This document shows positions 1 to 64,000 of a DNA stretch of 64,000 bases, in pieces. The position numbers and the translations under genes are program-made. Each line of letters begins with the position of its first letter. The stretch's first letter is position 1. Below the pieces are notes generated by a model that was not told the origin of the DNA, ran no database searches, and saw only the letters and a list, made by a program, of their open reading frames with translations. The stretch is from NCBI GenBank assembly GCA_012271135.1, contig JAAXGZ010000045.1, forward strand, positions 1 through 64,000, in the 5' to 3' direction. This DNA is from Caldilineales bacterium (GTDB taxonomy: Bacteria > Chloroflexota > Anaerolineae > Caldilineales > Caldilineaceae).

Positions 1-124
1 TTTCAACGAAAGTGAAACAGTGCCCGGTGGTGGCTGCACGGGCGACTCCGACGGTGGGATGCTCCGGTCCGCCCGTCGATTCCGGTTGTATAATCGCAGA
101 ACCCCGCAACTAGGCGGTTTCCCC

Positions 125-613
125 GTGCGATCCCATTCCCTACTCCCATCCCTGCTGCTTGTGGCTGCCATGCTTGGGTTGGCGTCCTGCACCCAGGCAA
201 CGGTGGAACCTCCACCGCCTACCAGAACTCCGGATCCGCTCTATGTCCAGGCTGGCCCCACCAAGGAAGTCGTCTGGGTCGACTCCGAGATCGGTTCCCG
301 GGGGGAACAACCCTCCTCGGTGTCGCCGGGCTCGGATCCACAACCCACCGACCCGGAACCCACGCCCGTGCCGGCTCCGGAAACCTGTGTGCTCGTTGTG
401 GTCCAGTACGGAGTCAAGGTGCGCTCGGGACCGGGGGTTGCCAATCCCGAGGTTGCCCAGCTTGCTTCCAACGAAGAATTGCCGTTTCTCGAAGAGAACC
501 CCAACGGCGACTGGTTCCGCATCCAGCATCCCGACGTGGCATCCGGTCAGGCATGGGTGGCCGGCACCTACGCCGGAACGGAGTTGACGAGAAAGGTTGA
601 CTGTTCGCCGTAG
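125..613 (+). CDS. SH3-like domain lipoprotein
   Basis: GTG start at 125 gives VRSHSLLPSLLLVAAMLGLASC, a lipoprotein signal/lipobox; C-terminal GVKVRSGPGVANPEVAQL resembles a bacterial SH3 domain. Confidence 0.7.
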   Translation: MRSHSLLPSLLLVAAMLGLASCTQATVEPPPPTRTPDPLYVQAGPTKEVVWVDSEIGSRGEQPSSVSPGSDPQPTDPEPTPVPAPETCVLVVVQYGVKVRSGPGVANPEVAQLASNEELPFLEENPNGDWFRIQHPDVASGQAWVAGTYAGTELTRKVDCSP

Positions 614-662
614 CACTGTCCGGTCGGGTCCGATTGGGTTCCGGTTCCGGCGTTGACTGTCC

Positions 663-1982
663 ATGGACTTCGATCGCCGCGATGTCTGGGGCCAGTTGGC
701 CGTATTATGGACACTGGTGTTTGCCGCCGGTGCCGCCGCCATGGCGATCGCTGCGCTGCCTCCGGTCGGTAGCTGGATGGAATCCCGGACCGGGGAAACC
801 GAACTGTTGCCACAGATTAAGGGCATGACCGACCTGGCGCGGCAGGCGGTGCGACCCAGGGTGCGCACCGACGACCGGGCACCGGTCGCGTCCATGTCCG
901 CCCCCGAGGGGTTTCCCTGGGGAGTCAATACATTCCTGCAACACGAGGTTGGCGAGGCCCGTCGCGCACGCGTGACCCGGATGGTGGCCGAAACTGGATT
1001 CACCTGGATCCGACAGCCCATGCCTTGGCAGGATGTGGAGATCCACGATCGCGGTGACTATGAGGACCGACGCAACCATCCGCCGCGCTCCGCCTGGTAC
1101 AAGTACGACACCATCGTGCGCCAGGCCGAGGCCCACGGCCTCGAAGTGGTCTTCCGTCTCGACAATCCGCCGGCCTGGACCCGTGCCGGGGGGGATGAAG
1201 TCGGTGTGCAGGCTCCGCCCGACGATCCTGCGGACTTCGCGGCCTTTGCCAAGGCCGTGGCCGACCGGTACAAGGGACGCGTTCGGTACTATCAGATTTG
1301 GAATGAACCGAACATCTATCCGGAGTGGGGAGAGCAGCCCGTTTCCCCGGAGGCCTACACCGAACTGCTGGCCGCCGCGGCCAGCGCCATCCGATCGGTG
1401 GATTCCGATGCGGTCATTGTGCTGGCGGCGATGGCGGCCACGACCGCCTATGCCGGTGATACGGAGCCGGGTGGCAACCTGAACGATCTGATCTACCTGC
1501 AGCGCCTGTACGATGTGGGAGCCGCGGAGTGGTTCGATGTTCTGGCGGTCCAGGGGTACGGCCTTTGGTCCGGCCCCCTGGATCGGCGAATGCATCCGCT
1601 GGTGTTGAACCTCGGCCGCGCCCGGTATGTGCGGGATCTCATGGTGCGCAACGGTGACGGGGCCACACCGATGTGGATCAGCGAAATGAACTGGAACACC
1701 GTGCCCCTGGGCCGACCGGCACCCTTCGGCCGGGTCACTCCGGACGACCAGGGCCGATTCCTGATTCAGGCGTTTCGACGCATCGAGGACGAATGGCCGT
1801 GGCTTACGCTGGCCAACGTCTGGTACTTCAAACGGGCCCAGCCGGATTGGGAGGAAAGGGGTGATCCGCAAGCCTGGTTCCGGTTGATGGATCATAATGG
1901 CAAGCCGGCGCCGGCTTGGTATGACCTGCACCACTGGTTCGGCTCCAGGCGCGACGCGCAGGGCCGGTCCGATCCGTCGTAG
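663..1982 (+). CDS. Glycoside hydrolase-like (cellulase/GH39-like TIM barrel) membrane-anchored protein
   Basis: N-terminal TM, GFTWIRQPMPWQDVEI, YYQIWNEPNIYPEWG acid/base motif, WISEMNW. Confidence 0.7.
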   Translation: MDFDRRDVWGQLAVLWTLVFAAGAAAMAIAALPPVGSWMESRTGETELLPQIKGMTDLARQAVRPRVRTDDRAPVASMSAPEGFPWGVNTFLQHEVGEARRARVTRMVAETGFTWIRQPMPWQDVEIHDRGDYEDRRNHPPRSAWYKYDTIVRQAEAHGLEVVFRLDNPPAWTRAGGDEVGVQAPPDDPADFAAFAKAVADRYKGRVRYYQIWNEPNIYPEWGEQPVSPEAYTELLAAAASAIRSVDSDAVIVLAAMAATTAYAGDTEPGGNLNDLIYLQRLYDVGAAEWFDVLAVQGYGLWSGPLDRRMHPLVLNLGRARYVRDLMVRNGDGATPMWISEMNWNTVPLGRPAPFGRVTPDDQGRFLIQAFRRIEDEWPWLTLANVWYFKRAQPDWEERGDPQAWFRLMDHNGKPAPAWYDLHHWFGSRRDAQGRSDPS

Positions 1983-2019
1983 GTTAGGGTTGTTGGGGAC
2001 ATAAACGGGACTCACCACA

Positions 2020-2670
2020 TTGATCATCAAGAAAATCACGGTCGGCCTGCTCGAGGAAAACTGCTACCTGCTTGGATGCGAGGAGACACGGGCCGCGGTC
2101 CTGATTGATCCGGGCGATTCGGCCCGGTCAATCCTCCAGCAGGTGGAGGAGGATGGCCTCGAACTGCAGGCCATTGTCAACACGCATGCTCACTTTGACC
2201 ACGTGTTGGCCGTCAACAACATCGTGGACGCCACGGGAGTTCCATTTTGGCTGCACGAACTGGACCTGCCCACGCTGCAAGAGGTTCCGGCCCACGTCGA
2301 GGCTTGGCTGGGCGCCCGCGTGCCGCCGGTCCGGCATCCGGACCACTACCTGAAGGAGGGCCAGGCCCTGGAGTTCGGAACCATGCGGTTGCAGGTTCGG
2401 TTTGTCCCCGGCCACGCGCCCGGCCATGTTGCGTTCGTGGAAGAGGAGCATCGGCTGGCCGTTGTGGGGGACACCCTCTTCCACAGGGGCATCGGACGCT
2501 TCGACCTCCCCGGTGCCGACGGTCCCACCTTGTTGGCGTCGATCACCGATCAACTGTTGACTCTGGAGGATGACTTCGTCGTATTGCCGGGACACGGGCC
2601 GGAGACCACGATCGGCGAGGAACGGGTCCAGAACCCGTATGTCGGCGAACATGCCACGTTTGTGGTCTAA
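2020..2670 (+). CDS. MBL-fold metallo-hydrolase (glyoxalase II-like)
   Basis: NTHAHFDH, GHAPGH, VVGDTLF, LPGHGPET metal-binding motifs. Confidence 0.9.
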   Translation: MIIKKITVGLLEENCYLLGCEETRAAVLIDPGDSARSILQQVEEDGLELQAIVNTHAHFDHVLAVNNIVDATGVPFWLHELDLPTLQEVPAHVEAWLGARVPPVRHPDHYLKEGQALEFGTMRLQVRFVPGHAPGHVAFVEEEHRLAVVGDTLFHRGIGRFDLPGADGPTLLASITDQLLTLEDDFVVLPGHGPETTIGEERVQNPYVGEHATFVV

Positions 2671-2690
2671 ATTACTTGGGCAACTCCGTT

Positions 2691-3035
2691 ATGACACGCG
2701 TTGCATGGGGCTGGCTTGACCGTCTGCGGCAGGGGCTGAAGTCCTTCGCTGCGCCACGCGGCAATGAACCGGTCTGCGTTCTGGAAACCAGCCACCCCCT
2801 GGAAGCCGAGGTCCTGAAAGGCGTCCTCGAAACCCACGGGTTTCCGGTGATGATTCAGCGGGATTCGGCGCGGGACGCCTATCCTGTTACCGTTGGCGAC
2901 ATGGCCATCTGCAGAATCCTGGTGCCGGCGAACCTGGCCGACAGCGCCCTCGCCGTTCTGTCGGCAACCCCGCAGGATGCAGGGGACATGGAACCGATGC
3001 CGGACGAGCAGATCCAATCTTCGAATCGAACCTGA
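2691..3035 (+). CDS. DUF2007-like putative signal-transducing protein
   Basis: CVLETSHPLEAEVLKGVLETHGFPVMIQ ... CRILVPANLADSALAVL pattern. Confidence 0.6.
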   Translation: MTRVAWGWLDRLRQGLKSFAAPRGNEPVCVLETSHPLEAEVLKGVLETHGFPVMIQRDSARDAYPVTVGDMAICRILVPANLADSALAVLSATPQDAGDMEPMPDEQIQSSNRT

Positions 3036-3037
3036 AC

Positions 3038-3514
3038 ATGGCACGCGTGATTTCCAGTCGGGACCGGTTGCTCGAGGCCCGGTCCGGTGTGCGCCTGAGT
3101 CCGCGGGTGCAATTGACGCTGGTCGGTCTGGCGGCCATTGCACTGGTCATCTTCCTGATCGTGCGGGCCACGGTTCAGACCTCCATGTACTACCTGACGG
3201 TGGAGGAGTTCGCGGCACGGCAGGATACCCTGGCTGGTCAAAGGGTACGCCTTAACGGTTTGGTCGTGCCGGGCAGCGAACAGTGGAATGCCACCGCGAC
3301 CCGGTTGGACTTCCAACTCTACGAGGTTGAGGGCGGTACCGTGTTGCCTGTTGTCTACCACGGCCCGCGTCCGGATAATTTCAGGCCCGGCACGTCGGCC
3401 ATCGTTGACGGTTCCCTGAACGCGGACGGGCGTTTCGTGGCGGACAGTCTGCTACTCAAGTGCCCATCCCGCTATGAGGAGGGCCCCGAGGAGATTTACA
3501 TGGCAGCCGCTTGA
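3038..3514 (+). CDS. ccmE: Cytochrome c maturation protein CcmE (CXXXY variant)
   Basis: Single N-terminal TM, OB-fold-like sequence with GQRVRLNGLVVPGS, C-terminal LLLKCPSRYEEG; directly upstream of ccmABC. Confidence 0.85.
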   Translation: MARVISSRDRLLEARSGVRLSPRVQLTLVGLAAIALVIFLIVRATVQTSMYYLTVEEFAARQDTLAGQRVRLNGLVVPGSEQWNATATRLDFQLYEVEGGTVLPVVYHGPRPDNFRPGTSAIVDGSLNADGRFVADSLLLKCPSRYEEGPEEIYMAAA

Positions 3515-3535
3515 GGGCGGCCTGGTGGAACTCCC

Positions 3536-4219
3536 GTGCCAGACCACCACCCGAGTGCCTCTTCTCTGCTCCTGTCCGTGCAGGGACTCTCCAAGGCGTA
3601 CGGATATCGGACCGTGTTCAGTGAGGTCCGCTTTGAGTTGCGCGCCGGCGAATGCGTTCATGTACAGGGGGCCAACGGCTCGGGCAAGACCACCCTGCTG
3701 CGGATCCTGGCCGGGTTGACCCCCAGCGATGCCGGCACCTTGCTGGTGTCCGGGAGGGAAGTGCCGCCCGCTGTGCTGGCCCGGACAGGGGCAGTTGGCT
3801 ATCTGGGCCATGATCCCTACCTGGACGGGCGGTTGACCGTGCGCGAACACCTCGAGTTTGCGGCAGTCTGCTTTGATATGGTTTCTCCCGCCTTGCGCAT
3901 CGACGAACTGCTGGAACGAGCCGACCTCGCCGCCATGCAGCGCACGCGCACGCGGGACCTGAGCAGGGGTTGGCGCCAGCGGTTGGCACTGTGCCGCGCC
4001 TGGCTGCCGGATCCCCGGATTGTCCTGCTGGATGAACCCGACAGCCACCTGGACGCCGAAGGCCTGGACTTCCTCGCGTCCCTGCTGGGCGAGCGTCGGG
4101 CCGGGTCACAGGGTATTCTCTTTGCCGGCCATCGGCCACCGTCAGGCTGGGCCGACCGGATCCTGGTCCTTAAGGAGGCCCGGCTCGTGGAAGCGCATGG
4201 CTGCCGTTCGTCCGGTTAA
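3536..4219 (+). CDS. ccmA: Haem exporter ATP-binding protein CcmA
   Basis: Walker A GANGSGKTTLLRIL, LSRGWRQRLALCRA, Walker B IVLLDEPDSHLD; gene context. Confidence 0.9.
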   Translation: MPDHHPSASSLLLSVQGLSKAYGYRTVFSEVRFELRAGECVHVQGANGSGKTTLLRILAGLTPSDAGTLLVSGREVPPAVLARTGAVGYLGHDPYLDGRLTVREHLEFAAVCFDMVSPALRIDELLERADLAAMQRTRTRDLSRGWRQRLALCRAWLPDPRIVLLDEPDSHLDAEGLDFLASLLGERRAGSQGILFAGHRPPSGWADRILVLKEARLVEAHGCRSSG

Positions 4220-4979
4220 CCCAGGCGGTGCCGTCCGCGAGGGCTCCGTACCCAACCGGGAATCGACGCCGGACGTTCGGATTCGGCAACGCGGGTCGTT
4301 GGCAGCCCTGTGCTTTCAAGTGGCGGCCATAGTGCGCATTGAGATGCGGACGGAGTTGCGGGGCCTGCCGATTCTATCGGCCATGGCCAGCTTGGGTGTG
4401 TTGACCGTTCTGGTGCTGGGATTCGTGTTCGAAGCCGCGGGGGCCGCCGACGGCACTCGGGTGTCCGGTGTGTTGTGGGCAGCCCTGATGCTGGCCGGCT
4501 CGGCCGGCCTGGAACGGCAGTTCGGTTCGGCCGACGCACGATCCATGACCGGATTTCTCCTGGCGGCGCCGGTATCGCGGACGGCGATCTTCCTGGGTCG
4601 GCTTTGGGTCTGGAGCCTGCTGTTGGCGGTCGCGGGGGGGCTGGCGTTGATAGGCGTGATCGTCCTGTTCGACGCGGAGTTGTGGAAGCCCGGCATCCTG
4701 GGCGTGCTGTTCCTGGGATGCATCGGCTTTGCGGCTGTAGGCACGACGGTGGCCGCCATGATGTCCGGCATGCGCCAGGGGCAGGGTTTGGTGGCCGTGA
4801 TCGTGCTGCCATTGGCCATCCCGTTGTTGCTGGCCGGAACCGGCGCTTGCAACGCGCTGACGCAGGGGGCGTCCGGGCAAACCTACGGGGCGTGGATTTT
4901 GATGGTGATCCTCTTTGATCTTGTGGCGGTCGCGGTCGGTATACTGCTTGCCAACCTTGTTTGGCAGGACTGGCGGTGA
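4197..4979 (+). CDS. ccmB: Haem exporter permease CcmB
   Basis: Six-TM CcmB-like protein: RIEMRTELRG, GLERQFGSADARSMTGFLLAAPVSRTAIFLGRL; between ccmA and ccmC. ATG at 4197 chosen within a longer ORF. Confidence 0.85.
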   Translation: MAAVRPVNPGGAVREGSVPNRESTPDVRIRQRGSLAALCFQVAAIVRIEMRTELRGLPILSAMASLGVLTVLVLGFVFEAAGAADGTRVSGVLWAALMLAGSAGLERQFGSADARSMTGFLLAAPVSRTAIFLGRLWVWSLLLAVAGGLALIGVIVLFDAELWKPGILGVLFLGCIGFAAVGTTVAAMMSGMRQGQGLVAVIVLPLAIPLLLAGTGACNALTQGASGQTYGAWILMVILFDLVAVAVGILLANLVWQDWR

Positions 4980-5710
4980 ACGGATCTCCCCAAATAACGC
5001 TGCGTTGGCACCGGGTCCACGAGTTGGTGACGCTTGCGGCGTTCCTCAGTTTGATTGCGGCCCAGTGGTTCGGGCTCATCAATGCGCGTCCGGCCGCCAA
5101 TCTCGTCGGCGTCGAACAGGTTGCGCAGCGGATTTTCTATACCCACATGGGGACGGTTGTGGCCGCCGTGACCGGTCTGGCGCTGTCCTTCGTCTGTAGT
5201 CTTGGATGGCTCCTGCGCAAACGTTCCGGCTGGGACCTGATGGCCGCGGCCGGTGTCGAGGTTGGCTTGGTGGCCTCGCTCTGCCTGCTGGCCACCGGCA
5301 GCATCTGGGCCAAGCCCACCTGGAACACTTGGTGGACATGGGACCCGCGCCTAACCTCCATGCTGGTGCTCGTTCTGGTATATGTCGCCTACCTGATTCT
5401 GCGGAACGGCCTCGAGAACCCGCGCACGCGGGCAACATTCGCCGCCGTGTACGCCCTCCTGGCCTATGCCATGGTGCCGCTGACCTACTATTCCGCCGTA
5501 TGGTTTCGCAGCATCCATCCGATGATCTTCCTAGACGACAATCCGACCGGCGAGGGCGATTTCGGTCCCTTCCTGGGGCCCACCATGACTTTGGCCCTCC
5601 AGTGGTCCATGTTGGCGTTCGTGCTGTTGGCTCTGTGCCTCGTGTTCCTGCGCTGGCGCATGCTGCGCCTGGATCGAACCATACAGATTCTGCAGGCCCG
5701 TTTGGCCTGA
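4976..5710 (+). CDS. ccmC: Cytochrome c maturation protein CcmC
   Basis: WW domain GSIWAKPTWNTWWTWDPRLTSMLVL; GTG start overlaps the ccmB stop. Confidence 0.93.
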   Translation: MNGSPQITLRWHRVHELVTLAAFLSLIAAQWFGLINARPAANLVGVEQVAQRIFYTHMGTVVAAVTGLALSFVCSLGWLLRKRSGWDLMAAAGVEVGLVASLCLLATGSIWAKPTWNTWWTWDPRLTSMLVLVLVYVAYLILRNGLENPRTRATFAAVYALLAYAMVPLTYYSAVWFRSIHPMIFLDDNPTGEGDFGPFLGPTMTLALQWSMLAFVLLALCLVFLRWRMLRLDRTIQILQARLA

Positions 5711-5780
5711 CCAACCGGCTGCGGCCTTGGGACCCGGCAGGGCCTGCATGTCGCGGCATCCGCTTCGGAACCCCTCACGC

Positions 5781-5921
5781 ATGCAGTATCTTTTCCTGGC
5801 CCTGGCCGTCGTTTGGACCATCACCCTGCTGTATATGGTGTTCCTCATCAACAAGCAGAAACAGCTCGAGACCTTGGTGTACGAACTGCAACAACGGCTG
5901 GATCGGGAATCCGGCGACTGA
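5781..5921 (+). CDS. ccmD: CcmD-like short membrane protein
   Basis: 47-codon ORF, one TM then a charged coiled tail (MQYLFLALAVVWTITLLYMVFLINKQKQLETLVYELQQRL), directly after ccmC. Confidence 0.7.
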   Translation: MQYLFLALAVVWTITLLYMVFLINKQKQLETLVYELQQRLDRESGD

Positions 5922-5984
5922 GGAATGGTCGATTCAACGCGGGTCGGACGCGGCCGGCAACGACAATGACTAGCTGAACCCGAC

Positions 5985-6914
5985 TTGGATTCCCGTACCG
6001 AACGAATTTCCGCGGAGGCGTTTCCCGTGACCCAACACACGGCGACCATGACCCCACCGGCTGTCCAAATACGCTGGTCCCACACGTTTCTGCATTCCCT
6101 GGCGTTTGTTGTCGGGTTCGGTCTGATCTTCACGCTGCTGGGATCCGCGGCCGGGCTCATGGGGCGCAACCTGAACTACCTGCTGCCCGTCGTGCAGAAG
6201 ATTGGTGCCGTGCTGCTGGTGTTCTTTGCCTTGGTCATCACAGGCCTGGTCAACCGCCTGGCCACCGGCCTGCGCGCGCACATGGATCTTGCCGCCAATC
6301 CCGCGGCCGCCCTGCTGGTGCGGGGCCTCGACTGGGCCAACGGCCTGTTCTATACGGAACGTCGGGTGGCCCAGATGCACGAGGTGCGCCAAGGCTGGGG
6401 CTATCTGAGCAGCATTCTGATGGGTGTGAGCTTCAGTGCGGGTTGGGTGCCGTGTGTGGGACCCATTCTTGCCAGCATCCTGTTCCTGGCCGGTGACAGT
6501 GCCACGGTGGTGACGGGTGCCTCTCTCCTGGCGATCTTCAGCCTTGGCCTCGGCATTCCGTTTCTGGTCACCGGGGCTGCCTTCGGCACGGTGGCGGGTT
6601 GGCTGCGCCGTCTCAACCGGCACACCGGGATCATCAGCTATGTGAGTGGGGTATTTCTGGTGGCCGTGGCGTATCTGTTGTGGCAGGACCAGTTGGTACG
6701 GTTGACAGCCTCCTTCGGGGTTCTCAACGTGGTCACACTGCAATGGGAGGAATGGTTCACCGAGGCACTGGGTCTGACCATCAATCTGGATGCCAGCCTG
6801 GTAGCCAGCGCTCCGTTGGCCTTTCTGGCGGGGGTCATTGGGTTTTTCAGTCCCTGCGTCCTGCCGCTGATTCCCGCCTACATCGGATACCTCAGCGGAA
6901 CGTCGTTGCGCTGA
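5985..6914 (+). CDS. ccdA: CcdA-like cytochrome c biogenesis membrane protein, apparently circularly permuted
   Basis: Canonical TM2-TM6 order first (SLAFVVGFGLIFTLLG; SILMGVSFSAGWVPCVGPILASIL; SLGLGIPFLVTG), then C-terminal LAFLAGVIGFFSPCVLPLIPAYIGYLSGTSLR, which is normally the N-terminal TM1. Start could be TTG 5985, GTG 6027 or ATG 6048. Confidence 0.85.
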   Translation: MDSRTERISAEAFPVTQHTATMTPPAVQIRWSHTFLHSLAFVVGFGLIFTLLGSAAGLMGRNLNYLLPVVQKIGAVLLVFFALVITGLVNRLATGLRAHMDLAANPAAALLVRGLDWANGLFYTERRVAQMHEVRQGWGYLSSILMGVSFSAGWVPCVGPILASILFLAGDSATVVTGASLLAIFSLGLGIPFLVTGAAFGTVAGWLRRLNRHTGIISYVSGVFLVAVAYLLWQDQLVRLTASFGVLNVVTLQWEEWFTEALGLTINLDASLVASAPLAFLAGVIGFFSPCVLPLIPAYIGYLSGTSLR

Positions 6915-7528
6915 TGGCTGTGCGCCTGGCCGTGGGCCTGTTGGTCCTGTTGCTCGTCGCAGGTTGTCGGGGAGCGCCGGGCCCCGACGCTGCATTCCAG
7001 GACCCGGGACGGGTGCCGCCGGAGATTGGGATTCTGCTGACTCCCCCGTTTGTCCCCGGTGATTCGCTCCTGACCGGAAGCGTGCCGGGTCGACTGGGGT
7101 TGTGGGATCCAGTCGAGGGGCAACCGGTTCCGGTGTTCTCGCTGTTCGCGCCGGACGGTGCCTCCATGTCCAGCGAGGCTCTGTCCGGAAGGGCCCTGGC
7201 CATCAATTTCTGGGCTTCCTGGTGTGGTCCCTGCCGCCATGAAATCCCGCTGCTGGTGGAGCGGCAGGCGGAATTGCCGGAGGATCTGCTGATTTTGGCT
7301 GTCAATGTCCGGGAGGCGGAATCGAAGATTGTGGATTTTGCGGCAGAGGTGGGGTTGGAGTTGCCGATTGTGCTTGACCCGGACGGTGAAGTCTCGGACC
7401 TGTTCGGTGCCCGCGGGTTGCCGACCACGGTGTTTGTGGACCCGCAGGGCAACCTCACCGCGACTTGGCAAGGAGTGCTGGACCGGGCCAAGCTGGTCCA
7501 GTTGACGGACGCCTCACTCGGTCGCTGA
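6914..7528 (+). CDS. ResA/TlpA-family thiol:disulfide oxidoreductase lipoprotein
   Basis: Lipobox LLLVAGC; INFWASWCGPCRHEIPLLVE; GLPTTVFVDPQG; ATG overlaps the ccdA stop. Confidence 0.93.
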   Translation: MAVRLAVGLLVLLLVAGCRGAPGPDAAFQDPGRVPPEIGILLTPPFVPGDSLLTGSVPGRLGLWDPVEGQPVPVFSLFAPDGASMSSEALSGRALAINFWASWCGPCRHEIPLLVERQAELPEDLLILAVNVREAESKIVDFAAEVGLELPIVLDPDGEVSDLFGARGLPTTVFVDPQGNLTATWQGVLDRAKLVQLTDASLGR

Positions 7529-7591
7529 CGGGGACGGGTTGCGGGGTGTGACTGCAAGTTCCAAGCCGATACGGAAACCGAAGGCCGCCGC

Positions 7592-8206
7592 ATGACTTCC
7601 GATGTTTGGACACCCCGACTGTCGTCGCTGTTCCGATTCAGTCTGCGCCACTGGCTCGCCCTTTATCTGGTGCTGAGCGGCCTGTACACCGGTCTGGCCT
7701 TGCTGGCGCCGGTGGCCATGCATCTGGGCTGGATTCGACTTGGTGCCGCGTTGCACGGCCTGTATTTCTTGGTCTGTCACCAGGAACCCGGTGCCAGCTA
7801 CCTGATCCTCGGGCGCGGGGAAACCTTGCCGGAGGCTTGGGCCGACAACCGCTATTGGCTGGGATCGGCCGCGGTCGGCTGGAAGACCGGCCTGTGCCAG
7901 CGCGACCTGGCAACCTACGGATCGTTTTTCCTGTATGGCCTGGTGTTTGGCCTGACCGGGCGTCGATGGCCACCCCTTGCGTTTTGGATTGGAGCCTTGC
8001 TGTGTGTGCCCATGGCGACAGACGGCTTGACCCAGGCGTTCGGCTGGCGCGAGAGCAACTGGCTGTGGCGGACCCTCAGCGGAAGCCTGTTCAGTTTGGG
8101 AGTTGTCTGGGCGCTGTTGCCCAGGGTGCAGGCTGCCAGTCGGGATGTTCTGCAGTCGTTTCCGGGCAAGCAGCCAACGGATGGTGCCGCAGTACCCGGT
8201 TCATAG
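7592..8206 (+). CDS. DUF2085 membrane protein
   Basis: LYFLVCHQEPGASY ... LCQRDLATYGSFFLYGL ... PMATDGLTQ pattern. Confidence 0.75.
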   Translation: MTSDVWTPRLSSLFRFSLRHWLALYLVLSGLYTGLALLAPVAMHLGWIRLGAALHGLYFLVCHQEPGASYLILGRGETLPEAWADNRYWLGSAAVGWKTGLCQRDLATYGSFFLYGLVFGLTGRRWPPLAFWIGALLCVPMATDGLTQAFGWRESNWLWRTLSGSLFSLGVVWALLPRVQAASRDVLQSFPGKQPTDGAAVPGS

Positions 8207-8557
8207 GGTAGGGGATCTGGTTGGGGACACCTGTGTCATTGTTTCACAGGGGTCCGGACCAACACGGTGTTGAAGATCGGTTCGACGGTGCGATCCCGGA
8301 CCGGCACCGGCCGAAGTGTTTTGGGGTCGCGTTTCCTGAATTGGCGAAGAACGAAAAAGATGAAAAAGATGTAGAATCGCTGCCCCTGTGGCTGCGAAAA
8401 CTTTACCTGCCCGGAAGTGTGCCACTACGGGTGGCAATGTTCCATATGGACTGGACCGCGGACCCGGCGGCCGGTGTGATGGTGTCGCGGAACCGCCGCG
8501 GCGGGACATTGTAGTTGGGCACGGGTTGGGACTCACACGGTTGGACTGAATTCGAGC

Positions 8558-10339
8558 ATGCGATCACTGGTCAGGACCGGCCGGTTCCTTTCGCCCTACA
8601 AGTGGCTGATCGCAGGAACCATCGTGACCACCATTCTGCCGGTCATGATGGAGCTGACCGTTCCGCGCTTCATGCGGGTTGTCATCGACGACGGCATCCT
8701 CCAGTCGGACTTCCAGGCGGTGTGGGAGGGAGCCTTGGTCATGTTCCTGGCCGCGGTCGTGGGTGCGGTCGCCACCTTCGGACAAGGGGTCTTCCGGGCG
8801 CGGCTTTCACAGGCCTTGGCCTTCGACATTCGCAACGAACTGTTCGCCAAGGTCATGCAGCTGTCCCATCCCGATGTGGATCAGCTTAAGACCGGTCAGT
8901 TGATCACGCGCCTGACCTCGGATGTGGATGTCGTGCGCATGTTCTCCAGCGTGGGCATTTCCCTGGCCCTGCGCGCCGCGCTGATGGTGGTCGGCAGCAT
9001 GATCATGTTGGTGTTGTCCGATGTGCGACTGTCCCTGATTGCATGGGTCATGCTGCTGCTTACAGGTGTGGTCCTGCGGTGGGTGTTCGTCAAGGCCACG
9101 CCGCTCTATGCCATCGTGCAGGCCCGCCTGGCGGCCCTTAACGTGGTGGTGCAGGAAAACCTGTCCGGCATGTCCGAAGTGCGGGCGTTCGTCCAGGAAC
9201 AGGCTCAAATTGCCCGGTTCTCCGACGCCAACGAGTCGCTGGTGGACCAGAACATCAAAGTGGGCCGCCTGATTGCCGTTTCCATGCCTCTGATCGCCCT
9301 GTTCACCAACCTGGGACTGGTCGGCCTTGCCTGGTTCGGTGGGAGTGCCGTGATTGCAGAGGATGTTTCACTTGGACAGCTGGTGGAGTTCAACAGTTAT
9401 CTCATGGTCGGCTTAACGCCCCTGCTGCTCCTGAGCGGCATGCTGGCCATGTTTTCCAGGGCAACGGCGTCCTCGGTGCGTATTTGGGAGATACTCGACA
9501 CGGAGCCGGTTGTCAAGCCGCCGGCTTTGCCTCCCACCCGCGACCTCACCGGTCGCCTGGAGTTCCGCAATGTCGATTTCGCCTACACGCGGTCCGGCCC
9601 GGCTGCGCCCAACGGGACGGCCAACGGAGTTTACGCGTCGGGTCACGGACGGCGCGCCGGCGAGAAGGTTCTGTCCGGGCTTGACTTCACGATCGAGGCC
9701 GGCCAGACCATTGGCCTGATCGGGGCCACCGGTTCCGGAAAGTCGACCCTGATGTATCTGATCCCGCGGTTCTACGATGTCCAGGCCGGCTCTATTCTGA
9801 TCGACGGAATCGATGTCAGGGACTGGGATCTCAAATCCCTGCGCCGGGCCGTGGGCCTGGTGGCCCAGCATCCGGCCTTGTTCAATCGCTCCATCCGCGA
9901 CAACATTGCCTTTGGCAACCCTGATCTGCCCGCGGAGGATGTGTTGCAGGCGGCCCGCATGGCTCAGGCCGACGCGTTCATCGAGGCCAGGGACGACGGC
10001 ATGGCCCATGTAGTGGAGGAGGCCGGAGCCAACCTGTCCGGTGGCCAAAAGCAGCGGCTGGCCATTGCCCGGGCCCTGGCCGTGGACCCACGCATACTGT
10101 TGCTGGACGATGCGACGTCGTCCGTGGACCTGGAGACTGAAGCCGAAATCCAGGAGGCCTTTCGCGATGCCGCCCGGGGCCGGACCACCATCATCGTCGC
10201 CCATCGCGTGACCAGCATCATCGATGCCGATCGCATCCTCATCCTTGACGAAGGTCGCGTGGTGGCCGACGGTGCCCACGCGGAACTCCTGATCGCCAGT
10301 CCCATCTACCGGGAACTGTACGACTCGCAGCTGGGTTGA
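8558..10339 (+). CDS. ABC exporter, fused permease/ATPase (degenerate-site partner)
   Basis: TM domain plus NBD: GATGSGKST, LSGGQKQRLAIARAL, ILLLDDATSSVD. Confidence 0.95.
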   Translation: MRSLVRTGRFLSPYKWLIAGTIVTTILPVMMELTVPRFMRVVIDDGILQSDFQAVWEGALVMFLAAVVGAVATFGQGVFRARLSQALAFDIRNELFAKVMQLSHPDVDQLKTGQLITRLTSDVDVVRMFSSVGISLALRAALMVVGSMIMLVLSDVRLSLIAWVMLLLTGVVLRWVFVKATPLYAIVQARLAALNVVVQENLSGMSEVRAFVQEQAQIARFSDANESLVDQNIKVGRLIAVSMPLIALFTNLGLVGLAWFGGSAVIAEDVSLGQLVEFNSYLMVGLTPLLLLSGMLAMFSRATASSVRIWEILDTEPVVKPPALPPTRDLTGRLEFRNVDFAYTRSGPAAPNGTANGVYASGHGRRAGEKVLSGLDFTIEAGQTIGLIGATGSGKSTLMYLIPRFYDVQAGSILIDGIDVRDWDLKSLRRAVGLVAQHPALFNRSIRDNIAFGNPDLPAEDVLQAARMAQADAFIEARDDGMAHVVEEAGANLSGGQKQRLAIARALAVDPRILLLDDATSSVDLETEAEIQEAFRDAARGRTTIIVAHRVTSIIDADRILILDEGRVVADGAHAELLIASPIYRELYDSQLG

Positions 10340-10343
10340 AGCC

Positions 10344-12191
10344 ATGTCCGTAGGCGTTGCCCGTCCAGCTCAATCCTCCCCCACCGGAGGTCCTCGCATC
10401 GGCGGGATGGGCGGCGGCGGCCGGCCAACGGGGGAATCGGCGCGCGATCCGGGCACCACCCTGAGACGCCTGTTCGGCTACATGCGCAGGTTCAAGGGCC
10501 GGATTGGCTTGGTGGCCGGTTGCGTCCTGGTCAGCACGGCCCTGGGGCTGCTTGGCCCCATTTTGCTCGGCCGGGCCATCGATCGGTTCATCGCACAGGG
10601 CGATCTCGACGGCCTGGCGCGCACCGTGTCGGTCCTGTTGGCGGTGTACGGGACTGCTTTCCTGACCACCATGGCCCAGAGTTTGCTCATGGTGGAGATT
10701 GCGCAGCGGTTCATCAGCGTGCTGCGCAGTCTAATCTTCGAACACATTCAGCGCCTGTCGCTCGCGGATCACAACCAGCGACGCACCGGCGATTTGATGA
10801 GCCGCGTCGGCAACGACACGGAGACCATCAACCAAACCCTGTCCAACGGGTTGATCGAGTTTGTCTCCAATGTCCTGCTGCTGTTGGGCAGCCTGGTGTT
10901 CATGATCGTCCTGAACTGGCAGCTGGGCTTGGGAGCCCTGCTCCTGTTGCCGACCATGCTGTACATCACGGGCCAGGTCACGGTCCGGAGTCGGCGCGCC
11001 TTTCGCCGGGTGCAGCGCAGACTGGGCATCATGAACGCCACGATTGAGGAGTCGGTGACCAACTTCCGCGAAATCAAGGCCTTCAACCGCGAGGAGGCTG
11101 CGCAGGAGGAATTTGCGGAGGCCAGCCAAGCGTATCGCGATGTCGCGACCCACGCCGAAGTCATCCTGGCCATCCTGGGACCCATGTTCTCCACGATGAG
11201 TGTGATCACGCTGGGGGCACTGGCACTGTTCGGTGGATGGCTGGCTATCAACGGCCATGTGCAGGTGGGCATCATGGCCACATTCATCATCTACATCCGG
11301 AACTTCTTCCGGCCTCTGCGCAGTCTGGCCATGCTGTACAACCAGCTGCAGTCCTCGATTGCCGGTGCAGAGAGGATTTTCGAGGTGTTGGACACGGTGC
11401 CGTCCGTCACGGATCGGCCCGACGCCATTCCGCTGCCCAGGGTCGAAGGAGCCGTCGAGTTCGATCATGTTCACTTCGCCTACGACCCCGGCACACCTGT
11501 TTTGCATGACATAAACCTGCAGGTGGAACCTGGCCAGACAGTGGCGCTTGTGGGACCCACGGGAGCCGGCAAGACCACGATTGTCAGTCTGCTGAGTCGG
11601 TTTCTCGATGTCACCGAGGGTGCCATTCGCGTGGACGGCATGGATTTGCGCGACATCAAACAAGCCGACTGGCGCAGGCAGCTCGGAGTTGTCCTGCAGG
11701 ACACCTATCTGTTTTCGGGCACGGTCAAGGACAACATTCGCTTTGGCAATCCCGATGCAGCGGACGCGGAGATCGTGGAGGCTGCTCGCGTGGCCAACGC
11801 GGACTGGTTCATCCGCAGACTGCCGTCCGGATACGACTCGAGGGTGTCGGAACGGGGCCATAATTTCTCGGAAGGGCAACGTCAGCTGATCGCCATCGCG
11901 CGGGCTGTTCTGGCCCAGCCGCGGGTTCTGATCTTGGACGAGGCCACGAGCAGTGTAGACACCCGTACCGAGTTCCAGCTGCAGAGTGCATTGCTCGACC
12001 TGATTCAGCATCGGACGGCCTTCGTGATAGCCCATCGCCTCAACACCATCCGCAACGCGGACATTGTCCTCTTCGTTTTGGACGGGCGCATCGTGGAACG
12101 CGGTTCCCATGAGGAGTTGATGGACCTGCACGGGCACTACCACGACCTGTACACCAGTCAGCGCCGGCGCTTGCGGGTGGAGCACGCGTAG
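10344..12191 (+). CDS. ABC exporter, fused permease/ATPase (consensus partner)
   Basis: GPTGAGKTTIVSLLSRF, NFSEGQRQLIAIARA, VLILDEATSSVDTRTE, VIAHRLNTI; 4 bp after the previous gene. Confidence 0.95.
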   Translation: MSVGVARPAQSSPTGGPRIGGMGGGGRPTGESARDPGTTLRRLFGYMRRFKGRIGLVAGCVLVSTALGLLGPILLGRAIDRFIAQGDLDGLARTVSVLLAVYGTAFLTTMAQSLLMVEIAQRFISVLRSLIFEHIQRLSLADHNQRRTGDLMSRVGNDTETINQTLSNGLIEFVSNVLLLLGSLVFMIVLNWQLGLGALLLLPTMLYITGQVTVRSRRAFRRVQRRLGIMNATIEESVTNFREIKAFNREEAAQEEFAEASQAYRDVATHAEVILAILGPMFSTMSVITLGALALFGGWLAINGHVQVGIMATFIIYIRNFFRPLRSLAMLYNQLQSSIAGAERIFEVLDTVPSVTDRPDAIPLPRVEGAVEFDHVHFAYDPGTPVLHDINLQVEPGQTVALVGPTGAGKTTIVSLLSRFLDVTEGAIRVDGMDLRDIKQADWRRQLGVVLQDTYLFSGTVKDNIRFGNPDAADAEIVEAARVANADWFIRRLPSGYDSRVSERGHNFSEGQRQLIAIARAVLAQPRVLILDEATSSVDTRTEFQLQSALLDLIQHRTAFVIAHRLNTIRNADIVLFVLDGRIVERGSHEELMDLHGHYHDLYTSQRRRLRVEHA

Positions 12192-12295
12192 AGGGCGATT
12201 GCCTATGTCGGGGAGCTGCTCGTCTCGATGACCCGGCCGCCACGTGTTCCGGCGGATCCTTGGTACCGGCGTCCCCGGATAAAGGGGGTGTGTTG

Positions 12296-12324
12296 TTGAC
12301 CCGGTAGGCGGTAGGTCCTACAAT
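12296..12324 (+). promoter_or_regulatory. Putative sigma70-type promoter for rpsT
   Basis: TTGACC - 17 bp - TACAAT, about 60 bp upstream of the rpsT ATG. Confidence 0.75.
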
Positions 12325-12385
12325 GGCGGTTCGACCTCGGATAGGTCGTTCAGTTTGCGTTCGGTCCAATCCCTCGATTTTCTAC

Positions 12386-12658
12386 ATGCCCAACATCCAG
12401 TCTGCAGCCAAGCGAGCCCGCCAGAATCCGAAGCGCCGCTCAGCCAACCGCTTCTATCGGGCCAAGGCCCGCAATGCCGTCAGCAAGGCACGGACTCTGC
12501 TCGCGGCCGGAGACGCCGACGCAGCGGCAGAAGGTGTGCAGGCTGCGTCCAGCGCCTTGGATCGGGCTGCACGAGCACACGCAGTTCACTCGAATCTCGC
12601 CGATCGAACCAAGTCCCGGCTGGCCCGGCAGCTTCAGGCTGTTCAATCGGCTGATTGA
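12386..12658 (+). CDS. rpsT: 30S ribosomal protein S20
   Basis: MPNIQSAAKRARQNPKRRSANRFYRAKARNAVSKA ... HSNLADRTKSRLARQ. Confidence 0.95.
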   Translation: MPNIQSAAKRARQNPKRRSANRFYRAKARNAVSKARTLLAAGDADAAAEGVQAASSALDRAARAHAVHSNLADRTKSRLARQLQAVQSAD

Positions 12659-13872
12659 CGGCTCGCCCCGTCCTTCGCCAACCTGAATTGAATTGCCGGA
12701 CCGGGCCCGGAACCGGACGGGAGTGATTCGCCGGCGCAAGCGCGCAGGATTCTGTGGCTCGCAGGAATGCGCGCCGTCACCTCGTATTCAATGGTTTCCT
12801 CCAAGTCTGCGATTCGGTCGCAGTAGAGAGTATTTCCACCCTCGGTTCCCATCAGGGTTGCCCGTTCTCCCGGATGGACCGGAGGATTCCCGATGTCGGT
12901 GGTGTCGGCGAACGCCATGTTCATGCTTCTGGTGCCCACCAGCGGGGCAGTCTGACCGCGGATTAGCACTTCTCTGGGTCCGTTGCGGGGCAAACCATCC
13001 GCGTATCCCACCGGCAACACGGCAATCCGACTGGGTCGCGGTGCCTGCCAGCAGTGGCCGTAACCCAGAGCTGCACCGGCAGGCACTTCATGTACCTGTA
13101 CCACTGCCGTGTGCCAGGACAGGGCCGGCAGAAACGGTTCGGGCAAAGGGCAGTGTTTGTGACTGGGGTTCAATCCGAAGAGAGCGCCGCCTGCACGTAC
13201 CATGTCCATGTGCGCATCGGGCATGCGCAGGGTCGCGGCGGTGTTGGCGATGTGACACAGGGACGGTCGCAGGTTCCGCCGTTCAAGGTCTGCCACCAGA
13301 CTCCTGAAGCGGTCCAGCTGCCCCTTGGCCGAAGCCAGGTCCGCGACATCGGCGGAGTGGAAGTGGCTGTACAGTCCCGAAACCCTGACCGATGGCTGCA
13401 GGCTGGCCAGGCCCTTCAGCAATCCAGGTATCTCGTTTGGGGCAAACCCCAACCGGTGCATGCCGGTGTCGACTTTCAGGTGAACCGATAGGGTTCCCGC
13501 GGTTGCCTTGTGCGCGTACCAAGCCAGTTCATCGATCTGCCGGGGCTGGTGAATCGTCAGTGACAGTTCCGCGGCCGCCGCGCGCGGATAGTGGTTGCAG
13601 GCGGTCGGACCTAGAATCAAAATCGCCTTCCGTACCCCGTGTTTTCGAAGAACGGCGGCTTCCTGAAACGCCGACACCGCCAGCGCGGCCACTTCGTCCA
13701 GGGGCTCAAGAGTTCTGGCGGTCGCTTCAAGGCCGTGTCCGTAGGCATTGGCCTTGACCACTGCCATAAGCCGGGTTCCCTGAGTCAGGCGGGAGGCCAC
13801 GGCACGGGCGTTCCGGATCAGTCTGTCAATGTGTAGCGTCAGCGTCGACGTGCATCCCGCCGCATGGTCCAT
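12643..13872 (-). CDS. alr: Alanine racemase
   Basis: MAVVKANAYGHGLEATARTLE PLP-lysine motif; DTGMHRLGF; VLPVGYADGLPR. Confidence 0.95.
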   Translation of the reverse strand: MDHAAGCTSTLTLHIDRLIRNARAVASRLTQGTRLMAVVKANAYGHGLEATARTLEPLDEVAALAVSAFQEAAVLRKHGVRKAILILGPTACNHYPRAAAAELSLTIHQPRQIDELAWYAHKATAGTLSVHLKVDTGMHRLGFAPNEIPGLLKGLASLQPSVRVSGLYSHFHSADVADLASAKGQLDRFRSLVADLERRNLRPSLCHIANTAATLRMPDAHMDMVRAGGALFGLNPSHKHCPLPEPFLPALSWHTAVVQVHEVPAGAALGYGHCWQAPRPSRIAVLPVGYADGLPRNGPREVLIRGQTAPLVGTRSMNMAFADTTDIGNPPVHPGERATLMGTEGGNTLYCDRIADLEETIEYEVTARIPASHRILRACAGESLPSGSGPGPAIQFRLAKDGASRQSAD

Positions 13873-13885
13873 GTGGCTGAAGTCG

Positions 13886-14347
13886 CTATATTGAGCGATT
13901 GGACGCCAGCGAAAAGCTGATGACGGCGCCGATCGCAAGGGCAATCGAGACGAGATGGAACCTGTTAATCGGTTCCCTCAACACTACTTGGCCGACATAG
14001 AGCGTGGTGGTCAGAATGGCCAGAACGGCATACAGCGCGTAATAGGCAGTGCCGAAACGCGTGTACAGAAAGTAGAAGCACAACACCGTGATGTAGAGGC
14101 CAAGTCCGCCGCCCACGGCCCATGGCCAGCCGGCTACCGTGACTTGGCCCGGGTTGACGCGTGCCAGGATGGCGACCGTCACAACAGCGCCAAACAGGTA
14201 GGTTGCAGCCACCATCGCCACAAACACGAGCGGCGAGGTGTCTGCCATCGCCTTGCGCTGGCACCAGGCGAAGAAAGCGTTGCCGGACGCCCCGGCCGAG
14301 GCAATCAACAGGGCCAGGCCGAATGAGGCCAACCACTCCTTGTTCAT
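13886..14347 (-). CDS. EamA/DMT-like small membrane protein
   Basis: About 5 TMs; GTAYYALYAVLAILTTTLYVGQVVLREPI typical of EamA halves. Confidence 0.65.
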   Translation of the reverse strand: MNKEWLASFGLALLIASAGASGNAFFAWCQRKAMADTSPLVFVAMVAATYLFGAVVTVAILARVNPGQVTVAGWPWAVGGGLGLYITVLCFYFLYTRFGTAYYALYAVLAILTTTLYVGQVVLREPINRFHLVSIALAIGAVISFSLASNRSI

Positions 14348-14356
14348 GCCTGGGAC

Positions 14357-15364
14357 CTATGTCCAATCGAAGACGACGCCCAGGGCACTGGTGCGGTCCC
14401 GGGCCAGCATGTCGTAGGCCTCCCGGGCCTGCCGGGGCTTGTAGGTGTGGGTGATCAGGTCCTTGACGTTCATCTGCCCGCGAGCCAGGTAGGTGAAGAA
14501 GAGCTCGGAAATCTTGTGGTTGGTCCAGTGGTTCCAGTCCGAAGGCTCGTTCGGTGGATGGGAGTCGTGTGCTCCCACGATCTTGAGGCCTTTGATGATG
14601 ACATCCGACGACAGCTGCTGTCCGGAAGGGGTGCCCGTGTCCCCCAACAGCACCAGCGTCCCAAACTTGCGCGGCAGCTTGAGGGCCGAGGCAAAGACGG
14701 CCGGGAAACCGGTAACGTCATAGACCACGTCCGGCATGGCGTTGCTTGTAAGACTGGCAACCTCGGGTAGCGCCTCGTCCACGGGCATTTGGAGCGTGTG
14801 GGTCGCGCCGGAGATTTCGGCGGAGTATTCCAACCGCTGTGCCGCCAAGTCGATGGCGATGATGTTGCGGGCTCCCATCAACCGCGCGTACTGCACGACC
14901 AGTTGGCCCAAAATGCCTTGGCCCACTACGGCCACGTCGTCGCCCATAACATGTTCGGCCCGGCGCACGCCGTTCTGCACGATCTTGGCTAGGGCAATCC
15001 AGCTGGCTTCCCGCGCGGTCACCCCGGGTGGCACCGCCAGCAGGGTACTCTCGGGAACGACTGCATATTGGCGATGACCGGCGCGGTAGGCCACCAGCTG
15101 GCCCTCTGCGAACCGGTCGGTACCCTGGCCGCGTGCCACCACGATGCCGGCGTTGCTGTAGCCGGGGAAGAACGGGTACCGAACCCACATGTTCCAGTGG
15201 GTGTCCTCTTCAAAATTGCGCAGGTAGCAGATGAGCTCGGTACCGGTGCTGATCAGGCTGGACTGTGTCGCGACGAGAACTTCGCCCGGACCGGGTTCGT
15301 CGACCGGCAGGCTCCTGAGCTCCAGCTGGGACTTGCCGGTGAAGGTGATCGTAAGTGAGTCCAT
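14357..15364 (-). CDS. Zinc-type alcohol dehydrogenase-like oxidoreductase (MDR family)
   Basis: GPGEVLVATQSSLISTGTEL; VAVVGQGILGQLVVQYARLMGARNIIAID. Confidence 0.85.
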   Translation of the reverse strand: MDSLTITFTGKSQLELRSLPVDEPGPGEVLVATQSSLISTGTELICYLRNFEEDTHWNMWVRYPFFPGYSNAGIVVARGQGTDRFAEGQLVAYRAGHRQYAVVPESTLLAVPPGVTAREASWIALAKIVQNGVRRAEHVMGDDVAVVGQGILGQLVVQYARLMGARNIIAIDLAAQRLEYSAEISGATHTLQMPVDEALPEVASLTSNAMPDVVYDVTGFPAVFASALKLPRKFGTLVLLGDTGTPSGQQLSSDVIIKGLKIVGAHDSHPPNEPSDWNHWTNHKISELFFTYLARGQMNVKDLITHTYKPRQAREAYDMLARDRTSALGVVFDWT

Positions 15365-15367
15365 GGG

Positions 15368-16639
15368 TCATGCGGGTCCGTTGGAAGGAGGGAGGGCATC
15401 CGCCAGCACGGAGACGGTATGGCGGACGGGGATGTCTAGGCCGCGGTCGGCCAAATGGAGCTGCAGCTGGTTGAGGCATCCGATATTGCCCGTGGCCAGG
15501 CACGCGGCACCGGTGTCCGCCACCGCCGCAGCCTTGGCAGCTCCAAGCCGGTCGGCCGTCTCCGGATGATCGATATTGTAGATACCGGCGGAACCGCAAC
15601 AGAAACCATCGCCGCCAATTTCAACCAGTTCGAGGTTTTCCACCTGACCCAACAGCATCCGCGGTTCCGATACAACCTTGAGGGCGTGCTGCAGATGACA
15701 GGCGTCGTGGTAGGCCACCCGCAGCGACCGGGGCAGCCGCATGGGCGTCAGCGAGGGCAACCGGGCCAGGAAGCTGCAGATGTCCACTGACCGACGGGCA
15801 AGGTCGGACATGGCCTCCTCGTCGCTGGTCCCCTTGAACAGCAGGGGATACTCGTGAATGCCGGAACCGCAGCCGGCGGCATTGGTGATGACGGCATCCA
15901 CGTCGGTTGGCAGGGCGCCTAGCAGATGCCGGGCATGGGCCCGAGCCGCATCGGCCTCTCCGGCATGCAGGTCGAGGGAACCGCAGCAAACGTCCGCTCG
16001 CGGCCGGACAACCTCCACGCCGTTGGCCGTCAGGAGGCGCACGGTGTCGGCCTGGATGTGAGGGGCCAGGACGCTTTGGGCACACCCGGGCAGAAGGGCC
16101 ACCCGCGCCACCGGCTTGCCCGGCGGCGACGCGACAACGGGTTGGGGGACTCTGGGAGGCAACCGCTCCGGGATCATGCGCGTCAGGGGTTGCAGGCCGG
16201 CCGGGGCCAGTCGGTGGGCGAACCGGGTCCAACGTCCCAGGCGCAAGGCCAGGTGCAGTCGTTGCGGGAACGGAAGCACGCTCAGGGCCAATCTTCGTCG
16301 TAGTCGTTGCCAGCGGTTGGATCCCTCCTGGCTGTGATCCTCGGCCCTGTAGGGAAACAGAAGTTCACCGTACTCCACACCGGACGGACAGGCCGTGACG
16401 CAGGCCATGCAACCGAGACACCGATCAACGTAGGGTTGAACCGACCCTTGGTCAAGACTCCCTTCCAGCACCTCCTTCATCAGGAAAATGCGTCCCCGGG
16501 GTGAGTCCATTTCCTCTCCCAGTACCGAGTAGGTCGGGCACACCGGCAGGCAGAAGCCGCAATGCACACAGTTGGAGACGGCCTCCGCCATCTCGGGTCC
16601 GGCCGCCGGCAGTTCGGTCAGGTTAATGGAATGGTGCAT
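15368..16639 (-). CDS. glcF: Glycolate oxidase iron-sulfur subunit GlcF-like
   Basis: CVHCGFCLPVCPTY and CLGCMACVTACPSGV ferredoxin motifs; two CCG-type domains (LLPGCAQ, CCGSLD; YHDACHLQHAL, CCGSAGIYN). Confidence 0.9.
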   Translation of the reverse strand: MHHSINLTELPAAGPEMAEAVSNCVHCGFCLPVCPTYSVLGEEMDSPRGRIFLMKEVLEGSLDQGSVQPYVDRCLGCMACVTACPSGVEYGELLFPYRAEDHSQEGSNRWQRLRRRLALSVLPFPQRLHLALRLGRWTRFAHRLAPAGLQPLTRMIPERLPPRVPQPVVASPPGKPVARVALLPGCAQSVLAPHIQADTVRLLTANGVEVVRPRADVCCGSLDLHAGEADAARAHARHLLGALPTDVDAVITNAAGCGSGIHEYPLLFKGTSDEEAMSDLARRSVDICSFLARLPSLTPMRLPRSLRVAYHDACHLQHALKVVSEPRMLLGQVENLELVEIGGDGFCCGSAGIYNIDHPETADRLGAAKAAAVADTGAACLATGNIGCLNQLQLHLADRGLDIPVRHTVSVLADALPPSNGPA

Positions 16640-16643
16640 GACA

Positions 16644-19202
16644 TCAATCCCCGCGGTTGGGCAGGCCGCCAACCAGTTTGCCTTCCGGATCCAACACGGA
16701 ACGGACGCGGCTTAGGAGGCGGGGCTCCCGCCAGGAACCAACCAGGCGGGGGGCACGCGGTCCGCGCAGCACGACCCCCGTCAGCCCCAACTGTGCGAAC
16801 TGCTGCTCGATACGGTCCTGCCAGTCGCCGGACAGCCACAGCAGATGGCCGCCACTGCCCCAGCGCATCCCCATGTTCAGAGGAGCCAACTCCTGGGCCA
16901 GTTCCTGGATGCGGGAAGGACAAATCGGCACCCGAATCACTGTTTCGGACCTGTCCCGGGACCATTCCGATATGCCGGACCACAGGGCCTGGTCTTCCAT
17001 CAGGAGGATGCCCGATCCGCCCAGGGTATGTTGGAGATCCTCCAGGCGCGCCGGCAACTGGTCGGTGCGACCGGTTTGGCGGATGTGCAGAACCGGTTCG
17101 GTAACGGCTGTCTCCAAGACCAAACTGGCGATTTCGTGGCGGCCGCACGACAGCGCGGCCATCGTGTCCAGCAGGTCGGACAACGGGCCTGACACCGAGA
17201 CGGTTCCGGAAGCCTCCGGACAGGGAAAGACCTTGAACGTCGCTTCCACAATCAAGGCCAGGGAGCCCAGACTGCCGGTCATCAGTTTCGGCAGATCGAA
17301 TCCGGCCGCGTTCTTGACCACCCGGCTGCCGGAGTACAGCAACCTGCCCCGTCCATCCAGGAAACGCAGGCCGAGAATGAAGTCCCGCACTCCTCCGTAT
17401 CGCCAGCGACCCTCGCCGCCCAAGGCGCAGGCAATGGTGCCGCCCAGCGTGGCGTTGTCCTCCCGGGGCGGGTCGAAGGGCAGATACTGTCCTTCCGCGG
17501 CCAGCAGGTCTTGGATATCCGCAACCCTTGAGCCGGCAAAGACCGTAATCGTGAACTCCGCAGGGTTGTACTCGAGGACTCCGGTCAGCGAACCGGCATC
17601 CAGGATTTCGGTGTGGCCGTCCGGCGCATGGACAGCCTTGCTGCCGGCTCCCCGCACCGCCACGCGGTCGTGGTTGCGGATGCTCTCCTGAAGCGCGTGT
17701 ACCTGGGCCCGGATGTTGTCGGGCCACTGTTCCGGTGGTTCCACCGAGTCGGAGTCGGAGTGCCCCGAGGGCAGGTCGTCGGTCAGCATCTTGCCCCGGT
17801 TGGCCAGGATGCCCGGATCCACGGCCTTGCGCAGATCGTGAAGCAAGGCCAGATCGGCACCCGTGTACATGTGCGGCAGGTAGGCCAGTTTCTCGCGGCC
17901 GACGCCGTGTTCGCCGGTGATGGATCCGCCCATGTCGATGCACATGGTCAGGATTTCCCCCGCCAGTTCCTCGGCGCGGTGCAGGGCGCCCGGCTGGCGG
18001 CCGTCGTACAGAATCAACGGGTGCAGGTTGCCGTCGCCGGCATGGAACACATTGGCCACCCGGATCCCGTAGCGTGTGCTCAGGCGGTCAATGAACTCGA
18101 GGGCTTCGCCCAACCGCGTGCGGGGAACAACACCGTCCTGCACGATGAAGTCGGGGCTGAGCCGGCCCACGGCCGAAAAGGCGCTCTTGCGCCCCTTCCA
18201 AATCAGCTGTCGCTCGGCTTCCGTGCGCGCCGGCCTAATTTCATGGGAGCCCGACTTCCGGAGTATGGCCTCCAGTTGCACCATCTCCGCCTCGACCTGG
18301 ACGGGTTCGCCCTCCAACTCGACAATCAGGATGGCGGCGGCCTTGGGATAGCCCGGCTGCACACTGACTTCGGCGGCCTCGATGGACAGGCTGTCCATGA
18401 TTTCGATGGCGCCGGGTAGCAGACCGCTGGCGACGATGGCAGCGACCGCCTCGCCGGCTGCACCCAGCGACTGGTAGGCCGCCAGCACCGTGCGGTAGGA
18501 GGGAACCAGCGGCAACAGGCGCAGGGTGACCTCAAGCGCGATGCCGAACCGGCCTTCGGAACCCACGAACAGACCCGGCAGATCCGGTCCGACGCCTTCG
18601 AGGCTGTCCCGGCCCAACTCCTCCACGGTGCCGTCCGGCAGCACAACCTGCATGCCCAGGACGTGGTTGCTCGTCATGCCGTACTTGAGGCAGTGCGCGC
18701 CGCCGGAGTTGAAGGCCACGTTGCCCCCGATGGTGCAGATCGGCTGGCTGGACGGATCCGGCGCGTAATAGAGGCCGTGGGCCGCCACGGCCTTGGAAAC
18801 ATCAAGGTTAATGACGCCTGGCTCCACGCGGCAAATGCGGTCGGCCGGGCGAATGTCCAGGATGCGGTTCAGCCGGTTCAGTGCGAGTACAACCCCGCCG
18901 GGGATGGGTACTGCGCCGCCGGACAGGCTGGTGCCCGAACCGCGGGCCATGCACGGCGTACCGGTCTCGTGGCACCAGCGCACGGCCGCCACCACCTCGT
19001 CCGTGGAATCAACCAGCACCACGGCTCCCGGGCGCTCCCGGAATGCGGTCAGGCCGTCGGATTCGAACGGTGTGCGCTGGGCCGCCGTGTGCAGGACGCG
19101 CTCCGGGGACACGATTGCCTGGAGGCCCGCGACCATCTGCGCCTGGGACAGAGGCGTTGCCCGGCCCTCCCAAACTTCCGCGGCCGCATGGGGCGGGTTC
19201 AC
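16644..19202 (-). CDS. Fused GlcD-GlcE FAD-binding glycolate oxidase-type protein
   Basis: N-terminal GlcD ([41 protein letters not shown]) plus C-terminal GlcE ([37 protein letters not shown]) in one 852-aa ORF. Confidence 0.92.
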
Positions 19203-21106
19203 GCTGCTTCCCTTGCCGGAGTGCGATCGAGTACGTCCAGGACGCGACAGGCCGTTTCGTAGCGTCCGAAACTCGGCATCAGGTACACCCCTTGGACATG
19301 GGGCGCATCGATCAGGTCCAACAACAGGTCCTGGGCCATTGCCACGCCGGCTTGGCGGCCCTGCTTAGCGGCTTCCTTCATGGTGTTCAGCGCAGTCGGT
19401 GTCAAGGTGATGCCCGGCACTTCATGATGCAGGAAACTGGCATGGCGAAAGCTTTGCAGGGGCAGAATGCCGATCAGAACCGGTGCCGGAATGGGTCCGT
19501 ACCGGGCGGCGTACAGGTCCGCGAAGCGAATCCAGACCATGGGATCATAGATGGGCTGGGTCATGATGAAGTCGGCGCCATGCTGGAGTTTGCGGGTCAG
19601 TCGTTCCGCCTCCAGTTCCAGGTCGGGTCGGGTCGGGTCGCAGGCTACGGCGATGGCGAAACTGCTGTGCTGACCCATCTCCTTGCCCTGGAGGTCCTGG
19701 CCCCTGTTGAACTGCTGCAGGATCTGCACCAGGCCCACGCTGTCCGTATCGTAGACCGGGGAACTGTTTTGGCTCTCCCCCAGACTGGGGGGATCGCCGG
19801 TCAGGGCGAGAATGTTGCGCAGGCCCAGCGCGTGGGCGCCCAGCAGGTCGGCCTGCAGGCCCATCAGCGACCGATCCCGGGTCGTGAAGTGCAGGATGGT
19901 CTCAATCCCTACGCGATTTTCGATAAGTGTTGAAAGGGCCAGGGCTCCCATCCGTACCCGTGCCATGGGGCTGTCTGCCACATTGATGGCATCAGCTCCC
20001 CGTTCCTTGGCCAGCCGGGCGCCGGCCAACTGGCGTTCCGGGTTCATGCCCCGCGGCGGATCCACTTCCACGCTGACCACAAATTCACCGGCCCGGATCT
20101 TGGCCAGCAGTCCGGATGCCGAAACCGGGTCCGATGCGTTGGGTCCGCCGGTTTCGGATACCCGGACCCCCCACTCGACGGACGGTTCCGCCTCACGGTG
20201 CTCCGGATCTCCTTCGCGGTCGGAGTCGACGTTGTCCAATGCCTCCCGCATGGCCCTGATGTGTGCGGGCGTGGTTCCGCAGCAACCGCCCACAATCCTG
20301 GCGCCGCGGGCGAGAAACTCCGGCACCATGGCGGCGAAGTATTCCGGACCCGCCTCGTACTGGAAGTGCCCATCCACGCGCGTGGGCAGGCCGGCGTTGG
20401 GCATCGCGGACAGCCAAATGCCCGGCCGGGCAGCCCGCAGGGTTGCCAGGACATCGAGCAGAGCGGTCGGACCCACCGCACAGTTCGCGCCCAGCACGTC
20501 AATCGGCAGGTCGATCAGCGCCTCGGCGGCGGCGGCGGCGTCAAGGCCAAAGAGAGTTTCGCCGTCCGCACTAAATGTCAGACAGGCCAGCACGGGCAGA
20601 TCCGACAGTTCCCGAATGGCCAGGACGGCCTGTCGTAGTTCCGCCACATCGGTCATGGTCTCGACGCAGAAGAGGTCGACTCCACCCTCCAGAAGCGCCG
20701 CCGCCTGTTCGCGGAATGCAACTCGGGCCTGCTCTGCGGAAATGGGACCGCGGGGTGCCAGAAAGCGGCCCAAGGGACCGATGTCGCCGGCGATGAAGAG
20801 GTCCCGGCCGCTACTTTCGCGCACGTCGCGCGCGATGCGGGCCGCAGCCCGGTTGATGGCAACCACCTGGTCGTCCAGCCCGTGTTCTGCCAACCGCAGC
20901 GACTGCGCGCCGAAGGTATGGGTTAACAGGATGTCGGCACCGGCCCTGGCGTACGCCAGTTGGAGTTCCCGGACGCGATCCGGCTCGGAAAGACAAAGTT
21001 CTTCCAGGTTCTGGTCCACGCGCGCCCCATGGGCCAGCAAGAGCGTGCCCATGCCGCCGTCGGCCAACATGGGGCCGGCCTGCAGGGTTTCCAGGAACGG
21101 GACCAT
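19199..21106 (-). CDS. Bifunctional homocysteine S-methyltransferase / 5,10-methylenetetrahydrofolate reductase
   Basis: N-terminal [14 protein letters not shown] ... [14 protein letters not shown] Hcy-methyltransferase; C-terminal MTHFR ([25 protein letters not shown]). Start set at ATG 21106; the longer ORF extension is probably spurious. Confidence 0.9.
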
Positions 21107-21147
21107 GGGATGGGGACCTGGGCAGGGAACCGGAACGATCTGCGTCG

Positions 21148-22230
21148 TCAGGTCTGGATCTTGTCGCGCATGCGGGCATACATGGCGTAGTCGATCACCA
21201 CCCTTCGCGCCAGGTAGTCCGCCGTCTCCGGGGCCCGTCTCCGCCAGGGAGCCGGATCGCGGGTGACGGTCATGTCGATGGCATCGGACCCACCCCCACT
21301 CCCGTAACTCACGGCCAGAATGCGGTCGCCCGCGTGGGCGTGGTCCAGGATGGCGCTGAGGCCGAGCAGGGTGGAACCGGCGTAGGTATTGCCGATTTTG
21401 CCCACGAGCAGGCCCCGTCGCCACTGGTCGGGCCGGAAGCCCATGTCGGTCAGCACCCGCGTCGCAAACTTCAGGTTGGGTTGGTGGACCACTACATGGC
21501 GGTAGTCGGAAGGCCGGGAGCCCACATCCTCCATGAGTTTGCGGCCGGCGGCCAGGACATGCTGGAAATAGCCTGGCTCGCCGGTGAACCGGCCGGCATG
21601 CATGGGGTAGGGCTGGTTTGGGCGCCGCCAGAAATCAGGGGTGTCGGTGACCCAGGACAGCGCGTGATTGATGGTGACCGGCGCCTCCGCCGCGGGGCCC
21701 AGGATCAGGACCGCGCCACCAGCGGCGGCGGTGTACTCAAGCGCGTCGCCAGGGCGGCTCTGGGCCGTGTCCATGCCCGCCACCAACGCATACGTGCCGC
21801 GTCCGCTGCCGACAAAACCCATGCCGGCCTGCAGGGCTTCGGTGCCGGCCTTGCAGGCGAATTCCAGGTCTGCTGCCAGTGTCAGGGGAGTGGCGCCAAT
21901 GGCTTCGGCCACGATGGTCCCCGTGGGTTTGACGGCATACGGATGGCTCTCGCTGCCGATCCACACAGCTTCGATCGCGGAGGGCGGCACCCCAGCCCGA
22001 CTCAGGGCGTTGGCGGAGGCTTCCATGCACATGGTTGCGGTGTCTTCGTCCTGCCCGGGCACCGACTTTTCCTGTCCGACCGGTACCGTGTCCGGATCGG
22101 ACCAAACCCGGGCGATTTCGCGGGCGGGCAAACGATACCGCGGAATGTAGGCGCCGTGGCCCATGATGCCAACGGGGCGCCCGACCGCATTCCGGTTCGT
22201 GTGGTGCTGTGGGTGGTGGAGGATTTCCAT
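21148..22230 (-). CDS. Hydroxymethylglutaryl-CoA synthase (archaeal/bacterial short type)
   Basis: GIMGHGAYIPRYRL; ADLEFACKAGTEALQAG catalytic Cys; HQPNLKFATRV; GKIGNTYAGSTLLGLSAILD. Confidence 0.88.
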   Translation of the reverse strand: MEILHHPQHHTNRNAVGRPVGIMGHGAYIPRYRLPAREIARVWSDPDTVPVGQEKSVPGQDEDTATMCMEASANALSRAGVPPSAIEAVWIGSESHPYAVKPTGTIVAEAIGATPLTLAADLEFACKAGTEALQAGMGFVGSGRGTYALVAGMDTAQSRPGDALEYTAAAGGAVLILGPAAEAPVTINHALSWVTDTPDFWRRPNQPYPMHAGRFTGEPGYFQHVLAAGRKLMEDVGSRPSDYRHVVVHQPNLKFATRVLTDMGFRPDQWRRGLLVGKIGNTYAGSTLLGLSAILDHAHAGDRILAVSYGSGGGSDAIDMTVTRDPAPWRRRAPETADYLARRVVIDYAMYARMRDKIQT

Positions 22231-22242
22231 GATTGCACGGGA

Positions 22243-23583
22243 TCATGCCGAAAGCGAGGAGTGGAAGCTTAATGCCGCTTCCGTGGACATCCGGCGCGAT
22301 GCCACCATCTCGGCTGCAACTTGGGCCACCTGCCCGGCCGGTACCCCGGCTGCCAACGCCACCTGCCGCGCGTGCAGTCGCATGTGCCCGGCTTGGATGC
22401 CGGTGCCGACCAGCGCCAGCAAGGCCGCAAGGTTCTGCGCCAGCCCGACCGCCGCGGCGATGCGGGCCAACCGGCGCGAGTCGGGGTTGCCCAACAGCTT
22501 CAGGGAAACGGGCACCAGGGGATGGGCCCTGGTGCTGTGTCCGGCCACGCCCAGGGCCAGCGGCAAGGTGAGGCGACCGTGCAGCAGGGGACCTGCCGAA
22601 TCCACACCCCGGGCGCGGACGAGACTGTCTTGGGGCAGCGCGTCGGCACCCGGCACAACCGTCCAGCGGGTGAGACCCCGATAGCGACCTTTCCGTGCGG
22701 CCCAGGCGTGGGCTGCAGCCGCCACCGCGCGGCAATCGTTGCCGGTGGCCATGGCCACCGCCTCCACACCGTTGAGGATGCCCTTGTTGTGGGTTGCGGC
22801 GCGGTGGGGATCCGCCTGTGCCAGCGCGTCCGCCTGGACAATGCGCCTTTGGAGATGCCCGCCCTCCGTCCGACTGTCCGCCAGCGCGTTCCAAGTGTAC
22901 AGAACCTCGGCGGTTGCCAGGCGCTGAACACACAGGTTGCTCAGGATGCTCATGACGACTTCGCCGCCGGTGAGTTCCGCCACAAGGGGAGCCAGCGCCT
23001 CCAGGGCCGTGTTGACGATGTTCGCGCCCATGGCGTCGGCCACGTCCATGGTCAGTTCCACCAACAGAACGGGACCCGCTTCCGAGTGCGGAATGTGGCG
23101 CGTGGTCAAACTCCGGGGACCTCCGCCGCGCGCCAACAACGATCCGCGGGCCGGGATGTGCGCCAGGAGTTCGCGTTCCGCGACCGCCAGGGACCGTTGC
23201 GCCTCGGCGATATCCGGCACGTCCACCAACTGAATGTGACCGCCCATCAGGTTGGGTGTGGCTTCCGTGCGGAAGCCGCCGCCGGTACGGGCCAGCTTGG
23301 CCGCCTTGCTGGCAGCCGCCACCACGGACGGTTCTTCCACCGCCATCGGAACGGTCAGTTCCTCGCCGTCGACCAGGAAGTTGGTGGCGATGCCGTAGGG
23401 CAACGCGTAACGGCCCACTACGTTTTCCGACATGGCGTCGGCTTCGGGAAGCGACAGACCGGCGTCCAGGACGGCGCGATCCTGTTCGTCCAACAGGCGT
23501 TGTTGCTGGAGCAGGTCCAGTCGCGCGGCCGGTTCCAACCGGTGCAGACCGGTTAGGGGAGCCGGGGTTTCAGGGACGGTCAC
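22243..23583 (-). CDS. mvaA: Hydroxymethylglutaryl-CoA reductase, degradative/class II type
   Basis: ENVVGRYALPYGIATNFLVDG; TEATPNLMGGHIQLVD; DAMGANIVNT; NKGILNGVEAVAMATGNDCRAVAAAAHA. Confidence 0.92.
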   Translation of the reverse strand: MTVPETPAPLTGLHRLEPAARLDLLQQQRLLDEQDRAVLDAGLSLPEADAMSENVVGRYALPYGIATNFLVDGEELTVPMAVEEPSVVAAASKAAKLARTGGGFRTEATPNLMGGHIQLVDVPDIAEAQRSLAVAERELLAHIPARGSLLARGGGPRSLTTRHIPHSEAGPVLLVELTMDVADAMGANIVNTALEALAPLVAELTGGEVVMSILSNLCVQRLATAEVLYTWNALADSRTEGGHLQRRIVQADALAQADPHRAATHNKGILNGVEAVAMATGNDCRAVAAAAHAWAARKGRYRGLTRWTVVPGADALPQDSLVRARGVDSAGPLLHGRLTLPLALGVAGHSTRAHPLVPVSLKLLGNPDSRRLARIAAAVGLAQNLAALLALVGTGIQAGHMRLHARQVALAAGVPAGQVAQVAAEMVASRRMSTEAALSFHSSLSA

Positions 23584-23595
23584 GGCCGGAGACGT

Positions 23596-25011
23596 TCAGG
23601 GAAATTGTTGCTGCAGGGCCTGCACAAAGGGATGCAGGGCCTGGGGCACAAACGAAATCCAAACCAACAGGCCCAGCATGCCGGCGGCGGGCAGCCGCAG
23701 CGCCATTGGTTCCTGGGCATGGGCGGTTTCCGACTCGGGACGCAGGAGTATGCGCAAAACCCGGATCAGGCCCACTGCGGCCAAGGCCGTGCCCAGTGCC
23801 AGCACGAGCGCAACCCGCCAGTCGATGGTGGCGATGAACTGCCATGTGACCCAGAAGTGGCCGAAGCCACTGGTCAGGGGGAATCCAACCAGTCCCAGCG
23901 TGCCGAACAGAAACAGGGCCATGTTCCAAGGCAGGCTGTGGCCCAAACCGGCCCACTGAAAGTTTCCGCGGATGCGGCTGATGTCCAGTTGGGTCAGACC
24001 GGCCAGGCAGCACATGGTGCAGACGATGCGGACAAGGAACAATCCCAGGATTGTGCCCCAGACGCGTCCCACGGGCAGCGTCACCACCAGCAGGATCATG
24101 CCCCAGTTCAACATTGAGGCGTAGAACCAAATGCGCCGAGGATCCTGAGTGCCCAAGGCGGACAGGCCGCCCCAGACCACAGTCAGGATACCCGCCCAGC
24201 CCAACCACGCGAATAGGGGTTCGTAGCTCTGCAGAATGGGATGCCTGAGCAGCGTGCCGTGCAGCACGGTCAGGATGCAAAACTGCAACATCAGATCAAC
24301 GGCCGCGCCTGGGATTGGGTTGGTGCCTTCGTTGGGATCGCGCAGCAGCTGGTGCAGCGGAAACGGCATGCACAGGACGAAAAGGCCCGCCGACAAAAGA
24401 AACTGGGCACGTTGGACCAGGTCCGTGTTTTGGGGGTCAATGGGGATCAGTGCCACCAAAACCCAGTTGGCAAGGATGAAGCATATCAGCGCGATCATCG
24501 GGACAAGCGACAGTCGGCGCAGCCGAGGCAGGGCGCTGGAAGACACCAACGGTGTCCAAGCCGTAATCGGGAGCAACAGGACCGGATGCAGCAAAGGCAT
24601 GGCCAAGGGAGTTGCCGCGGTTGTCAACACGAAAGCGAATCCGGCGAACGCCAGAAACAGACCCGGGAGGGAGTCGGCCGAACTGCCTGTCAACAGCATT
24701 AACAGGCAGACCCCGGCCAACACCAGGATCGCCAGCTGCAGACCGGGCAGGGACTCATTGGAGAGGGACAATTCGATGCCCAGACGGGGAAAGTCCCAGA
24801 TAGGTATCTGTCCCACTCCCAGATGGCGTCTTCGCTGTTGCAGTTCGATCAGCAGCAACCCAATGAGGCAGGCCAGGACCAGGCCGCTGGCCTGGCCCAC
24901 GATCGCATTCCGGCGCAGCATCCGACAGAGACCGCTGCCGGCCAGCAGTGCCAGCAGCAGAAGAAAGGGCGTCGGATCCTGTCCCTGCAGGAATTCGGCC
25001 TGACCGATCAT
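23596..25011 (-). CDS. Complex I antiporter-like (NuoM/NuoN-like) membrane protein
   Basis: About 14 TMs; LGTQDPRRIWFYASMLNWGMILL and LGLVGFPLTSGFGHFWVTW resemble the proton-conducting transporter domain. Confidence 0.7.
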   Translation of the reverse strand: MIGQAEFLQGQDPTPFLLLLALLAGSGLCRMLRRNAIVGQASGLVLACLIGLLLIELQQRRRHLGVGQIPIWDFPRLGIELSLSNESLPGLQLAILVLAGVCLLMLLTGSSADSLPGLFLAFAGFAFVLTTAATPLAMPLLHPVLLLPITAWTPLVSSSALPRLRRLSLVPMIALICFILANWVLVALIPIDPQNTDLVQRAQFLLSAGLFVLCMPFPLHQLLRDPNEGTNPIPGAAVDLMLQFCILTVLHGTLLRHPILQSYEPLFAWLGWAGILTVVWGGLSALGTQDPRRIWFYASMLNWGMILLVVTLPVGRVWGTILGLFLVRIVCTMCCLAGLTQLDISRIRGNFQWAGLGHSLPWNMALFLFGTLGLVGFPLTSGFGHFWVTWQFIATIDWRVALVLALGTALAAVGLIRVLRILLRPESETAHAQEPMALRLPAAGMLGLLVWISFVPQALHPFVQALQQQFP

Positions 25012-25610
25012 GGAAGCGGTGCCGGAACGGGTGAGGGGCGGGCGCGGGTGGCTTGGAGTGCAAACACAAGGACCGCCAAGAGCTCGGCCCCGTTGACGAG
25101 AAAAATCAACGGGACGGTTTGGCTGTAGGTCACATAGACCACCAGGTTTAAGGTCAGCAGGACGAGCACCCCGCCGAGGCCGAAGTCCGCTGGGCTATCG
25201 GACAGACCCGTGAAGAGGAATCCACTCAGGGTGAGCATGACGGTCGACCGTAACAGCCAAGGTTGCTGCATGGCCCGGGGCAGGAAGTCTGCGAAATCGT
25301 CGATAGGCACCCAGCGCGCGGCGAGAACCACAGCTATCGCGCCCAGCAAGCGCATCAGAAGCGCGGGCCGTTCCCGGCTCAATCCTCCGGGCTGGCTGAG
25401 CAGACTGCCCAGCGTTACGGCGACCGCAGCCGTCAGCGGTACCAGGCCGATGGCAACGATCACTTCCGTTGGATTCCCCCCGACCTGGAGCAGCATACGC
25501 GCAACCTGCAGGATTGTCGCGGCCAACAGCGGACCCGTGGCGCGGAGATCCCAGCTGGCGAACAGCAGGATCAGGGTTCCGGCCAGCAGTGTCCAGTCGA
25601 ATTGGTTCAC
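25008..25610 (-). CDS. Small polytopic membrane protein, HyfE-like
   Basis: About 6 TMs, sandwiched between two antiporter-like genes with overlapping/abutting stops; start inferred as GTG inside the longer ORF 25008..26606. Confidence 0.5.
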   Translation of the reverse strand: MNQFDWTLLAGTLILLFASWDLRATGPLLAATILQVARMLLQVGGNPTEVIVAIGLVPLTAAVAVTLGSLLSQPGGLSRERPALLMRLLGAIAVVLAARWVPIDDFADFLPRAMQQPWLLRSTVMLTLSGFLFTGLSDSPADFGLGGVLVLLTLNLVVYVTYSQTVPLIFLVNGAELLAVLVFALQATRARPSPVPAPLP

Positions 25611-25618
25611 GAGTGCCT

Positions 25619-27325
25619 TCAGCGCAGAATGGCTCGCAGCAGGACCAGCAAAGCCACGGACCAGCCCACGAGGCCGGAACCTTCGATCACATTCAGCGTG
25701 TTGGACCACACTACGCTGATCCGGGCGGCACCGAACTGGATGCCTCCCGATACCCACTCCAGCGACAGGCCCAGGGTGATCTTGCGCAGCAGCCGGGAGG
25801 CCGGCTCGCGAATTCGGGTCAACATCCAGCCGACCGACAGGCCTCCGCCCGTGGCGACCGCCGTGTAGGTCAGAACCATGGGGGAACGCAATTGCCCAAG
25901 GCTTGCCCACAGCGACGGCAATTCCGCGCCGCCGGCATGCAGCCAAATCCAGCCCGGGACGATCCCAAGGAGCAGGTTCGACACGGCCAGCAGGCATGCT
26001 GCACCCAGTTGGGGATCTCGGTGCAGAGGGATTCCGTCCTGCATCCTGCGGGTGGCGTCCAGCCATGGACGCCAGAGCGAGGCACTGAACAGGAGGACGG
26101 CCAGCAGGAAGGTGGCGTTCACGACGCTTGCCGGGGGCAGGGCGCCGGGTTGAAGCCAACGGCCCAGTGCGATGAATCCCGGTGTCAGGGGCATCCCCAG
26201 GAGGCCCAGGATCCCCAGCAGGTGCAATGCCAGGCCGACGCGCGTTGGGGGAAGTCGCTGCGCCACAAGCCACAGCGCCCCTGACAGGCAGCAGGCGGCC
26301 ACCGAGGAAAGGGTTGCCATGGGCCCCTGGCCGAATCCCAGCATGGCGGCCAATCCAGTCAGTGACACCGATGTCACGATGACGGACTTGCGGCGCAGCG
26401 AACAGCTTCCCCGGTGCAGGCAGGCAACGGCGCTGATCAGGCACATGAGTGCGATTGCAGGCAGTACCAGGGTCCGGATTTCGGGCTGGCGCTGGGCCAG
26501 CTCGAGCGTGAGGCCCAACAGCCAGAGCCCCGACAGGGCTGGCAGGACCTGGCTGAAAATCCGTTCGGACACGCTGAGGTTCAGGTGGCTGCTGGGCAGC
26601 AGCCAAAGGTGCAGGGGGTAGGCTCCCCCGCGTACGGCGCCGGCGATAAACAGGGCGTAAAGGGTCTCAATCGGCAAGGATGAGCCAATCAGCATTTGAT
26701 TGGGGCCGTTGACCCCTGCCGGAAACAGTCCAATCAACAATACCAGCGTGCCCAGCATGCCCATGCCCAAAGCGCGGTGGTACACCACGGACCATTCCTC
26801 CTGTACCACCGCGTGCTGGTTCATCACCTGCGTGTGGCGGAAGACCAGCATCACGTCCAGCAGGACCCAGGTAAAGACCGTGGTCAGCATGTTGCCACTG
26901 TTGACCAGCAGCCACACGCAGGCCAACGTCGCCAGATTCAGGGCCAGGAACCGCGTAAAGAAGAACCTGTCCTCCGGGGACATCTCTTCCGGATCGGACA
27001 GCCGCTGTGCGGTGCAGAGCAGGCCGGCCGCGCCCAATATCCCCGCCAGGAGCGAGATGTTCCAGTTCCAGCCCACGTGCAGCCACACAAACTGAAAGCT
27101 GTCCTGCAGGGACGGCTGCCAGGTGAGGGCGAACAGCGGCAGCCCGCGCTGGAACACCTGGCTGATCAGGGCTGTGAGCGAGATGCCGAGCAGGATCAGG
27201 GCCAGTGCCAGCAGTCGGTCCGGCCGACTGCGCGTGGGATGAGCAAAGGACAGTGCCACCGGACCCGCAAGCAGCAGCAGCGGCGGCAAGAGTGGAGAAG
27301 TGACCAAGCCGCGCAGGGCTTCCAT
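25619..27325 (-). CDS. Complex I antiporter-like (NuoL-like) membrane protein
   Basis: About 14 TMs; ALFIAGAVRGGAYPLHLWLLPSSHLNLSVSERI resembles the TM7/TM8 region of the proton-conducting transporter family. Confidence 0.7.
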   Translation of the reverse strand: MEALRGLVTSPLLPPLLLLAGPVALSFAHPTRSRPDRLLALALILLGISLTALISQVFQRGLPLFALTWQPSLQDSFQFVWLHVGWNWNISLLAGILGAAGLLCTAQRLSDPEEMSPEDRFFFTRFLALNLATLACVWLLVNSGNMLTTVFTWVLLDVMLVFRHTQVMNQHAVVQEEWSVVYHRALGMGMLGTLVLLIGLFPAGVNGPNQMLIGSSLPIETLYALFIAGAVRGGAYPLHLWLLPSSHLNLSVSERIFSQVLPALSGLWLLGLTLELAQRQPEIRTLVLPAIALMCLISAVACLHRGSCSLRRKSVIVTSVSLTGLAAMLGFGQGPMATLSSVAACCLSGALWLVAQRLPPTRVGLALHLLGILGLLGMPLTPGFIALGRWLQPGALPPASVVNATFLLAVLLFSASLWRPWLDATRRMQDGIPLHRDPQLGAACLLAVSNLLLGIVPGWIWLHAGGAELPSLWASLGQLRSPMVLTYTAVATGGGLSVGWMLTRIREPASRLLRKITLGLSLEWVSGGIQFGAARISVVWSNTLNVIEGSGLVGWSVALLVLLRAILR

Positions 27326-27467
27326 GGCAACGCCTTGACGCGGGGTCGGCAGATTTAGATCCGAACTCGCCGGAAGGCCGCCCCGGGCGGACGGGATCGG
27401 CCTCGGTCAGGATGGTGGTACCGGTCGCCGAATCGGTCGCCCGCGCCGGCGCAGGGCTTGGCGGGGT

Positions 27468-28085
27468 TCACCCCAGTGCGGCCGGCGAATTGGCCGTGCC
27501 GGTGAAGACGATGGCGGACAGTGGCTCGCGCTCACGTGCCGACACTTCGCGTTCCGCCATCGGTTCCGCCAAAGTATCCGGTTCGTCACGGTACCCGATC
27601 GCGACTGCGACCACTGGTTCCCATTCGTCGGGCAGAGCGAGGACCTTGCGTGCGGCATCGCCCGAAAAGCCGCCCATTTGGTGTGCATGGAGGCCCATGG
27701 CCGTGGCCTGGGTCACGAGGTTGGCCACCGCCTGGCCCGTGTCGTACACCGCCTTGCGGTTGGTCCCTCCCCGGGCCACGGTGTTGGCGGAGGCGATCAT
27801 CAGGAGACTGGCGTTGCGTGCCCAGGCTTGATTCATGTCCATCAGCGTGCCCAGGATCCGCTCGAAGCCCTCAGGATCGGCCGAGCGCTCTGCGTAAACA
27901 AACCGCCATGGCTGCGCGTTGAACGAAGAGGCGGACCAACGCGCAGCCTCGAACAGGCTTCCAATTTGCTCGCGGCCCAAGGATGCTTGTCGGAAGGCCC
28001 GTGGACTCCACCGGGCCGCGAGGTGTTCGTGGATGGGGTAGGCAGTGTCCGCGCGCTTCTGGCTGTCGAGACTGGACAAGGTCAT
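27468..28085 (-). CDS. Nitroreductase family protein
   Basis: RWSPRAFRQASLGREQIGSLFEAARWSASSFNAQPWRFVYA; MGLHAHQMGGFSGDAARKVLALP. Confidence 0.92.
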   Translation of the reverse strand: MTLSSLDSQKRADTAYPIHEHLAARWSPRAFRQASLGREQIGSLFEAARWSASSFNAQPWRFVYAERSADPEGFERILGTLMDMNQAWARNASLLMIASANTVARGGTNRKAVYDTGQAVANLVTQATAMGLHAHQMGGFSGDAARKVLALPDEWEPVVAVAIGYRDEPDTLAEPMAEREVSAREREPLSAIVFTGTANSPAALG

Positions 28086-28123
28086 CTCCTTGGGGAATTC
28101 GTGCCGGCGTGGGATGCGGCTGC

Positions 28124-29122
28124 TCAGGGCAGGTGGACCCAGGCCGCTCGGCTGTGTTCAAGGCCGGTTATTGTAAAGGATTCAAGGGCGGCAGGCAGGA
28201 GGCAGCAGTCCAGCGGACCCAACTCCGCAGAGCCGCCGGCAGCGGCGATTCCAAGCGAGCCCTCCAGAACCACCACGAACCGGCAGGTAGCAGGATCCCC
28301 TTCTCCGACCATGGTCTCGCCGGTTGCGACAGTTGCGAGGTCCGTCGCAAACTGCGGGCACGTGATCAATCTGCTGGCGGCCAGTCCCTGCCAGGTTGCC
28401 GGTCGGGGAACCACCGGATTGGACACGGGCGCGCCCGTGTCCAAACACGCCAGGGATTCGTGCCAGTGCAACGGCCTCGGCTGTTCCAGCCGGGGCGGCC
28501 GATCCCAGTCGTACATGCGCCAGGTGGTGTCGCTGGTTTCCTGCACTTCCAGGACCGTAATCCCGGGTCCCAGGGCATGCACCTGTCCGGCTGGCACGAA
28601 AAACGTGTCCCCGGCATGGACTTGATGGCGCTGCAGCCAATGTGTCAGGTTCCGGGAAGGACCGGCCTGTTGAATGTCCTCCAGCGTTGTGCCCGGCTTA
28701 AGACCGAGTATCAGTTCGGCGTCCGGCTCGGCGGCCAGGATGATCCACATTTCAGTCTTGCCGAAGGTTTCGCTCCGACCGTCGCCTTGGGCCGGATGTA
28801 CCTGTACGGACAGCCACTCGTCGACATCCAGCAACTTCAGCAGGATTGGGAAGCGGCCATGTGTGACCGTATCTGCATGCCGCGTGCCCACCAGATCGAT
28901 TCCAAATTCCCTGATCAACCGGGACAGCCGCCAACCGGCCAACGGGCCGTGTGCCACCGGTGTCTCGGCTGTCGGGTGACCCGACACAAGCCATGCCTCA
29001 GCCAGACGCGAACCGGCCGGAACCCACGGCAGTCGTTCAGCGAGTCTGTGTCCGCCCCACACTGCATCCCGCATATGGGGGACAAAGCACAATGGATGGT
29101 CAAGCCGCTGGATGGAACTCAC
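28124..29122 (-). CDS. manA: Mannose-6-phosphate isomerase, class I-like
   Basis: FPILLKLLDVDEWLSVQVHPAQ; KTEMWIILAAEPDAELILGLKPG; GDTFFVPAGQVHALGPGITVLEVQETSDTTWRMYDWDR. Confidence 0.9.
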   Translation of the reverse strand: MSSIQRLDHPLCFVPHMRDAVWGGHRLAERLPWVPAGSRLAEAWLVSGHPTAETPVAHGPLAGWRLSRLIREFGIDLVGTRHADTVTHGRFPILLKLLDVDEWLSVQVHPAQGDGRSETFGKTEMWIILAAEPDAELILGLKPGTTLEDIQQAGPSRNLTHWLQRHQVHAGDTFFVPAGQVHALGPGITVLEVQETSDTTWRMYDWDRPPRLEQPRPLHWHESLACLDTGAPVSNPVVPRPATWQGLAASRLITCPQFATDLATVATGETMVGEGDPATCRFVVVLEGSLGIAAAGGSAELGPLDCCLLPAALESFTITGLEHSRAAWVHLP

Positions 29123-30480
29123 GTCGTTTCTTCGCCGGCAACCCGGGGCTCGGATACCGTTGCATCCTCGTCCTGGATGTCCGCGTCCTCGGCGTCGTCC
29201 CTCTCTGCGCGCCGGGGGGCGGGTCCGCCAAACCATCGCCTTTGCGGCTTCGGGTCTTCTGGCTCGGCTTCTTCCAGGAATGTCAGGGGCTGATCCAGGA
29301 CCCGGTACCAGGCATAGGTCACAACCAGCTTGGCCGAGGCCATGACCGGTGCGGCGAGCACCGCACCCAGAACCCCGGCCAGCGACGTGCCCATCAACAC
29401 GCTGAGCAGCACCACGACGGGATGCAGACGCAGCGAATTGCCGATGATGCGCGGCACGATGATGTTGCTTTCAATTTGCTGAACCGCAATCACGCACAGG
29501 GTAACCAGCAGCCCGTATTGCACCGTGGTGAGGCCGAAGGCCGTCGAGTCCTGGAACAGGGCCACGAGAATGATCAACGCCGAACTGGCGACCGGCCCGA
29601 TGACCGGCAGGAATTCCAGGGCTCCGGCGGCGAGTGCCAAGCCGAAGGCATTGCTGACGCGGAGCAGGGGAAGCAGGACCGTGTAGACCGCAAACAACAG
29701 GAGCGAAATCAGGATCTGGCCCCGCAGGTAGGCTTTCCAAATCTCGCTGAACCGCCGCCAAAGCGCTTGCAGGTCCTGCTGGATGCTCCGTACCGGCGCC
29801 AGGCTATCGATGTAGCTGCCGACCTTCGGTATGTCGATGATGATGTACAGCGACAGGATCAGGACCAGCAGCGTGACAGCCAGGACGTTGAACGTGCCCT
29901 TGGCGAACCCCGAGGCTGTGACCAGGCTCTGCTGCAGCAGCGGGTTCAGCCACTGCAGGGCCTGGTCGCCGATGGCCCCCAGATTCCACTCCAGTTGCGA
30001 ACCGTCCGGTGAAATCGGTTCCAACCATTGGAGGGAGAACTGTTCCACGAAGCCAAAGCCCGGACGCTGCATAAGGGATTCGACAGTCCCGGCGGCCTGC
30101 GCGGCCCATGATTGAAGGGCTGTTTGCAGCCGTTCCAGGATGGAAGGCAGGGCGTTGTACAGCAGATTGAACTGCTGGATCGACTCTGCAATGAGCCAGA
30201 ACGCGGTCGTGAAGCCCACCACCAGCAGGCCGGCCAAGACCAGTACGGCGGCCGCGGCCCGGTTCAGGAAAGTGTGGCGGGAGATTGCGGTGATCGCCGG
30301 ATGCAGGAGGTAGGCCAGGATTACGGCCAGAACCAGTGGCTGGATCAGGTTGGAGAAGCGCCAGAACATCCAGGCCACGGCAGCCAGGAACAGGAGGGAG
30401 GCCAGCAGCTTGGTGTTGGCCGACCAGGGCACTTCGCGGTCGGCGGGCTGGGTTGGTGCCGGGGCGTTTAGTTCGTCCAC
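29119..30480 (-). CDS. AI-2E family transporter (PerM-like)
   Basis: LAVILAYLLHPAITAISR; FLPVIGPVASSALIILVAL; ESNIIVPRIIGNSLRLHPVVVLLSVL. Confidence 0.92.
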   Translation of the reverse strand: MDELNAPAPTQPADREVPWSANTKLLASLLFLAAVAWMFWRFSNLIQPLVLAVILAYLLHPAITAISRHTFLNRAAAAVLVLAGLLVVGFTTAFWLIAESIQQFNLLYNALPSILERLQTALQSWAAQAAGTVESLMQRPGFGFVEQFSLQWLEPISPDGSQLEWNLGAIGDQALQWLNPLLQQSLVTASGFAKGTFNVLAVTLLVLILSLYIIIDIPKVGSYIDSLAPVRSIQQDLQALWRRFSEIWKAYLRGQILISLLLFAVYTVLLPLLRVSNAFGLALAAGALEFLPVIGPVASSALIILVALFQDSTAFGLTTVQYGLLVTLCVIAVQQIESNIIVPRIIGNSLRLHPVVVLLSVLMGTSLAGVLGAVLAAPVMASAKLVVTYAWYRVLDQPLTFLEEAEPEDPKPQRRWFGGPAPRRAERDDAEDADIQDEDATVSEPRVAGEETT

Positions 30481-30498
30481 GGTCGGGAATGGGGCGAC

Positions 30499-32838
30499 TC
30501 AGGCCGGCTCGAGACCGGCGATCGAATTCAGCACTGTCTTGAGGCCGTGCCGGCGGAACGCGATCGTTACTTCCTCATCCCCGTCGGCGAGCAGTTTGGA
30601 GCCAATCACCTTGCCCGTGCCGAAGATCCGATGCCGCACGTTCATGCCCGCCTTGAACTGCGACACAGCCGGCGCGGCCGGGGTCGGTTCCGCATTGGCC
30701 TCGACCAACGACCAGTCATGGCGTGACGGGCGAAGCCTGTAGGCGTCAGCCTGTCGCCCGCCCAGGGACGAGCCCTGTCCCACTGCGCGCCACTGGGGCC
30801 ACGTTTCGCGGATGAGGAGGCCGGGGTCGATCTCGTTCAGGAACCGGCTTTCCCGGTAGCGCATGGTGCGTCCACTGACAAAGCGCTGGTCGGCCCGGGT
30901 TAGGAACAGCAGCCGTTCGGCCCGGGTAATTCCGACATAGAGGAGCCGTCGTTCCTCTTCGATGTCTTCCCGGTCACCGGAATCGCGGGCGCGGAAGTGA
31001 GGCAACAGATCCTCGTCCACACCCGGGATGTAGACAACCGGATATTCAAGCCCCTTGGCGTTGTGCAGGGTCATGAGCGTGATCTTCGGCTCGTCGCCGT
31101 CCCGTTCGTCCGCCGCGGAAATCAGGCTGACGTGCTCCAGAAACAGCTCCACCGGATTGAGGGCCAGCTCCTCCGCATCGCTCTCCGGTTCGAATTCCGA
31201 GGCCAGGCCCACCAGTTCGTCCAGGTTTTCGAGACGGTGTTCGTCTTGCTCGCCGGATGCCACCAGCCGCGCGCGGTACCCGGACGATTCGAGGACATCG
31301 GCCAGAAAAAGGCCGGCATCGATGGTGAGGTCCTCGGTGTACAGCCGTTCCCGCCACTCGGCAGTCAGACTCTCGAATTCCTGCAGGCTGCGCAGAGCAC
31401 GCCCCGTGAACGGCGACGGGTGCCGTTCCCAGACATCCGGAGCCATGTGCGCCACTGCTTCGGGCCCGCGGCAGGCTACCGTCAGGGCGTCGGAGATGGA
31501 GAGTCCCCACCGGTTCCGGCACTCGATCAGTCGCGCCAGGGTTTTCGCCCCAATTCCGCGCGCCGGCTTGTTGATGATGCGCGCCAGCGCCAGGGCATCC
31601 AGCGGGTTGACCAAAAAACGCAGGAACGCCAGGGCGTCCTTGATCTCGGCCCGGTCGTAGAACCGCACGGCGCCAATCAGGCGATAGGCGATGCGATGGT
31701 TCAGGAAAGCTTCCTCCAGGGCCCGGCTGAGCGCATGCGTGCGGTACATCACCGCGATGTCCTCATGTCCGAACGCTCCGTCGCGCAGCAGGCTGGCGGT
31801 GCTGCGGGCGATCCAGTCGGCTTCCGAGTCGCCACCAGCGGCGTCCACGAGCACCACCTGCTGGCCGTCGGGATTGCCTGTGAACAGTTCCTTGTGGGTG
31901 CGTCCGCGATTGTGCTGGATCAGGCTGTTGGCCACGTCCAGGATTTGCTGCGTGCTGCGGTAGTTTTCCTCCAGCACGACAGTTCGGAGCGATGGAAAGT
32001 CTCGTCGCAGCCGGGCCATGTTGCGGCGATTGGCACCGCGGAACGCGTAAATCGACTGGTCCTCGTCGCCCACCACGAACAGGCTCTGCAACGAATCCGG
32101 ATAGGCGGCCAGCAGCTTCACCAGTTCGTACTGGATCCCGTTGGTGTCCTGGAATTCGTCGACCAGAACGTGGGACCAACGGGCGCGGTACCGGTCCAGC
32201 ACATCCCGGTTGCCGCGGAACAGCCGCAGCGCGTGCAGCAGGAGATCGTCGAAGTCCAGGGCGTTGTTGGCCCTCAGGGCCTTTTCGTAGTCTGCATAGA
32301 TCGGGGCAAGGCGGACGTCGAGGACCGAGGAGGCTTGGGCCGCGAACTCCGATGCGGTCAGGCTCCGGTCCTTGGCTCGGCTGATGTCGGCCAGCACGGC
32401 AAATTCGTTGTCCGAGGCCGCTCGGGAGGCGAGGATTTCCTTGATGACCGATTTCTGGTCGTCGGCATCGACGATGATCCAGTTGCGCTCGTACGGCGTA
32501 TGTTCGTATTCCACGCGCAGGATGCGGGCGCAGATGGAGTGGAACGTGCCGATGGCCATGGGACGGCGCCACCCGAAGCCGAGCTCGTCCTGGTCCTGGG
32601 ACTCGAGCAATTCGAGGGCACGCTGCCGCATCTCGCCGGCAGCCTTGTTGGTGAAGGTTACGGCCAGGATGCGGTTGCGAGCGACGTCCAGTTCCTGAAC
32701 CAGCCAGGCAATCCGATGGGTCAGGACCCGGGTCTTGCCCGAGCCCGGACCGGCCATGATCTGGGCCGGTCCGATGGGTAGCGAGACCGCTTCGCGCTGG
32801 GCGGTGTTCAGCTTGGCGAGCAGTGGATGAGGGGTCAC
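30499..32838 (-). CDS. UvrD/PcrA-type ATP-dependent DNA helicase
   Basis: LNTAQREAV; AGPGSGKTRVLTHRIAWL; VDEFQDTNGIQYEL; EENYRSTQQIL; LMTLHNAKGLEYPVVYIPGVDEDLLPH. Confidence 0.95.
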   Translation of the reverse strand: MTPHPLLAKLNTAQREAVSLPIGPAQIMAGPGSGKTRVLTHRIAWLVQELDVARNRILAVTFTNKAAGEMRQRALELLESQDQDELGFGWRRPMAIGTFHSICARILRVEYEHTPYERNWIIVDADDQKSVIKEILASRAASDNEFAVLADISRAKDRSLTASEFAAQASSVLDVRLAPIYADYEKALRANNALDFDDLLLHALRLFRGNRDVLDRYRARWSHVLVDEFQDTNGIQYELVKLLAAYPDSLQSLFVVGDEDQSIYAFRGANRRNMARLRRDFPSLRTVVLEENYRSTQQILDVANSLIQHNRGRTHKELFTGNPDGQQVVLVDAAGGDSEADWIARSTASLLRDGAFGHEDIAVMYRTHALSRALEEAFLNHRIAYRLIGAVRFYDRAEIKDALAFLRFLVNPLDALALARIINKPARGIGAKTLARLIECRNRWGLSISDALTVACRGPEAVAHMAPDVWERHPSPFTGRALRSLQEFESLTAEWRERLYTEDLTIDAGLFLADVLESSGYRARLVASGEQDEHRLENLDELVGLASEFEPESDAEELALNPVELFLEHVSLISAADERDGDEPKITLMTLHNAKGLEYPVVYIPGVDEDLLPHFRARDSGDREDIEEERRLLYVGITRAERLLFLTRADQRFVSGRTMRYRESRFLNEIDPGLLIRETWPQWRAVGQGSSLGGRQADAYRLRPSRHDWSLVEANAEPTPAAPAVSQFKAGMNVRHRIFGTGKVIGSKLLADGDEEVTIAFRRHGLKTVLNSIAGLEPA

Positions 32839-32844
32839 GACGAA

Positions 32845-33522
32845 TCAAGGCGTTTGGCAACAGGCGCGCCCGGTGAGTCTGACACAGACGGCACCGAAGT
32901 CCCTTGAAACGGGCCAACCTGCCTCGTCCCGCAACAGGTGCAGTAGATCGTGCACGGGCATGCCCATCACACTGGCTGCGCAGCCGTCTAGGCGCGCCAC
33001 GGGATTGAAGTCCCGGTCTTGTAGGGCATATCCTCCGGCTTTGTCGAACGGATCGCCGGTCCGGACGTACCGGTCGATGTCCGCGTCCGTGTAGTTGCGC
33101 AGGGTCAGTCGGGACACGTGCACCCCCGTCCGCCGTCTCCCGGTGTGGAAGTTGAGCAGGCAGTAGCCTGTGCAAACTTCGTGCGGTCCGGTACGCAGCC
33201 GGCGCAGGAACGATTTCGCCTCAAGGGCGTCTTTCGGCTTCCCCAGAATGTCGTCCGCATGCACCACGGTGGTGTCCAGGCCCAGCAACAGGGCCGGCTC
33301 GGCCAACGGATTGCTTGGCAGGTTCGTCCGGGCCGTTTCCGCCTTCAGGGACGCCAGCCGCAGGGCCATGCAATCCGGGGTTTCGTTGGGCAGGGGCGAT
33401 TCGTCCACATCCGCCGGGTGGAGGCGGACCGGAAGTTCCAATGCCCTGAGAAACGCCTGTCGCCGAGGACTCGCCGAGGCAAGGATTAGGGTTCCGCCCC
33501 GGGAAGTGGTGTCCGAAGCCAT
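32845..33522 (-). CDS. maf: Maf-like nucleoside triphosphate pyrophosphatase
   Basis: LILASASPRRQAFLRAL; LGLDTTVVHADDILGKPKD; GGYALQD. Confidence 0.92.
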   Translation of the reverse strand: MASDTTSRGGTLILASASPRRQAFLRALELPVRLHPADVDESPLPNETPDCMALRLASLKAETARTNLPSNPLAEPALLLGLDTTVVHADDILGKPKDALEAKSFLRRLRTGPHEVCTGYCLLNFHTGRRRTGVHVSRLTLRNYTDADIDRYVRTGDPFDKAGGYALQDRDFNPVARLDGCAASVMGMPVHDLLHLLRDEAGWPVSRDFGAVCVRLTGRACCQTP

Positions 33523-33721
33523 AGAGAGTGTTTCCATAGGATTTGATGTCGTGTGGCGGACACGGCGGCCGCCGCCGGGAACATGCTGGAATGCGGGCAC
33601 TTGAATCGTGCACTGCCCGAAGGCTCAAAGTACAATTGGGAGGCCTCCATCGCCTTTGAGGCCGCATGTCCGGGCACATTCGCGGCGGTCCGGATTCCCC
33701 CAACACCAGGTTCCTCAACAC

Positions 33722-34747
33722 ATGGCGTCTACTTCTGTTGTCCAGGAAGCGGTTACGCGCACGGCCATCATCGGATGCGGAGGCATGGCCCGCAACCATC
33801 TCCGTTCCATTCTGGAAGATCCCCGGGGCACACATATCAGCGTCGTGTGCGAACCCATGGCCGAGAATTACGAGTTGACCTGTGAGCTGTTTGAAGCAGC
33901 CGGGGTCGCGGTCCCCGAGAACGTGCCGGATCTGGATGCGATGCTGGAAGGGCATGCAGCTGATCTGGATGCCGTCTTCATCGTCACCCCCCATGCCATG
34001 CACCACGACCACGTCGTGGCCAGTCTCGACGCGGGGTTGGACGTCCTGGTCGAAAAGCCCATGGTGGTGAGCAAGGAGGAAGCCGAACGCGTCATTGCCA
34101 AGCGGGATGAAACCGGCAAATTGGTGACCGTGGCTTTCCAGGGCAGCCTGTCGCCGCAAATCCGGTGGGCTTCCGAACAGTTGCACGACGGGCCCTACGG
34201 CCGCGTGCTGGCCATCAGTGGCACCGTGTGGCAGAGCTGGAAAGGGTTGGCGGATGGCCGCTGGCGCCTTGATCCACACGTATCCGGCGGCGGGTTCATG
34301 TTCGACACCGGTGCCCACCTGATGAACACGATTGCCGATCTGGCCGGCGAGGACTTCGTGGAGGTGGCTGCCTGGCTCAACAACGACGACATGGCCGTTG
34401 ACATCATGGCGGCGGCTATGGGGCGTTTGCAGTCCGGGACCTTCGTGACCATCCACGGGTGCGGCAATGCAGTCAAGAGTTGCAGTTCCACAATCCACAT
34501 CTTCGCCGAGAAGGCGCACCTCAAGGCGTGCATGTGGGGACGCTGGGTGGAAGTTCAGGAGGACGGCGACGAGGACTTCCGGCGCGTGGAGCTGCCGGCC
34601 ATGCGGACGGCTTGGCATCGGTTCCTGGACGTGCGGGCCGGCCGCATCGAGAATCCGTCGCCTCCCGAAGTTGGCTTGCGGATGCTGAGACTATGGGATG
34701 CCATCAAGGAATCAGCCGCCCGAAATGGCCAGGTGGTCCCTTGTTGA
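33722..34747 (+). CDS. Gfo/Idh/MocA family oxidoreductase
   Basis: [64 protein letters not shown]. Confidence 0.95.
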
Positions 34748-34799
34748 TGTTTCCACACCCATTTTTCCTTCGATCACGGCTCCATGGAGGCCGGTCACA

Positions 34800-35579
34800 A
34801 TGAGAGTAACCATTTGGAACGAATACCGTCACGAAAGAGTGCACGCGGAGATTGCGGCCCTCTATCCCGACGGGATGCACGCCGCCATCAAGAATGGCTT
34901 GGCCGATCACGGCATCACCAATGTGGGCACGGCGACGTTGGACGAGCCGGAACACGGGCTGACGGACGAGGTCCTGGAGTCCACGGACGTCATGCTTTGG
35001 TGGGGTCACATGGCCCACCACGAGGTCGACGACGGCATTGTCGACAAGGTGCAGAAGCGGGTACTTGAAGGGATGGGGTTGATCGTGCTCCACTCCGGGC
35101 ATTTCTCGAAGATCTTCCGCAAGCTGATGGGTACCTCGTGCAGTTTGCGCTGGCGCGAGGCCAGCGAGCGGGAGCGGATCTGGGTTGTGCGGCCCGGCCA
35201 TCCAATTGCCCGGGGTTTGCCGCCCTACTTCGAAATTCCCCAGTGCGAGATGTACGGGGAACTATTCGACATCCCGCAGCCGGACGAACTGGTGTTTGTC
35301 AGCTGGTTTGAGGGCGGCAACGTGTTCCGCAGCGGTTGCTGCTTCCACCGCGGGAACGGCAAGATCTTCTACTTCCGCCCCGGACACGAGACCTTCCCGA
35401 TCTACACCCAACCGGAAATCCATCGGGTGTTGGCCAACGCGGTGCAGTGGGCGGCCCCCGTGGCGGGACCGGCCTACCCCTACTCGCAGAAGGGCTCCAC
35501 GCGTCCGGTTGCCATCAACGAGCGGGAAGCGCTCGAACCCATCGGCGCGGCCTCGGACGAGCGGGTGCGCGTCGGCTGA
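34800..35579 (+). CDS. ThuA-domain protein
   Basis: [58 protein letters not shown]. Confidence 0.9.
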
Positions 35580-35593
35580 TCCCGGAACAAACG

Positions 35594-35624
35594 GCAAACC
35601 CGTCGGCAACGCCGACGGGTTTGC
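35594..35624 (+). terminator. Strong hairpin terminator after the ThuA gene
   Basis: GCAAACCCGTCGGC-AAC-GCCGACGGGTTTGC, perfect 14-bp stem. Confidence 0.85.
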
Positions 35625-35655
35625 GGTCTTGGACCTGACGCTTCAACCGGTTAGG

Positions 35656-35729
35656 CACCTCCTGTAGGACTCGAACCCACGACCCGCTGCTTAGAAGGCA
35701 GCTGCTCTATCCAGCTGAGCTAAGGAGGC
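35656..35729 (-). tRNA. tRNA-Arg(TCT)
   Basis: Cloverleaf by eye: acceptor GCCTCCT/AGGAGGT, anticodon arm GCTGC-CTTCTAA-GCAGC, T arm GTGGGTTCGAGTCCTAC. Confidence 0.93.
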
Positions 35730-35837
35730 TGGCGGCGGGATTGTACACCAGCGCCGAGACCGAGAATCCGGTGCCTGCATGAAGGGGACGGCCGGCCGCG
35801 CTCCGAACCCGGACATCTCCGGGTTGTGCAGACGATT

Positions 35838-35878
35838 CTGACACAGATCTGGCACAGGCCTGACACAGTTCCTGCACG
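35838..35878. repeat. 11-bp phased direct repeats (CTGRCACAG x3 plus a degenerate fourth)
   Basis: CTGACACAGAT / CTGGCACAGGC / CTGACACAGTTC / CTGCACG starting at 35838, 35849, 35860 and 35872. Confidence 0.75.
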
Positions 35879-35927
35879 CCCAGGACAGACACTTCCCTTG
35901 ACGATTGAGGCACAAAGGGGAAGTCAC

Positions 35928-36134
35928 ATGTCCGAATTGATAACAACCTTGGCGCTGGGAATGATGAGCAAGGGAGTGTTCGTGTATCGAGAGCCCACCC
36001 AGGAGGCGGTGCGGTCAACAGTCTCGCCCTTCCGGGTCTGGCTGGGTTCCGTCCTGATCGCTCTGGGGCGGCGTGTTCAGCCGAATCCGAATACCCGCAC
36101 CCATTGGGCAGGCATGCGCGAAGCAGCTCTATGA
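35928..36134 (+). CDS. Small hypothetical protein (68 aa)
   Basis: ATG preceded by AAAGGGGAA; MSELITTLALGMMSKGVFVYREPTQ...; lies between phased repeats and a terminator. Confidence 0.5.
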   Translation: MSELITTLALGMMSKGVFVYREPTQEAVRSTVSPFRVWLGSVLIALGRRVQPNPNTRTHWAGMREAAL

Positions 36135-36159
36135 GCCATTCCGGCGCACAGTGTGAAGA

Positions 36160-36185
36160 GAACCGCTCCCGATCGGGAGCGGTTC
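36160..36185. terminator. Terminator hairpin between the small ORF and the PFK gene
   Basis: GAACCGCTCCCGATCGGGAGCGGTTC, perfect 26-bp palindrome between convergent genes. Confidence 0.75.
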
Positions 36186-36225
36186 TTGATTCCGGGGTTC
36201 CAATGTCGATGCCAACGGCGGCAAT

Positions 36226-37383
36226 CTAATACAGGAACATGGGCAGACCGAACGGATTCTTCATCTCCGGCCTGTAGGTCTCCACGTTGTAGAGCCGGTT
36301 CACATCGACGCACCGCGTACCCTTGGTCACTTCGCCCATGTCGATGTGGGTGAACCGGCCGTCGCGGAGGGCCACCATTCTTCCGCTTTGACCCTGGAGC
36401 AACAGATCCGCCGCCATGTGGCCGTAGGTGCGCGAAACCAGCAGGTCCAAGGCATCCGGTGCCCCCGTGCGCATCAGGTAGGCCAGCTTCTGGTTGATGA
36501 TCCCGAACCCCGTGTGTTCCTCGATCATGGCTCCCACCACCTCTCCAATGCCGCCCAGCTTGCGGTGGCCGAAGGCATCGGCCTGGCCCGACTCGATAAT
36601 CTCGCCGCCCTCCACCGTGGCGCCTTCGCTGATCACCACCATGGCGTAGTTGCTGGGGTTGCGGTTCCAGTCCTCGGTGACGAGTGCCATGAGTCGGTCC
36701 GGGTTGAAGGGTACCTCGCAGATTAGGGCGCGGTCGGCATCCGCCACATAGCTGCTGAGCAGGGCCGTCTCGCCCGAGTTGCGGCCGAAGAGTTCGATCA
36801 CAGCGACGCGTTCGTGGGAGCCGGCGCTGGTGCGCAGGTTGGTGATGAACTCGGCGCTGCGCGTGACCGCGGTGCTGAAGCCCATGCAGTAGTCGGTGCC
36901 ATAGACATCGTTGTCCATGGTCTTGGGACAAGCCACAATCTGGACTCCTTCCGCGTGCAAGCGCCCGCCGTAGCCCAGGGTGTCATCGCCCCCGATCGGG
37001 ACCAGGGTTTCCACGCCCAGTGCGTCCAGGTTCTTGATCACCGTGGAGGTGAAGTCGTAGGTGCCCCCGCCGTTGTCCGTGGCATCGCCCGCCGACAGGT
37101 GTTCCGGGATCGCGCCGGCCTTGACCTTGCCCGGATTGGTCCGGCTGGAGTGCAGGAATGTGCCACCGGTGCGATCGATTGTGCGGACGGCCTCCGCGTC
37201 AAGGCTGTAGGTGTGGTGGGCGACCGACTCCGGGTCGTCGGGATTGATCTCCAGGGGGCCGGCCCATCCGCGGCGGAACCCGACCACTTCGTGTCCCGCT
37301 TCCGTCATCCGGGTCACGATGGACTTGATGCACGGATTCAGACCGGGAACGTCGCCGCCGCCTGTCAGGATGCCCAGTTTCAT
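36226..37383 (-). CDS. 6-phosphofructokinase, predicted PPi-dependent type
   Basis: [57 protein letters not shown]. Confidence 0.9.
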
Positions 37384-37492
37384 AACATGTCTCCGCAAAT
37401 GGTGTCGGCCGGCGCCTCCAACAGGCATCCGATTCGGTCCGATTCTAATTCAGGATGGCGCCGCAGGCCCCGAATCGGGCCGCGCGCAGCGA

Positions 37493-38671
37493 TCATCCGA
37501 AGATCTGGTGCTGTCTCAATGCCATCCGGTAGAAGCCCACCAGTTGATCCATTGTGCTGCGCCAGTCCTGGCGCAAGGCGTGTTGCCAGCCGGCTTCGGC
37601 AAAGGATTGCAGGAGGGATCGGTTGTCCTTCATCTGTTTGACCTGTTCGCGTATTTCGCCCGGGTTCTCCGGGTCGAACAGCAATCCGTTGCGGTTGTGC
37701 GCAACCGTGTCCGTGATGCCACCCCTGCGGGCGGCAATCACGGGCAGGCGGCAGGCCATCGCTTCCAGGGCCACAAGGCCAAACGTTTCGGTTGTGGACG
37801 GAAAGACAAACAGGTCCGCGGCGCGATAGGCCTCAACCAGGTCCTGGCCGTAACGGTAGCCGGTGAAGGCAGTGGGGGTTCCCGCGTACCAGGCCCTGAG
37901 TTCGGCATGGCTGGGACCGTCGCCGACGAGTGCCAGGCGCAGGCCCTTCATCGGAAACAGCCGGTCGCGCAGTCCGAACAGGCCTTTTTCGGGCGCGTGG
38001 CGACCCACGTTGAGGACCAGGAAGTCGTCGGGATGTCCCTGTGTCAGTTCCTCGCGCATCTTCGGATCGACAGGGCCGGCGCTGAACAGGTCGGTGTCGA
38101 TGCCGCGTCGCCACCAGCGGACTCTGCTGATGCCCTGTCGCCTTAGGTCGTCGCGCAGGACGCTGGAGGGGCAGACCGTCAGGGTGGCTTGGTTGTGCAG
38201 GTAGGTTGCGTATCGCCTCAGGAACCCGGTCAGGAAGCCTTGGCCGTAAAAAGCCGCATACCGCGCGATGTCCGTGTGATAGGAGGCCAACACCGGGATC
38301 CCCAGCCGGCGCGCCATGCGCATGCCGAACGGTCCCAGCACGAACGGGTGCAGGACATGCACCAAGTCGGGCTGGAACTGGCGCAACGTCCGGAACGAAT
38401 CCGATCGGGGAAAGTTGAACTTCAGTTCCGTGTAGTACGGGGCGGTGATGCCGTTGACCGGTACAACCCGAAAGCCGGCGAACTCGCTGGGACCGCCGGA
38501 AGGCGCAAACAGGATGGCTTCGTGTCCCTCGGAAGCCAGGTATCGGAGGAGCAGCTGCAGGATGTTGACCACCCCGTCGATCTTGGGCAGGAATGTTTCG
38601 GTAAAGAGCCCGATCCGCAAGCGATGCGGTTGGTCCGGCTTGGATTCGGATGGACTTCTGTGTGCTACCAT
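37493..38671 (-). CDS. sqdX: GT4 glycosyltransferase, SqdX-like
   Basis: LRIGLFTETFLPKIDGVVN; FAPSGGPSEFAG; ASYHTDIARYAAFYG; WRRGIDTDLFSAG; ETFGLVALEAMACRLPVIAARRGGITD; divergent neighbour is sqdB. Confidence 0.8.
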   Translation of the reverse strand: MVAHRSPSESKPDQPHRLRIGLFTETFLPKIDGVVNILQLLLRYLASEGHEAILFAPSGGPSEFAGFRVVPVNGITAPYYTELKFNFPRSDSFRTLRQFQPDLVHVLHPFVLGPFGMRMARRLGIPVLASYHTDIARYAAFYGQGFLTGFLRRYATYLHNQATLTVCPSSVLRDDLRRQGISRVRWWRRGIDTDLFSAGPVDPKMREELTQGHPDDFLVLNVGRHAPEKGLFGLRDRLFPMKGLRLALVGDGPSHAELRAWYAGTPTAFTGYRYGQDLVEAYRAADLFVFPSTTETFGLVALEAMACRLPVIAARRGGITDTVAHNRNGLLFDPENPGEIREQVKQMKDNRSLLQSFAEAGWQHALRQDWRSTMDQLVGFYRMALRQHQIFG

Positions 38672-38836
38672 GCCGACTGCCTCAACGAGGTTTAGCCTGT
38701 CCTGCGGGGAGTGTCCGGACCGCCTTGCCGGACCCGCGCGGCGCAGGGCATGAGCCAACCTGCCCGGATGATGAGACTGCCCTTTCCGCCTCGCAGCCCC
38801 CTTCCCGGAACCGAGTACGCAGCAAGTAAGGGATTC

Positions 38837-40075
38837 ATGAGTGCGAGTCGAGCAAACAATGTTGTGGTACTCGGCGGAGATGGTTTCTGCGGATGGCCCA
38901 CCAGCCTGCTGCTGTCCCGCCAGGGATTCAACGTCACGATTGTAGACAACTTGGTCAGGCGAAAGACCGATGTGGAACTGGGCACGAAGTCGCTGACGCC
39001 GATCTCCCCAATCGACACACGTCTGGCTGCCTGGCGGGAGGTCACGGGGAAGGATCTCTGCCACGTCGACATCGATATCGCAGAGGACTATGCAAGCCTG
39101 GTGGCACTCCTGCGCGATCTGCAGCCGCAGGCCGTCGTGCACTTCGGTGAACAGCGGGCGGCGCCCTATTCGATGAAGTCGCCGCGTCACAAGCGCTACA
39201 CGATCGACAATAACATCAACGCTACGCACAATCTCCTGTGCGGCATTGTCGAGACCGGGTTGGACATACACGTGGTCCACCTGGGAACCATGGGTGTCTA
39301 CGGCTACGGCACGGCCGGACTCAAAATCCCCGAGGGCTACCTGCCCGTACAAGTGGAGGCGGAAGGGGTTCGCCACGAGATGGAAATCATCTATCCCCCC
39401 AATCCCGGCAGCGTCTATCACATGACCAAGACGCTGGATGCGCTGATGTTCTTCTATTACAACAAGAACGATCAGGTGCGCATTACCGATCTCCACCAGG
39501 GCATTGTCTGGGGCACGAACACCGCCGACACCCTGGCCGACGAACGCCTCATCAACCGGTTCGACTACGAGGGGGACTATGGAACGGTCCTCAACCGCTT
39601 CCTGATGCAGAGCGTGGTCGGACATCCCATCACGGTCTACGGCACCGGCGGCCAGACCCGCGCCTTCATCCACATCCGCGATACCGCACGGTGTGTGAAC
39701 CTGGCGATCGACAATCCGCCCGAACGCGGCGAACGGGTCAAGATTTTCAATCAGGTGACCGAAACCCACAGAGTTAGGGATCTCGCCCGGCTGGTAGGGA
39801 AACTGACCGGTGCGGAGGTCAGGTACTACACGAACCCGCGCAATGAGGCACTTGAGAACGACCTCAGGGTGGAGAACCGCCAGTTCCTGGACCTGGGACT
39901 GGCCCCGGTGACGCTCAGTGAAGGCCTCTTGGAAGAGGTGATTGAGGTCGCCCGGCGCTACGCCGACCGTTGCGACCCGGCCAAGATCATCGCCGACTCA
40001 ACGTGGCGGGCCGATATCCCGGTGGACCGGGTTGGTTCGCAGGAACCCAATCGCTGGCAACCCGACACCAGTTGA
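38837..40075 (+). CDS. sqdB: UDP-sulfoquinovose synthase
   Basis: VVVLGGDGFCGWPTSLLLSRQGFNVTIVDNLVRRKTDVELGTKSLTPI; FGEQRAAPYSMK; YPPNPGSVYHMTKTLDALMFFYYNKNDQVRITDLHQGIVWGT. Confidence 0.95.
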   Translation: MSASRANNVVVLGGDGFCGWPTSLLLSRQGFNVTIVDNLVRRKTDVELGTKSLTPISPIDTRLAAWREVTGKDLCHVDIDIAEDYASLVALLRDLQPQAVVHFGEQRAAPYSMKSPRHKRYTIDNNINATHNLLCGIVETGLDIHVVHLGTMGVYGYGTAGLKIPEGYLPVQVEAEGVRHEMEIIYPPNPGSVYHMTKTLDALMFFYYNKNDQVRITDLHQGIVWGTNTADTLADERLINRFDYEGDYGTVLNRFLMQSVVGHPITVYGTGGQTRAFIHIRDTARCVNLAIDNPPERGERVKIFNQVTETHRVRDLARLVGKLTGAEVRYYTNPRNEALENDLRVENRQFLDLGLAPVTLSEGLLEEVIEVARRYADRCDPAKIIADSTWRADIPVDRVGSQEPNRWQPDTS

Positions 40076-40112
40076 GTTCGGTTCGGGCCGGTTGTTGGGG
40101 GCCGGTTTGCAC

Positions 40113-40320
40113 GCCCTTGCAACTCGGGTTCAGGCAGTGTTCCTCAAGACCGTAACGACCATGGTGGGCCTGTCGCCCTTGCTTTATGAACGTGGCGACG
40201 ACCTGTAGTTCATCGTGCCGTTCGTTGTCAGCAATTTGGGAGGGCTGGTCTTGTCGGGCGTGTTCATTGCTCTTTGTGCTGCCGGCGCTGGTCATGGTGA
40301 TCGACGGCGCCGCTGAATGA
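40113..40320 (+). pseudogene. Relic of an RND (AcrB/MMPL-like) efflux transporter C-terminus
   Basis: VFLKTVTTMVGLSPLLYERGDDL(stop)FIVPFVVSNLGGLVLSGVFI then, after a frameshift, LFVLPALVMVIDGAAE(stop). Confidence 0.65.
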
Positions 40321-40927
40321 AGCCTGCTCTTGGGAAACCTTGTTGAGCGATCTGTACCGAGAGGGGTCCCCCAAATCCGTCAACTGAGTCCAGCGGACAA
40401 GAAGCGCAGGGTGCAGCCTTGAGGCATCCAGGAGCCGGCAGGGCGGTGCTTGACGAGTGCCGGTTGCGGTTGTCGGGCAGGGAGGATCAGGCATCCTGAA
40501 TACGGTGGCGGCTACGGCCGACAGCTCAAGAGCCGGAACGGGCTTGGTTGCCCCCTCCCGCAACCACATTTGCTGTCATGGAAAGTACCCCCATACCATG
40601 AACTCAATGGGCCTGTTCCAGCGGGTTGGCCGCGCCCCAACGTTGGTGAATCCGCAACGATTAAACCCAGGCACACACAGTCGGTCATGTGCCTGCGCAG
40701 CGGTTCCGTGGCTCCCGGCGTTTAAGTGAACCGTTCGTTCGTTGACTGGCACGTCGAACTATACGAAACCAACCTCAACCGGCCGCGTCCGTGGCGCACG
40801 TGGACGAGATGCATGGTCCGAGGATTGGACGAGGCTGGCCGCTGCACATCTCCATCGATGCCGTTTAATCCGTCTGCACGAACTTTGATGCGGTCAGTCG
40901 GTCGGCTTGTTGCTGCTCGAGGGCGGG

Positions 40928-41905
40928 TCAACCACAGTCGAGTTCGCGTTCCTCCGTCTCCTGCGCGTCGAAGCTGCCGGGCGACTGCATCAGGTATCCA
41001 AGCCGGACTCTGGCAATGACCTGTAGTTGCGGTTGGCCGTCGGCAGCCAAGTCGTACGTCTTGTTGAAGTAGTCCACTGCCCGTTGCGCGTCGCCCATGG
41101 CCTCGGCTACGCTGGCGATCAGGAAATGGGCCTGTGCGTTGTCGGGATCCGTTGCCAGAGCGGAGAGCGCCGCGCATTCCGCACCGTCCATGTCCCCGGC
41201 CCGCAGACGATTGGTCCCGAGAGTCACCCAGATGTTGTGCGAGGGGATGTTCGAATCCGACAGGGCCTCGGCCACGTAGTCAGCAGCTTGTTCAGGGTTG
41301 TCCCGACGTTCCTCAATCACAGCGGCCCAGAGCAGGACTTCCGTGGCATTGTTCGACGACTCAAGGCCGGCCTGGGCCACGGTCCGGGCGGTGTCCCAAT
41401 CACGGATGTCGACCGCCTTTTCGATGTCGTAGCCAATATCGGTGATAAGCACGGCGTTGGGGTCGGGCGGAAAGACATAGGTGACCAGAATCCAAACCGC
41501 GATGCCCAGCACCGCGATGCCGCCGACGAGTCGAAGCCACCGAAACAGGGTGCGTCGGGTTTGCGCGGCATGCACTTCGTCCAGGGTCCACCAGAACCCG
41601 TTGGTTTGCGCCAGCGACTGGCGGAGCTGGTCCATACCGCCGTGGGTGTTGGCCGCCTTCACGATTTCGCCGGCAATTTCACTCAGCCGGAACTCGAATC
41701 CGGCCCACTGCCCGTCCTCGGCCTTAAGATCGACGCCTCGCGCGCGGAGGTCTTCCTTGAGCAGCCAAGAGGAGTCCAGCAGCTGCAGGGTCCGCTCCAC
41801 CGTGTGCGAATTGACCTTAACCAGCAGCTTCTCCAATTCGTTGAGCTGATCCCTGAGCTTGGCTGCATCGCTGAGGGACTCGGTGTTGGGGTTGGGCTGT
41901 GCCAT
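40928..41905 (-). CDS. TPR-containing single-TM protein of unknown function
   Basis: Central TM (LVGGIAVLGIAVWILVTYVFPP), C-terminal TPR-like repeats (AAVIEERRDNPEQAADYVAEALS; AQAHFLIASVAEAMGDAQRAVDYFNKTYDL). Confidence 0.7.
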   Translation of the reverse strand: MAQPNPNTESLSDAAKLRDQLNELEKLLVKVNSHTVERTLQLLDSSWLLKEDLRARGVDLKAEDGQWAGFEFRLSEIAGEIVKAANTHGGMDQLRQSLAQTNGFWWTLDEVHAAQTRRTLFRWLRLVGGIAVLGIAVWILVTYVFPPDPNAVLITDIGYDIEKAVDIRDWDTARTVAQAGLESSNNATEVLLWAAVIEERRDNPEQAADYVAEALSDSNIPSHNIWVTLGTNRLRAGDMDGAECAALSALATDPDNAQAHFLIASVAEAMGDAQRAVDYFNKTYDLAADGQPQLQVIARVRLGYLMQSPGSFDAQETEERELDCG

Positions 41906-41935
41906 GGCGGTATCCCGTCCGATTCGGGTTTGCGA

Positions 41936-42847
41936 TCAGGCTTGCACCTGGGCCGCGCGCTGAAGCTCGCGGTAGACGCGGTTGATGCCGGAACCGATTT
42001 GGCTTTCGATTTTCGATCTACGTGTATTGGGCACGGTGAATCGGTCCATCAGGTCCTTGACCAGCTCCTTCTTGGTTTCATTCTTGTCCTTGCCGGCCGC
42101 CAGGCACTCCGCAACCTGTTGCCGCAGGCTTTGGATGTAGTCCTCCATGAGCCGGATGCGTTCCAGGCCCTGCAGGGGTTCGCCGTGGCCGGGCACGATG
42201 ACCTCGGGGTCCAGCGACCGAATCAGTTTGAGTGCCTCCAGCCACTCCTCGGAATTGGCCTGTGCCATGTAGGGATGCTGGTCGGTCCAAATTGTGTCGC
42301 CGACGAAGCAAATCCGCTCCTTCTCCAGCCAGATGATGGAGGTGGCCGGTGTGTGGCCGCCAACGAAAATGCACTCGATGCTGGTGCCGCCAATGAAGAA
42401 GCCGGCCCGCTGGGTAAAGGTAATCTGGGGAGGATGCACTGTGATCTCCTCCATCTCGGCCTGGATCTCGGGCATCTTCCGGAAACTGTTCCTCACCCGT
42501 TCCTTGAAGTTCTCCGAGAATCCCTGCATCTCCTTGTGGGCCCGTTCATGGCCGATTACCAAAGCAGGCATGAAATACTGGCAACCGAGCGCGTGGCCGC
42601 GGTGGTGGTCCGTCAGCAGGATGTAGGAAATGGGGATGTTCTTGGAGAACTCCTCGATCTGGCTGCGCCAGTGTTTGGCCTGCTGCGGAATAAGCGGCGT
42701 GTCAATCAGGACTGCGCCTTCACGCGTTACGATGCAGCCGGTGGTGCAGGTGCTGTAGTTGATGTTGATGTACACCTTGGAGGACAGCTTGCGTACCGGG
42801 CAGTACTTGTCCAGATCCTCGGGTGTGATGGCGGGGGAGTCGGGCAT
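41936..42847 (-). CDS. MBL-fold metallo-hydrolase
   Basis: LLTDHHRGHALG; GGHTPATSIIWLEKERICFVGDTIW; VIVPGHGEPL. Confidence 0.88.
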   Translation of the reverse strand: MPDSPAITPEDLDKYCPVRKLSSKVYININYSTCTTGCIVTREGAVLIDTPLIPQQAKHWRSQIEEFSKNIPISYILLTDHHRGHALGCQYFMPALVIGHERAHKEMQGFSENFKERVRNSFRKMPEIQAEMEEITVHPPQITFTQRAGFFIGGTSIECIFVGGHTPATSIIWLEKERICFVGDTIWTDQHPYMAQANSEEWLEALKLIRSLDPEVIVPGHGEPLQGLERIRLMEDYIQSLRQQVAECLAAGKDKNETKKELVKDLMDRFTVPNTRRSKIESQIGSGINRVYRELQRAAQVQA

Positions 42848-42934
42848 GTTGGAAAAGGGTGGTGGATCGACGACGGGAACGGGTGCGAAGCGGTGGCGGA
42901 TTGACTGGGGCAAGGGTTCGACCGGTGGTGGCGA

Positions 42935-43804
42935 TCAGCGAAACTCGTCGGCAGCCTTGTCGCTGAACGACTGAACCTGCTGTTGTGCTTGAACATCTCC
43001 TTTCGGCTTGCGGCGACGGCCGCGTCGTCGTTGGCGGGGGGGCGGGCGCGGGGGTTCGTGCGGATCCCGGACATCCGCCTGCGAGGCCAGGGAGTCCGAC
43101 GGAAAGGCGACGTCGGTATCCGGTTCGTTCGCGAAGTAAAGCCGGGTCCTTTCGAGCACCAGCGCGTGTTCGGACAGGCCCAGTTCGTCAACCACTTCAT
43201 CGGGTCGTCCTGTGGCGCCTTCCACCATCTGAACGCGGAGCAGCAGGTTATGGCACGGTCCCGCGGCATCGAATCCCACCCACGCCAGGCGGTGGACCAG
43301 GGGCCTCAGGTTGTACCGATACGGATGGCCCTTGCGCTCCCGTTTCCGCCACACGGTGCCGCGGGCCAGGAACTCGTGCACCACCTGCGGGCCGGTGGCA
43401 GTTTCCGGGGCGATGACGCGGATGTGGTAGTCGGCTCCGGTGAGCAGCCCCTGCAAGGGCCGACTCCTGACCGGGATTTCCTGCATCGAACGAATTGACA
43501 CTCCGGGAGGGAGCTTGGCCCTCAGGCGGCCTTCGACCTGGACCACCGGCATCCGTTCGGACAGCCGGAAATCCATGTGCTCGGCCCGGCCGCAACAGCC
43601 GACCGCCAGCGGGGCCGCAAACTGAATGTGCGGCTGCGGATTGAACCCCTGCTTATAGGCCACGGGCAGCATGGTACGCCGAAGGGCGCGTTCCCACATG
43701 CGGAATTCGTCCTTGTGGGAGATGAACCGCAGGGCTTCGCCGCGGCTGTACACCACCCGCAGGCGCTGCGGTTCGTGCTGGTTGCCCGTCTCCTGGTCAG
43801 GCAT
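42935..43804 (-). CDS. TIGR03936-type (DUF2344) radical SAM-linked protein
   Basis: LRVVYSRGEALRFISHKDEFRMWERALRRTMLPVAYKQGFNPQPHIQFAAPLAVG. Confidence 0.85.
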   Translation of the reverse strand: MPDQETGNQHEPQRLRVVYSRGEALRFISHKDEFRMWERALRRTMLPVAYKQGFNPQPHIQFAAPLAVGCCGRAEHMDFRLSERMPVVQVEGRLRAKLPPGVSIRSMQEIPVRSRPLQGLLTGADYHIRVIAPETATGPQVVHEFLARGTVWRKRERKGHPYRYNLRPLVHRLAWVGFDAAGPCHNLLLRVQMVEGATGRPDEVVDELGLSEHALVLERTRLYFANEPDTDVAFPSDSLASQADVRDPHEPPRPPPRQRRRGRRRKPKGDVQAQQQVQSFSDKAADEFR

Positions 43805-45869
43805 CCACCGGATCTCCCGGTTCGATGTGCTGGCTGACCGTTCCGTGTCGGCGTTGGGGCACCCGTTCGCCGAACTGGCCTGTCAGTTCCGGCGACATTT
43901 CATCATTGAAGTACATCGGGATCGGAACAATGTCCACCGGCTGGCGTGTCTTGTCCTTGCCCAAGGGCGGGCAGGCCCAGGCTGCGTCCGGGGTGGACCG
44001 GCGCTCTTCCTTGAAGTATCCCAGGATCCCGCAGCTGAAACAGTGTTCGCGGCAGTCGTCGACCACGCCTCCCTGGAAGGCATGCACGTACTCCATCTCC
44101 ATGAACTCGCGATCCACGCCGGCCGAGATGTGGTCCCAAGGCAATGTTTCGGCAATCGGACGTTCCCGGTGCGTGTACCACGCCATGTCGAGGCCGCAGT
44201 CCTCGAAGGCCTGCTGCCAGAGGTCGAATTGGAACCACTCGTTCCAGGCGTCCAGTTTGCAGCCCAGCCGCCAAGCCTGTTCCACGACATCGGCCGTGCG
44301 CCGATCACCGCGGGTCAGGAAGGTTTCGTGCATGGTTTCGCGGAAGTCGTTCCATGTGAAGTGGATGTGGCGATCGCGCAGGTTGGCCTTCAGGATGTCC
44401 ACATGCCGTCGGATGCGGTCCTCCCGTTCCAGCGGTACCCACTGGAACGGTGTATGCGGCTTGGGCACCAGCGTGCTGACACCGAGCCGCACCCGGGCCT
44501 TGCCGCCAATGGCCTCGCGGCCCCGGGCCAGCACCGCCTTGGCGAGGTCGGCGATGGCCTGCACATCCTCGTCGGTCTGGGTTGGATGCCCGATCATGAA
44601 GTACATCTTGATCGTGGTCCAGCCGCGGCTGTAGACCTCGGTGGCCGTGGCCAGCAGATCCTCGGACGCGATCGGTTTGTTGATGACGTCGCGGAGCCGA
44701 TCCGTGGCGGCTTCGGGCGCAAAGGTGAATCCAGGTCGGCGTCGGCCCTTTTCGAGAAGTTCCATCAGCCCCACACTGAAGGACTCGATGCGCAGGCTGG
44801 GCAGGCCGATGGAGAGTTTCCGATGTCCGTGTTTCTCCACGACGCGCCGGACCAGATCCTCGACATAGGTGTAGTCGCTGCTGCTGAGGCTGAGGAAACT
44901 GACCTCCTCGAAGCCGGTGTGTTCGCAGATTTCGTCGACGGCGGCCAGCACTTCCTCAACAGGCCGTTCCCTGACCGGTCTGAAAATCATCCCTGCCTGG
45001 CAAAAGCGGCAGCCTCGCGTGCAACCCCTCATGATCTCGATTGCAGCCCGGTTGTGGACGGTGTCCACGAACGGCACGATGAACCGTGTGACGGGCGGCG
45101 GCAACACCTTGACGACCCGTTTCATGACAACGGCCGGCGCCGCCGGATCGCAGGGCTTGGTGGCTGCCAGGGTACCGTCGCCATGGTAGGTGGCTTCGTA
45201 CAGCGCGGGCACGTAAACGCCCGGAACGGCGGCCAGCATTTGCCACAGGGAAAGTCGGTCCAGAGCCGAGTTGGCCTCGCGCCGCTGTCGCCACGCACGA
45301 TGCGCCTCGATGACCTCGATCATCACCTCTTCGCCTTCCCCAATCACCATGGCGTCGAAGAAGGGACTCATGGGTTCGGGGTTGTAGCAACCCGAGCCTC
45401 CGGCCAGGACGACCGGATGGTCGGGTTCCCTGTCCGCCGCCCGCAGGGGCAGTCCGGCCAGATCGAGCATGGTCAGGACATTGGTGTACAGCTGTTCGTA
45501 CGGGAGGCTGAACCCCAGGATGTCGAAGTCGTGCAGCGGATGGCGGGTTTCAAGGCTGAACAACGGAATGCCTTCGTCCCGCATCACCTGCTCAAAGTCG
45601 GGCCACGGGCAATAGACCCGTTCCGCCAGCATGTGGGGGTGCTTGTTGATGAGGTCATACAGGATCATCAGGCCGAGGTTGCTGCCTCCCAACTCGTAAA
45701 TGTCGGGGAAGGCCAGTGCAACCCGGTCGCGCAGGCCGCGATCGGACCAATCCTTGACCACGCTGTTCAACTCGCCGCCCGTGTAACGGGCCGGCACGTT
45801 GACGCGCGGCAAAACCCGGTCGAGGGTTTGTGTGATCGCCTCAGGTGTGGCCAGCATGCAAAAATCCAA
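43797..45869 (-). CDS. TIGR03960-type B12-binding domain/radical SAM protein
   Basis: CTRGCRFCQAGMIFRPVRERPVEEVL; FAPEAATDRLRDVINK; MYFMIGHPTQTDEDVQAI; overlaps the DUF2344 gene. Confidence 0.92.
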   Translation of the reverse strand: MDFCMLATPEAITQTLDRVLPRVNVPARYTGGELNSVVKDWSDRGLRDRVALAFPDIYELGGSNLGLMILYDLINKHPHMLAERVYCPWPDFEQVMRDEGIPLFSLETRHPLHDFDILGFSLPYEQLYTNVLTMLDLAGLPLRAADREPDHPVVLAGGSGCYNPEPMSPFFDAMVIGEGEEVMIEVIEAHRAWRQRREANSALDRLSLWQMLAAVPGVYVPALYEATYHGDGTLAATKPCDPAAPAVVMKRVVKVLPPPVTRFIVPFVDTVHNRAAIEIMRGCTRGCRFCQAGMIFRPVRERPVEEVLAAVDEICEHTGFEEVSFLSLSSSDYTYVEDLVRRVVEKHGHRKLSIGLPSLRIESFSVGLMELLEKGRRRPGFTFAPEAATDRLRDVINKPIASEDLLATATEVYSRGWTTIKMYFMIGHPTQTDEDVQAIADLAKAVLARGREAIGGKARVRLGVSTLVPKPHTPFQWVPLEREDRIRRHVDILKANLRDRHIHFTWNDFRETMHETFLTRGDRRTADVVEQAWRLGCKLDAWNEWFQFDLWQQAFEDCGLDMAWYTHRERPIAETLPWDHISAGVDREFMEMEYVHAFQGGVVDDCREHCFSCGILGYFKEERRSTPDAAWACPPLGKDKTRQPVDIVPIPMYFNDEMSPELTGQFGERVPQRRHGTVSQHIEPGDPVDA

Positions 45870-46136
45870 CCACGTTGGCAGTGACTATCGAATTCCGACC
45901 TGCGCCGAATGCAAGGAAGGGGGTCAAGCAGAGCGGCTCCCTAGCGCAACCATCGATTGTAGCACGCAGACAGGCCGTCGGATCGCAGTCCAATCCCAAT
46001 CTCCCCAAGCCGGGACGGAGGCCAGGAAGAAGGACGCATAGGCGGTTGCGGACCCGGTTGGTTTCGCTCAAGGATTTAGCGTGCCCCAACCGTGCTGCGG
46101 GCTGCCCGGAACGAAGGTTGGTTGGCGGTCTGACAC

Positions 46137-46166
46137 TTGACAATCTGCCCGGACGGGGCCTAGAAT
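46137..46166 (+). promoter_or_regulatory. Putative sigma70-type promoter for tRNA-Glu
   Basis: TTGACA - 18 bp - TAGAAT, about 40 bp upstream of the tRNA. Confidence 0.75.
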
Positions 46167-46207
46167 CCGGCCACATGCCTGAGCCAACAATTCCTACTCG
46201 GCTTTGG

Positions 46208-46283
46208 GGCGCATTCGTCTAATGGTTCAGGATACCGCCCTCTCAAGGCGGTGATACGGGTTCGAATCCCGTATGCGCTACCA
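46208..46283 (+). tRNA. tRNA-Glu(CTC), CCA encoded
   Basis: Acceptor GGCGCAT/ATGCGCT, anticodon arm CCGCC-CTCTCAA-GGCGG, T arm ACGGGTTCGAATCCCGT, followed by A-CCA. Confidence 0.95.
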
Positions 46284-46471
46284 CCGCCACCCCGTAATCA
46301 CGGGCCGTGGCCGAAAGCCCGGGTTCGCCTTCCCTCCAGGTGTCCCGGGCTTTCTTCTTGCCAAGTCCTTGGTTCCCGTACAGAACAGCCATGGTGGCTC
46401 CGGCCCGCAGTCCGGCAACGGGGTGTCGCGGTGCCCGGGAAGGGTCGCAGCGGCTCCAGGAGATTTTCCAG

Positions 46472-47929
46472 ATGCGCATCGAAAACGGCGGACCCCACAT
46501 TGATCATGGCTGCCTGGTACTGTTCCCGTTCGACGACCACAGCCTCCCCTACCAGAACGGTGTGGAACTCAAGCTGCACGGACATACGGCGCCCTGCGGA
46601 ACCACTCCCAGAGTGTTGGAGCCAGGCGCCCCGGGCGATCCGGACTCGCTGCGCGCCATCTACTATGGCTCGGGCACCGGGTGGGGAACCAGTTGTGCAT
46701 GTGGTACCTGCAGGACCATGATCAAGGCTGGTTCAGCCGTGTGTGTCTGGCTACCAGCCAGGATGGACGCACTTGGCACAAACCGGACTTGGGGCTGGTG
46801 GAGTACAAGGGCAGCCGCCGCAACAACTTGGTGGACCTGCACCAGGGCAACGTGCATGTCCAGTCCTGCGTGGTGTTCCATGATCCCGACGACCCCGATC
46901 CGACCCGCCGCTTCAAGATGGTCTACCAGACCCGCATCTACAACTGGCGGTTTGCGGCGGCCTTCAGTGCGGACGGCATTTCCTGGAAGCCGCACCCGAA
47001 CAATCCCGTGGGCTACTGGCTGGAAATGGCCGGCGGCATGCGGTTCAACGACTGCTATTTCCTGACCGGACAGGGCGGCAACCATGCGCGTCGGCTGCGC
47101 AATCTGGTGACCTACACGTCCTACAACTTCGAGGACTGGAGTTCCGCCTCCGTGCTGGGCATGCAGCGGTCCGGCGGGGACCGGCTGTTCCACGAGTGGC
47201 AGGGCACGGCCGGCAAGCAGATTCACCTGGGTGCGGCGTTGTGGAACCGGAGCTAATGTGATGCTTGGCTTCTACGGCATGTGGAACGGCCATCCGTCCA
47301 ATGATCGGCGGCTGGTGGTCATGCACCTGGGATTGGCCGTGACGAACGACGGTCTCCACTACCGGGAGCCGATTCCCGATTATCCGATTGTGTCTGCGGC
47401 CGAGGACGGATGGGAAGTCCTGCCGGATACCCGCACCAGCGACAACTATCCGTCGCTGATTCAGGGGCAGAGCTTCGAGAACATCGGCGAGGAAACCCTG
47501 TTCTGGTACGCGCCGTGGCCGGAACAGGCCAGCGACGGCATCCGCGTCGCGAGCTGGCCGCGCGATCGGCTTGGCTCTTTCAAGCCCTACCTGGATCAAC
47601 GCATGGCGTCGCGGGGCGACTCGCACGTGATATCGGCGCCCATCGATCTCGAAGGCCGTCCCGCCCGTCTATCCCTCAATGTGGACGGCCCGGGCGAATA
47701 CTGGCAGGTGCGCTGTTCGGTGCTGGACGAGCGGATGTGCCCGTTGCCCGGCTTCGCTGCCGCCGACTGCCGGCCCGTCGCAGCCGGTTTGGCCAAACCG
47801 GTGACCTGGGCAGACGGCCTTGATGCGATCCCGTCCCCGGAGGGGCGGATCAGGCTGCGCGTCGACTTCGGCGGCATCCGGCCGGAAGATGCCAGCCTCT
47901 ACGCACTGTATCTTGATCCCGTGGGTTGA
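46472..47929 (+). pseudogene. Glycosidase (five-bladed beta-propeller)-like gene broken by two frameshifts
   Basis: Three consecutive frames form one protein: MRIENGGPHIDHGCLVLFPFDDHS...YYGSGTGW / GNQLCMWYLQDHDQGWFSRVCLATSQDGRTWHKPDLG...GAALWNR / ANVMLGFYGMWNGHPSNDRR...LYALYLDPVG. Confidence 0.75.
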
Positions 47930-48125
47930 GGGGCCCGACCCAATTGGCTGGCGATGGGGAGCCGACCGTGGTGATGATCACGAACCCTTGGCGTCCCGCG
48001 GGGTCTCAACGGCATCGTGGAACGGACGCCGACCATTACCAATGGGATCTTGTCCGGGGCCCAAACCCACCGGTTGATTCCGGACGACGGTTCGCTCCGA
48101 AGGGCCGCGTTGACAGTGGATTGGC

Positions 48126-48620
48126 CTACTCGAAGCTCGTTGTGCCGACCGCGCCCACGAACTCGGGAATGTCCTTGTGTCCAAGGACCTGTCGGATGGC
48201 ATGGGCCTCCCCGAGATGGAACCAATAGTGGTAAATCACCCGCAGCAGCGTGTGGCCGAGGACCTCGGGTACTTCCCTGTCCCCGTGGCGTAGCCGGACG
48301 TGCAAGTCCTCCTGAGCGAGTCGCTGCAGGTAGGAGTCCGCCTGGTCGGTGATTTGCTGCCACTGGGTCCACATGTCATTCCACGACGGAACCGATGCAT
48401 CGGCACCGGAATGGGCAACCTGGACATCCAGGTCCATGTCCACCCCTTGGCCCAGCAAAACGAACATTGTGTGTTCATGAAAGGCCATGTGCGCCACCAC
48501 GAAACTCAGGCTGTTGAACGGCGGAAGCACGCGTTCTCCTTCCTCGGCCGAAACCCCTTCCATCACACGCACAAATTCTCGACGGGTGAACTCGAGCTGC
48601 GTCACAAGCGGATGTGTCAC
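48126..48620 (-). CDS. DinB-family protein
   Basis: SLSFVVAHMAFHEHTMFV; EVLGHTLLRVIYHYWFHLGEAHAIRQVLGH. Confidence 0.8.
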   Translation of the reverse strand: MTHPLVTQLEFTRREFVRVMEGVSAEEGERVLPPFNSLSFVVAHMAFHEHTMFVLLGQGVDMDLDVQVAHSGADASVPSWNDMWTQWQQITDQADSYLQRLAQEDLHVRLRHGDREVPEVLGHTLLRVIYHYWFHLGEAHAIRQVLGHKDIPEFVGAVGTTSFE

Positions 48621-48765
48621 AAAAATACTCCCTGACAGGTGAATTGCCCGCAGTCCGGCAACCAAAGGCCAACGACGCTGATTTTGACGCCATGGCCGCC
48701 GGCAAGTCTATAATGCAGGTTCGCGCCCAGCGCGCCAAGATGTCAGTCAGCGGTGAGGAATCTTC

Positions 48766-49086
48766 ATGTATGCCATTGTGCGTACAGGCGGCAAGCAGTA
48801 CCGGGTCAGGGAAGGCCAGACCTTCGAGGTGGAGCAGTTGGCCGGCGAAATCGGCGACAGCATTGAGTTGACGGATGTCCTCCTCCACTCGGACGGCACC
48901 AATGTGACCATTGGCACTCCGGTCGTACCGGGCTCTTCCGTTACCGCGCGCATCACCGGGCAGCACAAGGGTCGCAAGATCGAAGTGTTCAGGTACAAGC
49001 CCAAGAAACGCGTCCGGGTTCGGCGCGGCCACCGACAGCGGTACACCCGCCTGCAGGTGGAGGGAATTTCAGGTCCTGCCGCGTAA
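48766..49086 (+). CDS. rplU: 50S ribosomal protein L21
   Basis: [52 protein letters not shown]. Confidence 0.96.
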
Positions 49087-49161
49087 ACGGGGAATTCGCA
49101 GCCCCGTCTGGTTTTGCCCCGGGATTGCACGCAGAAGGTCGGAACAGGAGGCGATTCAGCC

Positions 49162-49434
49162 ATGGCCCATAAGAAAGGGGGCGGTTCGAGCCGCAACAAT
49201 CGAGACTCGAATGCGCAGCGACTGGGTGTCAAGCGCTATGGCGGCGAAGCGGTGCAGGCCGGTTCAATTCTGGTGCGCCAGCGAGGAACCCGCATTCATC
49301 CGGGCCTCAACGTCGGCCGCGGCAAGGACGACACGCTCTTCGCCCTCAAGGACGGTGTTGTGTCCTATGGCTGGGCTCGCAAGAACCGCAAGAACGTCAG
49401 TGTCCTGGCGGTGGAGGATCCCCAGCAGCTATGA
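49162..49434 (+). CDS. rpmA: 50S ribosomal protein L27
   Basis: [48 protein letters not shown]. Confidence 0.97.
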
Positions 49435-49769
49435 AGAAAGGCATTCACCCGGAGTTTTTTCCGGAAGCCACTGTCACGTGCTCCTGCGGCGCCACTTGGG
49501 TGACAGGCAGTACCAGACCCGAAATACGTACGGACGTGTGCAGCACGTGCCACCCGTTCTACACCGGTGAGCAGCGGATCATCGACACGGCCGGCCAGGT
49601 TGAACGGTTCATGAAGCGCCTGCAGATCAAGCAGGACATGGACCAGTCCAGGCAGGCGATCGTGTCCGCCCGCGAAGCCGAGGAGCAGGCTGTCCGCCGG
49701 GCGCGGGCACGCGGTGACGATGTGGAGGCAGCCCGCGAGGCGGCGCGCCAGGAAGTTCAGGCTGAGTAG
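49431..49769 (+). CDS. rpmE: 50S ribosomal protein L31 with C-terminal extension
   Basis: [63 protein letters not shown] plus about 45 extra charged residues. Confidence 0.93.
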
Positions 49770-49963
49770 GCGTCAGGTGCCTGCCTGCGGGTGGGGTACC
49801 GTCACGCAGCGGTGCCGCCGACGCTGAGGTATTGCAGCCTGGAACAGCCAACCGGGATACTTGGGTACGGTGCAGGGCGATTGCATCTAAATGGGGGGCG
49901 ACGGGCCGAATGGACACCGGCCTACAATGGGTAGGTTCCGGATCCAGCCTGTGGAGAGCCCCT

Positions 49964-50610
49964 CATGGACGGCCCGATTCCCTTGTCCCTAGTCGAGACC
50001 TTGGACACCCCGGGGATCCGCGGGTCGATCGCACCAAGCTGCACAATCTCTGACGGACATTTTGGTGCTGTCGGTGTTGGCGGTCATCTGCAGCGCCGAC
50101 GGTTTCGTAGCCATCGCCCTCTTTGGCCAGCTCAACGAGACTTGGTTGCGCACCTTCTTGGAACTGCCCCACGGCATTCCCTCGCATGACACGCGGGGCC
50201 GGGTCTTCGCGCGGCTGGATGCGGCCCGCTTCGAGGAGGGCTTTCAGGACTGGGTGCAGGCGGCCTTTGCCCTGACCGATGGTCAGGTCGTACCCATCGA
50301 CGGCAAGAGCGTGCGCGGCTCCCACGACCGGGGCCTGGAACCCCTGCATCTGGTCAGTGCCTGGGCCCAGGCCAACCGCCTGGTGCTGGCCCAGACCGCC
50401 GTGGACGACCAGTCCAATGAAATCACGGTCATCCCGGAGTTGCTGCTCATGCTGTGCCTGGAGGGCTGTATCGTCACCCTCGACGCCATGGGCTGCCAGA
50501 AGGCGATTGCGCGCCGGATCCGGGAACAGAAAGCCGACTACGTGCTGCGCGTGCGGGCCCACCACCAGGGCCTCCACGACTGCATGGAAGACACGTTCCG
50601 TCGCGCATGA
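49964..50610 (+). mobile_element. Truncated and frameshifted ISAs1-like transposase
   Basis: MDGPIPLSLVETL..., then DPRVDRTKLHNL in another frame, then LVLSVLAVICSADGFVAIALFGQLNETWLRTFLELPHGIPSHDTRGRVFARLD...PIDGKSVRGSHDRG; ends early at DCMEDTFRRA. Confidence 0.8.
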
Positions 50611-50888
50611 ACATCGGCTTTGGCGAACCCTATGCGTACGTTGGCGGCGTGGCGTTCGACGTGTGCGTCGACGAGGATGTGATCGGAACGGCCACCAATG
50701 CGGGCACGCCCAAGCGCACGTTCCGGTTGGATGTCGCCGACGAATGGGCAATCGACGAATACCTGCTGGAGGACACATTCGATTTCAAGGCCGCGGACGC
50801 CCCGCTGTGGCGGGATCAACCACCACCCCGCGGCTGGTAGGGGGAGTCCCTGTCAAGGGACGGGGCCGGGGGCCACACGGGCAAGGCC

Positions 50889-51083
50889 ATGCAGGCCGTG
50901 GATGCACCCCAGGTGGTGCAGCCGGCCTACGCCCCCGAGCTGAACCCGGTCGAACGCTTCTTCCGGGAGTTGCGCCGGGCGGTCGAGGGCCGCGTCTACC
51001 CGGACCGGGTGCGGCAACTGTGCGGCTGGACCTGGATCCGGGAGGCTCTGACGGCCCTGCCCATAGCCGATGAAGTATTCTAA
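50889..51083 (+). mobile_element. C-terminal remnant of an IS630-like DDE transposase
   Basis: VQPAYAPELNPVERFFRELRRAVEGRVYPDRVRQLCGWTWIREAL. Confidence 0.8.
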
Positions 51084-51144
51084 TCACAATGGATTGGTAT
51101 AAGGGACGTCGCCGCCTCCACTCAGAACTGGTGCAGTCGTGTCC

Positions 51145-51177
51145 GGTTCGGCAACACTCCGGCCTTTTTGCCGAACC
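51145..51177. repeat. Inverted repeat / hairpin downstream of the IS630 remnant
   Basis: GGTTCGGCAA - 13 bp - TTGCCGAACC. Confidence 0.6.
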
Positions 51178-51533
51178 CCTCGAGTCCGTAGTACGGGCAC
51201 GCGTTGGTTGCGTCGAGGCAGGGGTAGTGGGTAGTAGCCGTTCGCTGTAATCCGTCAATTACCACACACGCTTCTTTCGGGCGAGCCAACGGTGTCGTGC
51301 GAGGGCTCCTGTTTGGCAATGCCAGGAAGGTGCGCAACCTAGCCTCGTTGAGTCGCCAAAGAGGGCGATGACCATGAAACGATCCGCACCGCAGAGGACC
51401 GCCGGCGCTGCCAGCATCAGGATGTCTCGTCAGGTTGTGTAGTTTGGTCCGATCGATACGCGGATCCTTGGTTATTCCAGGATCTCAATCAGCGGCGAAG
51501 GCATCACGGCGTCCATGAGGTGATTTTCCCAAG

Positions 51534-51551
51534 GCCGGTTTCGAAACCGGC
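51534..51551. repeat. 18-bp perfect palindrome
   Basis: GCCGGTTTCGAAACCGGC. Confidence 0.7.
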
Positions 51552-51681
51552 TCTTGCAGACATGCCTCAACCTATCCGGTCAGCCCACCATTTGAATGCA
51601 ATTGCCCTGACCCCTGATTGATGTCGGGTTCGATTGTCACCTATGTTCAAATTGAGTGCGTGATGGTTTAAGGAATCTGCT

Positions 51682-52272
51682 ATGCCAAGGCGCAAGGGTG
51701 ACATCGAAGTCATTTGCGGCTCCATGTTCAGCGGCAAGACGGAGGAACTGCTGCGGCGCCTGCGCCTGGCCCGTGTAGCCGGGCAGCGCACCCAGTTGTT
51801 CAAGCCCGTGATTGACGATCGCTACAGTTCGGACAGCGTGGTCACGCATGACGGCACCCCCAGTCAAGGTGCGACCAATGCCGACGATGCCTTGGACTTG
51901 CTGGCCAAGGTGGAACCCGGCTCCAACGTCGTGGGTGTCGATGAAGCCCATTTCTTTGACGATCGCCTGGTCGACGTGTGTATCTATCTGGCGCACAGGG
52001 GCAAGCGCGTGGTGGCCGCCGGCCTTGACCAGGACTACCGAGGCAACCCGTTCCACCCCATGCCGCGCCTGATGGCGGTAGCCGCCGACGTCGCCAAGAT
52101 GCACGCGATCTGCATCCTGTGCAAACGTCGGGCTTCGCGTACCCAGCGCCTGATCAACGGGCAGCCGGCCCGAATCGACTCGCCGCTGATCCTGATTGGA
52201 GGCAAGGAATCCTACGAGGCCCGGTGTTCAAACTGTCACAGTGTTCCCGGTAAGATCATCAGGCGGCCCTAG
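51682..52272 (+). CDS. tdk: Thymidine kinase
   Basis: VICGSMFSGKTEELLRRLRLA; NVVGVDEAHFFDD; VVAAGLDQDYRGNPF; paired Cys. Confidence 0.95.
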   Translation: MPRRKGDIEVICGSMFSGKTEELLRRLRLARVAGQRTQLFKPVIDDRYSSDSVVTHDGTPSQGATNADDALDLLAKVEPGSNVVGVDEAHFFDDRLVDVCIYLAHRGKRVVAAGLDQDYRGNPFHPMPRLMAVAADVAKMHAICILCKRRASRTQRLINGQPARIDSPLILIGGKESYEARCSNCHSVPGKIIRRP

Positions 52273-52283
52273 AACCCCATCGG

Positions 52284-52826
52284 TCAGTCATCTCTTTGTC
52301 CCGCTGGTTTGCCCAGCAGCTCCAATGGTCCGGTTTCGGGACCTGTCCATACATACCGACGACTTGCCGCCTCGAGTGTGACGGTCAGGCGGGAGCGGTC
52401 CGTAGCCGGGTTGTGTTCGGTTTGCGCGCCAACCAGCTTTACATCCGAGAACCGCAGGCCCATCATGGTTGCCAGGTTCAGCATGGCGGATGCCACGACG
52501 GGCAAATCCTCGTTGAACTCCGCCGCGGCGGGGATCCCCTGCAGCTTGGCAGTCGGCCCGGGGCCGGTGTGCACCGTAAGGGTCCGGTCGCCAGCCTGCA
52601 TCTGCATGATGCAGCCGGGGGTCAATGCCTGGACATATGAGACGCCCGGCTCGGGGATGCCAAGGCTGGAGTCCGGCCACAGCTTGTGTTCCACCTTGAC
52701 GATGGTCACGCTGGCGAGTTCGATGTCCAGTTCTTCGGTGACATGAACCAGAGCTGCCAACACCTGTTGTCCAACCTCTGTCAGGTCCACTGACTGGGAA
52801 GCGGATTCCGGATCTGAAACGTTCAT
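52284..52826 (-). CDS. Hypothetical protein, divergent from the RFAP-synthase-like gene
   Basis: Uninterrupted 180-aa ORF from ATG 52826; no family recognised. Confidence 0.6.
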   Translation of the reverse strand: MNVSDPESASQSVDLTEVGQQVLAALVHVTEELDIELASVTIVKVEHKLWPDSSLGIPEPGVSYVQALTPGCIMQMQAGDRTLTVHTGPGPTAKLQGIPAAAEFNEDLPVVASAMLNLATMMGLRFSDVKLVGAQTEHNPATDRSRLTVTLEAASRRYVWTGPETGPLELLGKPAGQRDD

Positions 52827-52968
52827 CACGGGTTGGCATATAGGTGGCTGTCGGTGGCCCGGTTTCCGCCCGCGACCTGTTGTCGGCTGTCCTTGTGGCA
52901 CAGGGCGAAGCAGGACTGCGAAAGTATAATGGGCGTCCCCATCCCCTGATTCCTGGCTTTCCGCGAGT

Positions 52969-53961
52969 ATGTCGGACACCCGCGCATTGACCTGCCGCCT
53001 GCCGGCTCGCCTTCACTTCGGTTTGCTGGACATGAACGGATCGCATGGTCGCGTGGACGGTGGTATTGGATTGGCCATCCAGGAGCCGGCTTCCGTCATC
53101 AAAGTCGTGCGGTCGGACGATCTGGACGTGTGTCCCGGCAACCTGGACGACCGACTCAGGGAGCGGATGGAGGCCGGTTTGGCTGTAGTGCGGAAGGACT
53201 TCGGGCTTCCGGGAGCCAAGGTTGAAGTGCTCGCACGGCCGGGTGCCCACTCGGGTTTCGGCAGTTCGACGCAGCTGCTGGTGGGTGCCGCCCGGGCTCT
53301 CTGCCTGTTGGCAGGACACGCCGTGTCCGCCGCGGATCTGGCCCTTCGCATGGGGCGGGGCGGCACGTCCGGCATTGGCACTGCAGTCATGGACGGCGGC
53401 GGTTTCGTGTTGGACGGCGGGCATCGATTTAGGCGCGGTCCGCGGTCCAAGCAGGAGTTTGAACCCTCCGGCGCCGCGGCGGCCCCGCCGCCTCCGGTGC
53501 TGATGCAGGAGCCGTTTCCCGAAACCTGGGAGATTCTCATTGCCCAGCCGCCTGGACTTGACATAAGCGGCAAGGAGGAACTGGCATTGTTCCATCAGGT
53601 GTGCCCCGTGCCCGACCATGAAGTGGACGCGATGTGCCGCCTGCTTCTGACTCGGATCACCCCTGCCGTGTTGGAGGAGGACCTGGACGAGTTCTGTGCC
53701 GGTCTCGAGGCCTATCAACGGCTGGGGTTCAAGGTGGCGGAAGTTCGGACGCAGCTGCCTGTCGTCCAGGAATGCATGGACCGGCTGCGTGATTTGGATG
53801 CCCGGGGGGTTGGCATGAGCAGTTGGGGGCCTGTAGTGTTCAGTTTTGGCCGGGATCTGGCACCACTCAAGAACGAGTTGGATCCTTGGCTGACCGCCCG
53901 GGGAGGAAAGCCGGCCTTCATAACAGAGGCGGACAATCATGGTTGCCGGGTACTTCTGTGA
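52969..53961 (+). CDS. Beta-ribofuranosylaminobenzene 5'-phosphate synthase-like GHMP-family protein
   Basis: LPARLHFGLLDMNGSHGRVDGGIGLAI; RPGAHSGFGSSTQLLVGAARAL; GRGGTSGIGTAVMDGGGFVLDGGHR. Confidence 0.8.
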   Translation: MSDTRALTCRLPARLHFGLLDMNGSHGRVDGGIGLAIQEPASVIKVVRSDDLDVCPGNLDDRLRERMEAGLAVVRKDFGLPGAKVEVLARPGAHSGFGSSTQLLVGAARALCLLAGHAVSAADLALRMGRGGTSGIGTAVMDGGGFVLDGGHRFRRGPRSKQEFEPSGAAAAPPPPVLMQEPFPETWEILIAQPPGLDISGKEELALFHQVCPVPDHEVDAMCRLLLTRITPAVLEEDLDEFCAGLEAYQRLGFKVAEVRTQLPVVQECMDRLRDLDARGVGMSSWGPVVFSFGRDLAPLKNELDPWLTARGGKPAFITEADNHGCRVLL

Positions 53962-54644
53962 CCGGGCAACCCCTTGAACTCAAGGTCTGCGGCACGACCA
54001 GCCCCGCGGACGCCGCCATGCTGAACGGCACTGCCGTCCGGTGGTGCGGCATCGTGGTGGAAGCCGATTTTTCACCGCGCTCGCTGAGTGTCGAACGGGC
54101 CGCCGCCGTCCGCATGGCAACGGATCGGGATGTCGTGGCGCTCCTCTGCGAACCGTCGCCCAGTCTTGTGGCAGCGGTTGTCGAGCATGTGCGGCCGTTT
54201 GCCATTCAGCTGCAATGTGCCGAATCGCCAGCGGAGATTGCCCGGGTGAGGACAGCTGTCGATTGCGAAGTCTGGAAGGCGGTGCACGTACCCGCCGTGG
54301 CGTCCCAGGCGTCACCCGCGGCCTATGTGCGGGCCGGAGTGGACAGGCTGGTGCTTGATTCCCAGGTGGCAGGGGAGGCCGGGGTGCGATTTGGCGGGAC
54401 CGGCCGCGTCGGGGACTGGGTTCGCATGGCCGACTGGATGGCTGGGATTCGGGAAGTCCCCGTAATGCTTGCCGGCGGCATCCATGCCGGAAACCTGCAT
54501 GAAGCTGTCCGTCAAACCGGACCGGCCGGCATCGATCTGTGCAGTGGGGTTGAGCGACAGGTGGGCCGCCGCGATCCGAAGCGTCTGGCCGAACTTCTGG
54601 CGGCCTGGAGTGCCTTGGAACCCAACGGGGAAGCGGTGCGATGA
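53958..54644 (+). CDS. Phosphoribosylanthranilate isomerase (TrpF)-like protein
   Basis: LELKVCGTTSPADAAML; GVDRLVLDSQ...FGGTGRVGDW; VMLAGGIHAGNLHEAV; GIDLCSGVERQVGRRDPKRLAEL; GTG overlaps the upstream stop. Confidence 0.8.
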   Translation: MTGQPLELKVCGTTSPADAAMLNGTAVRWCGIVVEADFSPRSLSVERAAAVRMATDRDVVALLCEPSPSLVAAVVEHVRPFAIQLQCAESPAEIARVRTAVDCEVWKAVHVPAVASQASPAAYVRAGVDRLVLDSQVAGEAGVRFGGTGRVGDWVRMADWMAGIREVPVMLAGGIHAGNLHEAVRQTGPAGIDLCSGVERQVGRRDPKRLAELLAAWSALEPNGEAVR

Positions 54645-55705
54645 AGGCGGCAGTGGTGCATGGCCTCAACGACATCCGCATCGACGAGGTGCCGATGCCG
54701 GAGATTGGGCCCGCGCAGGTACTGGTGCAGGTGGGTGCCGCCGGGGTTTGCAGCACGGACGTCAAGACCCTGGCAGGCCTGAGTCCGGCCCGAACCGTTC
54801 CTGCGATCCTGGGCCATGAAGTTGCTGGCCTGATTGTCGAGACCGGAACCGATGTGGAAGACTGGCAGGCGGGCCAACGAGTGGCGGTGTATCCCATCGC
54901 AGCTTGTGGCGGATGTTTTTACTGCAAGGCCGGACGACACAGCCTTTGCCTCCGCGAGTACGGCCTGGGTCGAGGTGCCGACGGAGCATTCGCCGAATAT
55001 CTGGCCGTGCCTTCCGAGGTGCTGTCCCTGGGCGGCTTGGTGGACATCGAAGATACCCCGTACGCCACGGCCACCCTGATCGAGCCTTTGTCCTGCGTCT
55101 TGGCAGCCTCACGCCGATGCGGGACGGGAGAAGGCAGTTCCGTGGTGGTGGTTGGCTGCGGGCCGATGGGCCTGCTGCACGTGTACGCCAACCGGCGACT
55201 GGGAGCCAAGGTTGTGGCCGTGGACATGAATGCCGAACGCTTGGAACATGCTCGGCGGCTGGGGGCACAGGTAGTTCTCAATCCCGAACAGGGTCCGGTC
55301 CGGGAAGGCGTGCTGGAGGCGACCGAAGGCCTTGGGGCCGACATCGTGATTGCCGCCGTGGGTTTCGTGGACGCGGTCTGCCAGTCCTTCGACTATGTGC
55401 GTCCGGGTGGTGTCCTCAACGTTTTCGGGGGCACCCCGCGCGGCGATATGATGACGGTGGATCCCCGCTGGCTACACTACGGGGAAATTACCTTGACCGG
55501 GACCTTCGCGTCGTCCGTGCAGGACTTCCGGGAAGCTTGGACCCGACTGAAAGAGGATCCCGATCCCGTCAATTCGATTGTCTCGCACCATTGTCGGCTT
55601 GACGACATCGTGGCGGCAGTGGACCGGGTCCGTACCGGGCAGGGTACCAAAACCATCGTGGTCTTCGACGAGGTGTCCGGAGCCCTTCCGTTGCCTCCTC
55701 TTTGA
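54641..55705 (+). CDS. Zinc-dependent alcohol dehydrogenase (MDR family)
   Basis: VGAAGVCSTDVKTL; ILGHEVAGLIVETG; CGGCFYCKAGRHSLC; VVVVGCGPMGLLHV. Confidence 0.93.
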   Translation: MKAAVVHGLNDIRIDEVPMPEIGPAQVLVQVGAAGVCSTDVKTLAGLSPARTVPAILGHEVAGLIVETGTDVEDWQAGQRVAVYPIAACGGCFYCKAGRHSLCLREYGLGRGADGAFAEYLAVPSEVLSLGGLVDIEDTPYATATLIEPLSCVLAASRRCGTGEGSSVVVVGCGPMGLLHVYANRRLGAKVVAVDMNAERLEHARRLGAQVVLNPEQGPVREGVLEATEGLGADIVIAAVGFVDAVCQSFDYVRPGGVLNVFGGTPRGDMMTVDPRWLHYGEITLTGTFASSVQDFREAWTRLKEDPDPVNSIVSHHCRLDDIVAAVDRVRTGQGTKTIVVFDEVSGALPLPPL

Positions 55706-55735
55706 CTGTTCAACTTCCAATCGGAGCCAGGTTTC

Positions 55736-58700
55736 GTGTCAGATTCCTTTGTCCACCTTCACACCCACTCCGAATATTCCCTCCTGGACGGCCTGAGCAG
55801 CTTGGATCGGCTGGTGGGACGCGCAGCCGAATTGGGACAGCCGTCCCTGGCACTGACCGATCACGGTGTCATGCATGGTGCGATCGACTTCCACCGGACC
55901 TGTCGAGGGCACGGCATCCACCCGGTGCTGGGGGTCGAGGCCTACCTGACCAAATGGGGTCGGGCCATGGGTGGCCGGGACAAGTCCCTGGATTCCCAGC
56001 GCCATCACCTCCTCTTGCTGGCCCAGAACGACACCGGCTACCGCAACCTGCTCAAACTGTGCACCGAGGCCCATTTGGAGGGTTTCTACCACAAGCCCAG
56101 GGTGGATCACGACCGTCTCCGTGAGTTGAGCGACGGCCTGATCTGCACTTCCGGCTGCCTATCGGCGGAAATCCCGTGGCTGCTGTCCCACGGGCGCGAT
56201 GAAGAGGCCGCGGAGCGCACGGCATGGTACGTGGAGACCTTCACCAAAGAGCGGTTTTTCCTGGAACTGGAAGGGCACGACATTCCGGAACTGGATGTCG
56301 TCAACAAGGGCCTGTTGCGCCTGGCCAAACAGTTCGACCTGAAGATGATTGCCAGCAACGACGTGCACTACGCGTGCGAGTCCGATGGCAAGTACCAGGA
56401 TGTCCTGCTGTGCGTTCAGACGGGCAGCAAGCGGAGCGATGCCAAGCGGATGCGCATGACCGGAGACAGCTATTTCCTCCGGTCCCGCAGCCAGATGGAG
56501 GATGCCTTCCGCAGCAAGGTGGATCTTCCCCGCGACGTGTTTGACCGGACCATCGAGATCGCCGAGATGTGCCGCGTGGATCCGGAGGATGATGCCTATC
56601 ACATGCCCAGGTTCCCGCTCCCGGAGGGATTCGAGACGGACAGGTCCTACTTGGAGGAGTTGACCGGCACGGGTTTGCGGAAGCTGTACAGGGACCGTCC
56701 GGAGGAAAGCACCGCACAGGACCGCCTGCAGGCCGAGCTGGACATGATCTTCGACATGCAGCTGGAGGCCTATTTCCTGATCGTGGCCGATATTTGCCAG
56801 TATGCCCAGGCGGAGAACATCTGGTTCAACGTGCGGGGTTCGGGAGCCGGTTCGATCGTGGCCCGTGCGCTTGGGATCACGAGCGTCGACCCCCTCAAGT
56901 ACGACCTGATTTTTGAGCGTTTCCTCAATCCCGGGCGTCTAACCATGCCGGATTTCGACCTGGATTTTCCCGACGACCAGCGGGAACAGATGATCCAGTA
57001 CACCATCGATCGGTACGGCAAGGATCACGTGGCCCAGATCGTAACCTTCGGGCGCATGAAGTCGCGGGCCGCCGTACGGGATGTGGGCCGCGTTCTGGGG
57101 GTTGATCTGGGGGATGTCGACCGCATGGCCCGATTGGTTCCGTCCGGTCCGGGCGCGGCGAAGCTTAAGGAACTGCTCGACCTGCAGCACGAAGCCCACG
57201 ACCCTGACGTGGTGGCCGCCGCCCAGAGCGAACCGCTGGCCGAGTTGATGCATGTCGCACCGGAACTGGAGGGGGTCGCGCGCACCGAGAGCATCCACGC
57301 GGCGGCGGTGATCATGTCCGAGAGGGAGCTGTGGCGCTACACCCCACTGAAGCGTGGTCGCAACACCATCTCGGAGTATGTGACGCAGTACGAGTTTCCG
57401 GTCCTGGAATCGATAGGCCTCCTGAAGGTCGACTTTCTTGGCCTCAGCACGTTGACCGTGATGCGGGAGGCCTGCCGGCTGATCAAGGAGTATCACGGGG
57501 AAGAGTGGGATATCGACACCATCCCCTATGCAGGGAAAGGCACGGAACAGGCCTTTGAACTGCTGTCCAGCGGCGAAACAGCAGGGGTGTTCCAGGTTGA
57601 ATCGGAGGGGTTCCAGGACACGCTACGCTCCATGCGGCCGACCCGGTACGTGCACATCATTGCGGCCCTGTCGCTCTATCGGCCCGGCCCGATGGACTAC
57701 ATCGACCTGTACAACCGTCGGATGCACGGAGAGGTTTCGGTGGAGTACAAGCATCCGCAACTGGAACCGATTCTGGCGGAAACCTACGGCATCATTGTTT
57801 ATCAGGAACAAATCATCCGGATCATTCAGGAGTTGGCGAACTACACGGCCGCCGAGGCCGATTTGGTGCGGATTGCGATCAGCAAGAAGGAACGCAAGAA
57901 GATCGACCAGTCCCGGGAAGGGTTCATCACGGGATGCGCTGCCAACGGCATCGGTGAGAAGGTCGCAGACGAAATCTGGCAGGACATCGAGTTGTTCGCC
58001 GGATACGGTTTCAACAAGAGCCACGCCGCCGACTACGCCAAGATCACAGTCCAGACCGCGTGGCTCAAGGCCAACTATCCTCAGGAATACATGCTGGCCA
58101 TGCTGCTCGTGGAGCGGAACAAACCGGACAAGGTGACCCGAATCATCAGTGAGTGCCAGCGGATGGGGATTCAGGTGGCGGCCCCGGATATCAACCAAAG
58201 CAGCCACGAATTCACCATCGAGGTGCGGCCGCACCTTCGGGATGACACAGGTTCCCCAACCGCTGTCCAGTCGAACTTCGATTTTCCGGTGCCCGAGGGC
58301 TCCACCATTCGCTTCGGCTTGGCGGCCGTCAAGGGCATCTCCAGCGAGGGGGTGGCATGCGAAATCGTTGCTCCCAGGCCGCCGGACGGATTCGCCAGTC
58401 TGGACGAATTCTGCGAGGTGTGTGACCTCCATGCATTTTCCCGCCGTTCGGTCGAGACTCTGATCCAGGCCGGTGTCCTGGATCGTTGGGGGAACCGCAA
58501 ACAACTGATGGACGCCATGGACGCCATGATGACGCGGTCGAAAGTGGCCCACAGTGCCGGCTTGGAGGGACAGAACAGCCTGTTTGGCGACGATGAAGAG
58601 GCAGTCAGGCCGCCGCCCGTGGTTCTGCCCGAGGCGGAACCGTCGCCAGCGGAGATGGTTGAGTACCTGGGTGTCGAGAAGGAATTGCTGGGTGTGTCGT

Positions 58701-59671
58701 TGAGCAGTACGCATCCTGTGACGGATTTGTACAATCGGCTCAAGGATCACTTCACCCTGGTAACGACCGCCAGGGCCGCGGGAGATACGACGGTCAGACA
58801 AAAGGCGCGGCCCATCAAGATTGTAGGCCTGGTCCGAGAGGTGCGCACCATCAGGACCAAGAAGGGCGATGCGATGGCATTCATCACGCTTGAGGATGCC
58901 CACGGCGAGTTGCCGTGTGTCGCCTTTCCGGATGCCTGGCGCCGACTCGCACGCACCGTCGTGGAGGGCATCCAGTTGCTGTGCGACGGCAAACTCAGCT
59001 ACAACCAGGCGCGGGACGAACAATCGCTCCACTTGGAGCAGGTGAGGACCTACTCGGATCTGACGGATTATCAGGCCAAGGAACGTCCCGCTGTCCAGCG
59101 ACCGCCCACGTCGCCTGCCCCCGATGGGCGGGGCGACGAACCGCCGGACACTTCCGAACCGGCGGGGCGCCCGGCCGAGACGGTCGTTGCACGCGCAGCA
59201 CCATCCAAACCGGACGTACCCTTGCCGAAACCCGTTGACGTGCAAGAGGGGCCGGAACCCCGGCAAGAGATCGGCGCATCGGACGCAGTTCTGTTTGCAC
59301 CGGAGCCGACCGCACGCGAAATCACTGCCACCGCGCCTCTGACCGAGTTGGACGGCCACGATCAGGCCGCGCCTCCCGCAGACATGCAGGTGGAGGCCGG
59401 CCGCGTGGCCCTTCATCTGCGGCTGGACGAGAGGGCGCCCGCGGGCGCACAGGTAGCCGCGATCCAAAAACTCGACGACATGCTGAACGCGGCCCCAGGG
59501 CCGGCCCGCTGGACGGTGGAATTGATTGTCAGCGTAAACGGGCTGTCAACAGGGTTCAGGTATCCCGAACCCATGCCACTGGACCCGGAGAACGGGAACT
59601 TGCCCGGTCAACTGGAGGAACTGGGCGTGAAGCTGTGGGTCGAGCCGAATCAGGATGTCAACCGAGTGTGA
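55736..59671 (+). CDS. dnaE: DNA polymerase III subunit alpha
   Basis: PHP domain [79 protein letters not shown]; GTG start. Confidence 0.97.
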   Translation: [1311 protein letters not shown]

Positions 59672-59692
59672 CCTTCTCGCCGCCCCGGCCCC

Positions 59693-61036
59693 CTACGCTG
59701 CCAATCCGATAGCTGCCCGGATCGTAGCCAGATCCCCGTAGGCTCGCTGCACTACCGTACCCTGCTGTTGCAGGTTCTGGTCGACTTCCGGACCCACAAC
59801 ATCCGGACTGGCCAGAATGGTGACGCGTCGAGCATGGACGGCTTCGTCCGCACTGAAGCCGAACGTTGCACCGATAGCCGTTAGTTCGCCGACCAGCAGT
59901 GGCAGGTACACCTTGGTCGCGAAGTGTTCCCTGGGCCCGAACAGAATGTAGTGCTCCATGGTCTTGACCGACAGGACACCTGCGGCCTGCAATGGCACTG
60001 CTGGCTGAACGGGTGCAATGGGCTGGACGAGCGGTGTTGCCGGGACAGGTGGCAATTCGGATGGTGAAGACGCCACTGGGGCAGGAGGCACGGTGGGAGG
60101 CAACGATTCGGCAGGTTCGGCACCGGGAACCGGGGCCGGTTGCAGGCTGTTGTCCAGGGGCGGCCCCGGGCTCTCCGGGGGTTCGGCTGCCGGTGCCGCC
60201 GGAGCCGGTTCACTGGCCGCGGGTGCCTCCGGAACATCCAAGTTCAACTCGACTTCATTGCTGCCGTCCAGTTCGATGACCTGCGACTCGACGACCAGGT
60301 CGCCACTGTCGGGCTCGATCACCTGAAGTACGCAGTCGCCGGCCGGAATTGACTTGAACCGATAGGAACTGCTGCGGGGAATCGTTCCCTCCCCGAGAAT
60401 TTCGTTGTCGGCTACCAGCCTCAAGGTGAGCCCAACCCCGTTGGACACGAGGCCGTGGATGACGCTTTCCTCGGTTTCCTCGATGACTTCCTCGAACTCG
60501 ACTTGGAAGGAGTGGTGGAAGAGCGTGTTGCCGCTGCGCGTGCCGTCCTCCAGCAATTCGTCCGGGTGGTTGGCCGTAAGGCCTGTTACGACTTCGCTGG
60601 GAGCACCCAGCATCTGCACGTTGCAAACCTGCCAGGTGAACATGGCAACGTGGCCAATTGATTCGCGGCGGCTCCGGCGCAACTTGTATTCCTGACTGCC
60701 GTCTTCCCATTCGACCAGGAACAGGACCTCGTCGGACGGGCTGTCCGGATGGAAATGGGCTTGGACAAAGATATGGTGCCGCCCTTGGTTTTCCTCGGGG
60801 GCCAAGTGTCGGACCTGCCGTACTTTCCAATAGCGGCCAGCCCCTTGGGGAAGCATCGAATCGATGGCCACACCGTAGTGCGAGGCCAGATTGACGGATG
60901 AAGGTTCCACTTGCATACCTGTGTTTTGTGCGGTCGCTGGTTCAGAGTTCGCCTGAAGCACCGGATCCGACGCAAGTTCCGGAGCCGAGGGTTGCCCTCG
61001 CTTCCGGCGGTCTGAGAAGAGATTTCTGAGGCTCAT
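59693..61036 (-). CDS. Two-domain protein with Pro/Ala-rich linker, unknown function
   Basis: N-terminal GRYWKVRQVRHLAPEENQGRHHIFVQAHF...GNTLFHHSFQVEFEE; about 100-aa Pro/Ala linker; C-terminal MEHYILFGPREHFATKVYLPLLVGELTAIGATFGFSADEAVHARRVTIL. Confidence 0.7.
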   Translation of the reverse strand: MSLRNLFSDRRKRGQPSAPELASDPVLQANSEPATAQNTGMQVEPSSVNLASHYGVAIDSMLPQGAGRYWKVRQVRHLAPEENQGRHHIFVQAHFHPDSPSDEVLFLVEWEDGSQEYKLRRSRRESIGHVAMFTWQVCNVQMLGAPSEVVTGLTANHPDELLEDGTRSGNTLFHHSFQVEFEEVIEETEESVIHGLVSNGVGLTLRLVADNEILGEGTIPRSSSYRFKSIPAGDCVLQVIEPDSGDLVVESQVIELDGSNEVELNLDVPEAPAASEPAPAAPAAEPPESPGPPLDNSLQPAPVPGAEPAESLPPTVPPAPVASSPSELPPVPATPLVQPIAPVQPAVPLQAAGVLSVKTMEHYILFGPREHFATKVYLPLLVGELTAIGATFGFSADEAVHARRVTILASPDVVGPEVDQNLQQQGTVVQRAYGDLATIRAAIGLAA

Positions 61037-61534
61037 TCACCAGATCCTTGGAATGCTGCGAAGTTCGACGGGTTCAGGCTCGCGGCGCAACCGGTGAGGG
61101 AGCCGAATCGTATCACAGCGGGCCGTTTCCAATTTTTGCTTCCCGTGGCCCGCGCTTTGGCTTCCTTCCCGGGCGCGTGTAGTTCTGAGGTGTGTTGGCG
61201 GCATCAGTCCGAGGGTTGACAGCAGACTGCAATCTGCGGCCATGTACGAAACCTGCCACTTGTGGGGAAACAGGCTCAAGACAGGTAAAGCCGTCCGGCA
61301 CACGTGGGGATTGGGCGAACCGTTGTCTCCCCGCAAGTCCCGCGGAGCTTGGCAAGACGATCTTCGGATTGCAGGGATGCTGAAGGGCGTAATGCCAGCT
61401 GCCGTTCCGTCTGCGCAATTTGCGTGGTTCACACTACCCGGCACGGACTTGGGAAATCAACCTGTTCGGCGGGATCCTTCCCAGGGATGGTTCCGGACCT
61501 GAACTGTCCCGCGCGGTGTCCTACACTACGCGGT

Positions 61535-62581
61535 ATGACCATCCACGCCCATATCGAGTGGTTCCTGACGGATGCCGCCGCCGGCTCGCCGTTAACCCGC
61601 CGCACCTACCGGACGGGTCTCAATCGGTTTCGGGAGTATCTGTTGGCGAACGATCTGGATCCGGAGGTCCAGGAACTGGAGATCCTGCAGGCAAGTCTGG
61701 TGCTGGGTTGGGCCAGTTGGCTCACCGACGTGCAGGGCGTCAACCGGCGCACGCTGTTGACCTATCTGTCCGCGATCATGAGTTTCATCTCATGGCTGCA
61801 GGTTCGAGACCTTCAGCCCATTGCGAGCAGTGACTATGCCCGTTTGCAGGAGGGAATGCGTCGGCTTCGGCGCAACCAGAAACCTCCCGAACTGGTCCCG
61901 CATCCGCCGGACGACCCGGAACTGAACGAATTGCTGTTGGTAGCCCGACGACTGCCGTCGACCAGTGAGGACCCGCGCGAGCGTCTGGCCGCGGCTCGCA
62001 ATACGGCAATCTTGGAAACCCTCTTGTCAACAGGCATGCGGGTCGGCGAGCTGGTGGCGCTCCGAACACGCGAACTTGACGAGGCGGACAGTTCCGCGTG
62101 GGTCACCGGCAAGCGGGGCCGCACGCGGAAGGTGTTCTTTGCCGCCTTTGCCTGGCAGTCAACCACAGAGTATCTACGGCAGCGTCACCGCGCCGGTTTG
62201 ACCTATCGCGGCCCGTTGGGCGACCAGCCGGTGTTTGCACGGCACGATCGCCGGGCGGGCACGGAGGTGCTTCCGTTGAGTACGGGGGCGGTGCAGCGGA
62301 TGTTTCGCAAACTTGCCCGGCGAGCGGGCTTGGACCTGAAAGACGTCACTCCGCACGCGCTGCGGCACTACTTCGGCACGCGGATGTACCGGGCCACCTC
62401 CGATCTGGCCGTGACCCAAACGGCCTTGGGACATGCCAGTCCGGTAACGACCAGGATTTACGCGAAGTTGGCGGACAGCGCGGTGCAGGATGCCCACCGC
62501 GAGGCATTCGGGGACGGTCAGTCTCCGACGACAAGCCCCAGAATCAATTCCGAAAGAAGCCAGGTGCGGGACACGAGCTGA
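61535..62581 (+). CDS. Tyrosine recombinase (XerC/D-like)
   Basis: LSTGMRVGELVAL; HALRHYFGTRMYRATSDLAVTQTALGHASPVTTRIYAKL (R..HxxR..H..Y). Confidence 0.9.
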   Translation: MTIHAHIEWFLTDAAAGSPLTRRTYRTGLNRFREYLLANDLDPEVQELEILQASLVLGWASWLTDVQGVNRRTLLTYLSAIMSFISWLQVRDLQPIASSDYARLQEGMRRLRRNQKPPELVPHPPDDPELNELLLVARRLPSTSEDPRERLAAARNTAILETLLSTGMRVGELVALRTRELDEADSSAWVTGKRGRTRKVFFAAFAWQSTTEYLRQRHRAGLTYRGPLGDQPVFARHDRRAGTEVLPLSTGAVQRMFRKLARRAGLDLKDVTPHALRHYFGTRMYRATSDLAVTQTALGHASPVTTRIYAKLADSAVQDAHREAFGDGQSPTTSPRINSERSQVRDTS

Positions 62582-63681
62582 TCCGTCTCGATGTGTTCGT
62601 GGTCGGCGTGGGCTCCGGCACCGGGCACCCCCAGACCGTCCAGCGTCGGCACCCCCAGGGCTCCGGTCAGGTTGCCGTCGCTGCCGCCGCCGGTGCGGCC
62701 CGCGACCAGTTCCATGTCCAGACCCGACGCAATGGTCTGGGCCTTGGCAAAAACGTCCTTGGTTGCGGTTTCCTCCAGCGGCGGGCGTGATCGGGCGCTG
62801 ACCACATCGATGGAAGTCCCTTGCAGTCGCGGGCGCAGATTCCGCAGTTGGCCCTCTGCATCTCGCAGATCCGCGTCCCGCCAGGCCCGTACATCAATCT
62901 GGATGTGGGCATGGGGCGCCACCACGTTGGAACGCGTGCCGCCTTGGTGGACGCCGGCGTTGACTGTCAACCCTGTTTCCAGGTCCGTCATGGCCTGGAT
63001 GGCCAGGATTTGATGCGCGGCCTCCTCGATGGCGGAAACTCCCTTCTCGATTTCGATTCCGGCGTGGGCGGGGATGCCCTTGATGTGAACGTCCATGTGC
63101 CGGCTGCCCTTGCGGGCGGTTTTGAGTACGCCGCCGGGCAACGGCGCTTCAAGAACCAGTACACAATTCACTTGACGGGCCTCATCCTCGATGGATTGTC
63201 GGGATGTGGCACTGCCGATTTCCTCGTCGGCCGTTGCCAGGAGTACAACGTTCCGCCCCGGATCGATGTCCAGCTCCCTGAAAGCCCTGACAATGTGCTC
63301 CATCATGGCCAGACTGCTCTTCATGTCGAAGATGCCCGGTCCGTAGGCTCTGCCGTCTGGAGCCTCCCGAAACGGCATGTGTTCCAGGGTTCCTACGGGC
63401 CAGACCGTGTCGAAGTGCGTCAGTACCAGTATCGGCGGCAGAATCTCCCGCTTGGCCTTCAGTTCACAGCGCAGGTGATTGCCGCCGTCGCGAACGGGGA
63501 TGATCTCGGCTTGATCGACAACCGGTGCGAACACGGAACGGAGGTGGTCCGCACACCGGTCCAGCCGGTCGATGTCGGTGCTGGGCGATTCCATCTCCAC
63601 CAGAGTCCGGATGGACTTCAGCATGGCGGGTTTGGCGTTGCTGAAGTACCGGTGCAGAGCTTCGGAGCGTTCCATGCGCAC
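62518..63681 (-). CDS. M20-family metallopeptidase (carboxypeptidase G2-like)
   Basis: LVLTHFDTVWPVGTL; GPGIFDMKSSLAMMEH; LLATADEEIGSATSR; RTGGGSDGNLTGALGVPTLDGLG. Confidence 0.92.
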   Translation of the reverse strand: MRMERSEALHRYFSNAKPAMLKSIRTLVEMESPSTDIDRLDRCADHLRSVFAPVVDQAEIIPVRDGGNHLRCELKAKREILPPILVLTHFDTVWPVGTLEHMPFREAPDGRAYGPGIFDMKSSLAMMEHIVRAFRELDIDPGRNVVLLATADEEIGSATSRQSIEDEARQVNCVLVLEAPLPGGVLKTARKGSRHMDVHIKGIPAHAGIEIEKGVSAIEEAAHQILAIQAMTDLETGLTVNAGVHQGGTRSNVVAPHAHIQIDVRAWRDADLRDAEGQLRNLRPRLQGTSIDVVSARSRPPLEETATKDVFAKAQTIASGLDMELVAGRTGGGSDGNLTGALGVPTLDGLGVPGAGAHADHEHIETDQLVSRTWLLSELILGLVVGD

Positions 63682-63802
63682 ACCTCGTGCAGGGAAATCA
63701 TTGGCTGTGGCGGCACAGCAACCCGTCGGTGGTCGGGAGGCTGTCCTCCCCCTTTATACTTCAGCGGACCGACAGTTGGACAACCTACCAGGGAGTGAAG
63801 CC

Positions 63803-64000
63803 ATGAAGTTTGGTGGCAGTGTATGGACCTTCGATTGGCAACCGCCGTACGACGACGGACTGCGCAGGATTGCCGCCTGCGGCCTCAAGGCCGCCGAACT
63901 CATCGCCTGGCGCCGGGAAGTGCTGGACAGCTACTACACCCTTGACACTATCCGGCATCTGCGGACACTCTTGGACGACTTGGGCCTCGAATTGTCCGAA
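63803..64000 (+). CDS. Sugar phosphate isomerase/epimerase-like, truncated by window end
   Basis: MKFGGSVWTFDWQPPYDDGLRRIAACGLKAAELIAWRREVLDSYYTLDTIRHLRTLLDDLGLELSE. Confidence 0.55.
   Translation, partial: MKFGGSVWTFDWQPPYDDGLRRIAACGLKAAELIAWRREVLDSYYTLDTIRHLRTLLDDLGLELSE

Follow-up and report, generated by a model that had tools for sequence, protein, structure and literature searches.

A CcdA-type membrane protein with its first helix moved to the C-terminus, a probably recurrent circular permutation in Chloroflexota, DPANN archaea and a Melainabacteria-labelled phylum

The gene preceding the resA-like gene in the window (the whole stretch of 64,000 nucleotides that was analysed) encodes a circularly permuted CcdA. 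The helix order TM2-TM3-TM4-TM5-TM6-TM1, proposed in the preliminary description, was confirmed by phmmer and Pfam searches and by the scores of rotated sequences against a hidden Markov model. The protein very likely has the CcdA fold with both redox cysteines kept and a canonical-like function, and represents a recurrent rotation by one helix seen in Chloroflexota, DPANN archaea and a Melainabacteria-labelled phylum. There are good grounds to think that this one-helix permutation had several independent origins, among bacteria as well as DPANN archaea, with the gene remaining in its operon; the two orders occur together in at least four separate clades with good support. If so, a polytopic transporter can be rotated in nature such that its two termini change sides of the membrane, with each helix keeping its orientation and function.

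The permuted gene and its helix order

The gene occupies positions 6027..6914 of the forward strand. The likely start codon is GTG at 6027, the alternatives being ATG 6048 and TTG 5985. It is preceded, 8 bases upstream, by GGAGG at 6014-6018, and it is kept in a relative from the same genus (L003); hence the product is a protein of about 295 amino acids. The start at TTG 5985 in the preliminary description is the mechanical beginning of the open reading frame, and GTG 6027 is likelier. By inspection of the sequence, the stop codon TGA (6912-6914) overlaps the ATG (6914-6916) of the resA-like gene on the same strand.

The order of the genes in this region, all on the forward strand, is ccmE-A-B-C-D-permuted ccdA-resA. 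The ccmE gene for the haem chaperone of cytochrome c maturation (3038..3514, Pfam CcmE 1.4e-25) is followed by ccmA for the haem exporter ATPase (3536..4219, NCBIfam ccmA 138.6 bits, above the cut-off), a gene for a ccmB-like membrane subunit (4101..4979, Pfam CcmB 4e-11; the start is uncertain and lies after ccmA), a gene for a ccmC-like haem handling protein (4961..5710, Pfam Cytochrom_C_asm 8.8e-21; TIGR01191 ccmC 6e-32, below the cut-off) and a gene for a small membrane protein of the ccmD family (5784..5921, TIGR04391 38.1 bits with a cut-off of 24). Downstream is a ResA/TlpA-like thioredoxin-fold gene with the WCGPC motif (6914..7528, Pfam AhpC-TSA 3.4e-19; NCBIfam ResA model 1.8e-23, below the cut-off). 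Both a thioredoxin-fold partner gene and genes of cytochrome c maturation are therefore found near the permuted ccdA. The ResA-like protein starts with MAVRLAVGLLVLLLVAGC (6914-7000), a lipoprotein-type signal with a lipobox-like motif, and thus is probably anchored in the membrane.

The ORF contains HTFLHSLAFVVGFGLIFTLLG near the N-terminus, GWVPCVGPILASIL in the middle of the chain and LAFLAGVIGFFSPCVLPLIPAYIGYLSGTSLR at the extreme C-terminus. Six hydrophobic segments are seen, and the AlphaFold2 (AF2) model has helices there as well. The first helix (HTFLHSLAFVVGFGLIFTLLG, 6087..6161) is equivalent to TM2, as follows from the alignment with residues 41-106 of the Thermus thermophilus CcdA (5VKV) and the AF2 helix. 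It is followed by the equivalent of TM3 (6186..6245; 5VKV alignment, hydrophobicity and AF2) and by a TM3-TM4 loop (6246..6407), predicted to be cytoplasmic, that contains an insert compared to 5VKV; inserts at this place are present in the canonical relatives L088 and L089 too. The equivalent of TM4 (6408..6494, 5VKV alignment) carries one redox cysteine (GWVPCVGP, codon 6453-6455). The equivalents of TM5 (LGLGIPFLVTG, 6510..6578) and TM6 (6624..6683), both assigned by the 5VKV alignment and AF2, are followed by a new linker (6684..6809) that is net acidic and predicted to lie outside. It leads to the relocated TM1 (6810..6899; alignment with residues 4-35 of 5VKV), which carries the second redox cysteine (FFSPCVLPLIPAYIGYLSG, codon 6855-6857). 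The boundaries of TM2, TM3, TM5 and TM6 are approximate.

Thus the motifs quoted in the preliminary description are correct, and so is its statement that both redox cysteines are kept in reversed order, that of TM4 preceding that of TM1 along the permuted chain. They reside in PCxxP motifs on two different helices. The corresponding residues of the window protein, C136 and C270, are invariant in 82 aligned permuted proteins.

The rotated order is visible in pairwise and profile comparisons. In a phmmer search of PDB, residues 254-285 of the window protein matched residues 4-35 of 5VKV, residues 15-80 matched 41-106, and residues 120-223 matched 111-210. The Pfam profile DsbD_TM (PF02683) matched the window ORF in three pieces with 68.8 bits, the curated cut-off being 27.1. 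When the whole genome was searched with this profile, all three pieces, in the order 39-100, 110-216 and then 6-35 of the profile, fell within the window ORF, which scored 62.5 bits with its neighbours; this ORF was the sole DsbD_TM protein, and the sole CcdA, of its genome.

An HMM of canonical CcdA was built from 35 canonical relatives. Its score for the window protein was 188.5 bits in the natural order and rose to 249.7 bits after rotation, as the preliminary description had anticipated. The optimal cut lies just before the C-terminal helix, and all other cuts in the core score lower. Rotation increased the score of 104 of 106 permuted proteins by a median of 60 bits and decreased that of all 35 canonical proteins by a median of 66 bits. 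The former count refers to trimmed sequences; without trimming 70 of the 106 gained, as long N-terminal extensions split the match. Both PC motifs are retained in all 106 permuted proteins. Canonical CcdA has the SPCVLP helix first and proceeds from TM1 to TM6; as the order in the window protein is TM2-3-4-5-6-1, it is classified as a permuted variant.

Distribution and number of origins

Permuted CcdA was found in 45 of 46 genomes of the GTDB family to which the window belongs, including all 17 genera and 24 of 24 good genomes; a search at the level of the order produced the same genomes. The window protein is 91 percent identical to the CcdA of Caldilineaceae bacterium bin34, and comparison with such named relatives assigns the family to the Caldilineaceae group. 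Searches in the class and the phylum, with loci fetched, yielded 106 permuted and 35 canonical ORFs, and all loci together comprise 184 permuted and 120 canonical forms with one TM1 each. These counts come from searches with permuted queries and are not estimates of prevalence. At least 18 families of Chloroflexota have the permuted form: f1, f4, f11, f15, f16, f17, f19, f20, f22, f24, f28, f32, f35, f36, f45 and f60 in the class of the window, and f82 and f121 in other classes.

Among 80 named relatives, the permuted order was also found in Woesearchaeota, another DPANN genome, Micrarchaeota and a genome labelled as Melainabacteria. In the searches of phyla the permuted form was recognised by a single match spanning the TM6-TM1 junction. 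The fetched sets contain 22 permuted and 8 canonical forms in the Woesearchaeota phylum, 19 and 5 in the Melainabacteria-labelled phylum, and 11 and 9 in the Micrarchaeota phylum. In the control phylum, to which a Desulfuromonadia genome belongs, 56 genomes gave matches, and none of the matches listed was permuted. Nor was a permuted form present among those listed for the plasmid collection (40 of 338 records), where all matches ended at or before residue 250. A permuted CcdA from a MAG labelled as Nitrospira (L189, JANYBU010000113.1) groups with family f35 of Chloroflexota, and may reflect a misbinned contig or horizontal transfer; as it falls inside Chloroflexota, it adds no further phylum to the distribution. 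The permuted homologues that the preliminary description proposed to look for thus exist, but they recur in two domains of life and do not define one clade.

In the tree of derotated sequences from Chloroflexota the order changes seven times (bootstrap range 6-8). In the tree of the whole set it changes 12 times, seven of these changes being forced by supported branches; when TM1 is left out, there are 10 or 11 changes, of which five to seven are forced. These numbers rest on about 200 aligned columns, the deep branches of the trees are weakly supported, and long branches occur. A single clade of permuted proteins is rejected by the AU test both for the complete alignment (p = 1.4e-5) and for the core only (p = 0.002).

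Both orders are found within several supported clades. In Chloroflexota, permuted proteins of f16 and f45 group with canonical ones of f41, and permuted proteins of f15 and f17 group with canonical ones of f21 and f14. In Woesearchaeota the permuted forms fall among the archaeal canonical forms, also in a supported clade, and one more supported clade with permuted and canonical members was observed in the Melainabacteria-labelled phylum. The closest permuted and canonical pairs have 66 percent identity in the core.

The genomic slot is shared as well. The position between ccmC and resA in Chloroflexota is occupied by ccdA of either order, the canonical one in f21, f27, f31 and f41. Genes of either order adjoin a gene for a CINC thioredoxin-like protein in DPANN and an lgt-like gene in the Melainabacteria-labelled phylum. 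Since a single permuted clade is rejected, and the operon slot is common to both orders in three lineages, the order probably switched several times.

One alternative is that the permutation was a single ancient event. The mixing of both orders in the tree would then be due to conversion of the TM2-TM6 core between permuted and canonical gene copies, to errors in the deep branches or to reversals. Indeed, some genomes carry both orders, making conversion possible, and weak and long branches of the kind seen here could mislead. However, the non-monophyly holds with and without TM1, and the mixed clades are both separate and supported. Moreover, TM1 of the permuted proteins from Woesearchaeota and from the Melainabacteria-labelled phylum is closer to that of canonical proteins from their own lineage than to that of permuted proteins from elsewhere, an argument against a single early permutation with later conversion of the core; the affinity of TM1 in Micrarchaeota is ambiguous. 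Finally, reversals would be permutations themselves. We thus consider a single origin unlikely. Comparison of the sequences favours several permutations in place. Their exact count is uncertain, given the weak deep branches, and fewer origins would be needed if the ancestor was permuted and paralogues recombined. The route to the permuted gene may have been a tandem duplication followed by trimming; no intermediate with TM1 at both ends was observed in 304 loci.

Topology, predicted structure and function

Canonical CcdA has six helices with both termini outside. This agrees with the presence of C-terminal WCGPC-type thioredoxin domains in eight canonical relatives. The preliminary description noted that an even number of helices allows for relinking of the termini. 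This is possible, but the move of one helix shifts both termini across the membrane: since one helix has moved and the orientations of helices are kept, both termini of the permuted form should be inside.

The charges of the loops fit this prediction of an N-in/C-in protein. The mean net charge in the 82 permuted proteins is +1.28 at the N-terminus, +3.10 in the TM3-TM4 loop (positive in 74 proteins), +3.09 in the TM5-TM6 loop and +0.35 in the C-terminal tail; it is +0.13 between TM2 and TM3, -0.40 between TM4 and TM5, and -1.85 in the new linker between TM6 and TM1. C-terminal extensions longer than 100 amino acids occur in 9 of 116 canonical proteins and in none of 166 permuted proteins, no permuted one exceeding 36 amino acids; as the long canonical fusions come mostly from one clade, this is weak as independent evidence on topology. 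The loci L085, L091, L171, L182, L193, L206 and L224 form a clade of canonical Chloroflexota CcdA with a fused C-terminal thioredoxin domain (WCGPC or WCTPC), most of them having additional cysteines in the tail.

The AF2 model computed from the 82 permuted sequences has pLDDT 83.7 and pTM 0.78; it was used instead of a model from seven sequences, with pLDDT 63. In this model the relocated TM1 consists of two helices, broken at SPCVLP (the PCxLP motif). The top match in PDB found by Foldseek was again 5VKV (probability 0.99, TM 0.41/0.51), with a weak E-value of 0.23; the program is sequential and cannot place the moved helix, and the target is an NMR model. The predicted structure thus supports the CcdA fold, short of proving it.

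In CcdA, a pair of cysteines on TM1 and TM4 carries reducing equivalents across the membrane, and an elevator movement has been postulated (PMC7329351). By analogy, the window protein is most likely an ordinary CcdA-type conduit of thiol electrons for cytochrome c maturation. Compared with the canonical chain, the cytoplasmic TM1-TM2 loop would be cut and the former ends joined by the external TM6-TM1 linker, so that every helix would hold its place and orientation, and the protein would begin and end in the cytoplasm rather than outside. Electrons of a cytoplasmic thioredoxin would reduce the cysteine pair, with TM1 and TM4 moving within the scaffold formed by the remaining helices. The reduced pair would in turn reduce the co-encoded ResA-like protein, the likely electron acceptor, which would keep the CXXCH cysteines of apocytochrome c reduced for haem attachment by the Ccm proteins. 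The moving helix TM1 would be tethered to TM6 outside rather than to TM2 inside.

The permuted form could also have diverged in function, with another partner or another direction of electron flow, and not be a plain replacement of CcdA. The predicted change of side would preclude fusions with external domains, which is consistent with the distribution of long extensions given above, and permuted and canonical copies coexist in some genomes. On the other hand, in the window and its family the permuted gene resides in the usual ccm-resA slot, filled by canonical ccdA in related families, the genome of the window has no other CcdA, and in DPANN the two forms adjoin the same CINC gene. A divergent function is thus quite improbable, and a canonical-like role of the permuted protein is the preferred reading.

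The permuted form shares with canonical CcdA (PF02683, 5VKV) the six helices, PCxxP cysteines on TM1 and TM4, segment-wise homology, a gene for a thioredoxin-like partner and the setting of cytochrome c maturation. It differs in the C-terminal TM1, the external linker, the predicted location of the termini and the TM3-TM4 insert relative to 5VKV. The membrane core is also homologous to that of DsbD/DipZ, where a CcdA-type core is fused with thioredoxin domains, and the CINC partner adjoining the DPANN forms is DipZ-like. However, permuted CcdA has no fused domain; a C-terminal fusion, none of which was found, would face the cytoplasm.

The nearest precedent is VKOR/DsbB, where thiol-redox membrane proteins are likewise related by circular permutation; these are four-helix thiol/quinone enzymes, for which duplication and deletion were proposed (PMC4555120). 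There, a pair of helices has moved (ABCD to CDAB) and the relationship is ancient, distant and based on structure, whereas in CcdA one helix has moved, the termini are predicted to change side, homology is plain in the sequence and the event is recurrent. This is an analogy only, as the window protein has six helices, a single cysteine per motif and homology to DsbD_TM, and not the four-helix bundle, quinone cofactor and CXXC pairs of VKOR/DsbB.

Hardly any natural circular permutations of helical membrane proteins are on record. VKOR/DsbB was claimed in 2015 to be the first example at the level of a family (PMC4555120), and in 2020 circular permutations were stated, to the knowledge of the authors, not to have been observed in membrane proteins (PMC7162841). 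No published permutation of CcdA or DsbD was found in open-access full texts. The permuted CcdA is thus a variant new to the open-access literature, the surprising part being its recurrence; it is visible in the sequence and frequent. As permuted and canonical orthologues share an operon slot and up to 66 percent of core residues, several questions become testable: how such rearrangements arise, whether a small inverted-repeat transporter depends on the order of folding and insertion, and whether TM1, as a mobile elevator helix, needs one tether only. Annotation that is blind to the order of domains conceals such variants, and in proteins of the CcdA family the location of the termini should not be taken for granted.

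Integrity of the loci and gene copies

The C-terminal helix might be an additional, duplicated one, with the proper TM1 encoded elsewhere, for instance in a small upstream ORF. The one-helix CcmD gene located directly upstream of the permuted ccdA could suggest this; however, CcmD has no PC motif, the window protein already has six hydrophobic segments, and the genome contains no further piece of DsbD_TM. In the family loci no second SPCVLP was found within 1.5 kb in any frame, and a six-frame HMM scan of 304 loci produced 304 matches to TM1, every one of them inside a CcdA ORF. No protein in these loci has TM1 at both the N- and C-terminus. The preliminary description, which had seen no TM1 upstream, was right on this point, and for the sampled loci an extra helix or a hidden upstream TM1 is very improbable, both being ruled out by the flank and six-frame scans. 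Rearrangement of a canonical gene by misassembly or misbinning, conceivable as the window is part of a draft assembly with 159 contigs, is hardly credible and was rejected, since the order is the same in 45 of 46 genomes of the family, including three single-contig genomes (G017, G019 and G020), and in 184 loci from many assemblies of different studies.

In L101 and L139 (G178), the part corresponding to TM1 is absent from the frame of the CcdA-like ORF, which may reflect a frameshift or a truncation. Two permuted copies of CcdA are present in each of four genomes: G023 (L034 and L134), G042 (L132 and L133), G033 (L033 and L140) and G351 (L045 and L046); in G033 and G351 the two copies belong to two different clades. 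In genome G944 of the Woesearchaeota phylum, a permuted and a canonical CcdA are encoded on the same contig (C4, 180541-181251 and 185967-186539) approximately 5 kb apart, forming a natural test pair.
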